Source of the DNA: an uncultured Anaeroplasmataceae bacterium
Lineage (GTDB): Bacteria; Bacillota_I; Bacilli_A; Acholeplasmatales; Anaeroplasmataceae
DNA: 64,000 nt
Direction of reading: 5' to 3'
Assembly (NCBI GenBank): GCA_944325035.1
Contig: CALUYM010000002.1
Span: forward strand, 133,329 to 197,328
The translations under genes were made by a program, and so were the position numbers. Below, one piece after another: positions 1 to 64,000 of this stretch. The notes under the pieces are model-generated. The model worked only from the letters and a program-made list of their open reading frames with translations, did not search any database and was not told where the DNA came from. Positions within the stretch are counted from its first letter, which is position 1, and the number at the start of each line of letters is the position of its first letter.

Positions 1-26
1 ATTCGTAAATTTAAGGAGGTAAAATA

Positions 27-2396
27 ATGAAGGTTTCTCTAAATTGGTTAAAGGATTATCTAAATTTAGATAAATATAGTGTGAGTGATTTATTTAACAC
101 CTTCTCATTTCATATTTCTGAACTTGAATCAAGTTATGATTTAGCTAATGCTTCTTGCATGACTGTTGGATATGTTAAAGAATGCGTTGACCACCCAGAT
201 AGCGATCATTTACATGTATGTCAAATTGAAATAAGACCAGGTGAAGTAAGTCAAATTGTCTGTGGAGCTCCAAATATAGTCGCAGGTGCAAAAGTTATTG
301 TGGCTTTACCAGGTGCTGTTTTACCTGGTGATTTTAAAATCAAACCTAGTAAGATTCGTGGTGTTGAATCAAATGGAATGTGTTGCTCACTTCAAGAATT
401 AGGAATTGAAGATAAGTATGTTGAAGAAGCATACAAAGATGGAATATATTTATTACCACAAGATGCTAAAGTTGGAGATGATCCGCTTAAATATTTATGT
501 TTAGATGACCACGTCTTTGACTTAGATTTAACCTCAAATCGCAGTGACTTATTATCTGTTGAAGGTATTGCATATGATTTAGGTGCAGCTTTAAATGAAC
601 GTGTTTGTATTCCAAACTTTAAATTAGAAGAGATTGATGAAAAAAATCCAATGGAAGTTTCAGTGGATACACCAAAGTGCAAAAAATATTTAACAAGAGT
701 AATCAAAGATGTAAAAATTCAATCATCACCTGAATTTATTAAAGCTCGTTTAATAGCTTCAGGAATTCGTCCGATTAATAATGTAGTTGATATCACTAAC
801 TATGTTTTAATTGGTTTAGGTCAACCACTTCATAGTTTTGATTTAGATAAACTTGGAACAAAAATTGTAGTAAGAGAGGCTAAAAATGACGAGACTTTAG
901 TAACTCTTGATGATATTGAAAGAAAATTAAGTGATGGAGATATTATAATTACTGATGGAAATACTCCACTTTGTGTCGGTGGAGTAATGGGTGGAAAATC
1001 TACAGAAATTACAACCGAAACTAAAAATGTAGTTTTAGAAGCCGCTTATTTTGAACCACTTCAAGTTCGTAAGACTAGTCAATCATTGGGGTTAAAGAGT
1101 GAATCTTCTATTCGCTTTGAACGTATGATTGACTATAAACGTGTAAACCGTGCTTTAGATTATGCTGCTTATTTATTAGCTAAATATGCTTCTGGTAAGG
1201 TATTATCTGGTGTGGTTGGAGTTGAAGATATGTATGAAGATAAGGTGGTTTTTGTTTCAACAAATAAAATAAATAAAGTCTTAGGTACAAACTTATCTAA
1301 TCAAGAGATCGAATCAATTCTTGAACGCTTAGCTTTAGATTTTAAAGGTGAAGGCGAATATACAATCACTATCCCAAGTCGTAGAATGGATTTACAAGCT
1401 AGTTATCAAGATATTATTGAAGATATAGCAAGAATTTATGGATACGATAATATTCCAACAACTTTACCAGCTACAAGTCTAAAAGGCGGATTAACTGATG
1501 AACAAAAATATTATCGTAACATTCGTCAAATACTAACTAATTTAGGTTTAAATGAAGCAATTACATATAGTTTAGTGTCAGAAAAAGTTATAAATGATTT
1601 TTCTAATCAAGATAAAAAGTCAGTCCATGTCCTAATGCCAATGACAGAAGATAGAGCAGTTATGCGTAAATCTTTAGTTAAATCATTAATTGATGTTGTT
1701 GTTTATAATAAAGCTCGTAAAATGAATGATGTGCAATTCTTTGAATTAGGAAAAGTTTATAGCACAGATGGTGAGCAACATTTCTTAAGTGGTGCTTTAA
1801 CAGGTCTTTATATGTCTAATTTATGGCAAGGTGTCAAAGTAAAAGTTGATTTTTTCTTAGTAAAAGGAATTTTAGATACTTTATTTGCAAAGTTAAATGT
1901 TGATGCTTCTTATGTTAAAGCAGATGAGTTTAAAAATTTACATCCAGGTAGAAGTGCCAAAATTATGATTAATGATACATATGTTGGCTTTGTAGGTGAA
2001 CTACATCCTCGTTACGCTAAAGAAAATGATGCGGCAAATACATATGTATTTGAATTAAATGCAGATTTAATTTATACGTTAATTAATAAAAAATTTATTT
2101 ATGAATCACTTCCAAAGGTTCCAAGTGTAACACGTGATTTAGCGATTGTTGTTAAGAAAGATATTACATGTCAACAAGTTTTGGATGTAATTAAAATGAC
2201 AGCGCGTAAACACTTAGTTGAATATGAAGTATTTGACTTATATGAAGGAGAAAATCTAGGAGAAGATGAAAAATCGTTAGCAATCTCTTTAACTTTCCAG
2301 GATAAGGAAAAGACTTTAGAAACACAAGATGTTGATAAATTTATTAAATCAATTTTGAATAGATTAGATGCATTACTTCAAGCTCATTTACGTTAA
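27..2396 (+). CDS. pheT: Phenylalanyl-tRNA synthetase beta subunit
   Basis: This is the beta chain of the cytoplasmic heterotetrameric Phe-tRNA synthetase, which charges tRNA-Phe. At 789 residues it is a full-length bacterial PheT. An OB-fold tRNA-binding region lies at about 40-150, the B3/B4 editing region at about 205-370, the B5 domain at about 405-470, a catalytic-like core follows, and a C-terminal FDX-ACB anticodon-binding domain starts near 695. The ATG at 27 follows a strong AAGGAGG at 13-19. pheS is expected just upstream, outside the window. A strong terminator follows at 2451. Confidence 0.97.
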   Translation: MKVSLNWLKDYLNLDKYSVSDLFNTFSFHISELESSYDLANASCMTVGYVKECVDHPDSDHLHVCQIEIRPGEVSQIVCGAPNIVAGAKVIVALPGAVLPGDFKIKPSKIRGVESNGMCCSLQELGIEDKYVEEAYKDGIYLLPQDAKVGDDPLKYLCLDDHVFDLDLTSNRSDLLSVEGIAYDLGAALNERVCIPNFKLEEIDEKNPMEVSVDTPKCKKYLTRVIKDVKIQSSPEFIKARLIASGIRPINNVVDITNYVLIGLGQPLHSFDLDKLGTKIVVREAKNDETLVTLDDIERKLSDGDIIITDGNTPLCVGGVMGGKSTEITTETKNVVLEAAYFEPLQVRKTSQSLGLKSESSIRFERMIDYKRVNRALDYAAYLLAKYASGKVLSGVVGVEDMYEDKVVFVSTNKINKVLGTNLSNQEIESILERLALDFKGEGEYTITIPSRRMDLQASYQDIIEDIARIYGYDNIPTTLPATSLKGGLTDEQKYYRNIRQILTNLGLNEAITYSLVSEKVINDFSNQDKKSVHVLMPMTEDRAVMRKSLVKSLIDVVVYNKARKMNDVQFFELGKVYSTDGEQHFLSGALTGLYMSNLWQGVKVKVDFFLVKGILDTLFAKLNVDASYVKADEFKNLHPGRSAKIMINDTYVGFVGELHPRYAKENDAANTYVFELNADLIYTLINKKFIYESLPKVPSVTRDLAIVVKKDITCQQVLDVIKMTARKHLVEYEVFDLYEGENLGEDEKSLAISLTFQDKEKTLETQDVDKFIKSILNRLDALLQAHLR

Positions 2397-2450
2397 TTTG
2401 AACTTTTGATTATAAAAATAAGTAAATAAACCATAATTTTAAAATATAAC

Positions 2451-2509
2451 TACTGCAATTCAAACAATGCTTATTGATGAGATGAGTTTATTGAATTGCA
2501 GTATTTTTT
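2451..2509 (+). terminator. Rho-independent terminator after pheT
   Basis: A perfect 13-bp inverted repeat (2451-2463 with 2491-2503) is followed directly by six T. The rest of the 2397-2626 gap holds only the rlmN promoter, with a TATAAT-like -10 near 2600. Confidence 0.9.
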
Positions 2510-2626
2510 AAATGTATGTTATCTAAAGATTAATATTAACATGTATAAAGAACGACATAAGTACGATTTCTTATGCTAGCTATTTTCAATTGATTATGAT
2601 ATAATGCAGTGTATTGAGGTGAGTAT

Positions 2627-3652
2627 ATGCGTAATATTTATGACCTAACATTAAAAGAATTAGGAGAATATTTCGTTTCAATCGGACTAAAACCATTTAG
2701 AGCAATTCAAGTCTATGAATGGTTATATCGTAAGCACGTTAGAAGTTTTGATGAAATGACTAATATAAAAAAAGAATTAATTAATAAATTAAAAACAGAT
2801 TTTGAATTAAAACTATTTGAAGTAGTAGATCATCAAAAATCTGTTGATGGTACTGAAAAATTTCTTTTTCGCTTAAGCGATGGAAATTTGATTGAATCAG
2901 TTTTAATGCGCCATTATTATGGAACATCTATCTGTGTAACAAGCCAAGTTGGATGTAATATGGGATGTGCTTTTTGCGCATCAGGTATGAAGAAAAAGTT
3001 AAGAAACTTAACAACGGGTGAGATGGTTTTACAATTAGAATCAGTATATGAATCAATTAAAGAAAAAATCTCGCATATTGTAGTGATGGGAATTGGTGAA
3101 CCTTTTGATAATTATGATAATGTTATTAATTTTTTAAAAGTAGTTAATGAACCACATGGCTTAGAAATTGGAGCTCGTCATATTTCGATTTCAACTTGTG
3201 GTTTAGTTCCTAAAATTTATGATTATGCTAAAGAAAACTTACAATCAAATTTAGCCATTTCTCTTCATGCTCCTAATCAAGAGATTCGAAACCTAATTAT
3301 GCCAGTTAACCAAGCATATCCACTTAATGAATTAGTAAAAGCTATTGAAGATTATATAAAAATGACAAATCGAAGAGTTACAATCGAGTATATTTTATTG
3401 GATGGTATTAATGATACATTAAAATGTGCTAATGAACTAGCCGATTTATTACATGGATTAAATGTCTATATTAATCTAATTCCTTATAATGAAGTAAAAG
3501 AAAAACCATTTAAGCGTTCAACAAAAGAAAATATGCGCAAATTTTATGATCAATTGAAGAAACGTTCAATGAATGTTACGCTTCGTCTTGAACAAGGACA
3601 TGATATTGATGCAGCATGTGGGCAATTAAGAAGTAAACATATGAATAAATAA
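2627..3652 (+). CDS. rlmN: Dual-specificity 23S rRNA m2A2503 / tRNA m2A37 methyltransferase
   Basis: This is a radical-SAM enzyme that methylates C2 of A2503 in 23S rRNA and A37 in some tRNAs. The CxxxCxxC 4Fe-4S motif is at Cys110, Cys114 and Cys117 (GCNMGCAFC). The C-terminal catalytic Cys that carries the methyl is at about 331 in the ACGQLR motif. The length of 341 residues is normal. The start ATG has GGTGAG three bases upstream, a spacing used repeatedly in this genome. In B. subtilis rlmN is followed by prpC and prkC; here a PASTA-only gene follows. Confidence 0.97.
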   Translation: MRNIYDLTLKELGEYFVSIGLKPFRAIQVYEWLYRKHVRSFDEMTNIKKELINKLKTDFELKLFEVVDHQKSVDGTEKFLFRLSDGNLIESVLMRHYYGTSICVTSQVGCNMGCAFCASGMKKKLRNLTTGEMVLQLESVYESIKEKISHIVVMGIGEPFDNYDNVINFLKVVNEPHGLEIGARHISISTCGLVPKIYDYAKENLQSNLAISLHAPNQEIRNLIMPVNQAYPLNELVKAIEDYIKMTNRRVTIEYILLDGINDTLKCANELADLLHGLNVYINLIPYNEVKEKPFKRSTKENMRKFYDQLKKRSMNVTLRLEQGHDIDAACGQLRSKHMNK

Positions 3653-3657
3653 GCGAT

Positions 3658-3688
3658 AAACACTCAAACTAGTTTTGGGTGTTTTTTT
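3658..3688 (+). terminator. Terminator-like hairpin containing the RBS of the PASTA gene
   Basis: Left arm 3658-3668 pairs with right arm 3674-3684 over 11 bp with one G-U. The right arm runs into a T tract that ends at the PASTA start ATG (3689). The only plausible Shine-Dalgarno for that gene, GGGTG at 3677-3681, is inside the descending arm. It looks like an attenuator that terminates transcription and hides the RBS. Confidence 0.75.
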
Positions 3689-4378
3689 ATGAAATTATAC
3701 AAATTTTTAATCCCAACAATAATGGTAATATTTGTCGGGTGGGTTATTTATTTTTTTATTTTACCTACGATTAAGAGTGAGAAAGTTGTAGTGATTCCAG
3801 AAACAATTGGATTAACAGAAGAAGAAGCTAAAAATAAGCTAGATTTAGATAATATTAAATATCGAATAACATATCAAGAAGGAAATGATGATTTAGTTTT
3901 AAAAACAGTTCCACAAGCTGGAACAATTATAAAAGAAAACTATATAATAGATGTATATGTATCTAAAAAAAAACTTGATACAGTTATTAATTTTTGTGGA
4001 TTAAATATTCAAGAAGCACAAACATTCATTGATGAATATCAAAATTTAGGAATTGAAGTTGTAATTTTAGAAGAGGAAAATATGAAATATGACAATGGTT
4101 TGATATTTTGGCAAAGTATTAATAATGAGCAAATTACAAATGTAAAAAAGATAGAACTAAAAGTGGTAAAAAACGAGACAATTTTAATACTGCCAGATTT
4201 TTATTTAAAAAGAATTGATGAAGTCTATGAATATACTAAAGAAAATGGCCTTTCAATTAAACCAGTATATATCGATTCAATGTTGCCATATGGTTTAATT
4301 ATCGGGCAAGAAATACAAGCTGGGACAAAGATTTTAAAAAATAGTCAAACTATGTTAACGTTTTATGTCTCTAGATAA
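3689..4378 (+). CDS. Stand-alone PASTA-domain membrane protein (no kinase domain)
   Basis: A 229-residue protein with a short cytoplasmic N-terminus, one membrane helix at about 8-28, and three extracytoplasmic PASTA-like repeats (about 33-95, 96-165, 166-229). The typical P.xxGLTxEEA and VPQAGTxI patterns are visible in the first. It sits where the Ser/Thr kinase PrkC/Stk normally is (prpC-prkC-rsgA-rpe), but there is no kinase domain, no room for one before rlmN, and no phosphatase gene. PASTA domains of PrkC bind muropeptides or lipid II. I infer that it is a wall-sensing or anchoring remnant, or a partner of a kinase encoded elsewhere. No frameshift explains the loss. Confidence 0.85.
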   Translation: MKLYKFLIPTIMVIFVGWVIYFFILPTIKSEKVVVIPETIGLTEEEAKNKLDLDNIKYRITYQEGNDDLVLKTVPQAGTIIKENYIIDVYVSKKKLDTVINFCGLNIQEAQTFIDEYQNLGIEVVILEEENMKYDNGLIFWQSINNEQITNVKKIELKVVKNETILILPDFYLKRIDEVYEYTKENGLSIKPVYIDSMLPYGLIIGQEIQAGTKILKNSQTMLTFYVSR

Positions 4379-4428
4379 TTGAATTTTTGTTAAAAATAAA
4401 GTATCATTGACATATAAAAGGTGAGTAT

Positions 4429-5355
4429 ATGGCAAATGGACGTGTAATAAGCTTAGATTCTGGAGTTTATAAAGTATTAACTGAAGAAGGAAATGAGATT
4501 TTATTAAAAGCTCGTGGTAAACTTCGTAATATGACAATTACTAAAGATTCTAGTTTTAATAAAAATTTAAATAAACATTCTAATAAGAAAGATATTTATC
4601 AAGGAAAGTTATCACCAAAAGTTGGTGATGAAGTTAGTTTTTTAATAAAAGATGATACTTATTATCTTGATACTATTTTTCCAAGAAAAAATGAATTAAT
4701 TCGTCCAGATATTGCAAATGTCGATCAAATTCTTTTAATTTTTTCTGCTAAAAGACCAGATATGAGTTATTTCTTATTAGATTTATTTATTTCAAATTTA
4801 GAATATAATCAGATTAAACCGATAATAATTATTTCTAAAGTTGATTTATGTACTGATGATGAATTAATCACTTTAAAAGAAAATATGAGGTATTATGAAC
4901 AATTAGGTTATCCTGTTTTTTTTAATAATTCAAAAATAGGTGTACCTGAAGGTGTCAAAGATTTATTAAAAGATAGAATTACAGTATTATCTGGGCAAAC
5001 GGGAGCTGGCAAATCAACTTTTATAAATGCCTTAATTCCCGGTTTTAAGCTTGAAACAAACGATATTTCTGAAGCTTTAAATCGAGGAAAACATACAACA
5101 AGACGGATTCATTTATATCAGTATTTTGGAGGCTTAATTGGAGATACCCCAGGCTTTTCAAAATTAGAATTAGTATGTAAAAAAGATGATTTAAAAAAGA
5201 CCTTTGTAGAATTCAACAAATGTCATTGTAGATTTCGTGATTGTAATCACTTAGATAATTCGCTTGGATGTGCGGTCAAAGAAGAGGTTGGTCACAATAT
5301 AAAACAAAGTCGTTATGAGAATTATTTAAAAATGTATGAGAGTTTAGATAGGTGA
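4429..5355 (+). CDS. rsgA: Ribosome small-subunit-dependent GTPase A
   Basis: A circularly permuted GTPase that assists late 30S maturation. An N-terminal OB fold lies at about 1-85. The G domain has its P-loop GQTGAGKST from about residue 189. A C-terminal zinc knuckle carries the Cys/His set C..CHCRFRDCNH..C. The 308 residues match the family. The start ATG has AGGTGAG just upstream. It stops with TGA at 5353, evidence that TGA is a stop here. rpe follows 4 bp later. Confidence 0.96.
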   Translation: MANGRVISLDSGVYKVLTEEGNEILLKARGKLRNMTITKDSSFNKNLNKHSNKKDIYQGKLSPKVGDEVSFLIKDDTYYLDTIFPRKNELIRPDIANVDQILLIFSAKRPDMSYFLLDLFISNLEYNQIKPIIIISKVDLCTDDELITLKENMRYYEQLGYPVFFNNSKIGVPEGVKDLLKDRITVLSGQTGAGKSTFINALIPGFKLETNDISEALNRGKHTTRRIHLYQYFGGLIGDTPGFSKLELVCKKDDLKKTFVEFNKCHCRFRDCNHLDNSLGCAVKEEVGHNIKQSRYENYLKMYESLDR

Positions 5356-5359
5356 TAGT

Positions 5360-5998
5360 ATGATTATTAGTCCTTCAATATTAAGTGCTGATTTTTCAAA
5401 ATTAAAAAAAGAGATAAAGCGTGTAAATCAAGCAAAATTTTTGCATATCGATGTTATGGATGGTGTTTTTGTTCCAAATATTAGTTTTGGCGCTAAGATA
5501 GTTAAAGAAATCCGCTCTCATTTTGATATGATTTTTGATACACATTTAATGATTATTGATCCAATTAAATATATTAAAGATTTTGCAGAAGCTGGATCGG
5601 ATTATATTACTTTTCATTTTGAAGCTAATTCTTCAGTTGAAGATTGTATTAAAGAAATCCGCAAGTATAAATGTCATCCAGGAATTTCAATTAAGCCTAA
5701 GACAGATGTTAAAGAAATTGTTCCATATCTAAAGGATGTTGAATTAGTGCTTGTAATGAGTGTAGAACCCGGATTTGGTGGGCAAAAATTTATGCCAAGT
5801 GCAATTGACAAAATTAAGGAATTAGTAAAATTAAGAGAAGAAAACAATTATACATATTTAATTTCCGTTGATGGTGGAATTAATGATAAAACTATTTTAG
5901 ATGTGGCTAATGCAGGAGTAGATATATCTGTTTTAGGTTCTTATTTATTTAAACTACCAAGAGCTAATAAAGAAATCAAAAAATTTAATAGATTATAG
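5360..5998 (+). CDS. rpe: Ribulose-phosphate 3-epimerase
   Basis: A TIM-barrel enzyme that interconverts ribulose-5-phosphate and xylulose-5-phosphate in the pentose phosphate pathway. The 212 residues include the start motif PSILSADF, the metal-site region HIDVMDG near residue 30 and the phosphate-binding loop SVEPGFGGQ near 137. It is tightly coupled to rsgA, as in Bacillus. The thiN gene that follows rpe in B. subtilis is absent and spoVM comes next. Confidence 0.96.
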   Translation: MIISPSILSADFSKLKKEIKRVNQAKFLHIDVMDGVFVPNISFGAKIVKEIRSHFDMIFDTHLMIIDPIKYIKDFAEAGSDYITFHFEANSSVEDCIKEIRKYKCHPGISIKPKTDVKEIVPYLKDVELVLVMSVEPGFGGQKFMPSAIDKIKELVKLREENNYTYLISVDGGINDKTILDVANAGVDISVLGSYLFKLPRANKEIKKFNRL

Positions 5999-6042
5999 AA
6001 TTATTTAGAAAGATCAAGCATAGAATTCATTGAGGTGGTTCT

Positions 6043-6132
6043 ATGCGTTTTTATGTTATAAAAATACCAAGGTTAATTAGTAGTTTTTTTGCGTTTATCA
6101 GATCATTATTTAGGGGAAAGAAGGCATCTTAG
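6043..6132 (+). CDS. spoVM: SpoVM, amphipathic spore-coat localisation peptide (29 aa)
   Basis: The reading frame begins MRFYVIKIPRLI and ends RGKKAS, with a clear RBS (GAGGTGG, 6032-6038). It is very similar in length and pattern to B. subtilis SpoVM (26 aa, MKFYTIKLPKF...): a short amphipathic helix with a Pro at position 9 and a basic C-terminus. SpoVM recognises the positively curved outer forespore membrane and anchors SpoIVA. The position between rpe and rpmB is the B. subtilis neighbourhood. A possible sigma-E-type -10 (CATAGAATT, 6019-6027) lies upstream, without a convincing -35. The last codons overlap the terminator stem. Confidence 0.92.
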   Translation: MRFYVIKIPRLISSFFAFIRSLFRGKKAS

Positions 6133-6147
6133 TGCCTTCTTTATTAT
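6117..6147 (+). terminator. Terminator overlapping the end of spoVM
   Basis: A perfect 10-bp stem (6117-6126 with 6133-6142) whose loop is the Ser and stop codons of spoVM. It is followed by a T-rich stretch. Confidence 0.85.
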
Positions 6148-6230
6148 TTTTATATTGTTTTATAATTTAATCTTTTAAAATCTTTGTCCAACTAGTATAA
6201 TTAAAGTAAAAGTTAGAAGAGGAAAAATTT

Positions 6231-6710
6231 ATGAGAAAGATATTTAATAATAAAACCTTTAAAGAAATTTTTCGCTTTTTAGTTGTAGGTGGAATTGCTA
6301 CTATAGTAGATTACTTAGTAATGGGTAGCTATGAATATATTGTACTGCCTGGAGAGTTTAATAATTTCTTAGAAGTTTTTACAAAAGAAGGAATAAAAAC
6401 AAGTGTTGTTTTGATTGCTACAACATTAGGATTTTTATCAGGGCTTTTGGTCAATTATATTTGTTCAATAACATTTGTTTATAATGAAAAAGGTTACTCA
6501 AAAACAAGAAAAGGTTTTTTTGTATTTACAGTTTTAAGTATAATTGGACTTATTATATCGAATATTGGGATGTATATTGGCTATGATGTGCTGTCACTTA
6601 ATCAGTGGATTGTAAAGGTGATAATGACTTTAATCGTTATGTCTTATAATTATTTATCGAAACGTTTAATTATTTTTAAAAAAAGGGTGGATTGTAATGC
6701 CAAAAATTAG
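6231..6710 (+). CDS. GtrA-family membrane protein
   Basis: A 159-residue integral membrane protein with about four hydrophobic helices and the GtrA-type N-terminus (FKEIFRFLVVGGIATIVDY). GtrA proteins help move or present polyprenyl-linked sugars for surface glycosylation. It overlaps the next gene, a GT2 polyprenyl-sugar synthase, by 14 bp, the usual GtrA/GtrB pairing. RBS GAGGAAAAA. The glycan substrate cannot be told from sequence. Confidence 0.88.
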   Translation: MRKIFNNKTFKEIFRFLVVGGIATIVDYLVMGSYEYIVLPGEFNNFLEVFTKEGIKTSVVLIATTLGFLSGLLVNYICSITFVYNEKGYSKTRKGFFVFTVLSIIGLIISNIGMYIGYDVLSLNQWIVKVIMTLIVMSYNYLSKRLIIFKKRVDCNAKN

Positions 6711-7623
6711 TATAGTAATTCCATGTTATAATGAAGAAGAATGTATAAATCTTTATTATGAAGAAATGGAGAAAGTTGTTAACGATTTAGATGTAGATTT
6801 TGAATATATTTTTGTTAATGATGGTAGCGAAGATACAACATTGTCGCTTATAAAAAAATTAAACAAAAAAGACCCAAAAGTTAAATACATCAGTTTCTCC
6901 CGAAATTTTGGAAAAGAAGCGGCTATTTATGCGGGACTTAAAGCAGCAAGTGGTGACTTTGTTGGCTTGATGGATGTAGACTTACAAGACCCACCATTTT
7001 TAATTAAAAATATGTATGAAGGCATTACTAATGAAGGATATGATTGTGTTGGCTCTAGAAGAATTACTAGAAAAGGAGAACCTAAGATTAGAAGTTTTTT
7101 TGCTAGAATGTTTTATAAGATTATCAATAAAATTAGTGACACAGAAATAGTTGATGGTGCTCGTGATTTTCGCTTAATGAGTCGACCAATGGTTGATGCG
7201 ATTTTAGAGATGAATGAAGTCGATAGATTTTCAAAAGGCATTTTTGGTTTTGTTGGCTTTAATATTAAGTGGTTAGAATATGAAAATATAGATCGTATTG
7301 CAGGCAAAACAAAATGGAGTTTTAAAGCATTATTTCGTTATGCATTAGATGGAATTGAAGATTTTTCTTCGGTTCCATTAGCATTGAATCGAATTTTAGC
7401 GATTTTATGCTACTTGACTACTATAGGATTAGGTATTACAATGATTACTTATCATTTTTTGAATAAAAGCATTCCACTTTTGATGAGCATATCTACAATT
7501 ATGATTTTTCTAACTGCACTTATTTTATCAGGTCTCGCAGTTATTTCAGCTTATATAAAAAAGATTTACCGTCAATCTAAAAACCGTCCAATTTATATTA
7601 TTAAAGAATCTAAATTAAAATAA
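6697..7623 (+). CDS. GT2 polyprenyl-phosphate glycosyltransferase (GtrB/DPM1-like)
   Basis: 308 residues. A cytoplasmic GT-A domain at about 1-230 starts SIVIPCYNEEE and has the metal-binding DVDLQDPP at about residue 93. Two C-terminal membrane helices (about 232-255 and 265-290) identify the bactoprenol-phosphate glucosyl/mannosyl-transferase type. It probably loads a sugar on undecaprenyl phosphate for the GtrA partner encoded just upstream. The cassette ends at a terminator at 7685-7730. Confidence 0.9.
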   Translation: MPKISIVIPCYNEEECINLYYEEMEKVVNDLDVDFEYIFVNDGSEDTTLSLIKKLNKKDPKVKYISFSRNFGKEAAIYAGLKAASGDFVGLMDVDLQDPPFLIKNMYEGITNEGYDCVGSRRITRKGEPKIRSFFARMFYKIINKISDTEIVDGARDFRLMSRPMVDAILEMNEVDRFSKGIFGFVGFNIKWLEYENIDRIAGKTKWSFKALFRYALDGIEDFSSVPLALNRILAILCYLTTIGLGITMITYHFLNKSIPLLMSISTIMIFLTALILSGLAVISAYIKKIYRQSKNRPIYIIKESKLK

Positions 7624-7684
7624 ATATAACTTTTAAAATTGATAAAAAAGTATATCACTAATAATTAATAACTAATTTCTAATT

Positions 7685-7730
7685 AAATCGGATGAAAGCA
7701 TGATCTATGTCGAGTTTACATCCGATTTTT
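7685..7730 (+). terminator. Terminator after the GtrA/GT2 pair
   Basis: A 10-bp stem (7685-7694 with 7719-7728) followed by T residues separates the glycosylation pair from the ABC transporter remnant. Confidence 0.85.
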
Positions 7731-7764
7731 CTTTAGTGAAAATAGTTGATTAATCAACTAAAAA

Positions 7765-9285
7765 TTGGCGGTAATTATTTCAATCGTGATAGCTACTATC
7801 ATTGCACTAATTCCAGCTCAGGTTTTACGAATATTAATCGATAGTGTCATTCTCAGCCAAGATATGAATAAACTTTTGTTAGTTTCGCTTATTTATGCAG
7901 GCTCATATCTTTTGATTGGAAGTTCAACCTTCATTAAAGATGTAATTATGTTAAGTATAAGTCAATTTATCGCGACTAATCTTAAGAAAAAAATGATGGG
8001 GCATGTAGAAAAATTAAAGTATAAAAAGTTAGTTAATCCGGATAGCAAAACTTTAGAGTCCTATTTTAATAATGATGTAAAATTAATCAATGAATTATTT
8101 ACATTTGGTGTGGTGAATATTGCTAACGATTTATTTAAGATGATTGCCATTATTATTTCTATTTTTATATATAGTTATCTCTTTTTGCTAATCGTCTTAA
8201 TAGTACTACCAATCATCATGATGTTTACCTTCTTCGTTCGAAAAAGGATGTTAAAAGCTCAATTCCAAACAAAAACATTGGAAAGTAGGGTTAACAAAGT
8301 ATTGTTAGAAAATGTTGAAAAAAATTAAAGTTAATATGGCACAAGAATATGCTATTGATAAATATGATGAAATATTAAATAATCATTTTAAAGTTAGTCA
8401 GACTTCCAATTTTTATGATGCTTTATTCTCACCAATTATTCAAATTTTAAGAAGCGTAGTTATTGATATTATTTTACTTGTAAGTGGCTATAATAAAAAT
8501 ATTTTTGGAATGAAAATCGGGATGATTATATCAGCGATTACGCTATTAACTGACATGTTTATACCGATTGATAATATCGGAACTGAGATTAAAACTATTC
8601 AAAAAAGTATTGCATCGGTTAAAAGAATTAATTTGTTTTTTAAAATGGAGATTCAAAATAAAAAAGAAGAAGTAAAACTTTCAAATTATCAAATTGAATA
8701 TAAAAATGTTATGAGAATAATATTATTAAAAATTTCTCATTAGTTATTAATGAAGGCGATAAAGTTGCATTCTAAGGTCCCTTTGGTTCAGGTAAGCCCA
8801 CACTGATGAAATTAGCGTTAGGCTTAATTAAACCAACTAGCGGAAGTGTTAGCATTGGTGGATTTCCTAATTCGAAATTAAATGACAAGATGAGAAAAGA
8901 TTTATTTGAAATTGTCTACCAAGAACCATTTTTCTCAGGAGGAACAATTTATCAAGAAATTACATTGTTAGGTGATATTATTTCGAAAGAAGGAGTATTT
9001 AGTGCTTTGGCTAAAGCTGGTTTAGGATATATTAAAGATATTGACATATTTTTAAATGAACATGAATATTTATCAGGAGAGTTGGCGCTATTCAATATAG
9101 TTCATGTAATAGTGCAGAATCCTAAAGTTATATTCTTAGATTAGATGAATGCTAAAATTGATCCATTGACCAGAAATCAGATTATTAATCTAGTGAATGA
9201 TATTAGCAAAGATAAAATCGTTATTTCGATTAACCACTATGGTAAAACACTTGATAACTCTAAAATCATTTACTTAGGTGCTTAG
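7765..9285 (+). pseudogene. Decayed ABC exporter (membrane plus ATPase fusion)
   Basis: Fragments in different frames together make a half-transporter of the peptide/bacteriocin exporter type. The N-terminal membrane domain is at 7765-8328 without an RBS. It continues in another frame at 8312-8743, and the nucleotide-binding domain runs from about 8700 to 9285. Lesions include a frameshift near 8312, another near 8710, a TAA at 8773 just before Walker A, a Pro in place of the P-loop Ser/Thr (GPFGSGKP), and a TAG at 9142 exactly after the Walker B FLD. A LSGE signature is still recognisable. The lesions point to a non-functional gene rather than assembly noise, but a sequencing check is reasonable. 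Confidence 0.9.
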
Positions 9286-9293
9286 ATAAATAA

Positions 9294-9325
9294 AAAAAGA
9301 AAAGATTAAAACCTTTTCTCTTTTT
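9294..9325 (+). terminator. Hairpin and T-run after the ABC remnant
   Basis: An A-rich left arm (9294-9304) pairs with 9313-9325 (C, four T, CTC, five T) with a small bulge. It is a plausible + strand terminator. Confidence 0.5.
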
Positions 9326-9335
9326 GGCTATATAA

Positions 9336-9360
9336 CGCAAAAAATTGGCCTAGGCCAATT
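9336..9360 (-). terminator. Terminator of rpmB (18-bp perfect palindrome)
   Basis: AATTGGCCTAGGCCAATT at 9343-9360 is a perfect palindrome. On the minus strand it forms a 7-bp hairpin with loop CTAG followed by a T-run, placed just after rpmB. Outer flanks (ATATAAC and GTTATAT) extend the symmetry. Confidence 0.85.
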
Positions 9361-9380
9361 AGTTATATGCGGTTATTAAA

Positions 9381-9569
9381 TTAAGCTCTGTTTAATTTTC
9401 CACTCTTTAATGCTCTAGCAGAAACCTTAACCTTCTTTACAGAACCATCTTCCATTACTAGATGAACAGTTTGAAGGTTTGACTTCCATGTACGACGTGA
9501 AGCATTTAAAGCATGTGATCTTTGATTTCCGAAAACAGTACTTTTTCCAGTTACATAACATTTAGCCAT
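9381..9569 (-). CDS. rpmB: 50S ribosomal protein L28
   Basis: 62 residues beginning [10 protein letters not shown], with the L28 patterns RRTWKSNLQ and [13 protein letters not shown]. The start ATG (9567-9569) has AGGAGG upstream on the minus strand. A minus-strand promoter is readable at 9610-9638 (TTGATT, 17 bp, TAAAAT). It has the spoVM side on its left and divergent fakA on its right, as in Bacillus. Confidence 0.97.
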
Positions 9570-10026
9570 AAATTTTACCTCCTTGATAAAAGTATTTTCA
9601 AGCTTTTTAATTTTAACTTATTTATATTTAAAAATCAAGTCCTTTTTTGAAAAATAAGTTAATTGTGTCAAGATGGTTAGCTTAACAACCTTAAAAACAG
9701 GTTTTTAATTATAGATTTATATATATAAGAGTCAGAAAATTAATCAAAAAAACACTAAAAAAGTTTAAAAAGTAAAGAAAATATAATTCGTTTTACCGAA
9801 AAAAATAAGAAAAAATTACTTAAATAAATGTAGATAAATAAAAAAATATTGCTATTTTAAAAATGTATGGTATAATTTACATATCTATAAAGGATATAGA
9901 TTTATTTAATTATGCATAAGTTTTGTTTTAGCTAAAATAGCGTAAAAACAAGTGTAACGATATAAAAAATATAAATTATAAGAAAATGACTATACCTTTT
10001 GATTGGAATATAGGAGGGTGCAAACC
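9570..10026. promoter_or_regulatory. 457-bp divergent intergenic region rpmB / fakA
   Basis: It contains the rpmB promoter (minus; TAAAAT complement at 9610-9615, TTGATT complement at 9633-9638). It also contains the fakA promoter (plus; TTGCTA 9849-9854, 16 bp, TATAAT 9871-9876). The fakA leader of about 140 nt starts with a small hairpin (ATCTATA/TATAGAT, 9883-9901). I see no open frame and no asp23-like gene, which precedes fakA in many Firmicutes. Confidence 0.6.
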
Positions 10027-11667
10027 ATGATAAATTCAGTCAATTGCAATCTATTTAAAAAGATGATGATGAATGGTGCGATTAATCTTAATAACCACCA
10101 TAAGGAAATTGACCAATTAAATGTTTTCCCAGTACCTGATGGAGATACTGGAACTAATATGAAAATGACAATGATGACCGGAGTTCGTGAAATGAATAAT
10201 TCCGAGTCAAGTTCAATTATTGATGTTGCAAAAGTTCTTCAAAGAGGACTTTTAATGGGAGCTAGAGGGAACTCTGGAGTTATCTTATCTCAATTTTTTA
10301 GAGGAATGTATGTGGCGATGAAAGGCTTAACAGCAAATGAGCTTAGTGTTGCTGATTTCATCGAATGCTTTAAATCTGGATATGAAGTAGCTTACAAAGC
10401 AGTTATGGAACCAACTGAAGGGACAATTCTAACTGTAGTAAGAGAAGCTGCTCAAAAAGTAATGGCAGAAAAGGACAATATTGATTCATTTGAAACATTA
10501 TTTGAAATGTATATTGAAGAAGCAAAAAGAAGCTTAGCTAATACACCAAATTTATTACCAGTTTTAAAAGAAGCAGGTGTAGTAGATAGTGGTGGAGCTG
10601 GTTTCTTAAAAGTTGTAGAAGGTATGCAATTAGCATTACAAGGAATAATGCTAGAATCAGAAGAAGCTACTGAACATTCTAGTGTTGAACCAACTTCTGC
10701 TCAAGCAAAAGTTAGTGGTGACATAAAATATGGATACTGCACTGAATTCATTATTGAATTAAAAGATAAGGATAGTTTCCAAGAATCTGATTTAAGAAGT
10801 CCATTATCAATGTTAGGTGATTCTTTAGTATTAGTTCGTGATGAAGATTTAGTAAAGGTTCATGTTCATGTTAACAAACCGGGTCAAGTTTTAGAACTTG
10901 CTCAAAAATATGGTGAATTCGTAAAAATTAAAGTTGAAAATATGCGCCTTCAACACTCTGAGATTATTGAAAAAGAGCATGGCGATGTTCAACAACAAGA
11001 AAAGCAAAAATATGCATTAGTAGCTGTATGTTTTGGTGATGGCTTAAAAGAAACTTTTAAAGAATTGGGTGTAGACTATATCATCGATGGTGGTCAAACA
11101 ATGAACCCTTCAACTGAAGAATTTGTTAAAGCTGTTAATAATTGTAATGCAGAGAATGTAATTATCATTCCTAATAATGGAAATGTTATTTTAAGTGCTG
11201 AACAATCAATCCGTTTATGTGGAAATGTTAATATTCGTGTTTTAAAAGCTAAGACAATTGCGCAAGGTTATGCATCATTGATGGCTTTTGATAGTCAAAA
11301 TGATTTAGATACAAATTTTGAAGATATGTCTGAAGCGATTAAAAATGTTCAAACAGGTGAAGTTACTTACGCAGTTCGTGATACAGAAATTAAGGGTGTA
11401 AAAATTCAAGCTGGTGACTATATGGGTATTTGCAATGGTCAAATTGTAGTATCAGTAAAAGAAAGAATAGATGCATCTAAACAATTATTAGAAAAATGTA
11501 TTGATGAAGAAAGTGTTGTTGTTACAATTTTCTATGGTAAAGGAGCATCTTTTGAAGAAGCTACTGAACTTGAAAATTATGCTAAAGAACTAAATGAAAA
11601 TGTTGATGTTGAGTTAATTAACGGTGAACAAGATATTTATTCGTATATTATTTCAGTGGAAAAGTAA
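10027..11667 (+). CDS. fakA: Fatty acid kinase catalytic subunit (DhaL/DegV-like, YloV)
   Basis: 546 residues from the ATG at 10027. An upstream in-frame TTG at 10003 is disfavoured because TAGGAGGG at 10011-10018 is the RBS. The N-terminal DhaL kinase domain (about 1-200) carries VPDGDTGTNM, which coordinates Mg-ATP. The middle and C-terminal regions are of the DegV-related type that works with FakB. The enzyme phosphorylates FakB-bound fatty acids, feeding PlsX/PlsY, and plsX is two genes downstream. A terminator follows at 11671. Confidence 0.94.
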   Translation: MINSVNCNLFKKMMMNGAINLNNHHKEIDQLNVFPVPDGDTGTNMKMTMMTGVREMNNSESSSIIDVAKVLQRGLLMGARGNSGVILSQFFRGMYVAMKGLTANELSVADFIECFKSGYEVAYKAVMEPTEGTILTVVREAAQKVMAEKDNIDSFETLFEMYIEEAKRSLANTPNLLPVLKEAGVVDSGGAGFLKVVEGMQLALQGIMLESEEATEHSSVEPTSAQAKVSGDIKYGYCTEFIIELKDKDSFQESDLRSPLSMLGDSLVLVRDEDLVKVHVHVNKPGQVLELAQKYGEFVKIKVENMRLQHSEIIEKEHGDVQQQEKQKYALVAVCFGDGLKETFKELGVDYIIDGGQTMNPSTEEFVKAVNNCNAENVIIIPNNGNVILSAEQSIRLCGNVNIRVLKAKTIAQGYASLMAFDSQNDLDTNFEDMSEAIKNVQTGEVTYAVRDTEIKGVKIQAGDYMGICNGQIVVSVKERIDASKQLLEKCIDEESVVVTIFYGKGASFEEATELENYAKELNENVDVELINGEQDIYSYIISVEK

Positions 11668-11670
11668 GAT

Positions 11671-11693
11671 GGTTGGCTTAGGCCAACCTTTTT
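11671..11693 (+). terminator. Terminator between fakA and recG
   Basis: A 7-bp GC-rich stem (GGTTGGC/GCCAACC, loop TTAG) and five T. The recG RBS follows 10 bp later. Confidence 0.85.
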
Positions 11694-11708
11694 AAATAGG
11701 AGAAATTT

Positions 11709-13697
11709 ATGCTAATAAAAGATTTTAAAGGAATTGGGCCTAAAAAAGCTGAAAATTTTAAAAAAGTTAAAATTGAAACTATAGATGATTTACTTTTTAC
11801 CTTACCTAAAATGTATCATCGTTATGAGTTAAAAAAATATAGTGAAGCAGAATATAATGAAAAGTTTGTAACTTATGGGAAAATTGCCTCAAAGTTATTT
11901 TATAAACCGATGCGAAAAAATTTAGGGTTAACTGGTTTTACTATAGAAGATGAGAGAAAAAATAAAATCTACGTAAAAATATTTGGCTCACAATTCTATC
12001 AATTTAAATACCGAATGGGACAAAATCTTTATTTTTATGGTAGAAAAAAAGATAATAATTCGTTTTATGTTGAAAAAATATTTGAAAAAAACATATTTCC
12101 TAAAATTGAACCAGTATACAAATTAGAAGATATTCCAGATAATCTAATTCGAAATCTATTAGAATCATATTTAAAAAATCATCGTTTAAATTGTCAAGAA
12201 ACGATTCCGATCCATTTAGTAAAAAAATATCGACTGCTTGATATCAATAATTTTATTATTAAAGCCCATTTTCCAACTGATAACTCTGATTTAAAAGAAC
12301 TTAATCGTAGGATTAAATATAAGAATTTTTTTAAGTATGCTTTAAGTATTGAAATTCAAAATAGTTTAAACAATTATATTTTAAAAAAACCAAAAAAATT
12401 ATTCAATGATAAAATATCTGAATTCATAAAAATATTGCCATTTAGACTCACAACAAGTCAAGAAAATACGCTTTTAGATATTCAAAATGATATGTCATCA
12501 AGTCAAGTGATGAATCGTTTAGTTCAAGGTGATGTTGGGAGCGGAAAAACTATTATTGCTGTAATTGCTTCGTATATTGAAGTATTAAATAAGGGACAAG
12601 TAATAATACTCGCTCCTACTGAAATCTTGGCTAAGCAGCATTTTATAAATTTTAAGAATTATTTAGATGATTATGGAATTTCTATTGATTTTTTATCATC
12701 AAGTGTCTCTAAGAAGAATAAAATTGACGTTTTGGAACGCGTAAAAGCAGGAATAACTAATATTTTAGTCACAACTCATTCATTAATGTATCATGATATT
12801 GAGTTTCAAAAATTAGGACTATACATTGTTGATGAACAACATCGTTTTGGAGTTTCTGCTAGACGACACATTTTAGAAAAATATCAAGATGCTGATTCAA
12901 TTTATCTATCTGCTACGCCAATTCCTAGAACATTAGGACTAACTAAATATGCCAATATGAGTATTTCAAGTCTAAAAGAAAAACCAAGCGATAGGAAAAA
13001 AATTGAAACAAAGGTTTATACATATGGCGACTTAGAATTTGTTTTTAATGATATGCGATTACGAATTAATCGAGGAGAACAAATTTATGCTGTTGTAAGT
13101 GTTATTGAAGCTGGCGATTTAAATTTATTAGATATTAAAAATGCTTATGAATTAATTGAAGAAGGTGTAAAAGAAGCTAGAATAGGAATTATTCATGGTT
13201 CATTAAAACAAAAAGATAAGGATGAAGTCATGACCGCTTTTAAGAATCATGAATTAGATATTTTACTAGCTACTACTGTTATTGAAGTTGGAGTTGATGT
13301 AAAAAATGCGACTGCAATATATATTTTTGATGCTAAACAATTTGGTTTATCGACGATTCACCAGCTTCGCGGTAGAGTTGGAAGAAATGATAAAGAAGCA
13401 TTTTGTGCATTAATAACTGATAGATGTGACATTTTAAGACTTAAATATCTAGAAGAAATTGATGATTGTTTTGAACTTGCTGAATTAGATTTAAAATTAA
13501 GAGGCCCAGGTGATTTATTAGGTGATAAACAAAGTGGTTTTTTAACATACGATTTATTAAATGATGGGAAGATATTTTCGTGTGCTAAAGATGATGCTAA
13601 AGAAGAAGTAGATAAATTCAATAAGGGTACCGAACTAGATTTAATTAGTAAACGAATGATAGAAAAAATTACTAATCAAAATATTAAATTAAATTAA
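11709..13697 (+). CDS. recG: ATP-dependent DNA helicase RecG
   Basis: 662 residues, typical of RecG. An N-terminal wedge/OB domain for fork binding lies at about 50-150. The helicase core has Walker A GDVGSGKT at about 274 and Walker B DEQH. Motif III is SATPIPRT and motif VI is QLRGRVGR. It regresses stalled replication forks and processes Holliday junctions. RBS TAGGAGA. The fakA-recG-plsX order matches Bacillus. Confidence 0.96.
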   Translation: MLIKDFKGIGPKKAENFKKVKIETIDDLLFTLPKMYHRYELKKYSEAEYNEKFVTYGKIASKLFYKPMRKNLGLTGFTIEDERKNKIYVKIFGSQFYQFKYRMGQNLYFYGRKKDNNSFYVEKIFEKNIFPKIEPVYKLEDIPDNLIRNLLESYLKNHRLNCQETIPIHLVKKYRLLDINNFIIKAHFPTDNSDLKELNRRIKYKNFFKYALSIEIQNSLNNYILKKPKKLFNDKISEFIKILPFRLTTSQENTLLDIQNDMSSSQVMNRLVQGDVGSGKTIIAVIASYIEVLNKGQVIILAPTEILAKQHFINFKNYLDDYGISIDFLSSSVSKKNKIDVLERVKAGITNILVTTHSLMYHDIEFQKLGLYIVDEQHRFGVSARRHILEKYQDADSIYLSATPIPRTLGLTKYANMSISSLKEKPSDRKKIETKVYTYGDLEFVFNDMRLRINRGEQIYAVVSVIEAGDLNLLDIKNAYELIEEGVKEARIGIIHGSLKQKDKDEVMTAFKNHELDILLATTVIEVGVDVKNATAIYIFDAKQFGLSTIHQLRGRVGRNDKEAFCALITDRCDILRLKYLEEIDDCFELAELDLKLRGPGDLLGDKQSGFLTYDLLNDGKIFSCAKDDAKEEVDKFNKGTELDLISKRMIEKITNQNIKLN

Positions 13698-13817
13698 ATA
13701 AAACATTTGAACTTATGGTATAATTTAAACATAAGGGTTTTCTATAAAATGATTACTTTTATAATGAAAATAATCAATTATCATAATTGTTTAAATAAAA
13801 AAGGAAGGTAAAGTGAA

Positions 13818-14819
13818 ATGATTAAAATCGCAGTTGACGCTATGGGTGGAGACTTTTTATGTGATACAACCGTAAAAGGTTCGATGCAAGCAATCCAAGA
13901 ATTTAAAGATATTGAAATTACATTATATGGTGATGAAGAAAAAATCAAACCATTATTAACAAACAGTGAAAGAATTAAGGTTGTTCATACTCCAAAATAT
14001 GTAGATATGGGAGAACATGACCCAGTTTCATACATTAGACATAATCCAGATGCATCATTATGTATGGCATTAAAAGCAGGACGAGAAAAAGAAGTTGATG
14101 CAGTAGTTAGTGCAGGACCAACACAATGTGTAATCGTAGGAGCACATTTAATTGTTCGCAAACTTAAACAAATGCGTCGTGTTGCTTTATGCCCAATTAT
14201 TCCCTCTGTTGATGGAAGAGGAAGATTGATGTTAGATGTGGGTGCAAATATTGAATTAAGACCGGAACATATCTTAGATTTGGCCGTTTTTGCTACAACT
14301 GTTTCTCATGAAATTTTAGGTGTTGATAAACCTAAAGTTGGATTATTAAATATTGGTACGGAAAAAGGTAAAGGCCGCCAAGTTGATCAAGAAACATATG
14401 ATTTACTTGAACAAAGTTCGGAAATTAGTTTTTATGGTAATGTTGAAACAAAGGAAATTTTAACCTCTGAATGTGATATTTTTATTACTGATGGGTTTAC
14501 TGGTAATATGGTAATGAAAACAATGGAAGGAACCGCAAAAGCAATGGGAAAAATGCTTGAAGAAGAAATTAAATCAAGTTTTGGTGGAATTCTTGGTTAT
14601 TTGTTCATGAAAAAGAATTTAAAACGTTTTAAAAAAAGAATGGATGCTTCAGAAATTGGTGGTGCAATGATAGTTGGAATTCCAGTTCCGGTTATTAAAG
14701 CTCATGGTTCATCAGATGCTTATGCGTTTAAAAATGCTATTCGTCAGGCTCGTTCGATGGTAGAAAAAGACTTAATTAATAAAGTTGTATCAGCACTGCC
14801 AAAGAAGGAAAATGCATAA
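13818..14819 (+). CDS. plsX: Phosphate acyltransferase PlsX
   Basis: 333 residues starting KIAVDAMGGD, the PlsX signature. It makes acyl-phosphate from acyl-ACP or interconverts acyl groups with FakA products at the start of phospholipid synthesis. RBS AAAGGAAGG, about 10 bp before the ATG. A promoter with TATAAT near 13720 precedes it. The stop TAA overlaps the rnc ATG by one base. The fabD-fabG-acpP genes that normally separate plsX from rnc are missing here. Confidence 0.95.
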   Translation: MIKIAVDAMGGDFLCDTTVKGSMQAIQEFKDIEITLYGDEEKIKPLLTNSERIKVVHTPKYVDMGEHDPVSYIRHNPDASLCMALKAGREKEVDAVVSAGPTQCVIVGAHLIVRKLKQMRRVALCPIIPSVDGRGRLMLDVGANIELRPEHILDLAVFATTVSHEILGVDKPKVGLLNIGTEKGKGRQVDQETYDLLEQSSEISFYGNVETKEILTSECDIFITDGFTGNMVMKTMEGTAKAMGKMLEEEIKSSFGGILGYLFMKKNLKRFKKRMDASEIGGAMIVGIPVPVIKAHGSSDAYAFKNAIRQARSMVEKDLINKVVSALPKKENA

Positions 14820-15493
14820 TGAAAAAATTTACTGAATTAGAACAAAAATTAGGGATAAGTTTTACTCATAAAGAAATACTTATTGAAGCATTAACTCATA
14901 GTTCATATGGTAATGAGCATGGTGTTCCGTTTAATGAACGTCTTGAATTTTTAGGAGACGCAGTCTTGGAGTTGTTAATGTCAAAGTATTTGATTGGTAA
15001 ATTCAAAACTGATGAGGGAGATATGACAAAACGACGTGCTCAGGCGGTCAGAGAGGAAGCTTTAAATATTTATGCTAATCATTTAGGATTATCTGACTAT
15101 TTATTTTTAGGAAAAGGAGAAGAATCTACTGGCGGAAGACGTCGTCCTGCAGTAATTGCTGATGCCTTTGAGGCCTTATTAGGAGCTATTTTTACAGAAT
15201 TTGGTTTTGATACTGCATATAAAGTTTTCTCACGAATTGTTATTCCTTATGTTGATGAAGTTGTATCGATTAAAGATTTTAAAACTATTTTGCAAGAGTT
15301 AGTTCAAGCGGATAAAAGGACTTTAGAATACCGTATTATTCTAGAAGAAGGCCCAGCTCATAACAAACGTTTTACATCAGAAGTTTTAATGGATGGAAAT
15401 TTAATTATGGGACGTGGGGTTGGTAAAACTAAGAAAGATGCAGAACAAGAGGCAGCCAAAGAAGCTCTTTTGAAAATGCAAGGACATAACTAA
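14819..15493 (+). CDS. rnc: Ribonuclease III
   Basis: 224 residues. The N-terminal endonuclease domain has the signature NERLEFLGDAVLEL at about 40, with acidic catalytic residues. A C-terminal double-stranded RNA-binding domain at about 155-222 ends KKDAEQEAAKEAL. It cleaves rRNA precursors and structured mRNAs. It overlaps plsX by one base, so translation is probably coupled. Confidence 0.96.
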   Translation: MKKFTELEQKLGISFTHKEILIEALTHSSYGNEHGVPFNERLEFLGDAVLELLMSKYLIGKFKTDEGDMTKRRAQAVREEALNIYANHLGLSDYLFLGKGEESTGGRRRPAVIADAFEALLGAIFTEFGFDTAYKVFSRIVIPYVDEVVSIKDFKTILQELVQADKRTLEYRIILEEGPAHNKRFTSEVLMDGNLIMGRGVGKTKKDAEQEAAKEALLKMQGHN

Positions 15494-15503
15494 CCATTAA
15501 TTA

Positions 15504-15532
15504 TCTCACCTCATATACTAAATTGGGTGAGA
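15504..15532 (+). promoter_or_regulatory. Hairpin covering the dapB ribosome binding site
   Basis: TCTCACC (15504-15510) is the exact complement of GGTGAGA (15526-15532), which is the Shine-Dalgarno of dapB. The loop is 15 nt. There is no T-run, so it would act on translation rather than termination. Confidence 0.55.
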
Positions 15533-15534
15533 AT

Positions 15535-16173
15535 TTGAATATATTATTAGCAGGCATAAACGGAAAAATGGGTGAAGCCATTTATAAAGAGATTAAAGAC
15601 TATTTAGTAACTGGCTTTGACAAAAAAGAACATGAAGAAGTTCATACAATTACTGATTTTTTTAAGATAGAAATAGAAAAATTTGAACTTTTAATCGATT
15701 TTACGGAAAATGATATATCAGAAAAATTAATTGATCTTTTTGTTAAAAATAAAAAGAATGTTATCTCTGGAACAACCGGTCATAATCCATTATTTATCAG
15801 AAGAATGGAAGAGTTATCTAAGTTTAATGAAACAGTCTTTATTCATAAAGAAAATTTTGCTAAAGGCTTTAATAATTTTAAGAAAATGACAAATTATTTA
15901 GATAAATATGAAAGTAAAGAAATTATTGAAAGTCATCATATTAGTAAAATAGATAGTCCATCTGGTTCAGCTTTAGTATTAGCTGATATCATTAAATTGG
16001 ATTATTCTAAAATTAAATCTTTTAGAACACCTGATTTAAGACCACTTCACATGATAATGGTCACAGATAAAAATGAAAAAATAATATTGATTCATGAGAT
16101 ACTGGATAAAAGCGCATTTAAAGAAGGATTTTTAGAAATATTTAAAGAAATAGTAGGTGATATAGATGCTTGA
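15535..16173 (+). CDS. dapB: 4-hydroxy-tetrahydrodipicolinate reductase (DapB), short form
   Basis: The start is uncertain: a TTG at 15535 follows GGTGAG by three bases, the spacing seen at rlmN and rsgA, and another in-frame TTG lies at 15523. The 212-216 residues are shorter than usual (about 240-270). NAD(P)-binding start ILLAGINGKMG, GTTG at about 85, active-site region ESHHISKIDSPSG. It reduces the dapA product in diaminopimelate/lysine synthesis, relevant to the wall and to spore dipicolinate. No other dap gene is nearby. It overlaps dnaD by 8 bp. Confidence 0.85.
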   Translation: MNILLAGINGKMGEAIYKEIKDYLVTGFDKKEHEEVHTITDFFKIEIEKFELLIDFTENDISEKLIDLFVKNKKNVISGTTGHNPLFIRRMEELSKFNETVFIHKENFAKGFNNFKKMTNYLDKYESKEIIESHHISKIDSPSGSALVLADIIKLDYSKIKSFRTPDLRPLHMIMVTDKNEKIILIHEILDKSAFKEGFLEIFKEIVGDIDA

Positions 16174-16762
16174 AAAATTATATAAACTAGGATTACTAAA
16201 TTATGAAAAACTACTTAGAATGATGTATCATAATCTTAATTTAAGTGAAAAAGATGTTATGATATTGAGTGCTATTTTAGATAAGTTTGACGAAAATATT
16301 GATCAAAATTTAATTGCAAATAGTTATAATTTTAAAATCAGTGATGTTGAAAACTGTTTAGCATTATTGTTAGAACTCGACTATATGGAAATCTATATGG
16401 ATATTTTGCCTGATAATAGGCAAAAGGAAACATATCGTCTATCACCACTTTTTAAAAAACTTGAACTATTGATTTCTAAGCAAAAAAATGAGCCCACTTC
16501 AGAAATTGGAGAAGTTATTGCAACCATTGAAGAAGCGACAAAACGAATGTTAACTCCGGGGGAGCTAGAAACTATTAGTTCATGGTTTGAAGAAGGAATT
16601 TCCTTCTTAAAAATTAAATCAGAAATGGACAAGTTAGGCTCTAGTTTAAGCGTTAGAAATCTAGAAAAAGCTTTATATAAAAAAGAAGTTCCAATTAAAG
16701 AGGAAAATAAAAAGTCAACTTCTAATTTGAAGAAAGTATTTGAAATGGTAAAGAATCAATGA
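16166..16762 (+). CDS. dnaD: DNA replication initiation protein DnaD
   Basis: 198 residues. The N-terminal winged-helix region at about 1-95 and the DnaB2-type C-terminal domain at about 120-185 (TPGELETISSWFEEGIS) match DnaD of Firmicutes, which remodels DNA during primosome assembly at oriC and restart sites. It overlaps nth by 4 bp, as in B. subtilis dnaD-nth. The ATG at 16166 overlaps the dapB end. Confidence 0.9.
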   Translation: MLEKLYKLGLLNYEKLLRMMYHNLNLSEKDVMILSAILDKFDENIDQNLIANSYNFKISDVENCLALLLELDYMEIYMDILPDNRQKETYRLSPLFKKLELLISKQKNEPTSEIGEVIATIEEATKRMLTPGELETISSWFEEGISFLKIKSEMDKLGSSLSVRNLEKALYKKEVPIKEENKKSTSNLKKVFEMVKNQ

Positions 16763-17391
16763 AACCAGAAGAATTGATAAAAGTACTTTACGAAATGTTT
16801 CCAGACGCTAGATGTGAACTTGATTTTACAGATGATTTTTCGCTTCTTTGTGCTATTTTATTAAGCGCTCAAACAACAGATAAACAAGTCAATAAAATCA
16901 CACCAATACTTTTCCAAAGGTTTTCAACTCCAAAACTGATGATGAAAGCTTCTTTAAATGAGCTTGAAGATATTATAAGACCATTAGGACTAGCTAAGAA
17001 TAAAAGTAAATACTTATCAAATTTAGCTACAAGTATCGAATTAGAATTTGATGGTAAAGTTCCTAATGATGTTAAAATTTTAGAAACATTACCTGGAGTT
17101 GGGCATAAAACAGCATGTGTTTTTATGGCAGAATATTATAATGAACCTCATATAGCCGTTGATACTCATGTTCAAAGGGTAAGTAATCGTTTAGGTTTAG
17201 TTGATAGTGATAATGTTTTAAAAACAGAAAAGGAACTAGAAAGAATTTTTAAAAAAGAAGATTATATTAAAGCCCATCTTGGATTGTTATTTTTAGGTAG
17301 ATATTTATGTAAGAGTAAAAATCCGGGTTGTGATAAATGTGGATTAAAAGATTTTTGTAAATTTGGTAAGAATTATGAAAAAAATTCTTAA
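16759..17391 (+). CDS. nth: Endonuclease III
   Basis: 210 residues, a bifunctional DNA glycosylase / AP lyase for oxidised pyrimidines. The helix-hairpin-helix LPGVGHKTA at about 113-121 contains the catalytic Lys, and the catalytic Asp is in AVDTHV. The 4Fe-4S ligands are the C-x6-C-x2-C-x5-C set at the C-terminus (CKSKNPGCDKCGLKDFC). Confidence 0.96.
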   Translation: MKPEELIKVLYEMFPDARCELDFTDDFSLLCAILLSAQTTDKQVNKITPILFQRFSTPKLMMKASLNELEDIIRPLGLAKNKSKYLSNLATSIELEFDGKVPNDVKILETLPGVGHKTACVFMAEYYNEPHIAVDTHVQRVSNRLGLVDSDNVLKTEKELERIFKKEDYIKAHLGLLFLGRYLCKSKNPGCDKCGLKDFCKFGKNYEKNS

Positions 17392-17495
17392 AGTGCTTAT
17401 TGGTATATTATAAAAAGTTTTATGATATTTTTAAAGAGAAATAGAATATTAAAAATAAAAATTTGTAGAAAATCTGTATGGATGGAGTTTAAATA

Positions 17496-18191
17496 GTGAG
17501 ATTATATCAATTTTTAAAAGATCGTTTTTACTTATGTAAAAATGAAGTTGAGTCATTTAATATTGAGCATAATGTTAAAGTTAATGGAATACCAGGTAAA
17601 TGGTTATCTTATATTTTAAAACCAAATGATATAGTAGAGGTTGATGGACAGGTTGTAGAAGTTATTACTAAGAAAAAGATTTATCTACTTTTAAATAAAC
17701 CTGTTGGCATAACTTGTACAAATGATCGCAAAGTAAGCAATAATATTCGCGATTTTTTAAATTATCCAATTCGCATCTTTACAGTAGGACGTTTAGACAA
17801 AGATTCATGTGGATTAATTGTTTTAACAAATGATGGACAAATGTTTAACAAAGTTTTAGATAAAAATACGCATGTAGAAAAAGAATATTTATTGATAGTT
17901 GACCATCCAATAAATGATGTTTTTATCAATCTAATGTCAAAAGGCGTACCTATTTTAGGTAAAGTTACAAAACCATGTATCGTTAAAGCTGTTGGATTAT
18001 GTTCATTCAAAATAATACTTAAAGAAGGTATGAATCGTCAAATTAGAAGAATGTGTAAATATTTTGGATATAAAGTTTTGCATCTAGAACGTATTCGTAT
18101 TGGAAATATTGTAGATAGTGATTTGGAAGTTGGAAAGTATCGAGAATTAAGATCTGAAGAAGTAGATTATTTATTAAATAACGAAAACTAA
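17496..18191 (+). CDS. rsuA: 16S rRNA pseudouridine(516) synthase-type protein
   Basis: 231 residues from a GTG start at 17496 with TGGAG upstream. An N-terminal S4 RNA-binding domain (about 1-55) is followed by the RsuA/RluB catalytic core with GRLDKDSCGL, whose Asp is catalytic. A second family member, rluB, lies at 60933, so this one is the better RsuA candidate. The exact target base is inferred from family only. Confidence 0.85.
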   Translation: MRLYQFLKDRFYLCKNEVESFNIEHNVKVNGIPGKWLSYILKPNDIVEVDGQVVEVITKKKIYLLLNKPVGITCTNDRKVSNNIRDFLNYPIRIFTVGRLDKDSCGLIVLTNDGQMFNKVLDKNTHVEKEYLLIVDHPINDVFINLMSKGVPILGKVTKPCIVKAVGLCSFKIILKEGMNRQIRRMCKYFGYKVLHLERIRIGNIVDSDLEVGKYRELRSEEVDYLLNNEN

Positions 18192-18201
18192 ATGTAATTT
18201 G

Positions 18202-18232
18202 ACTAACCGAATTTAAATCGGTTAGTTTTTTT
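18202..18232 (+). terminator. Terminator after rsuA
   Basis: A perfect 9-bp stem (18202-18210 with 18218-18226) with a 7-nt loop and seven T. Confidence 0.9.
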
Positions 18233-18276
18233 GTAATTTTTAAATATACTGGTAATTACTAGTTGAGGTGATTATC

Positions 18277-18819
18277 ATGAAATTTAACAAAAGATTATTT
18301 GTATTATTAATTCCTATAAGTCTTTTAATATTACTATTTGCAATGCCAAACCGAAAGGTTCAGCAAGATATTGTTTATAATACTGAATATGAAAGAAAAG
18401 ATATTATTACAGTTCATATTTTTGGTGAAGTAAGAAGACCAGGTACATATTATTTAGATGAAAATTCAACTTATGCAGATTTACTCGTTAAATGTGGATT
18501 AACAGATTTATCAAATCTCGATGGTGTTAATTTAAATGTAACACTATTAAATAATTCTAGTTATGAGGTGTTAATATCTGATAATAGAACAAATATCGAA
18601 CCATCTACTTTAGTACCAGACATTAGTGATGAAAAGATAAATATAAATAAAGCTACTCAAGCGGAATTAATAACATTACCAGGAGTAGGATCAGTAAAAG
18701 CTAAAGCAATTATTAATTATCGAACTAAAAAAAAGTTTTTAAAAATTGAAGATATTAAAAAAGTTGATGGAATAAGTGAAAATTTATATGATTCGATCAA
18801 AGATATTATTATTGTCTAA
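18277..18819 (+). CDS. comEA: Competence DNA-binding protein ComEA
   Basis: 180 residues from the ATG at 18277. An in-frame GTG at 18268 is part of the RBS GAGGTGA. One membrane helix at about 5-25, an SLBB domain at about 45-105, and a C-terminal double helix-hairpin-helix at about 120-180 (INKATQAELITLPGVG). It is anchored outside the membrane and binds incoming double-stranded DNA, passing one strand to ComEC. comEC starts inside its last codons; comEB is absent. Confidence 0.93.
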   Translation: MKFNKRLFVLLIPISLLILLFAMPNRKVQQDIVYNTEYERKDIITVHIFGEVRRPGTYYLDENSTYADLLVKCGLTDLSNLDGVNLNVTLLNNSSYEVLISDNRTNIEPSTLVPDISDEKININKATQAELITLPGVGSVKAKAIINYRTKKKFLKIEDIKKVDGISENLYDSIKDIIIV

Positions 18820-20929
18820 TCATTTTCACTTCTATGCCATATTAATAACTCTTTTAGGATTATCCTTAAGTAGTTTTTATTATTTAATTGTATTAATTCC
18901 ATATTTGTTTTATCTTATATATTTAAGAATATTAAAATTTAAGCTTTTTATTCTCTTGATATTTTTCACAGCAGTTACTATTTTTTTACTCAACTATAAA
19001 CCTAATATGTCTGGAAGTTATGAAGGAATTATAGAAAATGTTATAAAAAAAGACGAATATTGTTCATATACAATTAAAATTGGCTTTAGGAAGATATTAG
19101 TATATTCTAAATTAGATACAATATATGAAGTTGGCGATATAATAAAAGTTATAGGGAAAGAGAATGGCTTAGGCTTTGACGACTACGATCTATATTTGAA
19201 AAGTCAACATATCTATTCTACTTTAAGTGCTTCAAGTATAAAATTAATTGGAAACGAATGGACTATTTTAAAATTTAGATCAAAGATTTTAAAATTCTAT
19301 GAATTGAAACTAGAGGAAACAAGCTATTCATACCTAGCTAGTTTAGTTTTTGCACACGATAATTTTGGTGATGATTTTAAAACTTCAATTAATTCGATTG
19401 GAATTAGTCATCTTTTTTCTATATCTGGTTTTCATGTTACTATGATAGTTATTTTATTAAATAAAATTTTATCCAAAAATGTGAAAATTTATATAAAAAG
19501 AAATTATATTATAATTCCATTTTTAGTTTTATATAGTTTTCTTTGTGCCAATGCTTATGGTATAATGCGTAGTGTTTTAATGTATATTCTTGCAGAGTTA
19601 AATTTTAAGAAACAATATGGATTAACCAAGTTAGATATTTGTTCAATTGTCTATCTAGGAATTATCTTTTTTAATCCATTATCTTTATACAGACTTAGTT
19701 TTCAACTTACATTTATTGTAACTTTTTTTCTGATCATAGGTAGATATCTAATTGATGATACTAATAAAATAAAATCAAATTTTAAAATTACTTTTATTGC
19801 ATTTTTAGTAACGATTCCTCTTGTTAGTAATATAAAATATGAGCTCAATTTTATTACATTACTAATCTCTCCACTATTTATATATATATTCAGCATTCTT
19901 ATAATGCCTATGACATATTTATTACTTTTACTACCAATGTTATCAGTTATATTCAAAGATTTTTTTATGCTGTTTACAAATAGTGTCTATTTTTTTGATA
20001 AATTAAAAGTATTTAGCTTTCCAATTGCTGGTTTTACTCCAATTTACATTATCATATATTATATATTGTTAATGATTATATTTATTAAGATTGAAAATAA
20101 AAAAATACGTGTTATTCATTATTTATCATATTTAATATTTATACTAATTATGATGAGATTACCAATTTTAAGTATTAATGATGAAGTAATTATGTTAGAT
20201 GTGGGACAAGGTGATTCTTGTATAATTAAATTAAAACATAATAAGGGAAATATTTTAATTGATTCATATGGTAATAATATAGAAGAGATAAAAAGTTTTG
20301 GTATAACAAAAATAGATGCGCTTATACTAACCCATGCTGATAAAGATCATATCCAAACAGCTGGGGATGTTATCAAATACTTTAAATGCGATAAATTGAT
20401 TACAAGCGCATATGGAGTAACAGATGAGATTAAAAGTTTAAGAAAAATGGTAAAAAATAATATTGTAATCGGCAAAAAAACAATTGTTACAATTAACGGT
20501 TTAAAATTTAATTTTATAGCTCCTGTTGAGGATTTAGGAGATACAAATAGTAATAGTTTGGTTTTTACAGTTAAAGTTTGTAAAACTAATTTCTTATTTA
20601 CAGGCGACATGACAGAAATTGAGGAAAAATCTATTTTAAAAGAAACAAATAGAATAAGAGTAGATATTTTAAAAGTTCCTCATCATGGGGCAAATACAGG
20701 TTTGTCTAAAGACTTTTTAGATATTTTAGAGTTTGACATATCGCTGATTAGTGTTGGAAAAAATAACTTTTATGGTCATCCACATCCAGATATATTGAAA
20801 AAGTTAGAAGATAAAAGAATATATAGAACTGATATATTAGGAACAATTTATGTAAAATTAGATCAAAATGGTTATAAAATAAAATACAATCTACGACTTA
20901 ATCCATTTTTATTAAAACATAGAAAATAG
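18776..20929 (+). CDS. comEC: DNA uptake channel ComEC/Rec2
   Basis: 717 residues from a GTG overlapping comEA by 44 bp. An N-terminal membrane and OB-like region is followed by the multi-helix Competence domain (about 170-450). The C-terminal metallo-beta-lactamase domain has LDVGQGDS at about 475, metal ligands HADKDH at about 519, and VPHHG near 635. It forms the single-strand DNA channel. No frameshift is seen, so the uptake core looks intact. The downstream holA-rpsT-gpr order is that of Bacillus. Confidence 0.94.
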   Translation: MKIYMIRSKILLLSNHFHFYAILITLLGLSLSSFYYLIVLIPYLFYLIYLRILKFKLFILLIFFTAVTIFLLNYKPNMSGSYEGIIENVIKKDEYCSYTIKIGFRKILVYSKLDTIYEVGDIIKVIGKENGLGFDDYDLYLKSQHIYSTLSASSIKLIGNEWTILKFRSKILKFYELKLEETSYSYLASLVFAHDNFGDDFKTSINSIGISHLFSISGFHVTMIVILLNKILSKNVKIYIKRNYIIIPFLVLYSFLCANAYGIMRSVLMYILAELNFKKQYGLTKLDICSIVYLGIIFFNPLSLYRLSFQLTFIVTFFLIIGRYLIDDTNKIKSNFKITFIAFLVTIPLVSNIKYELNFITLLISPLFIYIFSILIMPMTYLLLLLPMLSVIFKDFFMLFTNSVYFFDKLKVFSFPIAGFTPIYIIIYYILLMIIFIKIENKKIRVIHYLSYLIFILIMMRLPILSINDEVIMLDVGQGDSCIIKLKHNKGNILIDSYGNNIEEIKSFGITKIDALILTHADKDHIQTAGDVIKYFKCDKLITSAYGVTDEIKSLRKMVKNNIVIGKKTIVTINGLKFNFIAPVEDLGDTNSNSLVFTVKVCKTNFLFTGDMTEIEEKSILKETNRIRVDILKVPHHGANTGLSKDFLDILEFDISLISVGKNNFYGHPHPDILKKLEDKRIYRTDILGTIYVKLDQNGYKIKYNLRLNPFLLKHRK

Positions 20930-20965
20930 AATAAAACTAATACTTAAAATATTTATAGATTTAGA

Positions 20966-20994
20966 TTGAGAAGACTCTTTTAAAATGCTATAAT
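20966..20994 (+). promoter_or_regulatory. Vegetative promoter of yitT
   Basis: TTGAGA (20966-20971), 17-bp spacer, TATAAT (20989-20994). Confidence 0.75.
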
Positions 20995-21010
20995 TTTTTA
21001 TGGTGATTGG

Positions 21011-21901
21011 ATGAAAAAGATTAAACTCGATAAAAATAAAGTTTTATCATTTGTTATGTTAAATGTTCTTGGCAATTTTTTATATGCATTTGGAATAGTT
21101 GCATTTTGTAAACCTAATAATTTAATTACAGGAGGCACTACTGGGATATCACTGGCATTAGCCCGTTTGTTAAGTACAAATGTAAGTTATTTTCAATATG
21201 CATTTAATCTTTTATTTTTCTTGTTAGGTTTTTTTGTTTTAGGAAAAAAATTTGCTTTTTCAACAATTGTTTCATCAATATTATGCCCAACTTTTATGCT
21301 GATTTTAGAGTCATTTAGTTTTAATTATTTTATCCTAAAAGACCCATTACTGGCTACATTAGCAACTGGCTTATTTATGGGAGTAGGAATTGGACTTATT
21401 ATTCGCTCGGGAAGTTCAACGGGTGGTATTGATGTTGTAGTCTTGATAATGAACAAATATTTAAGACTACCTATCGGCATAGGACTTACGATGTGTGATG
21501 CAATTTTGTTAGGAGCTCAATTATTTGATGCGAATGTAACAATTAATTTATTCTTATATGGAATTTTAATGATTGTTATTTATTCTACGATTATTGATCG
21601 CGTTGTTTTATATGGTAATGACAAAATTGAAATAAAAATCTTAACTAAAGATAATGAAAAAATGAGTAATATGATTTTAAACGACTTAGATAGAGGATTA
21701 ACTTATTTGCATGCAAAAACAGGTTACTTAGGCGATGAAATTGATTACATTTTAACTGTTGTTGAATTAAGAGAATTACCTAAGACTAAGAAAAAAATTT
21801 ATGAAATTGATCCAGAAGCTTTTGTTGTAATTTCTAATGTTAATGAAGTTTCAGGTCGTGGTTTCTCAATGGCTAAAGTTTATCATAAAGAAAAAAAGTA
21901 G
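21011..21901 (+). CDS. YitT family membrane protein (DUF161 + DUF2179)
   Basis: 296 residues. Five or six membrane helices at about 10-185 include the family pattern ITGGTTGISLALA and RSGSSTGGIDV. A cytoplasmic DUF2179 domain (about 215-290) with RGLTYLHAKTGYLG follows. The biochemical role of the family is unknown, so no substrate is proposed. RBS GGTGATTGG. It has its own promoter and a terminator at 21893-21921. Confidence 0.9.
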   Translation: MKKIKLDKNKVLSFVMLNVLGNFLYAFGIVAFCKPNNLITGGTTGISLALARLLSTNVSYFQYAFNLLFFLLGFFVLGKKFAFSTIVSSILCPTFMLILESFSFNYFILKDPLLATLATGLFMGVGIGLIIRSGSSTGGIDVVVLIMNKYLRLPIGIGLTMCDAILLGAQLFDANVTINLFLYGILMIVIYSTIIDRVVLYGNDKIEIKILTKDNEKMSNMILNDLDRGLTYLHAKTGYLGDEIDYILTVVELRELPKTKKKIYEIDPEAFVVISNVNEVSGRGFSMAKVYHKEKK

Positions 21902-21921
21902 GTATATAGGCCTACTTTTTT
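21893..21921 (+). terminator. Terminator after yitT
   Basis: A 10-bp stem (21893-21902 with 21911-21920), A-rich on the left and T-rich on the right, so it may work in both directions. Confidence 0.85.
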
Positions 21922-22042
21922 CATATGTATAATTTAACAACATATAAACATATAATTATATTATTAATTGAAATAAATATAGTTTTCAAATTTTATTATT
22001 TAATATATAATAAGTGTAAAGAAAGAAGAAAGAAGGCATATA

Positions 22043-22339
22043 ATGAAATTGATTTATGGTGATTGTGGAACAGGAAAAACACGTGAAATTTTAAAAATAT
22101 CAAGTGAAACAAGAATACCAGTACTTTGTGAGTCTAGTGCTAGAAAAGCTCGTTTGCTTGAAAAAGCTAAAGGGTATGGATTAAATATTCCAACTCCAGT
22201 AGTATTTAATGAGGATTTAAGTAATATTAAAGAAGTTTTAGTAGATGATCCTAAGCGACTAATGGAAGAAGTTTTTAATGTTGAACTGAAAGGAATTTCG
22301 GTTAATGTTTCAGTGAGTGATGTAGTGAAGTTGAACTAA
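22043..22339 (+). CDS. Small P-loop protein of unknown function (98 aa)
   Basis: The N-terminus reads KLIYGDCGTGKTREIL, a good Walker A (GxxGxGKT). After it come a short segment with basic residues (SSARKARLLEKAK) and a possible Walker-B-like LVDDPK at about 69. At 98 residues it is far too short for a normal P-loop ATPase fold, yet the frame is intact with a good RBS (GAAAGAAGG) and its own AT-rich promoter region. It may be a nucleotide-binding accessory protein or the residual front end of a larger ATPase. I do not recognise a family. Confidence 0.7.
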   Translation: MKLIYGDCGTGKTREILKISSETRIPVLCESSARKARLLEKAKGYGLNIPTPVVFNEDLSNIKEVLVDDPKRLMEEVFNVELKGISVNVSVSDVVKLN

Positions 22340-22431
22340 ATTTACATAATATCAAACTTGTTTATCAAAAATGTAATTCCTTGATGTAATAATAAAAATT
22401 AATTAAATCGAAATAATTTTTGTATAAGATG

Positions 22432-22460
22432 TTGACAAAAACGCTTTCATAGCATATAAT
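22432..22460 (+). promoter_or_regulatory. Near-consensus promoter of the structured small RNA
   Basis: TTGACA (22432-22437), exactly 17 bp, TATAAT (22455-22460). This is one of the strongest vegetative promoters in the window. No open reading frame starts within the next 200 bp. Confidence 0.9.
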
Positions 22461-22466
22461 ACAAGT

Positions 22467-22634
22467 ACAAGGAAAAGATTTACAGGTTCCTTAGGGATAA
22501 GTTCAAAAAACTTATAAAACGGATCTTTAATAGACTTAGCTATTAAAGGGAGTTTGGCACCTGATGGTTAGTGCTTAGCCATTCTAAGTAAAAGAGCACG
22601 AGGAAAGAATCATATTAATGGTTCTTTCTTTTTA
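22467..22634 (+). ncRNA. Structured small RNA with two predicted pseudoknots, unknown family
   Basis: A transcription unit of about 165 nt bounded by a consensus promoter and an intrinsic terminator, with no RBS or ORF. Predicted pairings: 22469-22474 with 22487-22492; 22497-22502 with 22510-22515; a perfect 9-bp stem 22525-22533 with 22540-22548; and 22564-22569 with 22577-22582. The loop ACTTAG (22534-22539) is the exact complement of CTAAGT at 22584-22589. The loop GTGCT (22571-22575) is the exact complement of AGCAC at 22595-22599. CAGG (22483-22486) may pair with CCTG (22560-22563). I could not match it to T-box, 6S, SRP RNA, tmRNA or glmS motifs from memory; the raiA-motif class is a candidate to test. 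Confidence 0.8.
22603..22634 (+). terminator. Terminator of the small RNA
   Basis: GAAAGAATCAT pairs with ATGGTTCTTTC (11 bp, one G-U), followed by T-rich sequence. It rules out the long in-frame extension of holA that would start inside this hairpin. Confidence 0.88.
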
Positions 22635-22680
22635 TGTTTTCAATTTTATGATATACTATGATGAAGGACGTGAGATTTTT

Positions 22681-23625
22681 ATGCATCCAATTTATGTTTT
22701 AGTCGGACAAAATAAAATTAAATTAAATGAAGAAGTCAATAACCTAATTAAGGATGAAACTGATGCGGATATTATTAATTTTGATTTAGAAGAGTCATCA
22801 GTTGCGAATATGCTTGAAGAGATTAACATGATTCCTTTTTTATATTCTAAAAAAATAGTTATCGTAAAAAATCCGATTATTTTAACGAATCCGACAAAAT
22901 ACGATGAAAAATTAGTTATGTCTTTTATTTCTTATCTTAATCATCCGGTTGACACAACTACCCTAATTTTTAAAATTAATTCCTTAAAAGATGTAAATCT
23001 TAAAATGCTTAAAGAATTGAAAAACACTTCAATTATCAAAGAAATCCAAAATCCTACAGATATAAATTTACAAGATTATATTACAAATTCATTTTATGAA
23101 GATGGTTACATCTTAGATAGTTTAGTAGTCGATGAGTTAATAGAAAGAACAAAGGGGAATCCAGATCGCTTAGAGTTGGAGATAGATAAATTAAAAACGT
23201 ATAAATATGATACAAAAAAGATTTTGAATGCAGATGTTAGGTTGCTAGTATCTAAAGAGTTAGATGATAATATTTTTGAATTAGTTAATGCGGTACTTGA
23301 AAATGATATATTAAAAGTTTTTTCAATATTTAATGATTTAATGGTATTAAACACTAGTGAAACTGTAATCCTCGCTTTACTTATTTCCAAATTTAATGAA
23401 TTATATCAAGTGAAAACTTTAACAAAAGCAGGAATGACTAAAAATGAAATAGCAGATTTATTTAAAGTTAAGCCTGGACGAATATATTATTTGCAAAAAG
23501 CAGCCGAACAAATTAGTTTAGAAGTTTTAAAAAGTAACATAAATCAATTGACAGAATTAGATTATAAGATAAAAACAGGACAAATTGATAAGAGATTAGG
23601 AGTAGAACTATTTTTATTAAAATAG
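22681..23625 (+). CDS. holA: DNA polymerase III delta subunit
   Basis: 314 residues from the ATG at 22681 (MHPIYVLVGQNK). The upstream in-frame ATG at 22618 lies in the RNA terminator and is rejected. AAA+-like fold without a Walker A, as expected for delta: N-terminal module 1-140, lid, and C-terminal collar (about 210-314). It opens the beta clamp in the clamp loader. A TATACT-like -10 near 22650 and GGACGTGAG as RBS precede it. Its place before rpsT is conserved in Bacilli. Confidence 0.93.
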   Translation: MHPIYVLVGQNKIKLNEEVNNLIKDETDADIINFDLEESSVANMLEEINMIPFLYSKKIVIVKNPIILTNPTKYDEKLVMSFISYLNHPVDTTTLIFKINSLKDVNLKMLKELKNTSIIKEIQNPTDINLQDYITNSFYEDGYILDSLVVDELIERTKGNPDRLELEIDKLKTYKYDTKKILNADVRLLVSKELDDNIFELVNAVLENDILKVFSIFNDLMVLNTSETVILALLISKFNELYQVKTLTKAGMTKNEIADLFKVKPGRIYYLQKAAEQISLEVLKSNINQLTELDYKIKTGQIDKRLGVELFLLK

Positions 23626-23641
23626 TTCTTTTCTTTAAAAT

Positions 23642-23663
23642 AAAAAAAACACTCAAAGAGTGC
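23642..23663 (-). terminator. Terminator of rpsT
   Basis: CACTC/GAGTG stem with an AAA loop (23650-23662). On the minus strand it is followed by eight T. Confidence 0.75.
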
Positions 23664-23703
23664 TTAATTTATCGTAATAGCGGTCTATATAAACCTATGT
23701 TTA

Positions 23704-23955
23704 TTATAGAGTATTAACGTAAGAAGCTAATTGTGCCTTGTGTCTAGCAACGAAGTTCTTGTGAACAACTCCCTTTGCTTGGGCTTTATCTAACTTCTTG
23801 TAAGCTAAAGATAATGCAGCTGTAGCAGTTTCTTTGTCTTTAGCTGTTAATACGGCTTTCATTGCAGTTTTCATACCTGATTTAAAAGAAGAATTAGCTA
23901 ATCTTGCTTTTTCATTTGTCTTAACACGTTTGATTTGTTGCTTAATGTTTGCCAT
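23704..23955 (-). CDS. rpsT: 30S ribosomal protein S20
   Basis: 83 residues starting MANIKQQIKRVKTNEKA, the S20 N-terminus. An in-frame upstream ATG adds 20 residues but lacks an RBS, whereas AGGTG lies just before 23955. It is a highly basic helical protein that binds the 5' domain of 16S rRNA. It is convergent with holA and divergent from gpr, the standard Bacilli arrangement. Confidence 0.97.
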   Translation of the reverse strand: MANIKQQIKRVKTNEKARLANSSFKSGMKTAMKAVLTAKDKETATAALSLAYKKLDKAQAKGVVHKNFVARHKAQLASYVNTL

Positions 23956-24082
23956 AAAATTCACCTCCGCGTATAATTGCTCTATAATTATATCAAAGCT
24001 TTCATTTAAATGCAAGAAGTTTTTTTTGAAATAATTGATAGACTGATTTTTTCTTTAAAAACATTTCTTTTTAACCATTTTT

Positions 24083-24112
24083 TGGATATATTTATTTTAT
24101 TTGGACATATTA
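24083..24112 (+). promoter_or_regulatory. Sigma-G/F-like promoter in front of gpr
   Basis: TGGATA (24083-24088), 17 bp, CATATTA (24106-24112). This resembles the forespore sigma-G consensus (TGAATA ... CATACTA) with one mismatch in each box. The predicted start is only about 8-10 nt before the gpr ATG, and GGTGAT at 24119-24124 sits at the very 5' end. Confidence 0.5.
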
Positions 24113-24126
24113 AAAATGGTGATAAA

Positions 24127-24963
24127 ATGCAAAGGACAGATTTAGTATGCGAAGATGCAGCAAAAGAAAATATTGTTGAAGATAGAATTAAAAGTGGAAC
24201 TTCAACAGTTTCTAAAATAGTTTTAGATGAACAACAAGCTAAAAAATATCATAAAAAAGCTGGTACATATTATACAATTTATTCAGATGCTGTTTTAAAA
24301 ATTGAGCATAAGCGCTTTGAAGATCTTTATAAAGCTCTAGCTAAAATTATTAAAGATTTTTTAAAACTATATAGCATTAAGAAAGATGATCCCGTTTTTA
24401 TAGTAGGTTTAGGAAATTATGAGGTTACACCTGATAGTTTAGGTCCTAAGGTAATTGATATGTTGCTTGTTACAAGACATTTGGCCAAAATGGGAAAATT
24501 AGAAGAAGATATGCAAAATGTCTTAGCTTTAGCTCCAGGAGTCATGGCGCAAACAGGCGTGGAAAGTGTTGATATTTGTAAAGCAATAGTTGATAAAGTA
24601 AAGCCAAAATTAGTAATTGTTGTTGATGCGCTTGCATCTAGGAGTTTAGAAAGACTTAATCAAACAATTCAAATAACTGATACGTCCATTAGGCCGGGTT
24701 CAGGTGTTGGGAATAATAGAAAAGAGTTTTCGAAAGATACTTTAGGTGTACCTGTATTGTGTATTGGGGTTCCAACAGTAGTTGATATTAGAAGTTATGT
24801 TGAAGAATTAATGGAAAAGTTTCAAACCAAAGATGTAAGTCCAGTTATAACTGAAAATGAAGATATCCAGTTTATGGTTACTCCCAAAGAAATTGACCAA
24901 AATATTATCGATTTATCACATGTCATTTCAGATGGATTAAATTTAGCTTTACATCACCGATAA
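24127..24963 (+). CDS. gpr: Spore germination protease Gpr (SASP endopeptidase)
   Basis: 278 residues from the ATG at 24127. The longer frame from 24010 adds a 39-residue hydrophobic extension with no RBS. Diagnostic segments are VGLGNYEVTPDSLGP, LAPGVMAQTGVES, VIVVDALASRSLERLN, GSGVGNNRKEFS and MVTPKEID near the end. Gpr degrades small acid-soluble proteins during germination. The protein is shorter than B. subtilis Gpr (about 370): an internal segment before VTPKE is missing, and the propeptide before the RTD cleavage region is nearly absent (MQRTDL). Confidence 0.95.
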   Translation: MQRTDLVCEDAAKENIVEDRIKSGTSTVSKIVLDEQQAKKYHKKAGTYYTIYSDAVLKIEHKRFEDLYKALAKIIKDFLKLYSIKKDDPVFIVGLGNYEVTPDSLGPKVIDMLLVTRHLAKMGKLEEDMQNVLALAPGVMAQTGVESVDICKAIVDKVKPKLVIVVDALASRSLERLNQTIQITDTSIRPGSGVGNNRKEFSKDTLGVPVLCIGVPTVVDIRSYVEELMEKFQTKDVSPVITENEDIQFMVTPKEIDQNIIDLSHVISDGLNLALHHR

Positions 24964-25013
24964 TTAGACACTTAATCATATATAAATATGTTTTAATAAA
25001 TATAGGTGATATA

Positions 25014-25265
25014 ATGAAATTTAAGATATTATTAGTTGGTGGTTTATTGCTTATTATTGTGATTTTAAGTCTTGGGAAAAGTAGTCCCACTTCAAGTGAT
25101 ATTGTCAGTGATGATGAGATAGTTTATGAAGAAAAGATTAAAGTTGAGTATACAAGTAATTTATTTTCTATTTTAGGACAAAATCTTGCTAATTTTATAG
25201 AAAAGTGTTTCAGTTTAGTCTTTATTGTTATAAATAAAATTTTAGAATTTGCATTTGGAATATAA
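25014..25265 (+). CDS. Small single-pass membrane protein (83 aa), in the spoIIP/yqxA position
   Basis: One N-terminal membrane helix at about 4-20, a short acidic linker (SDIVSDDEIVYEEK), then an amphipathic or hydrophobic C-terminus (SNLFSILGQNLANFIEKCFS...). RBS AGGTGAT 5 bp before the ATG. It follows gpr where B. subtilis has spoIIP and yqxA. It is far too small for SpoIIP. The C-terminal pattern loosely resembles YqxA/DUF3679 proteins, so a late-sporulation membrane role is possible but unproven. Confidence 0.65.
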   Translation: MKFKILLVGGLLLIIVILSLGKSSPTSSDIVSDDEIVYEEKIKVEYTSNLFSILGQNLANFIEKCFSLVFIVINKILEFAFGI

Positions 25266-25279
25266 AATTCTTTTCAAAC

Positions 25280-25324
25280 ACCTCCTTTATTTGTTATAAT
25301 TGTTATGATTAAGGGAGGTTTTTT
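25280..25324 (+). promoter_or_regulatory. Anti-SD/SD hairpin and promoter before the DUF1576 gene
   Basis: ACCTCC (25280-25285) is the exact complement of GGAGGT (25314-25319), the RBS of the next gene, which is followed by a T tract up to the ATG at 25325. A TATAAT (25295-25300) lies inside the loop. Transcripts from that local promoter would lack the left arm and expose the RBS, whereas read-through transcripts would hide it or terminate. Confidence 0.5.
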
Positions 25325-26569
25325 ATGCAAGGTGCACTTCACTATATTAGAAAAACAATGTACTTACCAGTTTTTATGTTGGTATTACTAGTAGTTGCAT
25401 TTATTGTTGATACACCAAAAGACATTGTGACTGGTTATGGTAAAATTTTAACTTCAAATAGTATTTTGGTCACAGATTATATAGCTATTGGTGGTTTGGG
25501 AGCTACAATAGTCAATTTGATTATATTGGTTGTTGCTCACTTAGTATTGCTAAAAGTGCTAAAACTCAGAATGTCCGGTATTATTTATGCAGGTATGATG
25601 ATGTTATTTGGTTTTTCTTTTTATGGCAAAAATATTTTTAACACTCTACCGATATTCTTTGGAATATATTTATATTCTCGTGTAAATAAGATATATTTCA
25701 AAAACTTAATTGTAGCCTTACTTTTTTCAAGTGGTATTTCTCCTTTGGTAAGTTATACTATGTTTGGTTTTGAAATGAGTTTGGCATTATCAATTCCCTT
25801 AGGAATTGCAGCAGGTATAGCATCAGGTTTTATTTTGCCACCATTAGCTTCGCATACAATGAAGTTTCATCAAGGTTATAGTGTCTTTAATAGTGGTTTT
25901 GCGTTAGGATTAATTTCTATTTTTTTTAATGCTATCTATCGAGCATTTGGAATGGAAGTTGTAACGGTTGATATTTTAGAAGAAAAATATCATTGGTTAT
26001 TAACAGGAATTTTATTTGGTTTTGCATTATTTTATATAATAATAGCGGTAATTATGGATAAAAAACTTATATATAAAATTAAGCCTTTATTTAAACGAAG
26101 TGGGCGTCTAATTAGTGATTTTGAGCGAGATTATGGAATTGAACTAGTAATTTTTAATGCAGCTACTTTAATTATATTACAAGTATGTGTTGTATTATTA
26201 TTTAAAATTAGAATGGATGGAGTTATTTTTGGCTCGATTTTAGCAGTTGCTGGTTTTGCAGGAGCTGGTCTACATTTAAAAAACTCTTCAATAGTTTTAA
26301 TAGGAGCCGTCTTGATGGTATCAATTACGGGATATGATATAACGTCAACATCTATAATTATATCAGTTCTATTTTCATTAGGGTTAGCTCCGATAGCAGG
26401 TCGATATGGGATTTTAGCAGGAATAGCTGCAGGAGCGTTACATATTTTATTAGCACGCATTACAGTTCCGTTTCAAGGTGGATTTGTTTTGTATAACAAT
26501 GGCTTTGCATCATGTTTTGTAGCGTGTGTTATGATTGCAGTAATTGAAGCTCTTAAGGAGGATGAGTAA
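25325..26569 (+). CDS. DUF1576 family polytopic membrane protein
   Basis: 414 residues with about 11 hydrophobic segments, glycine-rich re-entrant-like stretches (IPLGIAAGIASGFILPPLAS, PFQGGFVLYNNGF) and an internal two-fold look. The family is found in anaerobic Firmicutes and has no established substrate; the build suggests a transporter or channel. The RBS GGGAGG is partly buried in a hairpin. The stop TAA abuts the next ATG. Confidence 0.8.
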   Translation: MQGALHYIRKTMYLPVFMLVLLVVAFIVDTPKDIVTGYGKILTSNSILVTDYIAIGGLGATIVNLIILVVAHLVLLKVLKLRMSGIIYAGMMMLFGFSFYGKNIFNTLPIFFGIYLYSRVNKIYFKNLIVALLFSSGISPLVSYTMFGFEMSLALSIPLGIAAGIASGFILPPLASHTMKFHQGYSVFNSGFALGLISIFFNAIYRAFGMEVVTVDILEEKYHWLLTGILFGFALFYIIIAVIMDKKLIYKIKPLFKRSGRLISDFERDYGIELVIFNAATLIILQVCVVLLFKIRMDGVIFGSILAVAGFAGAGLHLKNSSIVLIGAVLMVSITGYDITSTSIIISVLFSLGLAPIAGRYGILAGIAAGALHILLARITVPFQGGFVLYNNGFASCFVACVMIAVIEALKEDE

Positions 26570-26914
26570 ATGAGTATTCATGAGTATAAAAAAGATTGTA
26601 AGATAATTGATGAAATTACCTTATACTTGATGAAAAATGGATATTTAAAACTAAATATCGATATTACATTCGAATCTGATGCACTAACTTTTATTATAAA
26701 AGTTCCCAAATGTAGTCAGCATATTATTGAAACAATTGATAAACAAATTAATGTTCCACGAGAATTAGAAGTTGAAGAATATGGTTGGGAACTGATGGGA
26801 GAGTCCGATGCACAATCGGAGTTATGCTTAGTGGGACTTTTAATTGATTATGTTACTATTGATAACACTAATGATAATAGTACAATTTTTACATTTGTAA
26901 GAAAAAATAAATAA
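26570..26914 (+). CDS. Hypothetical soluble protein coupled to the DUF1576 gene (114 aa)
   Basis: No signal peptide or membrane helix. A mixed alpha/beta, acidic protein with central PKCSQHIIETIDKQ and EVEEYGWELMGES. The ATG directly follows the DUF1576 stop (TAAATG), with GGAGGATGAG in the preceding codons as RBS, so the two are almost certainly co-translated and probably partners. I do not recognise a family. Confidence 0.7.
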   Translation: MSIHEYKKDCKIIDEITLYLMKNGYLKLNIDITFESDALTFIIKVPKCSQHIIETIDKQINVPRELEVEEYGWELMGESDAQSELCLVGLLIDYVTIDNTNDNSTIFTFVRKNK

Positions 26915-26974
26915 ATTAACAAAGAATCAAAAAACGTGATATAATTTAGATAGTTTAAAATTTGGAGGCATAAA

Positions 26975-27544
26975 ATGACATTACCTAATAAATTAACCAT
27001 TGGAAGAATTTTAGTTATACCTATAATGATTGTAATTGCATCAATTCCTTATATGAATAGTACAATTTTTTTCCAAAATGTATCTTTAGGAGCATTTATC
27101 AATATGATTTTATTTGCTCTTGCATCATTTACAGATTTTTTAGATGGGCATATTGCACGAAGCCGTAACCTGGTTACTACTTTTGGTAAATTCGCCGATC
27201 CACTTGCTGATAAAATGTTAGTTTTAGTATCATTTTTAATTTTACTTGCTAATGGTAATTTTATCCCAATGTGGACTGTGGCCGTAATTTTACTTCGTGA
27301 ACTAATGGTATCTGGTGTTCGTCTAGTTGCTGCTGAACGTGGCGAAGTAATAGCTGCCGGATGGTCTGGAAAAGTAAAAACTGCTGTAACAATGATTGCT
27401 TTAATATTCTTATTCTTGTATGGAACTTCAAAAGTTACAGATATTATCGCATTAGTATTACTTTACTTCTCTGTCTTTTTAACTGTTTATTCAGGAATTG
27501 AATATCTATGGAATAGTCGAAAAATTATTTTTGAATCTATTTAG
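26975..27544 (+). CDS. pgsA: CDP-diacylglycerol-glycerol-3-phosphate 3-phosphatidyltransferase
   Basis: 189 residues with four or five membrane helices and the CDP-alcohol phosphotransferase motif DGHIARSRNLVTTFGKFAD followed by PLADK at about 50-75. It makes phosphatidylglycerol-phosphate, the precursor of PG and cardiolipin. RBS TTGGAGG. It precedes recA as in Bacillus, without cinA in between. Confidence 0.95.
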   Translation: MTLPNKLTIGRILVIPIMIVIASIPYMNSTIFFQNVSLGAFINMILFALASFTDFLDGHIARSRNLVTTFGKFADPLADKMLVLVSFLILLANGNFIPMWTVAVILLRELMVSGVRLVAAERGEVIAAGWSGKVKTAVTMIALIFLFLYGTSKVTDIIALVLLYFSVFLTVYSGIEYLWNSRKIIFESI

Positions 27545-27588
27545 GAATTTTAAAAAGATTTGGTAATCTATAAGTGGAGGTTGAACTT

Positions 27589-28560
27589 ATGAACGAAAGA
27601 GAAGAAGCACTAATCGTTGCGTTGAAACAAATCGAAAAAAGTTATGGTAAGGGCGCAGTTATGAAACTTGGTGAAACGCCAGAACATATTGAGGTTATTT
27701 CATCAGGTTCGATTGCACTAGATAAGGCCTTAGGTGTTGGTGGATATCCTAAAGGTAGAATAATTGAAATATATGGACCAGAATCATCAGGTAAAACGAC
27801 ATTTGCTTTACATGCTATTGCACAAGCTCAAAAAAATGGTGGATATGCTGCATTCATTGATGCAGAACATGCATTAGATCCTAAATATGCTAAAGCTTTA
27901 GGTGTAGATATTGAAAATTTAATTTTATCACAACCAGATAATGGTGAACAAGCGTTAGAAATTGCAGAAGCATTAATTAAATCAGGTGCGATTGATGTTT
28001 TAGTTGTTGACTCTGTTGCTGCTTTAGTGCCTAAATCTGAGTTAGATGGTGATATGGGAAGTTCTTATGTTGGACTTCATGCTAGACTTATGTCACAAGC
28101 AATGCGTAAATTATCAGGAGTTATTTCTAGGACAAAATGTGTTGCAATTTTTATTAACCAAATTAGAGAAAAAGTAGGCGTTATGTTTGGTTCACCTGAA
28201 ACTACTACAGGTGGTAGAGCATTAAAATTCTACTCAAGTGTTCGTTTAGACATTAGACGTGGTGAACAATTAAAAGATGGTGTTACTGCAGTTGGAAATA
28301 AAACGACAATTAAGGTTGTAAAAAATAAAGTTGCACCACCTTTTAGAACGTGTGAAGTTGAAATAATATATGGGGAAGGAATTTCTCATTATGGTGAATT
28401 AGTAGATATGGGTGTGCAATTAAATATTATTGAAAAAGCTGGATCATGGTTTAGCTATAATGGGGATAAAATTGGTCAAGGTCGTGAAAAAGTTAAAGAT
28501 TATTTAAAAGATAATCCTGAAATAGCGGCTGAAATTGAAACTAAAATTATGGAAGCGTAA
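27589..28560 (+). CDS. recA: Recombinase A
   Basis: 323 residues from the ATG at 27589; the upstream GTG at 27574 is part of the RBS region (GTGGAGG). Walker [11 protein letters not shown] at about 62-71, Walker [10 protein letters not shown], the MAW motif [16 protein letters not shown] and the L2 loop region after it. Strand exchange and SOS coprotease. No LexA (Cheo) box is evident nearby. A terminator follows. Confidence 0.97.
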
Positions 28561-28593
28561 AAATATAAATGAATAATGTTTAAATTTTAAAAC

Positions 28594-28620
28594 AAAAAAG
28601 CTGAAGTGTTTCAGCTTTTT
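28594..28620. terminator. Terminator between recA and the convergent gene
   Basis: AAGCTGAA/TTCAGCTT stem flanked by A and T runs on both sides, suitable as a bidirectional terminator. The convergent gene ends at 28652. Confidence 0.85.
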
Positions 28621-28651
28621 TATATCTTACTTTGAAATAATACTTTAAAAA

Positions 28652-29332
28652 TTAGGCTTTTATTTTTGATTGGCCATCAATATAGTAGTCATTAAAATCA
28701 AATTCTACTAAAAATTCTTTATCTATACTTGCATAAGTGTACTCAATGTATATATATAAATTAGGATGTTTGATTCTTTTAATTCCTAACATTGTACTTT
28801 GAGGGAATTGAGCGGAAATACTTATAGCAGAGCCTTTATAAAAGTTTAGTTTTGAAGAATCGTTTAATTTATTATTGCTATAAGCTGATGATGAAATTGT
28901 AGAAGCATTTGATACAAAATGTGTCCATTTTTCAGCGGCAATAATTCTAACGTTTGAAATCTTAACTTCAGCATCATCTGTTTTCTGAAATCCTATATAA
29001 TAAGAAATTGAACCATTGGTATCTTCATTTTTATCGGCGTACTCAATACACGAAAGTCCTATTTTTAGACCATCTAATTTATCAGTATATCCATATTTCA
29101 AATTTTTCAAAGAAGAGCTATAATATCCATCATTATTTTTTTTATTAGCTTCAACCAATGTAGGCATAGTTTCGTAATTTAATTTTGATTTTAAAAGTGG
29201 ATCTAATTTAGCATTAGAAATCTCAATTCCAAAATAAATCCCAAAAGTAAGTACTAATAAAATAACTACCATAGAAATAATGTAAATGGGAACAGGAATC
29301 AATCTTTTTCTTTTTTTAGTATTATTTTTCAT
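28652..29332 (-). CDS. Hypothetical membrane-anchored extracytoplasmic protein (226 aa)
   Basis: A very basic N-terminus (KNNTKKRKR), one membrane helix at about 15-38, then a beta-rich outer domain with many Tyr/Ser/Asn and few charges. It ends FDFNDYYIDGQS. It is inserted on the minus strand between recA and rny, which are otherwise close in Bacilli. No lipobox. I do not recognise a family. Confidence 0.75.
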   Translation of the reverse strand: MKNNTKKRKRLIPVPIYIISMVVILLVLTFGIYFGIEISNAKLDPLLKSKLNYETMPTLVEANKKNNDGYYSSSLKNLKYGYTDKLDGLKIGLSCIEYADKNEDTNGSISYYIGFQKTDDAEVKISNVRIIAAEKWTHFVSNASTISSSAYSNNKLNDSSKLNFYKGSAISISAQFPQSTMLGIKRIKHPNLYIYIEYTYASIDKEFLVEFDFNDYYIDGQSKIKA

Positions 29333-29467
29333 GTAAAAATCACCTAGATTTATTTTAAACTATCTAAATTCTATTATCAAGGATAATTTAATAACTTAAA
29401 ATAGATTACATGGATAATAAACTATTAAATTAAAGACACTTTAAAAAAGTGATGATTGTAATTTAAA

Positions 29468-29496
29468 TTGACTAAAAGCGCTTTAGAATGTATAAT
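29468..29496 (+). promoter_or_regulatory. Vegetative promoter of rny
   Basis: TTGACT (29468-29473), 17 bp, TATAAT (29491-29496). The leader is about 85 nt and includes a small hairpin GGTTA-TTT-TAACC near 29525. Confidence 0.85.
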
Positions 29497-29587
29497 GAAA
29501 AAGTAATCGTAAGATTATAAATGGGTTATTTTAACCAAATTAAACTTTTTCATTAAAACTAGTCAAAATTATATTGGAGGTGGCTTT

Positions 29588-31162
29588 ATGCTATTAATTA
29601 GTGTCGCAGGAGCGACAACTATCTCCATTTTGATAGGATTAATTGTCGGTGTTGGCGTAGGGTACTTATTAAAGACCTATTTACGCGATCGTAAATTCGA
29701 TGACCGGAAAGCAGAAGCGCAAAAGGTAATCGATGATGCTAAAATTGAGGCCGAACGCGTTAAAAGAGAGTCTATTATCGAAACAAAAGAAACAGTTAAT
29801 GAACTTAAACGTGTTGCTGAACAAGATATTCGTGACCGAAAGGAAATAGTTATTGAACTTGAGAATAAATTAAATTTAAGAGAAGATACACTAGATCGTC
29901 GTTCTGTAAATCTTGACAGACGTGAAGAGATTCTAAATGATAAAGAAAATCGTTTAGATAATAAGAAGACTGAACTTGAACAATTAAATATCAAGGTGGA
30001 AGAAATTTTAAAACAACAAGAAACAAAGTTAGAAGAAATTTCAGGACTAAATCGTGACCAAGCACGTAATATCATTTTAACTAAGGTTAAAGAAGATATG
30101 AGTAGTGAGGTGGCGGCTTATATTAAAGAAGAAGAAGAAAAAGCTAGATTAGAAGTTAAAAATAAGGCTAAAGATATTTTAGCGCTTGCGATTCAAAAGT
30201 ATGCAGGTGAGACTGTTAATGAAAAGACTGTTGCAACAGTTAGTCTTCCGGCTGATGAAATGAAAGGACGAATTATAGGACGTGAGGGACGAAATATTCG
30301 TGCAATTGAAACAATGACTGGTGCTGATTTAATTATTGATGATACGCCAGATGCAGTTGTAATTTCAAGCTTTGATCCAATTAGACGAGAAATTGCTCGT
30401 AAGTCATTAGAAATATTAGTTAGTGATGGTAGAATTCATCCGGCTCGTATTGAAGAAGTAGTGGAAAGATGTCGCCAAGAAATCGAAATGGATATTCGTG
30501 AAAAAGGAGAAGAGGCTGTATTTAAAGCTGGTGTAGGTAAAATGCATCCGGATTTAGTTAAACTATTAGGACGTCTTTATTATCGTACGAGCTATGGTCA
30601 AAATGTTCTTCAACATTCTTTGGAGACAAGTTTTATTTGTGGTAAGCTTGCATCAGAACTTGGAGAAAATGAAGTTCTAGCTAGAAGAGCAGGATTACTC
30701 CATGACATTGGTAAGGCTGTTGACCATGAGGTTGAGGGAAGCCATGTTGAAATTGGAATTGAACTTGCTCGTAAATATCATGAAGCTGATGAGGTCATAG
30801 ATGGGATTGCTTCTCATCATGAAGATGTAGCGCCAAAGTCTGTTATAGCAGTTTTAGTTGCTGCTGCAGATGCACTTTCTAGTGCTCGACCAGGTGCAAG
30901 AAGTGATTCATTAGAAAACTATACTAAACGTTTGCGTGATTTAGAAGATATTTCAAATAATGTTAAAGGTGTTCAATCATCATTCGCAATTCAAGCTGGA
31001 CGTGAATTACGTGTTATTGTAAATCCAGATTCGATTGATGACGTACAAACATTTAAAGTTGCACGTGAAATTAAGGAAGCAATTGAAGAAAAACTTCAAT
31101 ATCCTGGAACTATTAAAGTGACTGTGATTAGAGAAACAAGAGCAGTTGATGTTGCTAAATAA
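29588..31162 (+). CDS. rny: Ribonuclease Y
   Basis: 524 residues: an N-terminal membrane helix (about 5-25), a long coiled coil (about 30-200), a KH domain at about 215-275 ([21 protein letters not shown]) and an HD domain with [10 protein letters not shown] at about 377. It is the membrane-bound endoribonuclease that starts bulk mRNA decay in Firmicutes. RBS TGGAGGTGG. rny-ymdB-spoVS order as in B. subtilis. Confidence 0.97.
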
Positions 31163-31190
31163 ATAACGAAAGATAAAATTTAAAAAAGAC

Positions 31191-31240
31191 CCTAGGAAGT
31201 GTAAACATAGAACTATATGCTTACTACTTCTTAGGTTTTT
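31191..31240 (+). terminator. Terminator after rny
   Basis: A 10-bp stem (31191-31200 with 31226-31235, one G-U) with a long loop and T-run. Confidence 0.8.
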
Positions 31241-31389
31241 TATTGTATTATAGAATAATTGAGTTATTGAAATAAATGAAAGATGAATACATGGAAACGT
31301 TATGGCAATAATCTATTCATTTATAATATCTTTTAATTGTAATTTTCTATTTTCTATATTATTATAGTTTTAGAAAGTTGTTGATTAAA

Positions 31390-32157
31390 ATGAAAGTATT
31401 ATACATTGGAGACATTTTTGGAGAAGAAGGATTAGTCTATCTTGAACAAAATATAGAGTATCTAAAAAAAACATATAAACCAAACTTAATTTTAGCAAAT
31501 GGCGAAAACGTAAGTTATGGACGTGGATTACATTTTACCCATTATCAGCGTTTAATGAAGATGGGGATTAATTATGTGACTATGGGTAACCATACTTTTT
31601 CAAACGTAGATATTAAGAATTTTATAAATAATTCTAACATTATTCGTCCGGCCAATATCCCAACTGACATTGGAAAAGGGTATAAAGTAATTAAGTATAA
31701 TAACAAAACTGTAACTTTAGTTAATTTATTAGGTCGAGTTTATCAAAATATGAGTTTAGATTGTCCATTTAAAACTTTAGATTCAATTTTAAAAGAAAGT
31801 AAATCAGATTATTACATCATAGATATGCATGCTGAAGCAACAAGTGAAAAAATTGCATTAGCTCATGATTTTGATGGTAAAGTTGATGTAGTAGTTGGAA
31901 CTCACACTCATGTACAAACTGCTGATGAAAGAGTATTACCTAGAGGAACAATTTATATAACTGATATCGGAATGACTGGACCTTTAAATGGAGTAATTGG
32001 CAATACAAAAGAAGATATAATTAAACGTTTTCGAACAGGTGTATATGAGCGTGCTGGAGTTGAAAAAGGACCGCGCCAAATTAATGCCGTGATTATGGAG
32101 CTGGATGGTAAAAAAAGTATTGCTAGAATTCATTTAGAAGAAACAAATCTGTTATAA
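31390..32157 (+). CDS. ymdB: YmdB-family metallophosphodiesterase
   Basis: 255 residues from the ATG at 31390. A TTG 12 bp upstream is possible, but the family starts at MK(V/I)LYIGD. The metal ligands are visible in IGDIFG, ANGENVSYG (Asn), MGNHTFS (Asn-His) and VGTHTHVQTAD (His pair). In B. subtilis YmdB hydrolyses cyclic nucleotides and influences biofilm and motility. It is located between rny and spoVS. Confidence 0.92.
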   Translation: MKVLYIGDIFGEEGLVYLEQNIEYLKKTYKPNLILANGENVSYGRGLHFTHYQRLMKMGINYVTMGNHTFSNVDIKNFINNSNIIRPANIPTDIGKGYKVIKYNNKTVTLVNLLGRVYQNMSLDCPFKTLDSILKESKSDYYIIDMHAEATSEKIALAHDFDGKVDVVVGTHTHVQTADERVLPRGTIYITDIGMTGPLNGVIGNTKEDIIKRFRTGVYERAGVEKGPRQINAVIMELDGKKSIARIHLEETNLL

Positions 32158-32202
32158 AATAAGCATAACTCGCATATATTTAAGTATGAAGGAGCTGAAT
32201 TT

Positions 32203-32466
32203 ATGGCAATTTTAAAAGTTTCATCGAAATCAAAACCAGCATCAGTAGCAGGAGCTTTAACAAACAATTTAAAAGAAAATGATGTAGTCGAGCTTCAAGC
32301 AATCGGTGCAGGAGCACTAAATCAAGCAATTAAAGCAGTAGCTATTGCACGTGGGTTTGTCGCCCCAAGTGGAAAAGATTTAAGCGTAGTTCCTGGATTT
32401 ACTGATGTTGTAATTGATGATGAAGAAAAAACCGCAATTAAGCTTTATGTACGTGCAAATAACTAA
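32203..32466 (+). CDS. spoVS: Stage V sporulation protein S
   Basis: 87 residues, nearly the canonical length, with the highly conserved motifs KVSSKSKPASVAGAL, VELQAIGAGALNQA and YVRANN. An Alba-like nucleic-acid-binding fold. It influences septation and coat/cortex steps in B. subtilis and also occurs in some non-sporulating bacteria. RBS GAAGGAGC. Monocistronic terminator at 32463. Confidence 0.96.
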   Translation: MAILKVSSKSKPASVAGALTNNLKENDVVELQAIGAGALNQAIKAVAIARGFVAPSGKDLSVVPGFTDVVIDDEEKTAIKLYVRANN

Positions 32467-32494
32467 AGGGGACTAAGTCCCTTTTAGTATTTTT
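32463..32494 (+). terminator. Terminator after spoVS
   Basis: 11-bp stem 32463-32473 with 32477-32487, loop TAA, then T-rich sequence. The stem starts inside the last codon. Confidence 0.85.
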
Positions 32495-32564
32495 AAAGTT
32501 AAACTATAAACACTTTTCTTGTAAAAGAAAATAAAATATTGTATACTAAAAAAAGGTGATTTAA

Positions 32565-33998
32565 ATGACAAAAATTAAACATGCTCTTCCAAATCTTAAG
32601 GAAGCTCGTAATCGTAAAAAAGAAGAAACAATTCGTCTATCATATGAATTAAATAAAGATTATCTTCATTTAGGAGATAATAAAACATATCATATTTTCA
32701 CATATGGATGCCAAGGGAATGAAGCTGACTCTGAAGTCATTTCAGGTATTCTTGAAAATATGGGATATAAGGAATCAAACGAACCTTTTACATCAGATTT
32801 AATAATTTTAAATACTTGTGCAATTCGTGAAAATGCAGAAAATCGAATTTGGGGTGTATTAGGACAATTAAAAGGTGTAAAACGTAATAATCCTGATGTG
32901 ATTATTGGAATTTGTGGATGTATGCCACAAGAAGAAAACGCAACTAATCGTTTTATGGAAAAATATCCACATATCGATATCATTTTTGGTACTCACAACA
33001 TTCAAAACTTACCTAAATTAATTGCGGAACGTGTTACTACTAACAATAAAGTAATTGAAGTAATTTCCCAACAAGGTAATATTTTAGAAGACGCACCAAA
33101 ACATCGTGCATCTAAACATAAAGCTTGGGTAAATATTATGTATGGCTGTGATGAATTCTGTACGTATTGTATTGTCCCATATACAAGAGGAAAGGAACGT
33201 TCACGTGACAAAGATGATATTATAAATGAAGTTAAATCTTTAGTTGAAAAAGGTTATAAAGAAATTACACTTTTAGGTCAAAATGTTAATGCATATGGTA
33301 AAGATAGAAGTGATAATTATACATTTGGTGACTTATTATTTGATTTAGACAAAACTGGCATTGAAAGAATTCGATACACAACTTCTCATCCAAGAGATTT
33401 TGATGATAAGACTATTGCAGCACATCGTGATTGTAAATCGGTTATGCCTCATCTACATTTACCTGTTCAATCAGGAGATAATGATGTATTAAAACGTATG
33501 AATCGTAAATATACGCACGAACAATATATCGAAAGTATTCGTAAACTAAAAGAGGCATGTCCAGATATTGCAATAACTACAGATATTATTGTTGCATTCC
33601 CAGGTGAAACAGAAGAACAATTCCAAAGAACATTAGATTTAGTTAAAGAAGTTCAATATGATGGTGCTTATACTTTTATCTATTCACCACGTGAAGGAAC
33701 ACCAGCTGCAAAGTTTGAGGATCAAATTGAACCAGAAGTTGCTAAGGATCGCTTAAATCGTTTAATTAACTTAGTAAATGAATATTACAAGAAGGGTAAC
33801 GAGCGTTTTATTGGAACAGTGCAAGAAGTATTAGTTGATTCATTCTCTAAAAATGGAGAGGGAATGATGTGCGGATATACTCCACATATGAAGTTAACAC
33901 ACTTTAATGCTAATGATGCATCATTAATTGGTAAAACTGTTAAAGTACGAATTGATGAAGCTAAAAGCTGGTTTGTAATTGGTAGCCTTTGTGAATAG
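32565..33998 (+). CDS. miaB: tRNA-2-methylthio-N6-dimethylallyladenosine synthase
   Basis: 477 residues: an N-terminal UPF0004 domain with three Cys for the auxiliary cluster (YGCQGNEAD, LNTCAIRENA, CGCMPQEE), a radical SAM domain with CDEFCTYCIVPYTRG, and a C-terminal TRAM domain. It adds the methylthio group to i6A37; miaA, which makes i6A, is at 39555. RBS AAGGTGAT. It overlaps the next gene by 8 bp. Confidence 0.96.
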   Translation: MTKIKHALPNLKEARNRKKEETIRLSYELNKDYLHLGDNKTYHIFTYGCQGNEADSEVISGILENMGYKESNEPFTSDLIILNTCAIRENAENRIWGVLGQLKGVKRNNPDVIIGICGCMPQEENATNRFMEKYPHIDIIFGTHNIQNLPKLIAERVTTNNKVIEVISQQGNILEDAPKHRASKHKAWVNIMYGCDEFCTYCIVPYTRGKERSRDKDDIINEVKSLVEKGYKEITLLGQNVNAYGKDRSDNYTFGDLLFDLDKTGIERIRYTTSHPRDFDDKTIAAHRDCKSVMPHLHLPVQSGDNDVLKRMNRKYTHEQYIESIRKLKEACPDIAITTDIIVAFPGETEEQFQRTLDLVKEVQYDGAYTFIYSPREGTPAAKFEDQIEPEVAKDRLNRLINLVNEYYKKGNERFIGTVQEVLVDSFSKNGEGMMCGYTPHMKLTHFNANDASLIGKTVKVRIDEAKSWFVIGSLCE

Positions 33999-34323
33999 TA
34001 AAGATAAACTAATTCAGGATTTGAAAAATGAACCATACGTTAAACGCCTTAATGAAATAGAGTTAATTATTGATCAAAATGAAGAAATCAAAGAATTATT
34101 GAATAAAAAGAAAGATATTTCTAAAAAAATTGTTTTGGCACGTAAATTAGGTTTAAAAAACACGGTTCAATCTTATCAAATTGAATATAATGAAATAGAT
34201 GAAAAAATTGCTAATTACCCATTAGTTGAAGAATATATGGATTTATTGGATATGGCTAATAATGATTTAGAATTAATGGTTAATTATATTGAAGAAAAGA
34301 TAAATCATAAATTAAAAGTATAA
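33991..34323 (+). CDS. YlbF/YmcA family regulator (RicA/RicF-like)
   Basis: 110 residues, mostly alpha-helical, from a GTG at 33991 inside the miaB end. In B. subtilis ymcA (ricA) sits at this place, between miaB and cotE. YlbF, YmcA and YaaT form a complex that speeds Spo0A activation and RNase Y-dependent mRNA processing; rny is in the same block. This copy contains no cysteine, so it cannot hold a metal cluster itself. Which paralogue it is cannot be decided from sequence. Confidence 0.82.
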   Translation: MNSKDKLIQDLKNEPYVKRLNEIELIIDQNEEIKELLNKKKDISKKIVLARKLGLKNTVQSYQIEYNEIDEKIANYPLVEEYMDLLDMANNDLELMVNYIEEKINHKLKV

Positions 34324-34341
34324 GAATCTAGACAATCGACT

Positions 34342-34369
34342 ACATTTTTAAATTCCTCTTCATATAATA
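34342..34369 (+). promoter_or_regulatory. Mother-cell (sigma-K/E-like) promoter of cotE
   Basis: AC (34342-34343), 17 bp, CATATAATA (34361-34369), matching the sigma-K pattern AC-N16/17-CATANNNTA. The same -10 also fits sigma-E. The start would fall about 15 nt before the cotE ATG, right at the RBS GGAGGGG (34377-34383). Confidence 0.55.
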
Positions 34370-34389
34370 TGATATGGAGGGGAATTTTT

Positions 34390-34905
34390 ATGTCTGAGAT
34401 AAGAGAAATAGTAACTAAAGCAATTGTAGCTAAAGGAAAAAAAAGCATTTTAATACTTCATAAGATTGATACAAAAATAAAACCATATTCAATCTTGGGT
34501 TGTTGGATAATTAATCATAAATTTGAAGCATCAAAAGATGATGATGTTGTAAACATCGCTGGTTCATTTGATATCAATATTTGGTATAGCACAGATAATA
34601 ACACGAAAACAGATGTTATACGTGAGACCGTTAACTATAAAAAAGATATTAAAACTAAACAAATAGTTGCCGATTATTTAGAACATTCAGATGATATTTT
34701 AATTAAAATCTTAAAACAACCAACTGCGACTAATGCTAAGATATATGACGGTAAAATAGATATTGATGTAACGTTTGAAATTTTAGCTGAAGTTTTAGGT
34801 GAAACTAAGATGCAAGTAACTGTTATGAAACAAGCAACAGATTTAGAAGATGTTGATGATTTAGATATTGAGATTAATGAAGATTTTTTAACAGATAAAA
34901 AATAA
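34390..34905 (+). CDS. cotE: Outer spore coat morphogenetic protein CotE
   Basis: 171 residues from the ATG at 34390 (RBS GGAGGGG). An in-frame ATG at 34369 lies in the promoter and is rejected. It matches the CotE family over its whole length: start MSEIREIVTKAIVAKGKK, then ILGCWIINHKFEA, FDINIWYS...NTKTDVI, LKQPT and LAEVLGETKMQV, and an acidic tail. CotE organises the outer coat. The order ymcA-cotE-mutS-mutL is the B. subtilis one. Confidence 0.95.
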   Translation: MSEIREIVTKAIVAKGKKSILILHKIDTKIKPYSILGCWIINHKFEASKDDDVVNIAGSFDINIWYSTDNNTKTDVIRETVNYKKDIKTKQIVADYLEHSDDILIKILKQPTATNAKIYDGKIDIDVTFEILAEVLGETKMQVTVMKQATDLEDVDDLDIEINEDFLTDKK

Positions 34906-34911
34906 ATGAAT

Positions 34912-34945
34912 AACGCCTTGGCCTATTTTGTCAAAGCGTTTTTTT
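34912..34945 (+). terminator. Terminator after cotE
   Basis: AACGC...GCGTT stem (34912-34916 with 34936-34940, extended with one mismatch) and seven T. It separates the sporulation gene from mutS, which has its own TATAAT near 35060. Confidence 0.75.
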
Positions 34946-35101
34946 ATTTAATTTTAAAATTAGTAAGAAAATTTTTACATATTTTTTGAATTTCATGATT
35001 ATCAAGGAACTAAAATCAAGCAGTATAAAGAAAATATTTCAAGAAAAGAGCAAAAAGTGTTATAATAAATGTAAAATTATTACGTAAGGATGTTATATTT
35101 T

Positions 35102-37693
35102 ATGAAATTAAGTGAAGTCGACCGCTCTATGTTTACGCCGATGATTCAGCAGTATATTGATGTTAAAGAAAAACATCTAGATGAAATTCTTTTTTTCCGT
35201 TTAGGGGATTTTTATGAGATGTTTTTTGATGATGCATTAATTGCTTCAAGAGAATTGGAAATCGCTTTAACTGGTAAAGATGCAGGATATAAGGAAAGAG
35301 TTCCTATGTGTGGTATTCCTTTTCATGCGGCTAATCAGTACATAGATAAATTAGTTTCTAAAGGGTATAAGGTTGCAATTGCTGAACAAACTGAAGATCC
35401 TGCTACAGCTAAAGGATTGGTAAAACGTGATGTAATTCAAATTATCACACCAGGTACAATTACAGGTGCAGGATTAAATGAAAAAGAAAATAACTATATT
35501 GCTGCTTTAACGATAAAAGACGATGTATATCAGCTAGCATATTTAGATTTATCGACTGGTGAAGTTTATTTAACAAGTATTTATAGTTCCGATATTCTTT
35601 TAAATGAAATTTTAGCTCTTCATATTAAGGAATTAGTTATAACAAGTAATTTCAATGAAAAAATATTAATACCATTAAAAGATAATTATGGGTTAACGAT
35701 TTCTAAATGCGAACAAATAATATTAAATGAAAATTTAGGATATTTAATGGATGATTTAACAGATGAGGAAAGAGAATTTTTTAAAGAAGCACTAGCAGTT
35801 TTAACAAATTATATTTTGAAGACGCAATTAAAAGAAATTACACATTTACAAACTGCTAAATTCTATCTTACTTCATCATATTTGCGTCTTGATCCATATA
35901 CAAAACGCAACTTAGAACTAACTGAAACAATACGCCAAGGTCAAAAAAATGGCTCACTTTTATGGTTATTAGATAGATGTCAGACGGCAATGGGAAGTCG
36001 AATGATGCATAAATGGTTAGATCGACCATTAGTTGATACAAAAGAAATTAATATTAGACTAGATTATGTTGAATCATTAATGAACAACTATATTGTAAAA
36101 GAGGACATAAAAAATTCATTAAAAACGATCTATGATTTAGAAAGAATTGTAGGACGTATTTCTGTTTCAAATGCTAATGCCAAAGACTTGGTTCAACTAA
36201 GAAGAAGTTTAGCAAATATTCCGCAAATTAAAGAAAATGTATCTAAACTTGGTACACAAAGTGCGATTGAATTAGCCAAGGACATTGATCCACATGAAAA
36301 ATTGTACAAACTTCTATTAGTTTCTCTAGAAGAAGATGTTCCGTTAACTATTAAAGATGGTGGAATGATAAAAAAAGGATATAATAAAGATTTAGATGAA
36401 TTAAAATCTATATCAGAAAATTCTAAAGATTGGATTCAAAATTATGAAAAATCAGAGCGAGAAAGAACTGGAATTAAGACAATGCATGTTGGCTATAATC
36501 GAGTTTTTGGCTATTATATTGAAGTTTCAAAAGGACAAATTTCTGAATTAAAAGATAGTTCTCACTATGAACGTAAACAAACACTTGCTAATGCTGAACG
36601 TTTTATTACAAAAGAATTAAAAGAATATGAGCAAATTATTTTAGGTTCAAGTGAAAAAATTAATAAATTAGAATATGATTTATTTGTTGAATTAAGAGAT
36701 ATTACCAAAAGCTTTACGAAAACTCTTCAACATTTAGCAAATCAAATTTCAGAAATTGATTGTCTACTTTCATTTGCAGAAATATCTGCAAAATATAACT
36801 ACGTTCGCCCTACATTTAATATAAAGCGTGAAGTTAACATCGTTGATGGAAGACATCCAGTAATTGAAAATATTTTGAAAGATGAATATGTTAAAAATGA
36901 TGTTGTAATTAATAAGTATAATACAATTTTAATAACAGGTCCCAATATGTCTGGTAAATCGACCTATATGAGAATGCTTGCTTTAATTGCGATTATGGGA
37001 CAAGTTGGTTGTTTTGTCCCAGCAAAAAGTGCTAGTCTAATGATTTTTGACCAAATTTTTACCCGTATCGGAGCAAGTGATGATTTAATTAGTGGACAAT
37101 CAACTTTTATGGTTGAGATGCTTGAGGCGAATTTTGCAATAAAAAATGCTACTAAAAACAGTTTAATTCTTTTTGATGAATTAGGTAGAGGAACTGCAAC
37201 GTTTGATGGTATGGCTCTTGCTCAAGCTATAATTGAATATGTCCATGAGAAAATTGGTTGTGTGTTATTATTTTCAACACATTATCATGAACTTATCTTG
37301 CTGGAAAAAACTTTGAAAAGATTAAAAAATGTGCATGTTGATGCTAACGAGTCAAAAGGGAAGGTTATTTTCTTGCATAAAGTTTTAGATGGCGGTGCTG
37401 ATAAAAGTTATGGAATAAATGTTGCTTCTTTAGCTGGATTGCCACGTAGTTTAATTGAACGTTCTAAACAAATTTTAACTAAGTTAGAAGAGAAAGATAC
37501 TAAAGCAGGTGTGACAATGGATTTATTTAATTTTGAGTCATTTGAAGAAAAACCAGAGAACATTTATGAAGAAAAAGCAATGAAATTAATCCATAGTTTA
37601 GAAATTTTAGATTTAGATATGTTGAGTCCAAGAGAAGCGTTAGATTGGCTATATAAAGAAAAAAAGAAATTGGATGGTGATACTAGTGAGTAA
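35102..37693 (+). CDS. mutS: DNA mismatch recognition ATPase MutS
   Basis: 863 residues from the ATG at 35102 (RBS AAGGATG). The N-terminal mismatch domain has FFRLGDFYEMF (Phe-x-Glu wedge). Connector, lever/clamp and ATPase follow, with Walker A TGPNMSGKSTYM at about 618 and ILFDELGRGT. Recognises mispairs and recruits MutL. It overlaps mutL by 8 bp. Confidence 0.97.
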   Translation: MKLSEVDRSMFTPMIQQYIDVKEKHLDEILFFRLGDFYEMFFDDALIASRELEIALTGKDAGYKERVPMCGIPFHAANQYIDKLVSKGYKVAIAEQTEDPATAKGLVKRDVIQIITPGTITGAGLNEKENNYIAALTIKDDVYQLAYLDLSTGEVYLTSIYSSDILLNEILALHIKELVITSNFNEKILIPLKDNYGLTISKCEQIILNENLGYLMDDLTDEEREFFKEALAVLTNYILKTQLKEITHLQTAKFYLTSSYLRLDPYTKRNLELTETIRQGQKNGSLLWLLDRCQTAMGSRMMHKWLDRPLVDTKEINIRLDYVESLMNNYIVKEDIKNSLKTIYDLERIVGRISVSNANAKDLVQLRRSLANIPQIKENVSKLGTQSAIELAKDIDPHEKLYKLLLVSLEEDVPLTIKDGGMIKKGYNKDLDELKSISENSKDWIQNYEKSERERTGIKTMHVGYNRVFGYYIEVSKGQISELKDSSHYERKQTLANAERFITKELKEYEQIILGSSEKINKLEYDLFVELRDITKSFTKTLQHLANQISEIDCLLSFAEISAKYNYVRPTFNIKREVNIVDGRHPVIENILKDEYVKNDVVINKYNTILITGPNMSGKSTYMRMLALIAIMGQVGCFVPAKSASLMIFDQIFTRIGASDDLISGQSTFMVEMLEANFAIKNATKNSLILFDELGRGTATFDGMALAQAIIEYVHEKIGCVLLFSTHYHELILLEKTLKRLKNVHVDANESKGKVIFLHKVLDGGADKSYGINVASLAGLPRSLIERSKQILTKLEEKDTKAGVTMDLFNFESFEEKPENIYEEKAMKLIHSLEILDLDMLSPREALDWLYKEKKKLDGDTSE

Positions 37694-39554
37694 AATTATT
37701 CAATTGAATGAACATCTAGCTAATATGATTGCTGCAGGAGAAGTTGTTGAACGACCTTCTTCTGTTGTTAAAGAATTAGTTGAAAATGCAATAGATGCTG
37801 GTGCTAGCCAAATTCAAATCATCCTAACTGATTCTGGTACTCAAGAGATTATCGTAAAAGATGATGGTTGTGGTATGAACCGAAATGATGCGAAATTATG
37901 TTTTTCACGTCATGCAACTTCCAAAATCAAAAATGAATATGATTTATTTAGAATTCAGACTTTAGGATTTAGAGGAGAAGCAATTCCTTCTATAGCTTCT
38001 GTTTCTACTTTTACTTTAACAACAAATGATGGTAGTGGAGGAACAAGGGTTGTTTACAAGGGCGGTCATTTAGAAGATATATCTGATGCTGCTCATAATA
38101 AAGGAACGACTATTTCAGTTAAAGGCTTATTTTATAATGTTCCAGCTAGATTAAAGTATTTAAAGAGTTTACCACAAGAATTAGCTAGCATTACATATTT
38201 ATTATCTAAATTTATTTTAGCAAACCCAGAAATTAGTTTCACTTTATCAAACAATGGGAAAATCATTTATAAAACGTTAGGTAATGGTGATATAACACGG
38301 ATTTTTGGTGAATTATATGGATTAGAGGTAGCTAAAAATTTATTATCAGGAAGTACTGAAGGCCACGGATATAAGATAAATTTAAATCTTGTTAAATCTG
38401 TGATTTCACGTTCTAATAAATTAGAAGTTACAATTATAGTGAATGATAGATTTGTTAAAAGCTATGCTATTACAGAGGCAATTATTTCAGGCTATCATAC
38501 ATATATTCCCGAAGGTAGATATCCAATTGCATTAGTTAAAATTGAACTTGATCCTACATTAGTCGATGTTAATGTACATCCGACTAAGATGCAGATAAAA
38601 ATATCAAACGAAGATGATATCGCTAAGTCAGTTTTATCTTTAGTTAAAAATATGCTTAATCAAAACAATATGATTCCTGAGATAAAACAAGAAATTACTA
38701 AAAAAGAAGAAAAAACAGCATATATAAAACAAACTATTTTTAGCCCCATTTCTAGTAATAAATTAGAAGAGCCACATCCAGCATATAATGAAATAGATAG
38801 TGTTAAATTAAATCAAGATATTCCCAATGAACAAAGTAAAGAAATAGAATTGAATTATGAAAATAAGTTAGATGAAATTTTAGGTAGATTTGACTTTGAT
38901 ATGAAAGTTCAAAATCCTCAAGATAAAATTAAAGATGAAATAGACTCTAAAATATTTGCTGCTAAAAAAGACGAACTACCATATTTAGAATATTGTGGTC
39001 AAGTTCATGGAACATACTTAATTTTTCAAAACAGTGAAGGAATGTATTTAATTGATCAACACGCTGCGGCCGAAAGAATTAATTATGAATATTATCTTGA
39101 TGTATTGTCTCATCCAACACCATATTCTCAACCAATGTTGATTCCAGAAAATTTATCTTTAACTAAAAGTGAAATCATAGATTTTGAAGCTAATATCAGT
39201 TATTTTGAGGAATTAGGTTTTAAATTTCGTCAATCAGGCCCAGAAGAATACTCTTTAACTCAAACGCCATTATGGCTTCATGTTGAAGATGTGGAGGACT
39301 TCATCAGAAATGTTTTACAAGGTTTTGAACGTGATAAGACCTATAGCATTGAAAAATACCGAGATAACTTAGCAGCTAGTATTGCTTGTAAAGCTTCGAT
39401 TAAAGCCAATCATGCTTTAACGAAAATAGAAATTGATACATTAATTGAAAAATTACGTCAATGTAAAAATCCATATACATGTCCCCATGGGCGTCCAACT
39501 GTAATTAAATTTACAACCTTAGAATTAGAAAAATTATTTAAAAGGGTGGTTTAG
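37686..39554 (+). CDS. mutL: DNA mismatch repair endonuclease MutL
   Basis: 622 residues from a GTG at 37686, with GGTGATA before it. The GHKL ATPase N-terminus has ENAIDAGA, DDGCGM and TLGFRGEA. The C-terminal endonuclease motif DQHAAAERINYEYY and zinc-site CPHGRP are present, so this is the nicking type of MutL rather than the E. coli type. A linker of about 90 residues separates the halves. miaA starts one base after the stop. Confidence 0.96.
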   Translation: MSKIIQLNEHLANMIAAGEVVERPSSVVKELVENAIDAGASQIQIILTDSGTQEIIVKDDGCGMNRNDAKLCFSRHATSKIKNEYDLFRIQTLGFRGEAIPSIASVSTFTLTTNDGSGGTRVVYKGGHLEDISDAAHNKGTTISVKGLFYNVPARLKYLKSLPQELASITYLLSKFILANPEISFTLSNNGKIIYKTLGNGDITRIFGELYGLEVAKNLLSGSTEGHGYKINLNLVKSVISRSNKLEVTIIVNDRFVKSYAITEAIISGYHTYIPEGRYPIALVKIELDPTLVDVNVHPTKMQIKISNEDDIAKSVLSLVKNMLNQNNMIPEIKQEITKKEEKTAYIKQTIFSPISSNKLEEPHPAYNEIDSVKLNQDIPNEQSKEIELNYENKLDEILGRFDFDMKVQNPQDKIKDEIDSKIFAAKKDELPYLEYCGQVHGTYLIFQNSEGMYLIDQHAAAERINYEYYLDVLSHPTPYSQPMLIPENLSLTKSEIIDFEANISYFEELGFKFRQSGPEEYSLTQTPLWLHVEDVEDFIRNVLQGFERDKTYSIEKYRDNLAASIACKASIKANHALTKIEIDTLIEKLRQCKNPYTCPHGRPTVIKFTTLELEKLFKRVV

Positions 39555-40457
39555 ATGAAAAAAGTTATTGCAATTGTAGGACCTACTGCTATTGGAAAAA
39601 CGAAGTTGTCGATAATGTTGGCAAAGCATTACAATCTAGAAATTATATCTGGAGATAGCGTTGCAGTTTATAAAAATCTCAATATTGGAAGTGCTAAACC
39701 GACAAAAGAAGAAATGTCAGGCGTAAAACATCATTTAATTGATATTTTAGAGCCGACTGAACAATACGATGTATTCTCTTTCCAAAAAATGGCTCGTGAA
39801 ATAATAGATAAAAATGCTATAACTATTATTGCAGGTGGTACTGGTTTGTATATTAAAAGTGCTCTTTATAATTATAGCTTTGATGCCCCAAGTCGTGATG
39901 ATGATTTTTCACGTCAATTTGATGCATATTCTAATCAAGAATTATACTCATATTTATTGAAGTTAGATCCAAATGTTAATCAAGAAAAATTGCATATGAA
40001 TAACCGAAAACGTGTTTTAAGAGCAATAGAGATTAAGCATAAAACGCAACATTCAATTCACGAGGAGATTCGTAAAGATGAGATGCTTTATGATGCTTAT
40101 ATTATTTATTTAAATATTGAAAATAGAGATTTATTATATAAAAGAATAAATGAACGTGTCGATAAAATGGTACGGGATGGACTTATTGATGAGGTGAAAA
40201 CACTTTTTGATAAAGGAATTTATCCTCATGCTATTGGGTACAAAGAATTTATTCCATATTTTAATGGAGAGATATCTTTAGAAACAGCGATTGATGAAGT
40301 TAAGAAAAATAGTCGTCATTTAGCTAAGCGTCAAATGACCTGGTTTAGAAATCAATTAGACACACACTTTTATGAAGTTAATTTAGAAGATATAAATGAA
40401 ACATTCAATGCGATTGTGAAAGATATAGATATCTTTCTAGGTAAAACGAATGCATAA
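39555..40457 (+). CDS. miaA: tRNA dimethylallyltransferase
   Basis: 300 residues. P-loop GPTAIGKTKLS at about 8-18, DMAPP/tRNA region with SGDSVAVYKNLNIGSAKPT, and GGTGLYIKSALY. Adds the dimethylallyl group to A37, the substrate for MiaB. RBS AAAGGGTGG lies within the mutL end; it overlaps aroK by 8 bp. Confidence 0.96.
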   Translation: MKKVIAIVGPTAIGKTKLSIMLAKHYNLEIISGDSVAVYKNLNIGSAKPTKEEMSGVKHHLIDILEPTEQYDVFSFQKMAREIIDKNAITIIAGGTGLYIKSALYNYSFDAPSRDDDFSRQFDAYSNQELYSYLLKLDPNVNQEKLHMNNRKRVLRAIEIKHKTQHSIHEEIRKDEMLYDAYIIYLNIENRDLLYKRINERVDKMVRDGLIDEVKTLFDKGIYPHAIGYKEFIPYFNGEISLETAIDEVKKNSRHLAKRQMTWFRNQLDTHFYEVNLEDINETFNAIVKDIDIFLGKTNA

Positions 40458-40959
40458 GTATTACATAATTGGAATGCCTGGTTCTGGTAAATCAACAGCT
40501 GCTAAAGAATTAGCTAAAAAATTAAAAATTAATTTTTTTGACTTAGATTTGATTATTGAAGAAGAAATGCAAATGTCAATTTCACAAATTTTTAACGATT
40601 ATGGTGAACAATATTTTCGTCAACTAGAGACAAAGGCATTGTCTTCGTTAAAAAAATATGATAAAGCAGTCGTCTCTTGTGGTGGTGGAATTGTTTTAAA
40701 AGAGGAAAATAAGGCTTTAATGGAAGATGGGATTGTTATTTTTTTAAATCCACCACTTGAAGATTTAAAAATAAGATTAAAAGATGATACAATTAGGCCA
40801 CTTTTGAAAACAAATAGCCTTGATGATTTATATAAAGCACGCTTTAATAAGTATGAATTATTTAAAGATATCGAAGTAACAGAAACGATACTTTCTAAAG
40901 TTATTACTTCAATAATACAGGAGATTAAAGTATATGAAAAAAAACATTCTCATAATTAA
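40450..40959 (+). CDS. aroK: Shikimate kinase
   Basis: 169 residues with Walker A GMPGSGKSTAAKEL, the shikimate-binding Asp in FFDLDLIIE and the glycine triplet SCGGGIV; lid region near TIRPLL. Converts shikimate to shikimate-3-phosphate. It overlaps miaA upstream and aroQ downstream, giving a miaA-aroK-aroQ overlap chain. Confidence 0.94.
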   Translation: MHKYYIIGMPGSGKSTAAKELAKKLKINFFDLDLIIEEEMQMSISQIFNDYGEQYFRQLETKALSSLKKYDKAVVSCGGGIVLKEENKALMEDGIVIFLNPPLEDLKIRLKDDTIRPLLKTNSLDDLYKARFNKYELFKDIEVTETILSKVITSIIQEIKVYEKKHSHN

Positions 40960-41365
40960 TGGTCCTAATTTAAACATGTTAGGGAAAAGAGATAAAAATC
41001 ATTATGGCACTATGACACTTGATGATATAAATAATTTGATAAAAAAAGAGAATTATTTTGATTATATTTTTTTTCAATCAAATCACGAAGGTGCGATAAT
41101 TGATAGAATTCAAGCTTTGGATTATGATGGATTAGTTATTAATGCGGGTGCATATACTCATACTAGTATAGCTATCCATGATGCCTTAGAGATAGTTGAG
41201 GTTCCAAAAGTAGAAGTACATTTATCTGATATATCGAATCGAGAAGATTTCAGAAAAATAAACTTTATAACTTCAGTTTGTGATAAAACTATTACTAATA
41301 TGAAAGAACAAGGATACATTGAGGCTGTAAAATATTTACAAAGAAAGCTCAATGTGATAAAATGA
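40934..41365 (+). CDS. aroQ: 3-dehydroquinate dehydratase, type II
   Basis: 143 residues of the small dodecameric type: NGPNLNMLGKRDKNHYG at the start (catalytic Tyr), QSNHEGAIIDRIQ, NAGAYTHTSIAI, and EVHLSDISNRE with the catalytic His. Makes 3-dehydroshikimate. It overlaps aroK by 26 bp with RBS AGGAGAT; efp follows, as aroQ-efp in Bacillus. Confidence 0.95.
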   Translation: MKKNILIINGPNLNMLGKRDKNHYGTMTLDDINNLIKKENYFDYIFFQSNHEGAIIDRIQALDYDGLVINAGAYTHTSIAIHDALEIVEVPKVEVHLSDISNREDFRKINFITSVCDKTITNMKEQGYIEAVKYLQRKLNVIK

Positions 41366-41405
41366 AATAGATTGAATATTAACATTTAACTTTGGAGGTT
41401 TTTTT

Positions 41406-41963
41406 ATGGTAAACGTTAATGATTTAAAAAATGGTACAGTAATCGAATACGATGGTAAATTATGTCAAATCATTGAATTCATGCATGTACTTCAAAATAA
41501 GGTTGCGTATGTACGCGTTAAGATGAAGGATTTACGCACAGGAGCTCGTATTGAAACAGCTTTAAAAGGTAGCGATACTAAATTTAAATTATGTTTTATC
41601 GATCACCGTGTAATGCAATACATCTTTAGTACAAGCGATGCATACACATTTATGGATAATGAGACTTATGAACAAATCGAAATTCCTACTTCACACCTTG
41701 ACTGGGAAAAGAATTTCTTACAAGAAGGAATGAATTGTGACGTAATGCTATACGGGGATGAAGTGTTAACAGTAGAATTACCAGATAAGGTTGAATGCCG
41801 CGTTGTTAAGTGTGACCCAGCTGTTAAAGGTGATACTAAAACTAATGCGTTAAAAGATGCATTCTTAGAATCAGGATTCTTAGTAAAGGTTCCAATGTTT
41901 ATTGAACAAGATGAGGTTATTGTTGTTTCTACTAAGACTGGTGAATACGCTGGTAGAGCTTAA
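41406..41963 (+). CDS. efp: Translation elongation factor P, with an atypical tip loop
   Basis: 185 residues, the three-barrel EF-P fold with the C-terminal signature VKGDTKTNALKDAFLESG. It relieves ribosome stalling at proline runs. The modified-residue loop, normally HV-K-P-G-K-G-A-A-F in Bacillus, reads HVLQNKVAYVR here: PGKG is gone and the loop is one residue shorter, with one Lys retained. I recall similar PGKG-less loops in mollicute EF-Ps. RBS TGGAGG. The usual Bacillus 5-aminopentanol modification may not apply. Confidence 0.93.
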   Translation: MVNVNDLKNGTVIEYDGKLCQIIEFMHVLQNKVAYVRVKMKDLRTGARIETALKGSDTKFKLCFIDHRVMQYIFSTSDAYTFMDNETYEQIEIPTSHLDWEKNFLQEGMNCDVMLYGDEVLTVELPDKVECRVVKCDPAVKGDTKTNALKDAFLESGFLVKVPMFIEQDEVIVVSTKTGEYAGRA

Positions 41964-41988
41964 TTTATAAAAAGTCAAAATTAATTTT

Positions 41989-42076
41989 AAAGGAGTTGAA
42001 CTATCTAATAGTTTCATCTTACCTATGTGGTTTGACTTGCCGCAACAATAGGTATTATTAAATTGTTAGACCTAAT
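41989..42076 (+). promoter_or_regulatory. Structured leader of the CNNM/CorC gene
   Basis: Nested pairing: TCTAA (42004-42008) with TTAGA (42066-42070); ACCTAT (42021-42026) with ATAGGT (42048-42053); GTGG (42027-42030) with CCGC (42040-42043), leaving a 9-nt loop. A strong AAAGGAG (41989-41995) lies at the front, with no ATG, GTG or TTG at proper spacing. No known Mg riboswitch (M-box) pattern was recognised. Confidence 0.45.
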
Positions 42077-43474
42077 TTGGACATACAATCGCAATCCGAG
42101 ACATTATCTCAAGTTTTCTCGTCGGCTAATTTCTTATCTTTTAATTTTCCTATATTCGCTATAATGGTTGTTTTGGTATTTTTCTCTGCTTTTTTCTCAA
42201 TGTCAGAAACTGTTTTTTCATCGGTTTCTGAAACAAAACTTAAACGTTGTGTAGAAGATCGTAAAGCAGGGGCAAAAAAGGCCCTATATTGTGTTGATCA
42301 TTTCGATCGAACACTTACTACTTTACTAGTGGGAAATAATATTGTAAACGTTGCATTATCTACTTTATCAGTTGGTTTTTTTGCAAGTTTAGCTATAAGC
42401 GGTAAATACGTTGAATTGATTTCAACTGCAGTTATAACCGTTGTCTTACTATTATTTGGTGAAATTACACCAAAAACACTGGGGAAAAAGTATAATGATC
42501 GACTTGTTTTAACCTTAGGACCAATTATTTATGTATTAACTTTGGTTTTATATCCAATAGTTATTATTTTCATCGGTGTTCAAAAAATAGTTACTGGTCG
42601 AAAAGCTGAAAAAAGTGTCGTTAATGAGTCAGAACTTGAAACATTATTAGACACAATGGCTGAAGAGGGTGAAATTGAAACTGATGAACGAACTTTAATA
42701 AAAAATGTATTTGATTTAAATGATCGTTCAGTTGAAGATATTATGGTTCCACGAATTGATATGGTTGCTATAGATGTTGGGACTAATATTGAAGATGTGA
42801 AAAAAATTTTTGTTGAGGAAAATTTTTCACGCATTCCAGTCTATGAAGAAGATAAAGACCATATTGTAGGAATTTTATACGAAAGAGATTTTTTCCAAGC
42901 TTTGGTTATGGGAAATGATATAAAATCAGTTAAAGATATTATGAGACCTGCTAAATTTGTTAATAAAACAATGACAGTTGATGCCCTAATCAAAGAACTT
43001 CAAGAAACAAAGATGCATATGGCAATTGTATCTGGTGAGTATAATGATACCTTAGGTTTAGTTACAATGGAAGATGCACTTGAAGAAATCGTAGGAGAAA
43101 TTTACGACGAGCACGATGAAGGTTCAATTAATAAAAAATTAATAAGTCAAATTGATGATAATACTTATTTGGTTGATGGAGAAATGTTTGTTAGTGACTT
43201 GTTTGAAGAATTAAATATCGGTCAGGCACCTGCTGATACTTCAAAAGTCTCAACTTGGGTTTTTGAATCAAAAAATGAATTGCCTAAAGCCGGTGATATT
43301 ATGACTTATATCTCTTGCTTCACAGAAGAAGATGATGAAGGTGAATATCAAGATTATGCAAAAAAATTGGCAATTGAAATTGTTAGTGTGAATGATCGCC
43401 GAATTGAACAAGTGAAAGTTACAATATCTGATGCAACCAAAGAAGAAGTATTAGAAACTTATGAGGATGAATAG
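42077..43474 (+). CDS. CNNM/CorC-type transporter (hemolysin C family)
   Basis: 465 residues with a possible TTG start at 42077. No RBS precedes it, so the true start is uncertain, although a hydrophobic first helix begins by about residue 26. An N-terminal CNNM domain of four helices (FFSMSETVFSS, GEITPKTLGKKYNDR) is followed by two CBS domains at about 215-340 (VEDIMVPRIDM, DILGL-like DTLGLVTMEDALEEIVGEI) and a CorC_HlyC C-terminal domain. Such proteins export Mg or Na/Mg. The stop overlaps a terminator. Confidence 0.88.
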   Translation: MDIQSQSETLSQVFSSANFLSFNFPIFAIMVVLVFFSAFFSMSETVFSSVSETKLKRCVEDRKAGAKKALYCVDHFDRTLTTLLVGNNIVNVALSTLSVGFFASLAISGKYVELISTAVITVVLLLFGEITPKTLGKKYNDRLVLTLGPIIYVLTLVLYPIVIIFIGVQKIVTGRKAEKSVVNESELETLLDTMAEEGEIETDERTLIKNVFDLNDRSVEDIMVPRIDMVAIDVGTNIEDVKKIFVEENFSRIPVYEEDKDHIVGILYERDFFQALVMGNDIKSVKDIMRPAKFVNKTMTVDALIKELQETKMHMAIVSGEYNDTLGLVTMEDALEEIVGEIYDEHDEGSINKKLISQIDDNTYLVDGEMFVSDLFEELNIGQAPADTSKVSTWVFESKNELPKAGDIMTYISCFTEEDDEGEYQDYAKKLAIEIVSVNDRRIEQVKVTISDATKEEVLETYEDE

Positions 43475-43489
43475 AATCATCCTCTTTTT
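43463..43489 (+). terminator. Terminator overlapping the end of the CNNM gene
   Basis: A perfect 8-bp stem GAGGATGA/TCATCCTC (43463-43470, 43477-43484), then five T. It argues that the next gene starts at the GTG at 43512 rather than at 43461. Confidence 0.88.
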
Positions 43490-43511
43490 CATATCTTTAA
43501 TTGGTGATAGA

Positions 43512-44495
43512 GTGAAACGAATATTATTTAGTTTAATACTTATAATGATTTTTTTTATTACAAATACAAGCTATTCATATAACATAAGTTCTTATATTGT
43601 CTATGATATTAATTCTAAATCTGTTTTAAAGGGTAATAATATAGATGAAAAAGCACTTATCGCCTCTACTACAAAGATTTTAACTGCTTTAGTGGCTTTG
43701 GAAAATATGGATATTATGCGAAGTTTAGAAATAAAAAAAGAAGACACATTGATAGAAGGAAGTAAGGTATATTTAAAAGAAGGAGAGCATATTGCTTTAA
43801 TCGATGTTCTTTATGGGTTAATGTTAAGAAGTGGAAATGATTGTGCTAATTTGATAGCTAGAAGTTATCGTGGAGGATATAATGACTTTATACACCTTAT
43901 GAACGAGAAAGCTAAAACTATCGGGATGAAGAATTCAAATTTTATGAATCCTTCTGGACTTGACACATTGGAAGAAAATATTTCAACAGCATACGATATG
44001 GCATTATTAATGGCTGAATCAATAAAAAACGAGTATTTTTTAGAAATAGCTAGTACACATTCCTATTCAGCATCAACTAAAGAGGGAAGCCATTATTATT
44101 GGTATAATAAAGATAAAAGTTTGACATCTGATGAAAGGTTTATAGCTGGGAAAACAGGATACACTAAAAAATGTGGTAGAACACTTGTAAATTATGCGAA
44201 AGCTTATTCTAGAGAGGTTATCATAGTAACGATAAATGATGGAAATGACTGGCAGAATCATAAATCTTATTTAAATAGCCTAAATCAATATGTAACTTAT
44301 ACGATTTTAAGTAAAGGCCGATATAAAATAGAAGATTATATAATTGAAATTAATAATGATATTAAAATTCCTATTCTAAAAGATCGAAAAGATGAATATT
44401 ACTATATTTTATATCTAGGTAAAAAGACATATTTAGACATTTATTTAGAAAAACAATTCATAATCAGATATGAAGTAAATTTAGTTTTTGAATAA
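43512..44495 (+). CDS. D-alanyl-D-alanine carboxypeptidase (S11, DacF-like)
   Basis: 327 residues from a GTG at 43512 with GGTGATA as RBS. Signal peptide of about 22 residues ending near NTSYS. The penicillin-binding-protein triad is complete: STTK (nucleophile Ser) at about residue 51, SGND, and KTGYT. The C-terminal PBP5_C-like region is short. It trims D-Ala from peptidoglycan stem peptides. In a sporeformer a DacF or DacB-like cortex role is possible, but context does not prove it. Confidence 0.87.
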   Translation: MKRILFSLILIMIFFITNTSYSYNISSYIVYDINSKSVLKGNNIDEKALIASTTKILTALVALENMDIMRSLEIKKEDTLIEGSKVYLKEGEHIALIDVLYGLMLRSGNDCANLIARSYRGGYNDFIHLMNEKAKTIGMKNSNFMNPSGLDTLEENISTAYDMALLMAESIKNEYFLEIASTHSYSASTKEGSHYYWYNKDKSLTSDERFIAGKTGYTKKCGRTLVNYAKAYSREVIIVTINDGNDWQNHKSYLNSLNQYVTYTILSKGRYKIEDYIIEINNDIKIPILKDRKDEYYYILYLGKKTYLDIYLEKQFIIRYEVNLVFE

Positions 44496-44532
44496 TAACT
44501 GAGAAATAGAAGAATTATTTTTAAATTTGTGC

Positions 44533-44717
44533 TATACTTTTAATAAGAACATAAACAATCATCTTAAGGGATGACAATTTGTATCTTATTTAAACTAAAA
44601 TGTTTCATAGTGCATTTTGTTATAAAACCTTTTTATTGGATGAAATAACCTAATGTATTTAGGAGAAAGGATTGATTAATCAAATAAAATCTTGATTAAT
44701 TAAAGATAAATGTTTTT
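44533..44717 (+). promoter_or_regulatory. Leader region of nrdG with several hairpins and two tiny ORFs
   Basis: A TATACT -10 (44533-44538) has only a weak -35. Downstream hairpins: TCATC/GATGA near 44560, AAAATG/CATTTT near 44605, CCTAA/TTAGG (44649-44653, 44659-44663) and TTAATCAA/TTGATTAA (44676-44683, 44692-44699). A strong AGGAGAAAGG (44661-44670) serves a 7-codon frame TTG..TGA (44672-44695), not nrdG. A second tiny frame ATG-TTT-TTA-TGA (44710-44721) overlaps the nrdG ATG. Confidence 0.45.
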
Positions 44718-45242
44718 ATGAATTATGCAGAAATAAAAAAATTTGATATTGCAAATGGTCCTGGGATACGTGTTTCTCTATTTGTCAGCGGTTGTCTTCA
44801 TCACTGTAGAGGTTGCTTTAATGAAGAAGCGTGGGATTTCAAATATGGGGATTTATTTACGAATGAAATAGAAAATGAAATTATTGAAGCTTTAAAACCG
44901 GAATATATTGAAGGATTGACTATTCTAGGGGGAGAGCCTTTTGAAGCAGATAATCAAAAAGCATTACTTCCATTTTTAAAAAGAGTTCGACAAATATACC
45001 CTGAAAAAACGATTTGGGCCTTCACTGGGTTTAAATTAGACGATGAATTATTAGGTGATTCTCGTGCGTCGATTACTATAACAAAAGAATTACTTAGCTT
45101 AATTGATGTTTTAGTGGATGGGCGATTTAAATTAGACGAAAAAGATATTTCACTTGTTTTTAGAGGAAGTAAAAATCAACGAATTATTGATCTTAAAGCA
45201 AGTTTAGAACAAAATAAAATAGTTTTGTCAAAATATAATTAG
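44718..45242 (+). CDS. nrdG: Anaerobic ribonucleotide reductase activating protein
   Basis: 174 residues of the radical SAM activase family: NGPGIRVSLFVSGC then CLHHCRGC (4Fe-4S ligands) and GGEPF. It installs the glycyl radical in class III ribonucleotide reductase NrdD, which is not in the window. It has no proper RBS of its own, so translation probably depends on the leader ORFs. The intergenic space to recQ is one long hairpin. Confidence 0.9.
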   Translation: MNYAEIKKFDIANGPGIRVSLFVSGCLHHCRGCFNEEAWDFKYGDLFTNEIENEIIEALKPEYIEGLTILGGEPFEADNQKALLPFLKRVRQIYPEKTIWAFTGFKLDDELLGDSRASITITKELLSLIDVLVDGRFKLDEKDISLVFRGSKNQRIIDLKASLEQNKIVLSKYN

Positions 45243-45243
45243 G

Positions 45244-45286
45244 AAATAAATCACCACTTAGTAAATTACTAGGTGGTGATTTATTT
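45244..45286 (+). promoter_or_regulatory. 20-bp hairpin abutting the recQ start codon
   Basis: 45244-45263 pairs with 45267-45286 over 20 bp with a single G-U and a 3-nt loop. It starts one base after the nrdG stop and ends exactly before the recQ ATG at 45287. The recQ Shine-Dalgarno GGTGGTGA (45272-45279) is buried in the stem. Confidence 0.85.
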
Positions 45287-47077
45287 ATGAATAAGATGGA
45301 AGTTTTAAAAGAATATTTTGGATACACTAGTTTTCGCAATATTCAAGAAGAATGTATTGATTCTATTTTAAATAAGCAAGATACATTTGTTATAATGGCA
45401 ACAGGTGGTGGGAAATCATTAATATTTCAAATTCCTGGTTTAATATTCGATGGCTTAACCTTAGTCATATCTCCATTAATTTCTTTGATGGAAGATCAAG
45501 TATTAGCCTTGAAAAAAAGAAAAATAAAGGCAGAAACAATTAATTCAAATTCATCGACTATTAAAGAAAATGAAATATATGGCGCATTAAAAAATGGGCA
45601 ACTTAAATTTTTATACATTTCACCTGAAAGGTTAGAAAATAAAAAATTTTTAGAAGAACTCCAATATGTTAAAATAAGTCAAATTGCCCTAGATGAGGGA
45701 CATGTTATTTCAAATTGGGGATTCGATTTTAGGCCAAGCTATCTAAAAATAAAAAAGTTTATCGATAGTTTAAGCTTAAGACCTGTTATATCATGTTTTA
45801 CAGCGACTGCTTCAGATTATGTCATTAAGGTAATAAAAGAGAGTTTATCATTTGAACCTAAATTTTTTCAATCAAGTTTTGATAGACCTAATTTGTATTA
45901 TCAGACAATAACATTAAAAAACAAAAAAGAATTTATATTGGACTTTGTATCAAAACATTCAACTTCTTCTGGAATTATTTATACATTAACAAGAAAAAAA
46001 GCGGAAGAATTATTTCAACTTTTACAAGATAATAATTATAAAGTCTCACTTTATCATGGCGGGTTAGATGATGAAATTAGAAAATATTATCAAGCAGAGT
46101 TTTTAGAAGGAAAATCGAATATTATGGTGTGTACAAATTCTTTTGGTATGGGAATCGATAAAAGTAATATTAGATATATCATTAATTATGATCTACCTGA
46201 ATCAATTGAAGATTTATCACAGCAACAAGGACGTTGTTCAAGAGATGGCAAACCAGGAATATGTATTTTATTATTTAATGAACAGGATTTGTATATAAAT
46301 GAATATTTTATAAATCAAGTTGAGGATAATTTGAATCTTACAAAGGATGAAATAAAACAATTAAAAAAAATCAAACGTGAAAAGTTAAAAGATGTAATTA
46401 ATTATGCTACAACTCGTAGATGTTTACATGAATATTTAGTTTCTTATTTTGGAGAACTTTATATGTCATATTGTGATAATTGTTCAAATTGCTTAGATTC
46501 CTACGAATATATAGAAGTACTCAAAGAAGCAAAGCAAATAATAAATTTTATAAACATATACAATTTTCGATTTGGAACAAATTTAATTGCTGAATGTCTA
46601 GTCGGTATAAAAAGTGATGGAGTTATTCGAAATCATCTTATGTATAGTCCATTTTATAATAGAATTAAAGTCAGTAAAGATAGATGTAAAGATATAATAT
46701 ATAAACTACTTGACGATGATTTGATAAAAAAAAGTAATGGGCGATATCCAGTATTGGGTTTGACGGATAATTCTAAAGCACTTAAAACGTATTCAGAGTA
46801 TAAAATTAAAGTGTATAAGGAAAATATAATTATAAGTAAAATTTTAGATAAAAAAGTGACGTTGAAAGATAGATTAATTGAATTTACGAGTCAAAAGGCT
46901 CATCGAGAAGGCGTTCCAAAGTATATGGTTTTAAATGAAAAGAAAATTGAGGAACTAATAAGATTAAAGCCGCATACAATAAGTGAATTGAATCGAATTA
47001 AAGGAATAGGAAAGAAAAAAATAGAGAAATACGGATCGGAACTAATTCAAATTATTTTAAATTATAAAAAGTTTTAG
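45287..47077 (+). CDS. recQ: ATP-dependent DNA helicase RecQ
   Basis: 596 residues. Helicase core: MATGGGKSLIFQIP (Walker A) at about 37, DEGH (DEAH-like, with Gly) at about 142, TATAS (motif III), and QQQGRCSRDGKPG (motif VI). RQC zinc cysteines CDNCSNC at about 395 and a C-terminal HRDC-like domain (TISELNRIKGIGKKK). Unwinds recombination intermediates. Translation must open the preceding hairpin. Confidence 0.93.
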   Translation: MNKMEVLKEYFGYTSFRNIQEECIDSILNKQDTFVIMATGGGKSLIFQIPGLIFDGLTLVISPLISLMEDQVLALKKRKIKAETINSNSSTIKENEIYGALKNGQLKFLYISPERLENKKFLEELQYVKISQIALDEGHVISNWGFDFRPSYLKIKKFIDSLSLRPVISCFTATASDYVIKVIKESLSFEPKFFQSSFDRPNLYYQTITLKNKKEFILDFVSKHSTSSGIIYTLTRKKAEELFQLLQDNNYKVSLYHGGLDDEIRKYYQAEFLEGKSNIMVCTNSFGMGIDKSNIRYIINYDLPESIEDLSQQQGRCSRDGKPGICILLFNEQDLYINEYFINQVEDNLNLTKDEIKQLKKIKREKLKDVINYATTRRCLHEYLVSYFGELYMSYCDNCSNCLDSYEYIEVLKEAKQIINFINIYNFRFGTNLIAECLVGIKSDGVIRNHLMYSPFYNRIKVSKDRCKDIIYKLLDDDLIKKSNGRYPVLGLTDNSKALKTYSEYKIKVYKENIIISKILDKKVTLKDRLIEFTSQKAHREGVPKYMVLNEKKIEELIRLKPHTISELNRIKGIGKKKIEKYGSELIQIILNYKKF

Positions 47078-47096
47078 AAACAATTTAAAATAATGC

Positions 47097-47125
47097 TTGC
47101 ATTATAAGAAATAGTATGTTATACT
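47097..47125 (+). promoter_or_regulatory. Promoter of the cold-shock gene
   Basis: TTGCAT (47097-47102), 17 bp, TATACT (47120-47125). The leader is about 86 nt, as usual for csp mRNAs. Confidence 0.75.
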
Positions 47126-47217
47126 AGATACAGTAATAAGAAAACTATGAAATATATTGTTTAAGATCTACTTCCTTGTTTTTGATTTATGAATATTTAA
47201 GAAGGAGGTAATTTTAG

Positions 47218-47418
47218 ATGAACGGTATCGTAAAATGGTTTAATACTGAAAAAGGTTTCGGCTTTATCGCTGTTGAAGGTGCAAATGATGTATTTGTACA
47301 CTATTCAGCAATTAACATGCAAGGACATAAGACTTTAGAACAAGGTCAATATGTTTCATTCGATGTAATCGATGGTAAGCGTGGTATGCAAGCTGAAAAT
47401 GTTTCAATTATCGGCTAA
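47218..47418 (+). CDS. Cold-shock domain protein
   Basis: 66 residues, single cold-shock domain with RNP1 KGFGFIAV and RNP2 [11 protein letters not shown] chaperone/anti-terminator of the CspA/CspB type. Strong RBS AGAAGGAGG and an 86-nt leader. Terminator at 47422. Confidence 0.96.
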
Positions 47419-47421
47419 GTG

Positions 47422-47446
47422 GATGGACTTTCGAGTCCATCTTTTT
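47422..47446 (+). terminator. Terminator after the csp gene
   Basis: GATGGACT/AGTCCATC stem with UUCG tetraloop and T-run. Confidence 0.93.
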
Positions 47447-47560
47447 ATTTTATTAGTTTTAAACTATTAAGAAAAAAATTTATTCTTTAGATATTATGGT
47501 ATGTTTCTAGTTTATTTACCTAGAATATGATATAATTATATCATGCGAGGTAATCAGAAT

Positions 47561-48277
47561 ATGGAATTAATGTATGAGGAAACACAAGTATTAAGAACAT
47601 CAGATTATGATTTTAAAGATGACATTAAGGTCCATTCATTATTTGATATTTTTCAGGATTTAGCTGGTCGTCATGCTGAAGAGATAGGTTTAGGCTACTC
47701 TTTAATGTCTAAAAGAAATTTATGTTGGGTTTTAATGTCAAATAAAATGGAAATATTAGGGAAAATTCCTTATGAAAAAGAAGTGACACTAAGGACTTGG
47801 CCTAATGAAAAAGGACGAGTTGATTTTGTTAGAGATTACGAAGTGTTAGTCGATGGAGAAGTAGTGGTTAAATGCTCTAGTCGTTGGGTTGTTATAAATT
47901 TTGAAACACGAGCTTTAACAAGAGCAACTGAAATTAACTATAATGGCGAAGTTCCTAGTAAGAAAAACTTTGATAGTTTTAAAAAGATTAAGATTGTAAT
48001 TCCTAATGATAAAAAGTATTTAGGAAGTCATATAGTTAAGTTAAATGATTTAGATCATAATGGGCATATGAATAATTCAAAGTATGTTGAGATGGTATAT
48101 AATATAGTGGGGAAAACTGCATCATTAAACTATCCAATGATACAAATAGATTTTTTACATGAAGCCTTATTAGGAAATGAAATTAAAGTTTATACATTTA
48201 ATCAAGACAATAAGATATATTATGTCGGATATGTTGAAGATAATGTATCATTTATATTAGAGTTAGGAGAAAGATAG
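47561..48277 (+). CDS. Acyl-ACP thioesterase
   Basis: 238 residues from the ATG at 47561 (RBS GAGGTAAT). The upstream in-frame ATG at 47543 precedes that RBS. Two hotdog folds in tandem: helix DIFQDLAGRHAEEIGLG and LCWVLMSNKMEI in the first; DLDHNGHMNNSKYVEMV with Asn/His catalytic candidates at about 165-180 in the second. Releases fatty acids from ACP, possibly supplying FakAB or membrane lipids. Confidence 0.88.
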   Translation: MELMYEETQVLRTSDYDFKDDIKVHSLFDIFQDLAGRHAEEIGLGYSLMSKRNLCWVLMSNKMEILGKIPYEKEVTLRTWPNEKGRVDFVRDYEVLVDGEVVVKCSSRWVVINFETRALTRATEINYNGEVPSKKNFDSFKKIKIVIPNDKKYLGSHIVKLNDLDHNGHMNNSKYVEMVYNIVGKTASLNYPMIQIDFLHEALLGNEIKVYTFNQDNKIYYVGYVEDNVSFILELGER

Positions 48278-48278
48278 T

Positions 48279-49580
48279 ATGCAAGATTTTTTATCATTTA
48301 TTAATTCAGCAGTTACGCAATATCATGCAACTCATGAATTTACTAAAATTCTAGATGAAAATGGTTTTGAAAGATTATATGAAGAGGAACCTTTCTATTT
48401 AAAAGAAGGAAAAAAGTATTATGTTGTAAGAAATAATTCAAGCATTTTAGCTTTTACCGTTCCAAGTAATTTAAAAGATGCTTCAATAAATATTGTTGCA
48501 TCTCATTCAGATTCACCTACTTTTAAATTAAAGCCAACTAATAGATTAGAAGTTGTTGGGAACTATACGTCTTTAAACACTGAAGTATATGGTGGTCCAA
48601 TTTACTCATCTTTTTTTGATCGTCCATTATCGTTAGCAGGTCGTGTTTTTGTTAAAAATGGTGATAAAATTGAAGAAAGATTAATTAATTTTGATAGAGA
48701 TTTATTAGTTATTCCAAATGAATGTATTCATTTTAACCGTGATGTAAATTCTGGAAAAAATTATAATCCACAAGTTGATTTACTTCCACTTTTAGGTGAT
48801 GAAAATGCAGATTTAGAAAAGATGATCAAGGAAGAATTAAAACTTAATATAGATGAAAAAATTTTAAGTTATGATATCCAAGTCTATAATCGTTATCGTG
48901 GTAGTTTAATTGGTGCTAATAAGGAATATTTTATGGCTCCACAAATTGATAACTTAGAAAGTGCTTATGGTTCTTTAAAGGGTTTTTTAGAATCGATTAA
49001 TAAAAATAGTTTAAATATTTGGGTTGTTTTTGACAATGAAGAAGTAGGCTCTCGTACAAAACAAGGGGCAGGCTCACGTTTTTTAGCATCAACGCTTGAA
49101 AGAATTTATTCTACTTTGAATTTACATAATGAAGATTTAGAAGTAGCTTTACTAAATGGTTTGTTGGTATCATGTGATAATTCTCATGCCGTTCATCCGA
49201 ATAATGTAGGTAGAACTGATAGCCAAAATCGTGCTTTTATGAATAAGGGAATTGTAATTAAATATAACGCAAATCAATCATATACAACAGATGGACTATC
49301 TAGTAGCTTACTTAAGAAGATTTTTGAAGATAATAATATACCATATCAAGAGTTTACAAATCGCTCAGATGTCCGCGGAGGATCTACACTTGGTGCTATT
49401 TCCTTAGGATTAGTGACGATTCCATCAGTTGATATCGGATTAGCTCAACTTGCAATGCATAGTGCTTGCGAAACAGCTGGAGTAAATGATTTAGACACTT
49501 TAATAAAGGGAATGAGAGCATTCTATAATACAATAATTAAGAAAGAAAAGGGTATTTATATTCTTAAAGAGGCAAAATAA
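48279..49580 (+). CDS. M18 family aminopeptidase
   Basis: 433 residues, a zinc aspartyl-aminopeptidase-like enzyme: metal ligand regions SHSDSPTFKLKP at about 71, DNEEVGS at about 250 (Glu general base) and HAVHPN at about 308, with the C-terminal AMHSACE. It trims acidic N-terminal residues from peptides in the cytosol. It overlaps the next gene by one base. Confidence 0.93.
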   Translation: MQDFLSFINSAVTQYHATHEFTKILDENGFERLYEEEPFYLKEGKKYYVVRNNSSILAFTVPSNLKDASINIVASHSDSPTFKLKPTNRLEVVGNYTSLNTEVYGGPIYSSFFDRPLSLAGRVFVKNGDKIEERLINFDRDLLVIPNECIHFNRDVNSGKNYNPQVDLLPLLGDENADLEKMIKEELKLNIDEKILSYDIQVYNRYRGSLIGANKEYFMAPQIDNLESAYGSLKGFLESINKNSLNIWVVFDNEEVGSRTKQGAGSRFLASTLERIYSTLNLHNEDLEVALLNGLLVSCDNSHAVHPNNVGRTDSQNRAFMNKGIVIKYNANQSYTTDGLSSSLLKKIFEDNNIPYQEFTNRSDVRGGSTLGAISLGLVTIPSVDIGLAQLAMHSACETAGVNDLDTLIKGMRAFYNTIIKKEKGIYILKEAK

Positions 49581-49897
49581 TGTCATATATTGATAGGGCT
49601 ACATATTTAGAATATTTAGGTGATTCAGAAGATTTATTTAAAATAGTAGCGACATCCTTTTTAAAAAGTTATGCTTCTTTTAAAAATACTATTTTAATTT
49701 CTTTAGATGATAAAGAGACATTGTATAATGAAATTCATAGTTTAAAAGGAATAACTCTTAACTTAGGAATGAAAGAATTATATTTTAGCACAAGTGATAT
49801 ATTAGACAAAATAAAAGGTAATGACTTATATGACATTACCATAATGTTAGAAATATTTACGAATTCATATGATGAACTAGTAGAAATTATTTCTTAA
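49580..49897 (+). CDS. Orphan histidine phosphotransfer (HPt)-like protein
   Basis: 105 residues, all-helical. The central EIHSLKGITLNLGMKELY matches the HPt consensus (HxLKG..xNLG.xxL), with the phosphoryl-accepting His at about 52. There is no kinase or receiver domain in the window. The ATG overlaps the M18 peptidase stop, so the two are co-translated. Its 3' end overlaps the convergent rqcH by 11 bp. A role in a phosphorelay is inferred; other HPt-like adaptors exist. Confidence 0.75.
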   Translation: MSYIDRATYLEYLGDSEDLFKIVATSFLKSYASFKNTILISLDDKETLYNEIHSLKGITLNLGMKELYFSTSDILDKIKGNDLYDITIMLEIFTNSYDELVEIIS

Positions 49898-51521
49898 TTT
49901 TTAAGTTTTCAATTAGCTTAATATCAGGGTCAATATAAATTGTTTTTTCGCCTTTAATGCTTACAAAACAATTTCGTTTCCCTGGTATTTTTTTTATATT
50001 TTTAATTTGAGTATAGTTAACAGGAACAGACGAAGAATCTTGAAAAGTGGAATAATAAGCAGCTAAATTAGCACAAAGGCGAATATTTTCTTCAGTATAA
50101 TCACAAGTTTTCTTTAAAACAACATGACTTCCAGGGGCATCTTTAACATGAAACCACAATTCATTCGGTTTACTAAGTTTATTTGTAACTTGATCGTTTT
50201 GAATATTATTCTTTCCAACCATTACCAAAGAATCATCTGGTAAAATATAAGTTAAAATTTGCGTTTTTTTAAGACGTTCGTGTTTTTTTGGTGGAAGTAG
50301 GTAATGATTATTGATTAATTCTTGTTGAATTTCTAATACATCGTCTAAATCGGCAACTTTCACCTGGCTTAATAAAAGATGGAAGTATTCTAATTCATCC
50401 TTTATTATTTCTAGTTGTTCTTTTATATGTAAAATAGCATTTTTTGCTTTCTGATATTTTTTAAAATATTGCTTGGAGTTACCCATTAAATCATAACGTG
50501 GATCAAGTGAAATTGAAATTGGTTCATTTGTATAATAATTGATAACTTCAATTTTATTATCTTTTGTCTTTAAATGATTATTAGCAATTAATAATTCACC
50601 ACATAAGCGATAGTGTTCAGCTTTTTTAGTATTGTCTAATTCAAGTTCAAGTTTTGTTTTTTTAGTTTCATTTTTAGAAATTTGTTTTTGGATAAAACTT
50701 TGGATATTGTTAGTTTTTGCTTTAATACGTTCTTCCTTAGCTTGAGCTTTATAAAAATCATCTAATAAAGAAGAAAAATTATCATAAACAATCGCATCAT
50801 CAGTTGGTTTAAAAAAAGTAAAATCTTGTTTGTTACCTTCTTTAAATAAGCAAGGTTTATTTTCATGAATGATTTCGTATAAACGTAAACCTGGATTATT
50901 TGACATATATGCATATGAAGCGACAAGTTGTGATAAGCCTAATATATGCTTTGTACATTCTTTAGGATTCTCGTATGAATTAATCAAATTAATAAATTCA
51001 TCCTTTTTTAAAGAAAATGGATTAATTTTATCAAGAGTTTGAGGATATGTATATCTTATATTAGGTAAAATAGTCCTTAACTCGCTAATACCTAAATGTC
51101 TAAAGCTTTCCTTAATAATATCATTTTCTACAATAATTAAATTGGAATAACGTCCCATAATTTCTAAAATTAATTTTTTAGCCTCAAAGTCACCCATTTC
51201 ATTATATTTAGAAGCTGTAATGATCAAGATTCGATCGGTTTCATGTGTTTCAATTTCATTAATCATAGCCCCCTCAAAGTACTTTCTTAGAAGCATTGTA
51301 AAACTTTTTGGTTCAAGTGGGAAAGTATAACTTTCATTGGTTAAATGAACTCGAGGGTAGTTAGCGCTTAATGAAATTAAGAGCTTATAGTTTTCTTTCA
51401 TATGTCTTATCGTAAATAAGAATTCATTTTCTGAAGCTTCTTGAATTTTATTAATTTTTCCAGTTTCTAATTCTTTCAATTCATTCTTTAATTTGTAAAA
51501 TAAAATTCCATCTAAGGCCAT
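49887..51521 (-). CDS. rqcH: Ribosome quality control protein RqcH (NFACT/FbpA family)
   Basis: 544 residues from the ATG complement at 51519-51521 (GGAG upstream on that strand); a TTG six codons earlier is less likely. NFACT-N domain with the DR pair (Asp-Arg in THETDRILI, about residue 96 from this start) and EIMGRYSN needed for tRNA-Ala handling, a central coiled coil, and an NFACT-R domain with LWFHVKDAPGSHVVLK. Adds Ala tails to stalled nascent chains on 50S subunits. Close to gmk-rpoZ, as yloA in B. subtilis. Confidence 0.93.
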   Translation of the reverse strand: MALDGILFYKLKNELKELETGKINKIQEASENEFLFTIRHMKENYKLLISLSANYPRVHLTNESYTFPLEPKSFTMLLRKYFEGAMINEIETHETDRILIITASKYNEMGDFEAKKLILEIMGRYSNLIIVENDIIKESFRHLGISELRTILPNIRYTYPQTLDKINPFSLKKDEFINLINSYENPKECTKHILGLSQLVASYAYMSNNPGLRLYEIIHENKPCLFKEGNKQDFTFFKPTDDAIVYDNFSSLLDDFYKAQAKEERIKAKTNNIQSFIQKQISKNETKKTKLELELDNTKKAEHYRLCGELLIANNHLKTKDNKIEVINYYTNEPISISLDPRYDLMGNSKQYFKKYQKAKNAILHIKEQLEIIKDELEYFHLLLSQVKVADLDDVLEIQQELINNHYLLPPKKHERLKKTQILTYILPDDSLVMVGKNNIQNDQVTNKLSKPNELWFHVKDAPGSHVVLKKTCDYTEENIRLCANLAAYYSTFQDSSSVPVNYTQIKNIKKIPGKRNCFVSIKGEKTIYIDPDIKLIENLKIKK

Positions 51522-51596
51522 TAAAATCAACTCCTGCAACCATTATAGCATAGAAAGTTTGAAAAATATTCAAGAAATTAAAGTTTTAAACTATAT

Positions 51597-51624
51597 TTGC
51601 AAAAAAAGAAGAATAGTGTATAAT
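51597..51624 (+). promoter_or_regulatory. Promoter of the O-antigen-ligase-like gene
   Basis: TTGCAA (51597-51602), 16 bp, TATAAT (51619-51624). Confidence 0.65.
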
Positions 51625-51648
51625 GTAAAAAGTTAAGGGCGTGAAAGT

Positions 51649-53097
51649 ATGACTGCATCCATTTCAAAAAAAGATAAACTATGCAACATATCCTTAAAAT
51701 TAAAGATTTTTTTTGAATCGAAATTTTTTGTTATTGCGTTAGGTTTTTTAACGATTATTTCTTGGCTATGGGCTAATTTCGTAAAAATACCGATTGCATT
51801 TTCAACCCCATATATCTTTATTGCAATAATTGTATGGTTGATGTGTTTGACCCATTCTAAACCGTGTGCTTCAATGGCCATGTTTATGTTATTTTTTGCA
51901 GGAAATAGTTCGATGAAATTTCCATATACGACGGCTGATGTTATTTTGCTAGGAATCATCGGTATCCCTACACTGTCGCTAGTTGCATATAAGTTTTCAA
52001 GATGTAAAATTAGATCAAATCTAAAATTTCTCTATCAAGATAAAACTGCATTTTGGTTAACAATACTTGTAGGTATTATGTATTTAAGTACAATAAAATC
52101 ACCGGTAAAAGGTTTTACCATGTTATATTCATTTGTAATGATGTTAACTTTATTTTTATATTTATTAAGTGTTTTGGTGATTGAAAAAACAGATAAAAAT
52201 AAACAATTAATGTCAATCGGTTTAATTACCTTTATGTATGTCATTATAATTGAGTTTGCAATTAGTGCTGCAATTGATTACTTTCGTTATGATGGGAATT
52301 TAGAGCAATTTTGGATTAGTCTTCAAACTAAAAAAGTTAATATTGGTTGGTCTTTAGGAAATCATTTTGCTGTGATTATAAATATAGCTATTGCGATGTG
52401 TATTTACGAGATAATTAAACATAAGAATTTAGCATATAGGATTTTTTTAGTTTTATCAATCATTTTTGGTATTGTGGCTGAAGTATTTACATTTTCACGT
52501 GGCGCATATTTTGGCTTTGCAGCTATGATCGGAACATTGTTTCTTGCATTGCTTATTATGGTTAAAAATAAAAAATTTATTATTTGGTCTATTCTAATTG
52601 CCATATTTTGTGCAGCATCGTTGCTTATCATTTTCTGGAAATTAGGCTTACTTTCTCAAATTTTAGAAATATTAAGCGATAGAGGAATGTCAGTAAATGG
52701 TCGTGATGGTTTATGGGAATTATCAATTAATCTATTTAAAGATAATTGGCTTTTAGGTACTGGTTGGGGTAGTTCATATTATTATATTGAACAAATCTTA
52801 AATAGACCAGAATATAATTATCACAATTATATTTTACAATCTTCAACTTGTGGTATTTTAGGCATAATATCTTTTGTTTTATTTGTGGTATTTTTAATAA
52901 AAAAACTATTTAAGCCTGATCTGTTTTCTATAATGATATTTTCAATTACAGTAATGTTTTTAGTTCATGGTTTTGTAGACACCTTATTTTTAAATCCAAT
53001 TTTAATGTCAATTTTATTAATGTTAGCGGGAATGGTAACAAATAATAAAAGAACGGAAACAATCAATCAAACTAAAGAAATTGAATTAGTAGAGTAA
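51649..53097 (+). CDS. O-antigen ligase / Wzy-like polysaccharide polymerase
   Basis: 482 residues with about 11 membrane helices. The O-antigen-ligase (Wzy_C) landmark is at about 345-405: GRDGLWELS, LLGTGWGSS, then YNYHNYILQSSTCGILG with the conserved His. These proteins join polyprenyl-linked glycans to acceptors or polymerise them. In a Gram-positive cell a capsule or wall glycan polymerase, or a protein O-glycosyl ligase, is likely. The GtrA/GT2 pair at 6.2 kb could serve the same glycan. It is inserted between rqcH and gmk. Confidence 0.82.
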   Translation: MTASISKKDKLCNISLKLKIFFESKFFVIALGFLTIISWLWANFVKIPIAFSTPYIFIAIIVWLMCLTHSKPCASMAMFMLFFAGNSSMKFPYTTADVILLGIIGIPTLSLVAYKFSRCKIRSNLKFLYQDKTAFWLTILVGIMYLSTIKSPVKGFTMLYSFVMMLTLFLYLLSVLVIEKTDKNKQLMSIGLITFMYVIIIEFAISAAIDYFRYDGNLEQFWISLQTKKVNIGWSLGNHFAVIINIAIAMCIYEIIKHKNLAYRIFLVLSIIFGIVAEVFTFSRGAYFGFAAMIGTLFLALLIMVKNKKFIIWSILIAIFCAASLLIIFWKLGLLSQILEILSDRGMSVNGRDGLWELSINLFKDNWLLGTGWGSSYYYIEQILNRPEYNYHNYILQSSTCGILGIISFVLFVVFLIKKLFKPDLFSIMIFSITVMFLVHGFVDTLFLNPILMSILLMLAGMVTNNKRTETINQTKEIELVE

Positions 53098-53123
53098 TTT
53101 TCTTTGAAATTGCTCTACTTTTT
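53089..53123 (+). terminator. Terminator after the ligase-like gene
   Basis: GTAGAG...CTCTAC outer stem with an inner AATTT/AAATT pair, then T-rich sequence. It overlaps the stop codon region. Confidence 0.75.
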
Positions 53124-53231
53124 ACTTTACTATTTTATTTTTTAAAGATATAATAGAAAAAAAGAGAAACAACTTGAATTGTGATTAGATTATGGTAAAA
53201 TAGTAATGTTAATTTGATGAGGTATTAGATT

Positions 53232-53852
53232 ATGAAACTAAATGATAAAGGTTTGCTGATTGTCTTATCTGGTCCTTCTGGTGTTGGTAAAGGGACAGTT
53301 CGAAAAGCGTTATTTGAGATGCCTGACCAAAACTTTGTTTATTCTGTATCAATGACCACTCGAAAGATGCGTAATGGTGAGGTTGAGGGGAAAGATTATT
53401 TCTTTGTTTCACGTGATGAATTTGAAGACAAAATCCAACAAGGAAAATTTCTAGAATATGCGGAGTTTGTTGGTAATTATTATGGTACACCAATTGATAA
53501 GGTTGATGAACAATTAAATATGGGCAAGGAAGTTATCCTTGAAATTGAAGTTGAGGGTGCTTTGCAAGTCCGTGAGAAATGTAAAGACGCCGTTTTTATT
53601 TTCTTAGCACCACCAAGTAAGCAAGCGTTATATAACCGTTTAAAACGTCGTGGTACCGAATCTGAGGAAGTAATTAAAGAAAGAATTGATAAAGCTAATC
53701 GAGAATTCAAGTTAGCCTATAAATATGACTACATCGTAATTAATGATGAGGTAAGAAATGCGGCCGATAGAATTATGGCGATTATTCGAGCTGAACATGC
53801 TAAAACTGAGCGCTCAATTCATAAGTATATGGAATTATTAGACCAAGAGTAG
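53232..53852 (+). CDS. gmk: Guanylate kinase
   Basis: 206 residues. P-loop LSGPSGVGKGTVRK at about 11-24, GMP-binding SMTTRKMRNGEVEGKDYFF. Phosphorylates GMP to GDP and affects the (p)ppGpp pool. RBS TGAGGTATT. gmk-rpoZ is the standard Bacilli pair. Confidence 0.97.
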   Translation: MKLNDKGLLIVLSGPSGVGKGTVRKALFEMPDQNFVYSVSMTTRKMRNGEVEGKDYFFVSRDEFEDKIQQGKFLEYAEFVGNYYGTPIDKVDEQLNMGKEVILEIEVEGALQVREKCKDAVFIFLAPPSKQALYNRLKRRGTESEEVIKERIDKANREFKLAYKYDYIVINDEVRNAADRIMAIIRAEHAKTERSIHKYMELLDQE

Positions 53853-53866
53853 AAAGGATGATATCG

Positions 53867-54091
53867 ATGGCAAAAAGAACGAATGAAGAAGGAATGCGTT
53901 ATCCTTCAGTTGATAAGTTATTAGAAAAAGTTGATTCAAAGTATAAATTAGCTTATATAGCAGCTAAGCGCGCTAAAATTATTGAAGAAGAAGATTATTG
54001 TGCGGCTGAAGATTCAATTTGTGCTAAACCAGTAGGTCAAGCATTAGAAGAAGTACTTGAAGATAAAGTACACTGCACATTTAAAAAATAA
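53867..54091 (+). CDS. rpoZ: DNA-directed RNA polymerase omega subunit
   Basis: 74 residues from the ATG at 53867 (RBS AAAGGATG); the in-frame ATG at 53858 is inside the RBS. Conserved RYPSVDKLLEKVDSKYKLAYIAAKRAK core. Helps beta' folding and assembly. Terminator at 54087. Confidence 0.94.
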   Translation: MAKRTNEEGMRYPSVDKLLEKVDSKYKLAYIAAKRAKIIEEEDYCAAEDSICAKPVGQALEEVLEDKVHCTFKK

Positions 54092-54114
54092 GCGATTTGT
54101 CGCTTATTTTTTTT
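54087..54114 (+). terminator. Terminator between rpoZ and uvrC
   Basis: AATAAGCGA/TCGCTTATT stem (54087-54095, 54100-54108), loop TTTG, T-run. uvrC starts 13 bp later. Confidence 0.9.
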
Positions 54115-54126
54115 AGGTAAAAAGAT

Positions 54127-55908
54127 ATGAATGATACATTAAAAGAACATTTAAAGCTTTTACCAGATAAACCTGGTTGTTATTTAATGAAGGATAAAAA
54201 TAATAAGATAATTTATGTTGGTAAAGCTAAAGTACTAAAAAATCGAGTAAAATCATATTTTACAGGCGCGCATAATTTAAAAACAACCAAACTAGTTAGC
54301 GAAATTGCTGACTTTGAATACATTATTACTGGGTCAGAAATGGAATCTCTTGTGCTTGAAATGAATCTTATTAAACAACATGATCCTAAGTATAATATTA
54401 TGTTAACGGATGATAAAACTTATCCGTATATCTTATTGACGAATGAATTTCATCCACGTTTAATGGTAATACGAACTAAAAATAAATCTAAAAAAGATGG
54501 GCACTATTTTGGACCTTATCCAAATGTTAATGCTGCGCGCAAAACTTGTGATTTATTAAACAAAATATATCCATTTCGTAAATGCAGATCAATTCCGAAT
54601 AAGGAGTGCTTGTATTATCATATGAAAGAATGTCTAGCTCCTTGTATTAATAAAGATATTGATTATAAAGAAGCAAGACAAGGAGTTATTTCATTTTTAA
54701 ATGGAGATATTAAAGATATCGTTAATGAACTAAAAACTGAAATGATGGAAGCATCAGCAAATCTAGACTTTGAAAAAGCAGGTGCATATCGCGATTTAAT
54801 CTTAGATATTGAGGCAACAACAAATAAACAAATTATTTCTTCAAATGATTTGAAAAGTAAAGATGTTTTTGGATTTTATGTTAGTGAAGATGAAATTTCA
54901 GTTCATGTTTTATATATAAGAAATGGTTCGATTGTTGAAAACTATCATACCAATTTTACTTACATTTTAGACCCTTTAGAGGAAATGACTAATTTTATTT
55001 TAAATTTTTATACAGATGATAAATTTAAACCAACTGAGATAATTACCTCATTTGAAGTTGATAAAGATATCATTGAAAATAGTGTAAAAAAAATTTTAAC
55101 AATTCCTCAAAAAGGAATAAAAAAAGATTTAGCTAATATGGCTAATCAAAATGCTGAGAAAGATTTAAAAGATATGAAACATATTTATAAATCAAAGGTT
55201 TTAAAAAAGATGGATACAATCGAAGAATTAGGAAAAATGCTAGGCATTGATACTCCTTATCATATGGAGGCTTTTGATAACTCAAATTTATTTGGAGAAT
55301 ATCCTGTTTCAGCAATGGTTGTGTATAAAAATGGAAAGCCATCACCTAAAGATTATCGTAAGTATCATATTAAAACAGTTAAAGGTGCCAATGATTATGA
55401 GTCAATGAAAGAAGTTATCTATAGACGATACTTTAGATTGATGATGGAAGATAGTAAACTACCGGATTTAATTGTAATGGATGGTGGTCAAATTCAGGTT
55501 AATGCTGCTTTAAATGTATTAGAGTCATTAGGATTAAATATCCCAGTAATGGGGATTGAAAAAGATGATCATCATAAAGCAAGAGCTATTGTATATAATA
55601 ATAAAGAAATTCCTTTAGATAAAAATAGTGATGTTTACTTACTTCTTATAAATATTTCTCAAACTGTCCATGATTTTGCAATTAGATTTTTCAGAAGCCA
55701 AAAAGCAAAAGGAATTTTTTCTTCAAGGTTAGACAATATTAAGGGCGTAGGGCCTAAAAAAAAGGAAGCTTTATTAAAGAAATTTATCAATATCGAAAAT
55801 ATTAAGACGGGAAGTATTGAAGATTTCAAAGAAATTGGAATTAATGAAGAATTACGTCAAACTATAATTGAACATTTAATTAATAATCAACTAAAAAATA
55901 ATGAATAA
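54127..55908 (+). CDS. uvrC: Excinuclease ABC subunit C
   Basis: 593 residues: GIY-YIG nuclease (CYLMKD...IIYVGKAKVLKNRVKSYF) at about 17-45, UVR domain near 205 (NLDFEKAGAYRDLI), RNase H-like 5' nuclease with AFDNSNLFGEYPV (catalytic Asp) at about 380, and a C-terminal (HhH)2. Makes both incisions around bulky lesions. Followed immediately by a 12-bp hairpin and gerE, recalling the uvrC-to-gerE neighbourhood of B. subtilis. Confidence 0.96.
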   Translation: MNDTLKEHLKLLPDKPGCYLMKDKNNKIIYVGKAKVLKNRVKSYFTGAHNLKTTKLVSEIADFEYIITGSEMESLVLEMNLIKQHDPKYNIMLTDDKTYPYILLTNEFHPRLMVIRTKNKSKKDGHYFGPYPNVNAARKTCDLLNKIYPFRKCRSIPNKECLYYHMKECLAPCINKDIDYKEARQGVISFLNGDIKDIVNELKTEMMEASANLDFEKAGAYRDLILDIEATTNKQIISSNDLKSKDVFGFYVSEDEISVHVLYIRNGSIVENYHTNFTYILDPLEEMTNFILNFYTDDKFKPTEIITSFEVDKDIIENSVKKILTIPQKGIKKDLANMANQNAEKDLKDMKHIYKSKVLKKMDTIEELGKMLGIDTPYHMEAFDNSNLFGEYPVSAMVVYKNGKPSPKDYRKYHIKTVKGANDYESMKEVIYRRYFRLMMEDSKLPDLIVMDGGQIQVNAALNVLESLGLNIPVMGIEKDDHHKARAIVYNNKEIPLDKNSDVYLLLINISQTVHDFAIRFFRSQKAKGIFSSRLDNIKGVGPKKKEALLKKFINIENIKTGSIEDFKEIGINEELRQTIIEHLINNQLKNNE

Positions 55909-55943
55909 TCACTTTATTTTTCTTTGCGCATAAAATAAAGTGA
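55909..55943 (+). promoter_or_regulatory. 12-bp hairpin overlapping a sigma-K-type promoter for gerE
   Basis: 55909-55920 and 55932-55943 are perfect 12-bp complements with an 11-nt loop and no T-run. Within it are AC (55911-55912), 16 bp, CATAAAATA (55929-55937), a full match to the sigma-K pattern AC-N16/17-CATANNNTA. The transcript would begin near 55944, about 15 nt before the gerE frame. Confidence 0.6.
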
Positions 55944-55958
55944 AAGCTTAGGTGAATA

Positions 55959-56165
55959 ATTATAAACATCTTAACAAACCGTGAGGAAGAAATTTTTAAT
56001 CTATTGATTAAAAGTCATACCACGAAAGAGATTGCCAATATTTTATCAATTTCTGAGAAAACATGTCGTAATCATGTCTCTAACGTGATAGGTAAGCTCG
56101 GGGTTACGAGTAGAACCCAAGCTATTTTAGAATTAGTAAGAATGAAGATTTTGACGATTGAGTGA
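55959..56165 (+). CDS. gerE: GerE, LuxR-type late spore-coat regulator, with a non-canonical start codon
   Basis: 68 residues if initiated at ATT 55959. The frame is open only from an in-frame TGA at 55953 and contains no ATG, GTG or TTG before the HTH; the first TTG (56004) would delete helix 1. The protein matches GerE end to end: LTNREEEIFNLL, TTKEIANILSISEKTCRNHV, SNVIGKLGV, RTQAILELVRM. A clear RBS AGGTGA (55950-55955) has the spacing used at rlmN and rsgA. GerE is the last mother-cell regulator, acting with sigma-K on coat genes. The uninterrupted frame argues against a pseudogene. Confidence 0.85.
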   Translation: MINILTNREEEIFNLLIKSHTTKEIANILSISEKTCRNHVSNVIGKLGVTSRTQAILELVRMKILTIE

Positions 56166-56269
56166 AAATCTTTTTCTTTTATAAATATTCATTTAAATTT
56201 TATATTTAATATTCTTTTATAAGTATTTTATTCTTTTATTGTAATAGTATATAAAAAATATTTCAAAAA

Positions 56270-56403
56270 TGTTATAATAGTAACGGATTTGGTATGATAG
56301 GTCTAATATCAACTAAATAATTTTAGAAAGGTATTAGTATAGTAGTTAGACAACAAATACGATACTAAACTGAATAAGTAACTTATTCAGATGAAAGAGA
56401 ACT
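56270..56403 (+). promoter_or_regulatory. Structured leader of the DUF3737 gene
   Basis: A TATAAT-like -10 near 56272 starts a leader of about 120 nt. TTAGTAT (56334-56340) pairs with ATACTAA (56362-56368). TTAGAC in its loop (56346-56351) is complementary to GTCTAA upstream (56301-56306), which would give a pseudoknot. Just before the RBS is a perfect 9-bp hairpin with a TAA loop (56370-56378, 56382-56390). The rest of 56166-56270 is AT-rich with nothing recognisable. Confidence 0.45.
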
Positions 56404-57243
56404 ATGAAAAAGATTGAAAATCAAATTATAGCGGAAGCATCCGCCTTAGCCAATTTAGAAAATATTGAAGTAATTGCTTCGACTTTTGAAGAAACAAGTA
56501 AAGATTCTTTAGTTAATTCGCGTCATGTTAAATTAAAAGATACAACAATTGATACAACAGGAGTTTTAAACAACTCTTGCGATGTAGTTTTATTAGATTC
56601 CATACTTACAGAATATGCAGATGATTGTTTGCTTAATTCAAGCAATATTGAAATTGTTTCATCGAATTTGGCTGGAAGAAGAGTTTTAAGTAGGGTTAAG
56701 AATTTAAAAGTACTGGATTCTAATATTAATTGTCCAGAAACTTGTCAATTTGGAGAAAGTATTCATGTAGAAAACACCAAATTAATTTCTGAATCAGCTT
56801 TTAAAGGTAGCACTAAATTAACATTCAACCGAATTAATTTCGCCGGAAAATATGCATTTCAAAATACAAAAGATGTTACAATTAAAGATTCTGTTTTTAA
56901 ATCACAAGATGCATTTTGGCATAGTAAAAATGTAACTATTACTGACAGTTTAATCGAAGGAGAACGTTTTGGTTGGTATACTGAACAAATGACTCTTATA
57001 AGGTGTCATATTAAAGGCAGTTCACCATTATGTCATGCTAAAAAAATCAAATTAATTGATTGCACAATGGCAGAAACTGATAATGCATTTGAATTAAGTG
57101 ATGTAGAAGCCGAAATTAAAGGGAATATCAAATCAGTTAAAAATCCATTAAGTGGAAATATTACTGCAGATACATTTGGAGATATTATTTTAGAATATTC
57201 AAAATATCCAATAAAAGCTAGCATTAATGCACGTGAAAAATAA
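56404..57243 (+). CDS. DUF3737 family beta-helix protein
   Basis: 279 residues made of about 18-22-residue repeats of the type (V/L)xxxDSxIxE and xxxIxxSxF, the pattern of a right-handed parallel beta-helix. Aromatic/Cys patches (DAFWHSKNV, ERFGWYTEQM, SSPLCHAKK) line the middle. No signal peptide, so it is cytoplasmic. The family occurs in gut anaerobes and its role is unknown. RBS GAAAGAGAA. Terminator at 57259. Confidence 0.85.
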   Translation: MKKIENQIIAEASALANLENIEVIASTFEETSKDSLVNSRHVKLKDTTIDTTGVLNNSCDVVLLDSILTEYADDCLLNSSNIEIVSSNLAGRRVLSRVKNLKVLDSNINCPETCQFGESIHVENTKLISESAFKGSTKLTFNRINFAGKYAFQNTKDVTIKDSVFKSQDAFWHSKNVTITDSLIEGERFGWYTEQMTLIRCHIKGSSPLCHAKKIKLIDCTMAETDNAFELSDVEAEIKGNIKSVKNPLSGNITADTFGDIILEYSKYPIKASINAREK

Positions 57244-57258
57244 TAAAAAATATGACTT

Positions 57259-57303
57259 AAGCTTACTTATTTGCACACACTATAAATAAGTAAGCTTTTT
57301 TTA
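57259..57303 (+). terminator. Terminator after the DUF3737 gene
   Basis: A perfect 14-bp stem (57259-57272 with 57284-57297) and T-run. Confidence 0.92.
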
Positions 57304-57380
57304 CTGTCAAACAAGTTTTCAATTAAATGATTTGTGTATTATATTAAAAATTGTTATAATAAGTGAGAGGTGAACTTTAG

Positions 57381-58115
57381 ATGAAAGGTAAAATTCATTC
57401 ATTTGAATCTTTTGGTACCGTTGATGGACCAGGAATTCGATATGTAATTTTTTTTAAAGGATGTCCTTTAAGATGTAAATATTGTCATAACCCTGATACT
57501 TGGACTTTAGAAGGAGCGCAAGAGTATGAGGCTAAAGATATCATAAATCAAGCTCTTAGATATAAGAACTATTGGGGTGATAATGGGGGAATCACAATCA
57601 CCGGTGGTGAACCATTATTACAAATGGATTTTGCGATTGAATTATTAAAGGAAGCAAAAAAACATAATATCCATACTGCTATTGACACTTCTGGATTCAT
57701 GTATAATCCTAACAATCTTGAAAGTGTAAAAAAACATGAGGAATTAATTCAATACGCTGATTTATTTTTATTAGATATTAAGCATATTGATCGTCTTGCT
57801 CATTATGAGTTAACGGGAGTATATAATGATAATACGTTAGCTTTTGCAAAATGGTTATCAGACCATGGAAAACATATGTGGATTCGTCATGTGATAGTCC
57901 CAGGTATAACAACTGATGAAGAAGAACTGAAGGCTTTAAAGCGATTTATTGACACTTTAGAAACAGTTGATAAAGTCGAGGTTCTTCCTTATCATACGAT
58001 GGGAAGCGTTAAATATAAAAATCTTGGAATTCCTTATCCGCTTGAAGGTGTTGAACCACCGACTAAAGATGAGGTTAAATTAGCTAAAGAAATTTTAAAG
58101 GTGGTGAAACAATAA
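57381..58115 (+). CDS. pflA: Pyruvate formate-lyase activating enzyme
   Basis: 244 residues: SFESFGTVDGPGIRYV, then the 4Fe-4S motif CPLRCKYCHNPDTW at about 29-42 and TGGEPLLQ. Uses SAM to abstract hydrogen from the glycine of PFL. Here the target glycine is on a separate small protein (60600). RBS AGAGGTGA. The stop overlaps the thioredoxin-like ATG (TAATG). Confidence 0.95.
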   Translation: MKGKIHSFESFGTVDGPGIRYVIFFKGCPLRCKYCHNPDTWTLEGAQEYEAKDIINQALRYKNYWGDNGGITITGGEPLLQMDFAIELLKEAKKHNIHTAIDTSGFMYNPNNLESVKKHEELIQYADLFLLDIKHIDRLAHYELTGVYNDNTLAFAKWLSDHGKHMWIRHVIVPGITTDEEELKALKRFIDTLETVDKVEVLPYHTMGSVKYKNLGIPYPLEGVEPPTKDEVKLAKEILKVVKQ

Positions 58116-58435
58116 TGATTACCCTAGATAATTATAAAGAAGAATTAAAAGGAATTTGCGTTATTGAAATTTCTGGTGAATCTTGTGCAAACTGTTTATC
58201 ATTAATGCCTGTTTTAAACAGTATTATGTCACAACGAACAGATGCTTGTTTAGTTCATATAGAAGCTAATGAAGATACAACTGAATTAATGCAACACTTT
58301 GAAGTTTTAACAGCTCCGACAATTTTAGTTACTAAAGACGGAGAAATTAAAGCTCGTTGTAAAGGATTCCAACCAGAAGAAATTCTAGAAGTTTGGATTG
58401 ACGCTAAAATTGAAGAAATTAAGAAGGATATGTAG
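58115..58435 (+). CDS. Thioredoxin-like protein in the pfl operon
   Basis: 106 residues, thioredoxin fold with redox motif CANC at about 26-29 (GESCANCLSLMP) and the cis-Pro loop TAPTILVTKDGEI. It is a cytosolic disulfide reductase or adaptor. It is translationally coupled to pflA and sits between pflA and pflB, which suggests service to PFL or its activase, for example keeping the Cys407-Cys408 pair or the cluster cysteines reduced. That is inference from position. Confidence 0.82.
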   Translation: MITLDNYKEELKGICVIEISGESCANCLSLMPVLNSIMSQRTDACLVHIEANEDTTELMQHFEVLTAPTILVTKDGEIKARCKGFQPEEILEVWIDAKIEEIKKDM

Positions 58436-58456
58436 CAAAGTTGAAATTCATTTTTC

Positions 58457-58485
58457 TTGACAAAAAACTCGCTTTGTGAAATAAT
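58457..58485 (+). promoter_or_regulatory. Internal promoter of pflB
   Basis: TTGACA (58457-58462), 17 bp, AATAAT (58480-58485). The predicted transcript starts with a small hairpin GGTG-GCAATGT-CACC (58493-58507). It would allow pflB to be made at higher levels than pflA. Confidence 0.65.
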
Positions 58486-58549
58486 ATCAAGCGGTGGCAA
58501 TGTCACCTTGAATTTAATAAATTAATAAGAATAGAAAGAGGTTATCGCT

Positions 58550-60580
58550 ATGTACAAAGGATGGGAAGGTTTTGTACCCGGAAAATGGTCACATGACGAA
58601 GTAAATGTTCGTGACTTTATCCAAAGAAACTATACTCCATATGAAGGAGATGCTAGCTTTTTAGCCCCTGCTACAGAGGCAACTAAAAAACTATGGGACA
58701 TCGTTATGGATTATTGTGCTAAGGAACGTGAAAGAGGTGGCGTTTATGATTGCGACACTAAGATCGTTTCTCAAATTAACTCACATAATCCAGGCTATTT
58801 AGATAAGGATCTAGAAAAAATCGTAGGTCTTCAAACTGACGTTCCTCTAAAGAGAGCCTTAATGCCATTTGGTGGTATTAAGATGGCAGAACAAGCTGCT
58901 GAAATGTATGGATACCATGTAGATCCAGAAATTCATACAATTTTCACTAAGTATCGTAAGACTCATAATGATGGTGTATTCGATGCTTATACTCCTGAAA
59001 TGCGTGCTTGTCGTTCAGCTCATATTTTAACAGGTTTACCTGATACTTATGGTCGTGGACGTATCGTTGGTGATTATCGCCGTGTTGCACTTTATGGTAC
59101 AGATTACCTAATTAAGCATAAAGAATTAGATAAGTCATTAATTGACGGAGAAATGACTCCAGATCGCGTAAGAGATCGTGAAGAAATTTCTGAACAAATT
59201 AAAGCATTAAAAGCTTTAGCTGAAATGGCTAAGAGCTATGGTTTTGATATTACTCAACCAGCTACAAATGCAAGAGAAGCAATCCAAGCAGTATACTTTG
59301 GTTACTTAGCAGCTGTTAAGGATCAAAATGGTGCTGCCATGTCTTTAGGTAGAACTTCTACTTTCCTAGATATTTATATTGAAAGAGATTTAAAGAATGG
59401 TACTCTAACTGAAGTTGAAGCCCAAGAATTAATGGATCACTTCGTTATGAAGCTTCGTATTGTTAGATTTGCTCGTATTCAATCATACAATGAATTATTC
59501 TCAGGAGACCCAACATGGGTAACTGAATCAATTGGTGGTATGGGAACTGATGGTCGTACTTTAGTAACTAAGAACAGTTTCCGTGTTCTTCATACTCTAG
59601 ACAACCTAGGACCTGCTCCAGAACCAAACTTAACAGTATTATGGTCTAAGCGTCTTCCAAAGCCATTTAAACAATTCTGTGCTGAAGTTTCAATTCGTAC
59701 TTCATCAATTCAATATGAATCAGATGAATTAATGCGTCCTGAAATGGGTGACGATTATTGTATCGCATGCTGTGTATCTTCAATGAGAGTTGGTAAAGAT
59801 ATGCAATTCTTCGGAGCACGTGCTAACCTAGCTAAAACTTTACTTTACGCTTTAAATGGTGGTAAAGATGAATTAATGAAGGATAAGGTTACTGGCAAGC
59901 CAATGCAAGTTGGTCCTAAGTTCATGCCAGTTATTGGTGATGGCCAATTAGATTTCGAAGATGTTAAAGAGAAATATGAAGCAATGATGGATTGGTTAGC
60001 TGGTGTTTATGTAAATACATTAAACCTAATTCACTATATGCATGATAAGTACTGCTATGAAGCATTAGAAATGGCATTACATGACTCAAAAGTAGGACGT
60101 TTCTTTGCTACAGGTATTGCCGGTCTTTCTTGTGCTGTAGACTCTTTATCAGCTATTAAATATGCAAAAGTAACTCCAATCCGTGATGAAACTGGTTTAA
60201 TTGTTGATTTCAAGACTGAAGGAGACTTCCCTAAATATGGTAACAATGATGACCGTGTAGATGAAATTGCTGTATGGTTAGTAAAAACATTTATGAACAT
60301 GATTAAGAAACATTATACTTATCGTGAATCAATTCCAACAATGTCTATTTTAACAATTACATCTAACGTTGTATATGGTAAGAAGACTGGTAATACTCCT
60401 GATGGACGTAAAGCTGGAGAACCATTAGCACCAGGTGCAAACCCAATGCATGGTCGTGATAGCCACGGAGCTTTAGCTTCTCTAGAATCAGTTGCTAAGT
60501 TACCTTATGACTACTCAAGAGATGGTATTTCTAATACATTCTCAATCGCTCCAGGATCTCTTGGAAAAGATGAAGACTAA
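58550..60580 (+). CDS. pflB: Pyruvate formate-lyase, main chain without the glycyl-radical domain
   Basis: 676 residues, versus about 750-760 for a complete PFL. The start WEGFVPGKW and the thiyl-radical pair Cys407-Cys408 (CIACCVSS) are normal, as are [14 protein letters not shown] and [22 protein letters not shown]. The chain ends at [12 protein letters not shown] with TAA at 60578, exactly before the helix that leads into the glycyl-radical domain. That domain is a separate ORF 19 bp downstream. Converts pyruvate plus CoA to acetyl-CoA and formate without oxygen. Codon use looks like a highly expressed gene. Confidence 0.95.
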
Positions 60581-60599
60581 TCAAAAGGAGAACTAAAAT

Positions 60600-60833
60600 A
60601 TGTCAAATAAAGTTGATAACCTAGTAAATATGTTAGATGCTTATGTATCTGATGGTGGACATCACTTAAACGTTAACGTTTTTAATCGTGATACATTATT
60701 AGATGCTCAAAAACATCCAGAAAAGTATCCACAATTAACAGTTCGTGTATCAGGATACGCTGTTAACTTCATTAAGTTAACTAAAGAACAACAAGACGAT
60801 GTAATTCATCGTACTATTCACGAATCAATGTAA
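60600..60833 (+). CDS. Separate glycyl-radical domain of pyruvate formate-lyase (77 aa)
   Basis: Corresponds to the C-terminal end of Pfl[28 protein letters not shown], then the glycyl-radical loop RVSGYAVNF (Gly52) and [13 protein letters not shown]. It has its own strong RBS AAAAGGAG (60583-60590) and ATG, so it is a deliberate split rather than a frameshift. It resembles the YfiD/GrcA spare part, but here it must be the only source of the radical for this PflB. Strong terminator at 60838. Confidence 0.93.
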
Positions 60834-60837
60834 TATA

Positions 60838-60866
60838 AATGTGTCACGCAAGTGGCACATTTTTTT
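60838..60866 (+). terminator. Terminator of the pfl operon
   Basis: 8-bp stem TGTGTCAC/GTGGCACA (one G-U), loop GCAA, seven T. Confidence 0.92.
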
Positions 60867-60932
60867 ACTAGTAAAAAAATAAATTATATGATACAATTAA
60901 CTGAATATTAAAGAAAGTCGAGATGATTTTAG

Positions 60933-61658
60933 ATGAAAGAACAAATGAGATTACAAAAATTAATGGCAATGTGTGGTGTTGCATCACGTCGTGCATCAGA
61001 AAAATTAATACTAGAAGGTAGAGTTACAGTCAATGGTAAAATAGTTCGTGAGCTTGGTACAAAAGCATCATTAGATGATGAAATTACTGTTGATGGTAAT
61101 GCTTTAGTAAAAGAGGAAAAAGTATACTTTGTCTTATATAAACCAACTGGATATTTAACGACTGTTAAAGATGATCTAGGGCGTAGAACGGTAATGGATT
61201 TAATGGGCTCTGAAGCCACAAAAAACCGCATTTTTCCAATTGGACGTTTAGATTATGACACATCAGGTGCGCTATTAATGACAAATGATGGTGAATTGAT
61301 GAGTCGTTTAATTAATTCTGCCAATAATATTGAAAAAGAATATTTAGCTAGAATTAATGGTCACTTAACTCTTGAAGAAGTTGCCAAGTTAAAAAAAGGA
61401 ATTGAATTAGATGGAGTTAAAACAAAACCAGCCCAAGTATTTATAGATAGTTATGATAAACGCTATAATACTACATTGGTTAGATTAATCATAACAGAAG
61501 GAAAGAATCGTCAAGTAAGACGTATGTTTGAAGCAATTGGATATGAAGTAAAGAAATTACGTCGTGTTCGTTTTGCGTGTGTTTCTACTGAAGGTTTACA
61601 AAAGGGTGAATTCCGTCCTTTAAAACCACATGAAGTAAAAAAATTGTATAGTTTATAA
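60933..61658 (+). CDS. rluB: 23S rRNA pseudouridine synthase RluB-type
   Basis: 241 residues: S4 domain at about 1-60 (RLQKLMAMCGVASRRASEKLI), catalytic GRLDYDTSGALLMTNDG with the Asp at about 104, and KNRQVRRMFEAIG. The sequence is closer to RluB than the rsuA copy at 17496. The uridine target is inferred from family. Confidence 0.9.
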   Translation: MKEQMRLQKLMAMCGVASRRASEKLILEGRVTVNGKIVRELGTKASLDDEITVDGNALVKEEKVYFVLYKPTGYLTTVKDDLGRRTVMDLMGSEATKNRIFPIGRLDYDTSGALLMTNDGELMSRLINSANNIEKEYLARINGHLTLEEVAKLKKGIELDGVKTKPAQVFIDSYDKRYNTTLVRLIITEGKNRQVRRMFEAIGYEVKKLRRVRFACVSTEGLQKGEFRPLKPHEVKKLYSL

Positions 61659-61675
61659 TTATGGGGGATACTATT

Positions 61676-62377
61676 ATGTTAAAGGCTGTATTTTTTGATT
61701 TGGATGGAACATTGCTTCCGATGGATGAAGAAAGATTTGTTAAAATTTATTTTAAATTTTTATATGAGCATATTAAACATCGTGGATATTTTGAGGAAAA
61801 TAAATTTTACCAAGATATATTCACAGGAGTTAAATTGATGATGAAAAATGATGGTAGTAAAACCAATGAAGATGTTTTTTGGGAATTCTTTAAGAATGAA
61901 TATGGAGATAAGGTTTTAGAAGATATTCCATTATTTGAAGAATTCTACATCAATCAATTTAAGCAAACAAAAGTAGCTTGCGAAGAAAATCCCTTAGCAA
62001 AAGATATTGTATCTTTTGTTAAAAATAATAATTTACATTGTGTACTATCAACTAATCCTATTTTTCCTAGGGTGGGAACTATTACTCGAATGAGCTTTAT
62101 CGATTTGGTAGAAGATGATTTTGACTATATAACAGCTTATGAAAACTCTTCTTATGCTAAACCTAACCCAATGTATTTTAAAACTTTATTAGATAAATTT
62201 GAACTTAAGCCAGATGAAGTTATTTTATTTGGAAATAATACGAAAGAAGATTTTGAATGTGCTAGACAAGCTGGAATTAAGTGCTACTTAGTTGGTAATC
62301 ATATAATTGGTAATATGAGCGATTTTGATATAATAGATATGAAAGATATAATCCCTACAATTCAATCTTATTTATAA
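61676..62377 (+). CDS. HAD superfamily hydrolase
   Basis: 233 residues from the ATG at 61676; the in-frame ATG at 61661 includes the RBS GGGGGAT. HAD motif I FFDLDGTLLP (nucleophile Asp) at about 6-15, motif II STNP, motif III Lys in YAKPNP, motif IV FGNNTKED. It has an inserted helical cap at about 20-105. A small-molecule phosphatase; substrate unknown. Confidence 0.87.
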   Translation: MLKAVFFDLDGTLLPMDEERFVKIYFKFLYEHIKHRGYFEENKFYQDIFTGVKLMMKNDGSKTNEDVFWEFFKNEYGDKVLEDIPLFEEFYINQFKQTKVACEENPLAKDIVSFVKNNNLHCVLSTNPIFPRVGTITRMSFIDLVEDDFDYITAYENSSYAKPNPMYFKTLLDKFELKPDEVILFGNNTKEDFECARQAGIKCYLVGNHIIGNMSDFDIIDMKDIIPTIQSYL

Positions 62378-62402
62378 AAGGAGACTATTGTCTTCTTTTT
62401 TT
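62377..62402 (+). terminator. Terminator after the HAD gene
   Basis: AAGGAGAC/GTCTTCTT stem (one G-U) with loop TATT and a T-run. Confidence 0.8.
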
Positions 62403-62445
62403 ATTTTGACAAAAAGAAGAATTAGTAAACGTTTTCATCATATGC

Positions 62446-62474
62446 TTGAAAGAGTATGTAAAGTATGCTATACT
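62446..62474 (+). promoter_or_regulatory. Promoter of the 66-residue orphan gene
   Basis: TTGAAA (62446-62451), 17 bp, TATACT (62469-62474). The start would be about 16 nt before the ATG at 62497, which rejects the longer frame from 62446. Confidence 0.75.
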
Positions 62475-62496
62475 ACAGTTGAGGAAAGAAGGTAAG

Positions 62497-62694
62497 ATGA
62501 AAGTGTATATTAAATTATATTACTCAATGGAACAAAACAAAAAATTAGAAAGCATTAGAGCGGTTGATTATGAAGATAAATTAGTTTGTTTAAATCTAGA
62601 TAAATTTGTTGGTGAAAAAATTACAGATAATTTAAAGCGTCAAGTTTCACAATTTTTAAAAGGCTACTTTGTAACTAACTGGGTTCTAGAATAA
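62497..62694 (+). CDS. Hypothetical protein (65 aa)
   Basis: Starts MKVYIKLYYSMEQNKKLESI, with RBS GAAGG. A small soluble alpha/beta protein with AVDYEDKLVCLNL in the middle and a Trp near the C-terminus. It has its own strong promoter. No family recognised. Confidence 0.7.
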   Translation: MKVYIKLYYSMEQNKKLESIRAVDYEDKLVCLNLDKFVGEKITDNLKRQVSQFLKGYFVTNWVLE

Positions 62695-62792
62695 TGAAAA
62701 TTGAAGTAGATTTAGTTAAACATATAATTAAATCTACTTTTTAATTTGTTTATTAACTTAATATAATGTATAATTTAGATAGGTGATTTACT

Positions 62793-64000
62793 ATGATGAG
62801 AAGTTATGAAATAGATTTTAAGGAAATTTTTAAAACTAATTATGAATACAAGTTTTTTGCTCCTGGAAGAGTAAATTTAATTGGAGATCATATTGACTAT
62901 AATGGAGGTCATGTCTTGCCAATTGCAATTAACTTAGGTGTATATGCTCTTGTTAGCGAAAGAAAAGATAAAAATTTTTTCCTTTTCCATGATAATTATT
63001 ATGAAAAAGGAAAAGTAAAGATATCATTAGATGATTTAGTAATTAAGCAAAAAGATGGTTTTGCTAATTATCCTAAGGCAATTTTAATTGGTTTAATGGA
63101 AAAAGGATTTACTTTCGATCATGGTTTAAACATTTATTTTTATCAAACATTGCCAGATCAAAATGGATTATCAAGGAGTGCAGCTTTAGAAATTCTAACC
63201 GTTATGTTATTAAATGAGATATATAAATTGAATATGACAACTCTTGAGCTTGCAGTTTTAGCGCGCAAGTCTGTCACAACACATCTTGATTATACATCTG
63301 GTATTATGGATCAAGCCGCTATTTCTTTAGCTAAAGAAAATTCGGCATTATTTTTAGATACGAATTACTTAAAATATGAATATATTCCGTATAATCTTGG
63401 AAATTATTCCTTAATAGTTTGTCAAACAAATGTTATTATCGCAAATACATATGCCTTATATAAACAACGAGTAAGAGAGTGTGAAAGAGCTTTAGATATT
63501 ATTAAAAATAATTTTAATATAAGAACTCTTTATCAAATTCCAGAAAAATATTTAGGCATGATAAAAAACATACTTCCTGATGAAAAATTGTATCGAATAG
63601 TATGTCATGTTTATACGGAGGAAAAACGTGTTTTAAAAGCTAAAGAGGCTTTATTAAACAATGACATCGAAACTTTTGCTAAATGTATTAATGATTCTCA
63701 CGCTTCTCTTCGCGACGACTTTGATGTTAGTTCAAAAGAATTAAATATTATTGTTGATTTAGCACGCGCTGAGCAAGGATGTCTAGGCGCTCGAATGACG
63801 GGTGCTGGGTTTGGTGGATGTGCAATTGCCTTAGTTCATAATGATTTTTTAGTTGAATTTAAAGAAAATATGGCCAAGAATTATAAATTGTTGACAGGTT
63901 TAACAGGTGCATTCTTTGAAATTGATGCTTGTGGTGGTCCTAAACGTCTAGCAAAAGATATCTATTCGATTGATGACTCAATTGAATCATTAATTCAATA
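62793..64000 (+). CDS. galK: Galactokinase-like GHMP kinase (3' end at the window edge)
   Basis: 402 codons to the edge; the last two bases TA could begin the stop. Galactokinase landmarks: APGRVNLIGDHIDYNGG at about 22 (usually GEHTDYNGG), SGIMDQAA, and ARMTGAGFGGCAIALV near the end. The phosphate loop, usually GAGLSSSA, reads QNGLSRSA. Phosphorylates galactose at C1 in the Leloir pathway, though the variant loops leave room for another sugar or a weakened enzyme. RBS AGGTGATT. Confidence 0.82.
   Translation, partial: MMRSYEIDFKEIFKTNYEYKFFAPGRVNLIGDHIDYNGGHVLPIAINLGVYALVSERKDKNFFLFHDNYYEKGKVKISLDDLVIKQKDGFANYPKAILIGLMEKGFTFDHGLNIYFYQTLPDQNGLSRSAALEILTVMLLNEIYKLNMTTLELAVLARKSVTTHLDYTSGIMDQAAISLAKENSALFLDTNYLKYEYIPYNLGNYSLIVCQTNVIIANTYALYKQRVRECERALDIIKNNFNIRTLYQIPEKYLGMIKNILPDEKLYRIVCHVYTEEKRVLKAKEALLNNDIETFAKCINDSHASLRDDFDVSSKELNIIVDLARAEQGCLGARMTGAGFGGCAIALVHNDFLVEFKENMAKNYKLLTGLTGAFFEIDACGGPKRLAKDIYSIDDSIESLIQ

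Follow-up and report, generated by a model that had tools for sequence, protein, structure and literature searches.

Catabolite-controlled small RNAs of Gram-positive bacteria lie in intergenic regions, where each has its own promoter with a cre-like site and an intrinsic terminator, and their usual mode of action is through an open antisense seed. A second point of comparison is the free-standing raiA RNA (ModT), in which the loop of hairpin P3 forms a pseudoknot of seven pairs (PMC11751092) and which is transcribed from a sigma-A promoter with carbon-source-dependent expression (PMC11706538).

The candidate RNA gene analysed here lies within a window of 64,000 nucleotides, the whole stretch of DNA that was analysed, where it is flanked by a small P-loop gene on one side and holA on the other. 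It is made up of a promoter and a predicted RNA of approximately 165-168 nt whose 3' end is formed by an intrinsic terminator. The features of the locus, all on the plus strand, are as follows.

22043..22339, plus strand: small P-loop protein gene, the upstream neighbour (phrog_1828, E=6.7e-13), in the same place in all three genomes
22432..22460, plus strand: sigma-70 promoter TTGACA-17-TATAAT, 12/12 match, kept in the two homologues
22436..22449, plus strand: cre-like (LacI/CcpA-family) site CAAAAACGCTTTCA in the promoter spacer, 9/11 fixed positions
22467..22634, plus strand: predicted RNA, approximately 168 nt, with a putative start 7 nt past the -10 box and its end in the T tract
22471..22473, plus strand: P0 5' strand GGA, predicted to pair with 22583-22585 by RNAalifold and in the MFE folds of G001 and G002
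22474..22493, plus strand: P1 hairpin, 22474-22478 with 22489-22493, two GC<->AU double changes
22497..22515, plus strand: P2 hairpin ATAAGTT/AACTTAT, variable in length
22517-22520 with 22552-22555, plus strand: P3a, one double compensatory change
22524-22533 with 22540-22549, plus strand: P3, a long hairpin that includes the 9-bp stem, three double compensatory changes
22534..22539, plus strand: P3 loop ACTTAG, 5' strand of pseudoknot 1, pairing with 22584-22589, 100% of cells paired
22564..22582, plus strand: P4 hairpin ATGGTT/AGCCAT with the 7-nt loop AGTGCTT, paired residues the same in 3/3
22571..22575, plus strand: GTGCT, proposed 5' strand of pseudoknot 2, GC core only
22584..22589, plus strand: CTAAGT, 3' strand of pseudoknot 1, pairing with 22534-22539
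22595..22599, plus strand: AGCAC, proposed 3' strand of pseudoknot 2, GC core only
22600..22634, plus strand: intrinsic terminator, of other sequence but in the same place in the homologues
22681..23625, plus strand: holA, DNA polymerase III delta subunit (PF06144 and PF21694)

A first-pass annotation of this DNA had described a free-standing RNA with a consensus promoter, an intrinsic terminator, no ORF, a perfect 9-bp stem and two hairpin loops complementary to downstream strands. Each of these elements was located: the promoter was the best in the 2-kb region, the terminator was called at 22600-22631, the stem occupies 22525-22533/22540-22548, and both loops have their complements at the positions listed. 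The gap contains no ORF of at least 60 aa; a frame called at 22618 represents holA read from an alternative start further upstream. Further downstream, a spore germination protease (PF03418) is encoded at 24010-24963; the closest named holA relatives of the source genome include Izimaplasma and other Mollicutes-related MAGs, and a spore gene there is of interest.

A DNA search of 60 relatives returned a syntenic piece in one congener. When the regions upstream of holA were inspected, the same RNA was found in G001 and G002, the two further genomes of the genus that were searched, and in all three genomes it is flanked by the same P-loop gene and holA and lies on the same strand as holA. The placement next to holA given in the first-pass annotation thus held throughout the genus but not beyond it: among the 30 holA loci read, those of other genera of the family have different preceding genes and no such RNA. 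The P-loop gene of other genera is followed by short terminators only, and a similar RNA was not seen there. As the RNA adjoins holA in this genus only, no link to holA function follows. The holA proteins of the window and its congeners are 49% identical. Between G001 and G002, the RNA core is 83.6% identical compared with 59% for holA third positions, which indicates that the core is under constraint.

A covariance model (R2) scored 130.2, 138.4 and 142.6 bits in the three carriers, the same three sequences that built it. Outside the genus the best score was 29 bits among the 60 relatives, 160 genomes of the order, 395 sampled from the class and 392 sampled from the phylum; the larger scans scored 8-21 candidates per genome, so that remote relatives could be missed. 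The weak matches that were inspected were coding-like or unrelated, one of the coding-like examples being a ttcA-like gene seen in both L071 and L084. Plasmids, phages and viral contigs were also searched at the DNA level and gave no match to the RNA. Within the sensitivity of these scans, the RNA appears to be restricted to the genus.

The predicted fold was better than that of shuffled sequences in all three RNAs, with z = -3.68 for the window and -3.09 and -2.51 for the homologues. The first-pass annotation had also held that such a density of pairing in an AT-rich gap was not expected by chance, a claim that dinucleotide shuffles did not confirm. Of 2000 shuffles, 159 (8%) contained a hairpin loop matched exactly by a complement of at least 6 nt further downstream, and 31 (1.6%) contained two loops with complements of 6+ and 5+ nt; under the same rule, the real MFE fold gave 6 and 4. 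Since roughly 8% of shuffles of one sequence contain a loop complement this long, comparison with the homologues was needed.

The structure comprising P1, P3a, P3, P4 and pseudoknot 1 was tested on an alignment of the three sequences (A2), two of which are close. Pairing was found in 94.6% of cells, and eight pairs showed changes in both partners (mean of 2.8 in shuffles, with 0/500 reaching eight), although an alignment of this size, with two close members, offers few independent events. The double changes were distributed over P1 (two), P3a (one), P3 (three) and pseudoknot 1 (two), the last being 22534/22589 (AU<->UA) and 22538/22585 (AU<->GC). Slid versions of the structure had 37-48% of cells paired and no more than three double changes, a control biased in favour of the structure, which was drawn partly from these same sequences; more weight falls on the double changes. 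The predicted hairpins P1, P3a and P3, together with pseudoknot 1, are supported by this covariation. Of the two interlocked pseudoknots proposed in the first-pass annotation, the first was retained on the strength of its two double compensatory changes, while pseudoknot 2 (GTGCT/AGCAC) is not supported by the alignment, its central GC/GC alone pairing in all three species. The broader proposal, a structured RNA equipped with a promoter and a terminator of its own, was backed by both the syntenic homologues and the covariation.

The remaining elements were more variable or less informative. P1 has three pairs in the window genome and five in the homologues. P2 is a hairpin in all three RNAs, with GCACC/GGTGC and GCAC/GTGC in the homologues; it differs in length and sequence and is not alignable column by column. 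The paired residues of P4 are identical in all three sequences and for that reason provide no covariation evidence. Unguided RNAalifold recovered P1, P3a, P3 and P4 and also proposed P0, a short helix that would close the junction (22471-22473 with 22583-22585), which has two nucleotides in common with pseudoknot 1 and is unproven, as it shows no double changes. Overall, the core of approximately 130 nt is predicted to form four hairpins, and a pseudoknot ties the third hairpin's loop to the strand just past the fourth.

Small peptide genes were also considered. No small ORF was conserved among the three sequences, a 24-codon frame in G001 being shifted in G002 and missing from the window, and a peptide gene was rejected on this basis. 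Separately, an open frame MV(K/N)AKPFQEQKLWAFEKRPFF runs from the P4 ATG through the terminator in both congeners (L004 and L005). Its counterpart in the window meets a stop after four codons and has no apparent ribosome site; the frame is probably non-coding.

The promoters of the homologues are TTGACA/TAGAAT and TTGACA/TAAAAT, each matching at 11/12 positions. The promoter spacer CAAAARCGCTTWCA is conserved and the DNA further upstream is not. Within the spacer, the cre-like site corresponds to CAAAAGCGCTTTCA and CAAAAGCGCTTACA in the homologues. Compared with the cre consensus TGAAANCGNTTNCA, an operator of the TGWAANCGNTNNCA type, 9/11 fixed positions are matched and the TG is missing, with p ~0.015 per sequence, the sequences not being independent. 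CcpA-like proteins in the carriers scored 288-290 bits (G000 and G002), below the NCBI ccpA cut-off of 442 bits. We infer CcpA-type regulation through the cre-like site.

In several other genera, cre-like motifs also precede the P-loop gene, the best being in genus g3, which suggests a shared regulator. The P-loop genes often have a cre-like site over the promoter and their own terminator. The P-loop protein belongs to a phage family (phrog_1828) that also occurs in Clostridioides phages; it gave good scores in 18 genomes from two families of the order, and two further matches were weak. In each of the three genomes, perfect palindromes TGAAAACGTTTTCA (L127, L128, L130 and L131) adjoin genes for small heat-shock-like proteins, near their apparent promoters. 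These perfect sites are few and stand beside mixed genes, and consequently no regulon is defined by them.

Taking these data together, we hold with moderate confidence that the locus is a free-standing small RNA gene that acts in trans, so far in one genus only. The promoter, fold and terminator are conserved and there is no ORF, as expected of a trans-acting structured sRNA. A stable transcript of approximately 165 nt would be made from the sigma-70 promoter and would act through its folded core by binding a protein or mRNAs. Conservation falls on the fold, together with P4 and its flank, rather than on one open seed. A CcpA-type regulator bound at the cre-like site between -35 and -10 would repress transcription; with the promoter so repressed, the RNA would rise once the preferred carbon source runs out. 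That the gene is free-standing is likely, short of proven, given that it might instead be a cis leader of holA.

As such a leader, the pseudoknotted core would act as a sensor, of a protein or in the manner of a riboswitch, and the terminator would set transcription into holA. This is a possible but rather unlikely alternative. The RNA lies directly upstream of holA on the same strand in 3/3 genomes, its compact pseudoknotted domain is followed directly by a terminator, which in the window ends 47 nt before the holA start codon, and, from the P-loop gene to holA, its promoter is the sole consensus one on the plus strand. The lack of a consensus plus-strand holA promoter between terminator and start codon leaves room for a leader role. 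However, pairing between the terminator 5' arm and the core was no better than in shuffles (p 0.19, 0.53 and 0.61), there was no conserved antiterminator, and the terminator arm sequences are not homologous. A -10-like TATACT/TATAAT is also found between the terminator and holA in 3/3, and, among the 30 loci read, a leader at holA was present in no other genus of the family.

In both congeners, the holA leader also contains an 11/12 sigma-70 promoter aimed back over the terminator and the RNA (L004:1467-1496, minus strand, and L005:2447-2476, plus strand). A possible antisense transcript could arise from it; this back-facing promoter was not seen in the window.

A more ambitious version, which we regard as speculative and doubtful, is that the RNA represents a new structured class in which the loop-to-3'-strand pseudoknot ties the junction, possibly with a switch between P0 and pseudoknot 1. 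Such an RNA would sense or bind something and link carbon status to replication (holA) or to the adjacent phage-derived P-loop protein.

It is improbable that the RNA is a diverged member of a known family, such as raiA/ModT, 6S, T-box or a riboswitch, missed by its model. The idea draws on the seven-pair P3-loop pseudoknot (PMC11751092) and sigma-A promoter (PMC11706538) of raiA, and on the failure to detect 6S RNA (RF00013) in the three carrier genomes, which makes a substitute conceivable. Against it, no Rfam match at gathering level was found in the 64 kb window, and permissive scans of all three RNAs gave chance-level matches only, in agreement with the earlier statement that the RNA is not a recognisable T-box, 6S, SRP, tmRNA or glmS RNA. 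The raiA motif (RF03072), singled out earlier as a candidate, gave no match at E<=10 in the 60 relatives, the three carriers included. The long enclosing P1 and the raiA/comFC locus of raiA are lacking, as is the long bulged hairpin of 6S, and a second pseudoknot like that of the raiA core is not supported. No mention of a holA RNA motif was found in the literature searched.

That the locus is a plain spacer without function, in which a terminator and chance pairings happen to occur, is very improbable: loop complements of this length do occur in about 8% of shuffles, but the conserved core, the double compensatory changes and the retention of promoter and position in three species argue that this reading is refuted for the core, unless the alignment is fortuitous. 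Least credible of all is a CsrA sponge whose several GGA triplets in loops and junctions would titrate CsrA, as the 5-6 GGA per RNA hardly exceed shuffle means of 3.3-4.1 and CsrA was above cut-off in none of the three genomes.

The RNA may represent a new family of structured bacterial RNAs from an uncultured lineage, one that Rfam does not contain and that already has one pseudoknot backed by compensatory changes. Should its expression prove to be under carbon control, a lineage without recognisable 6S or raiA RNA would have its own RNA regulator. The general weight of the RNA is limited by its narrow range of one genus.

Among known systems, 6S RNA (RF00013) is similar in size and intergenic location but has a long hairpin with a central open bubble, which is absent here, where no match was found. 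A terminating riboswitch likewise has a compact pseudoknotted domain and then a terminator upstream of a gene; it differs in its alternative antiterminator pairing, which was not found here, and the present RNA has no Rfam match. Catabolite-controlled sRNAs share the promoter with a cre-like site, the intrinsic terminator and the intergenic location, whereas here the operator is predicted and a compact pseudoknotted fold, not an open seed, is conserved. From raiA/ModT, the RNA differs in site (typically between raiA and comFC, here P-loop gene/holA in 3/3), in closing helix (a long enclosing P1 compared with a 3-bp P0 that is predicted only), in pseudoknots (two in the raiA core, while pseudoknot 2 is not conserved here) and in range (over 2,500 species compared with three species of one genus). 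The resemblance to raiA is one of layout, not of membership: raiA is, and the present RNA probably is, a free-standing RNA of similar size (~210 nt and ~165 nt) with a sigma-A-type promoter, and in both a strand lying further 3' forms a pseudoknot of six or seven pairs with the loop of a long hairpin.
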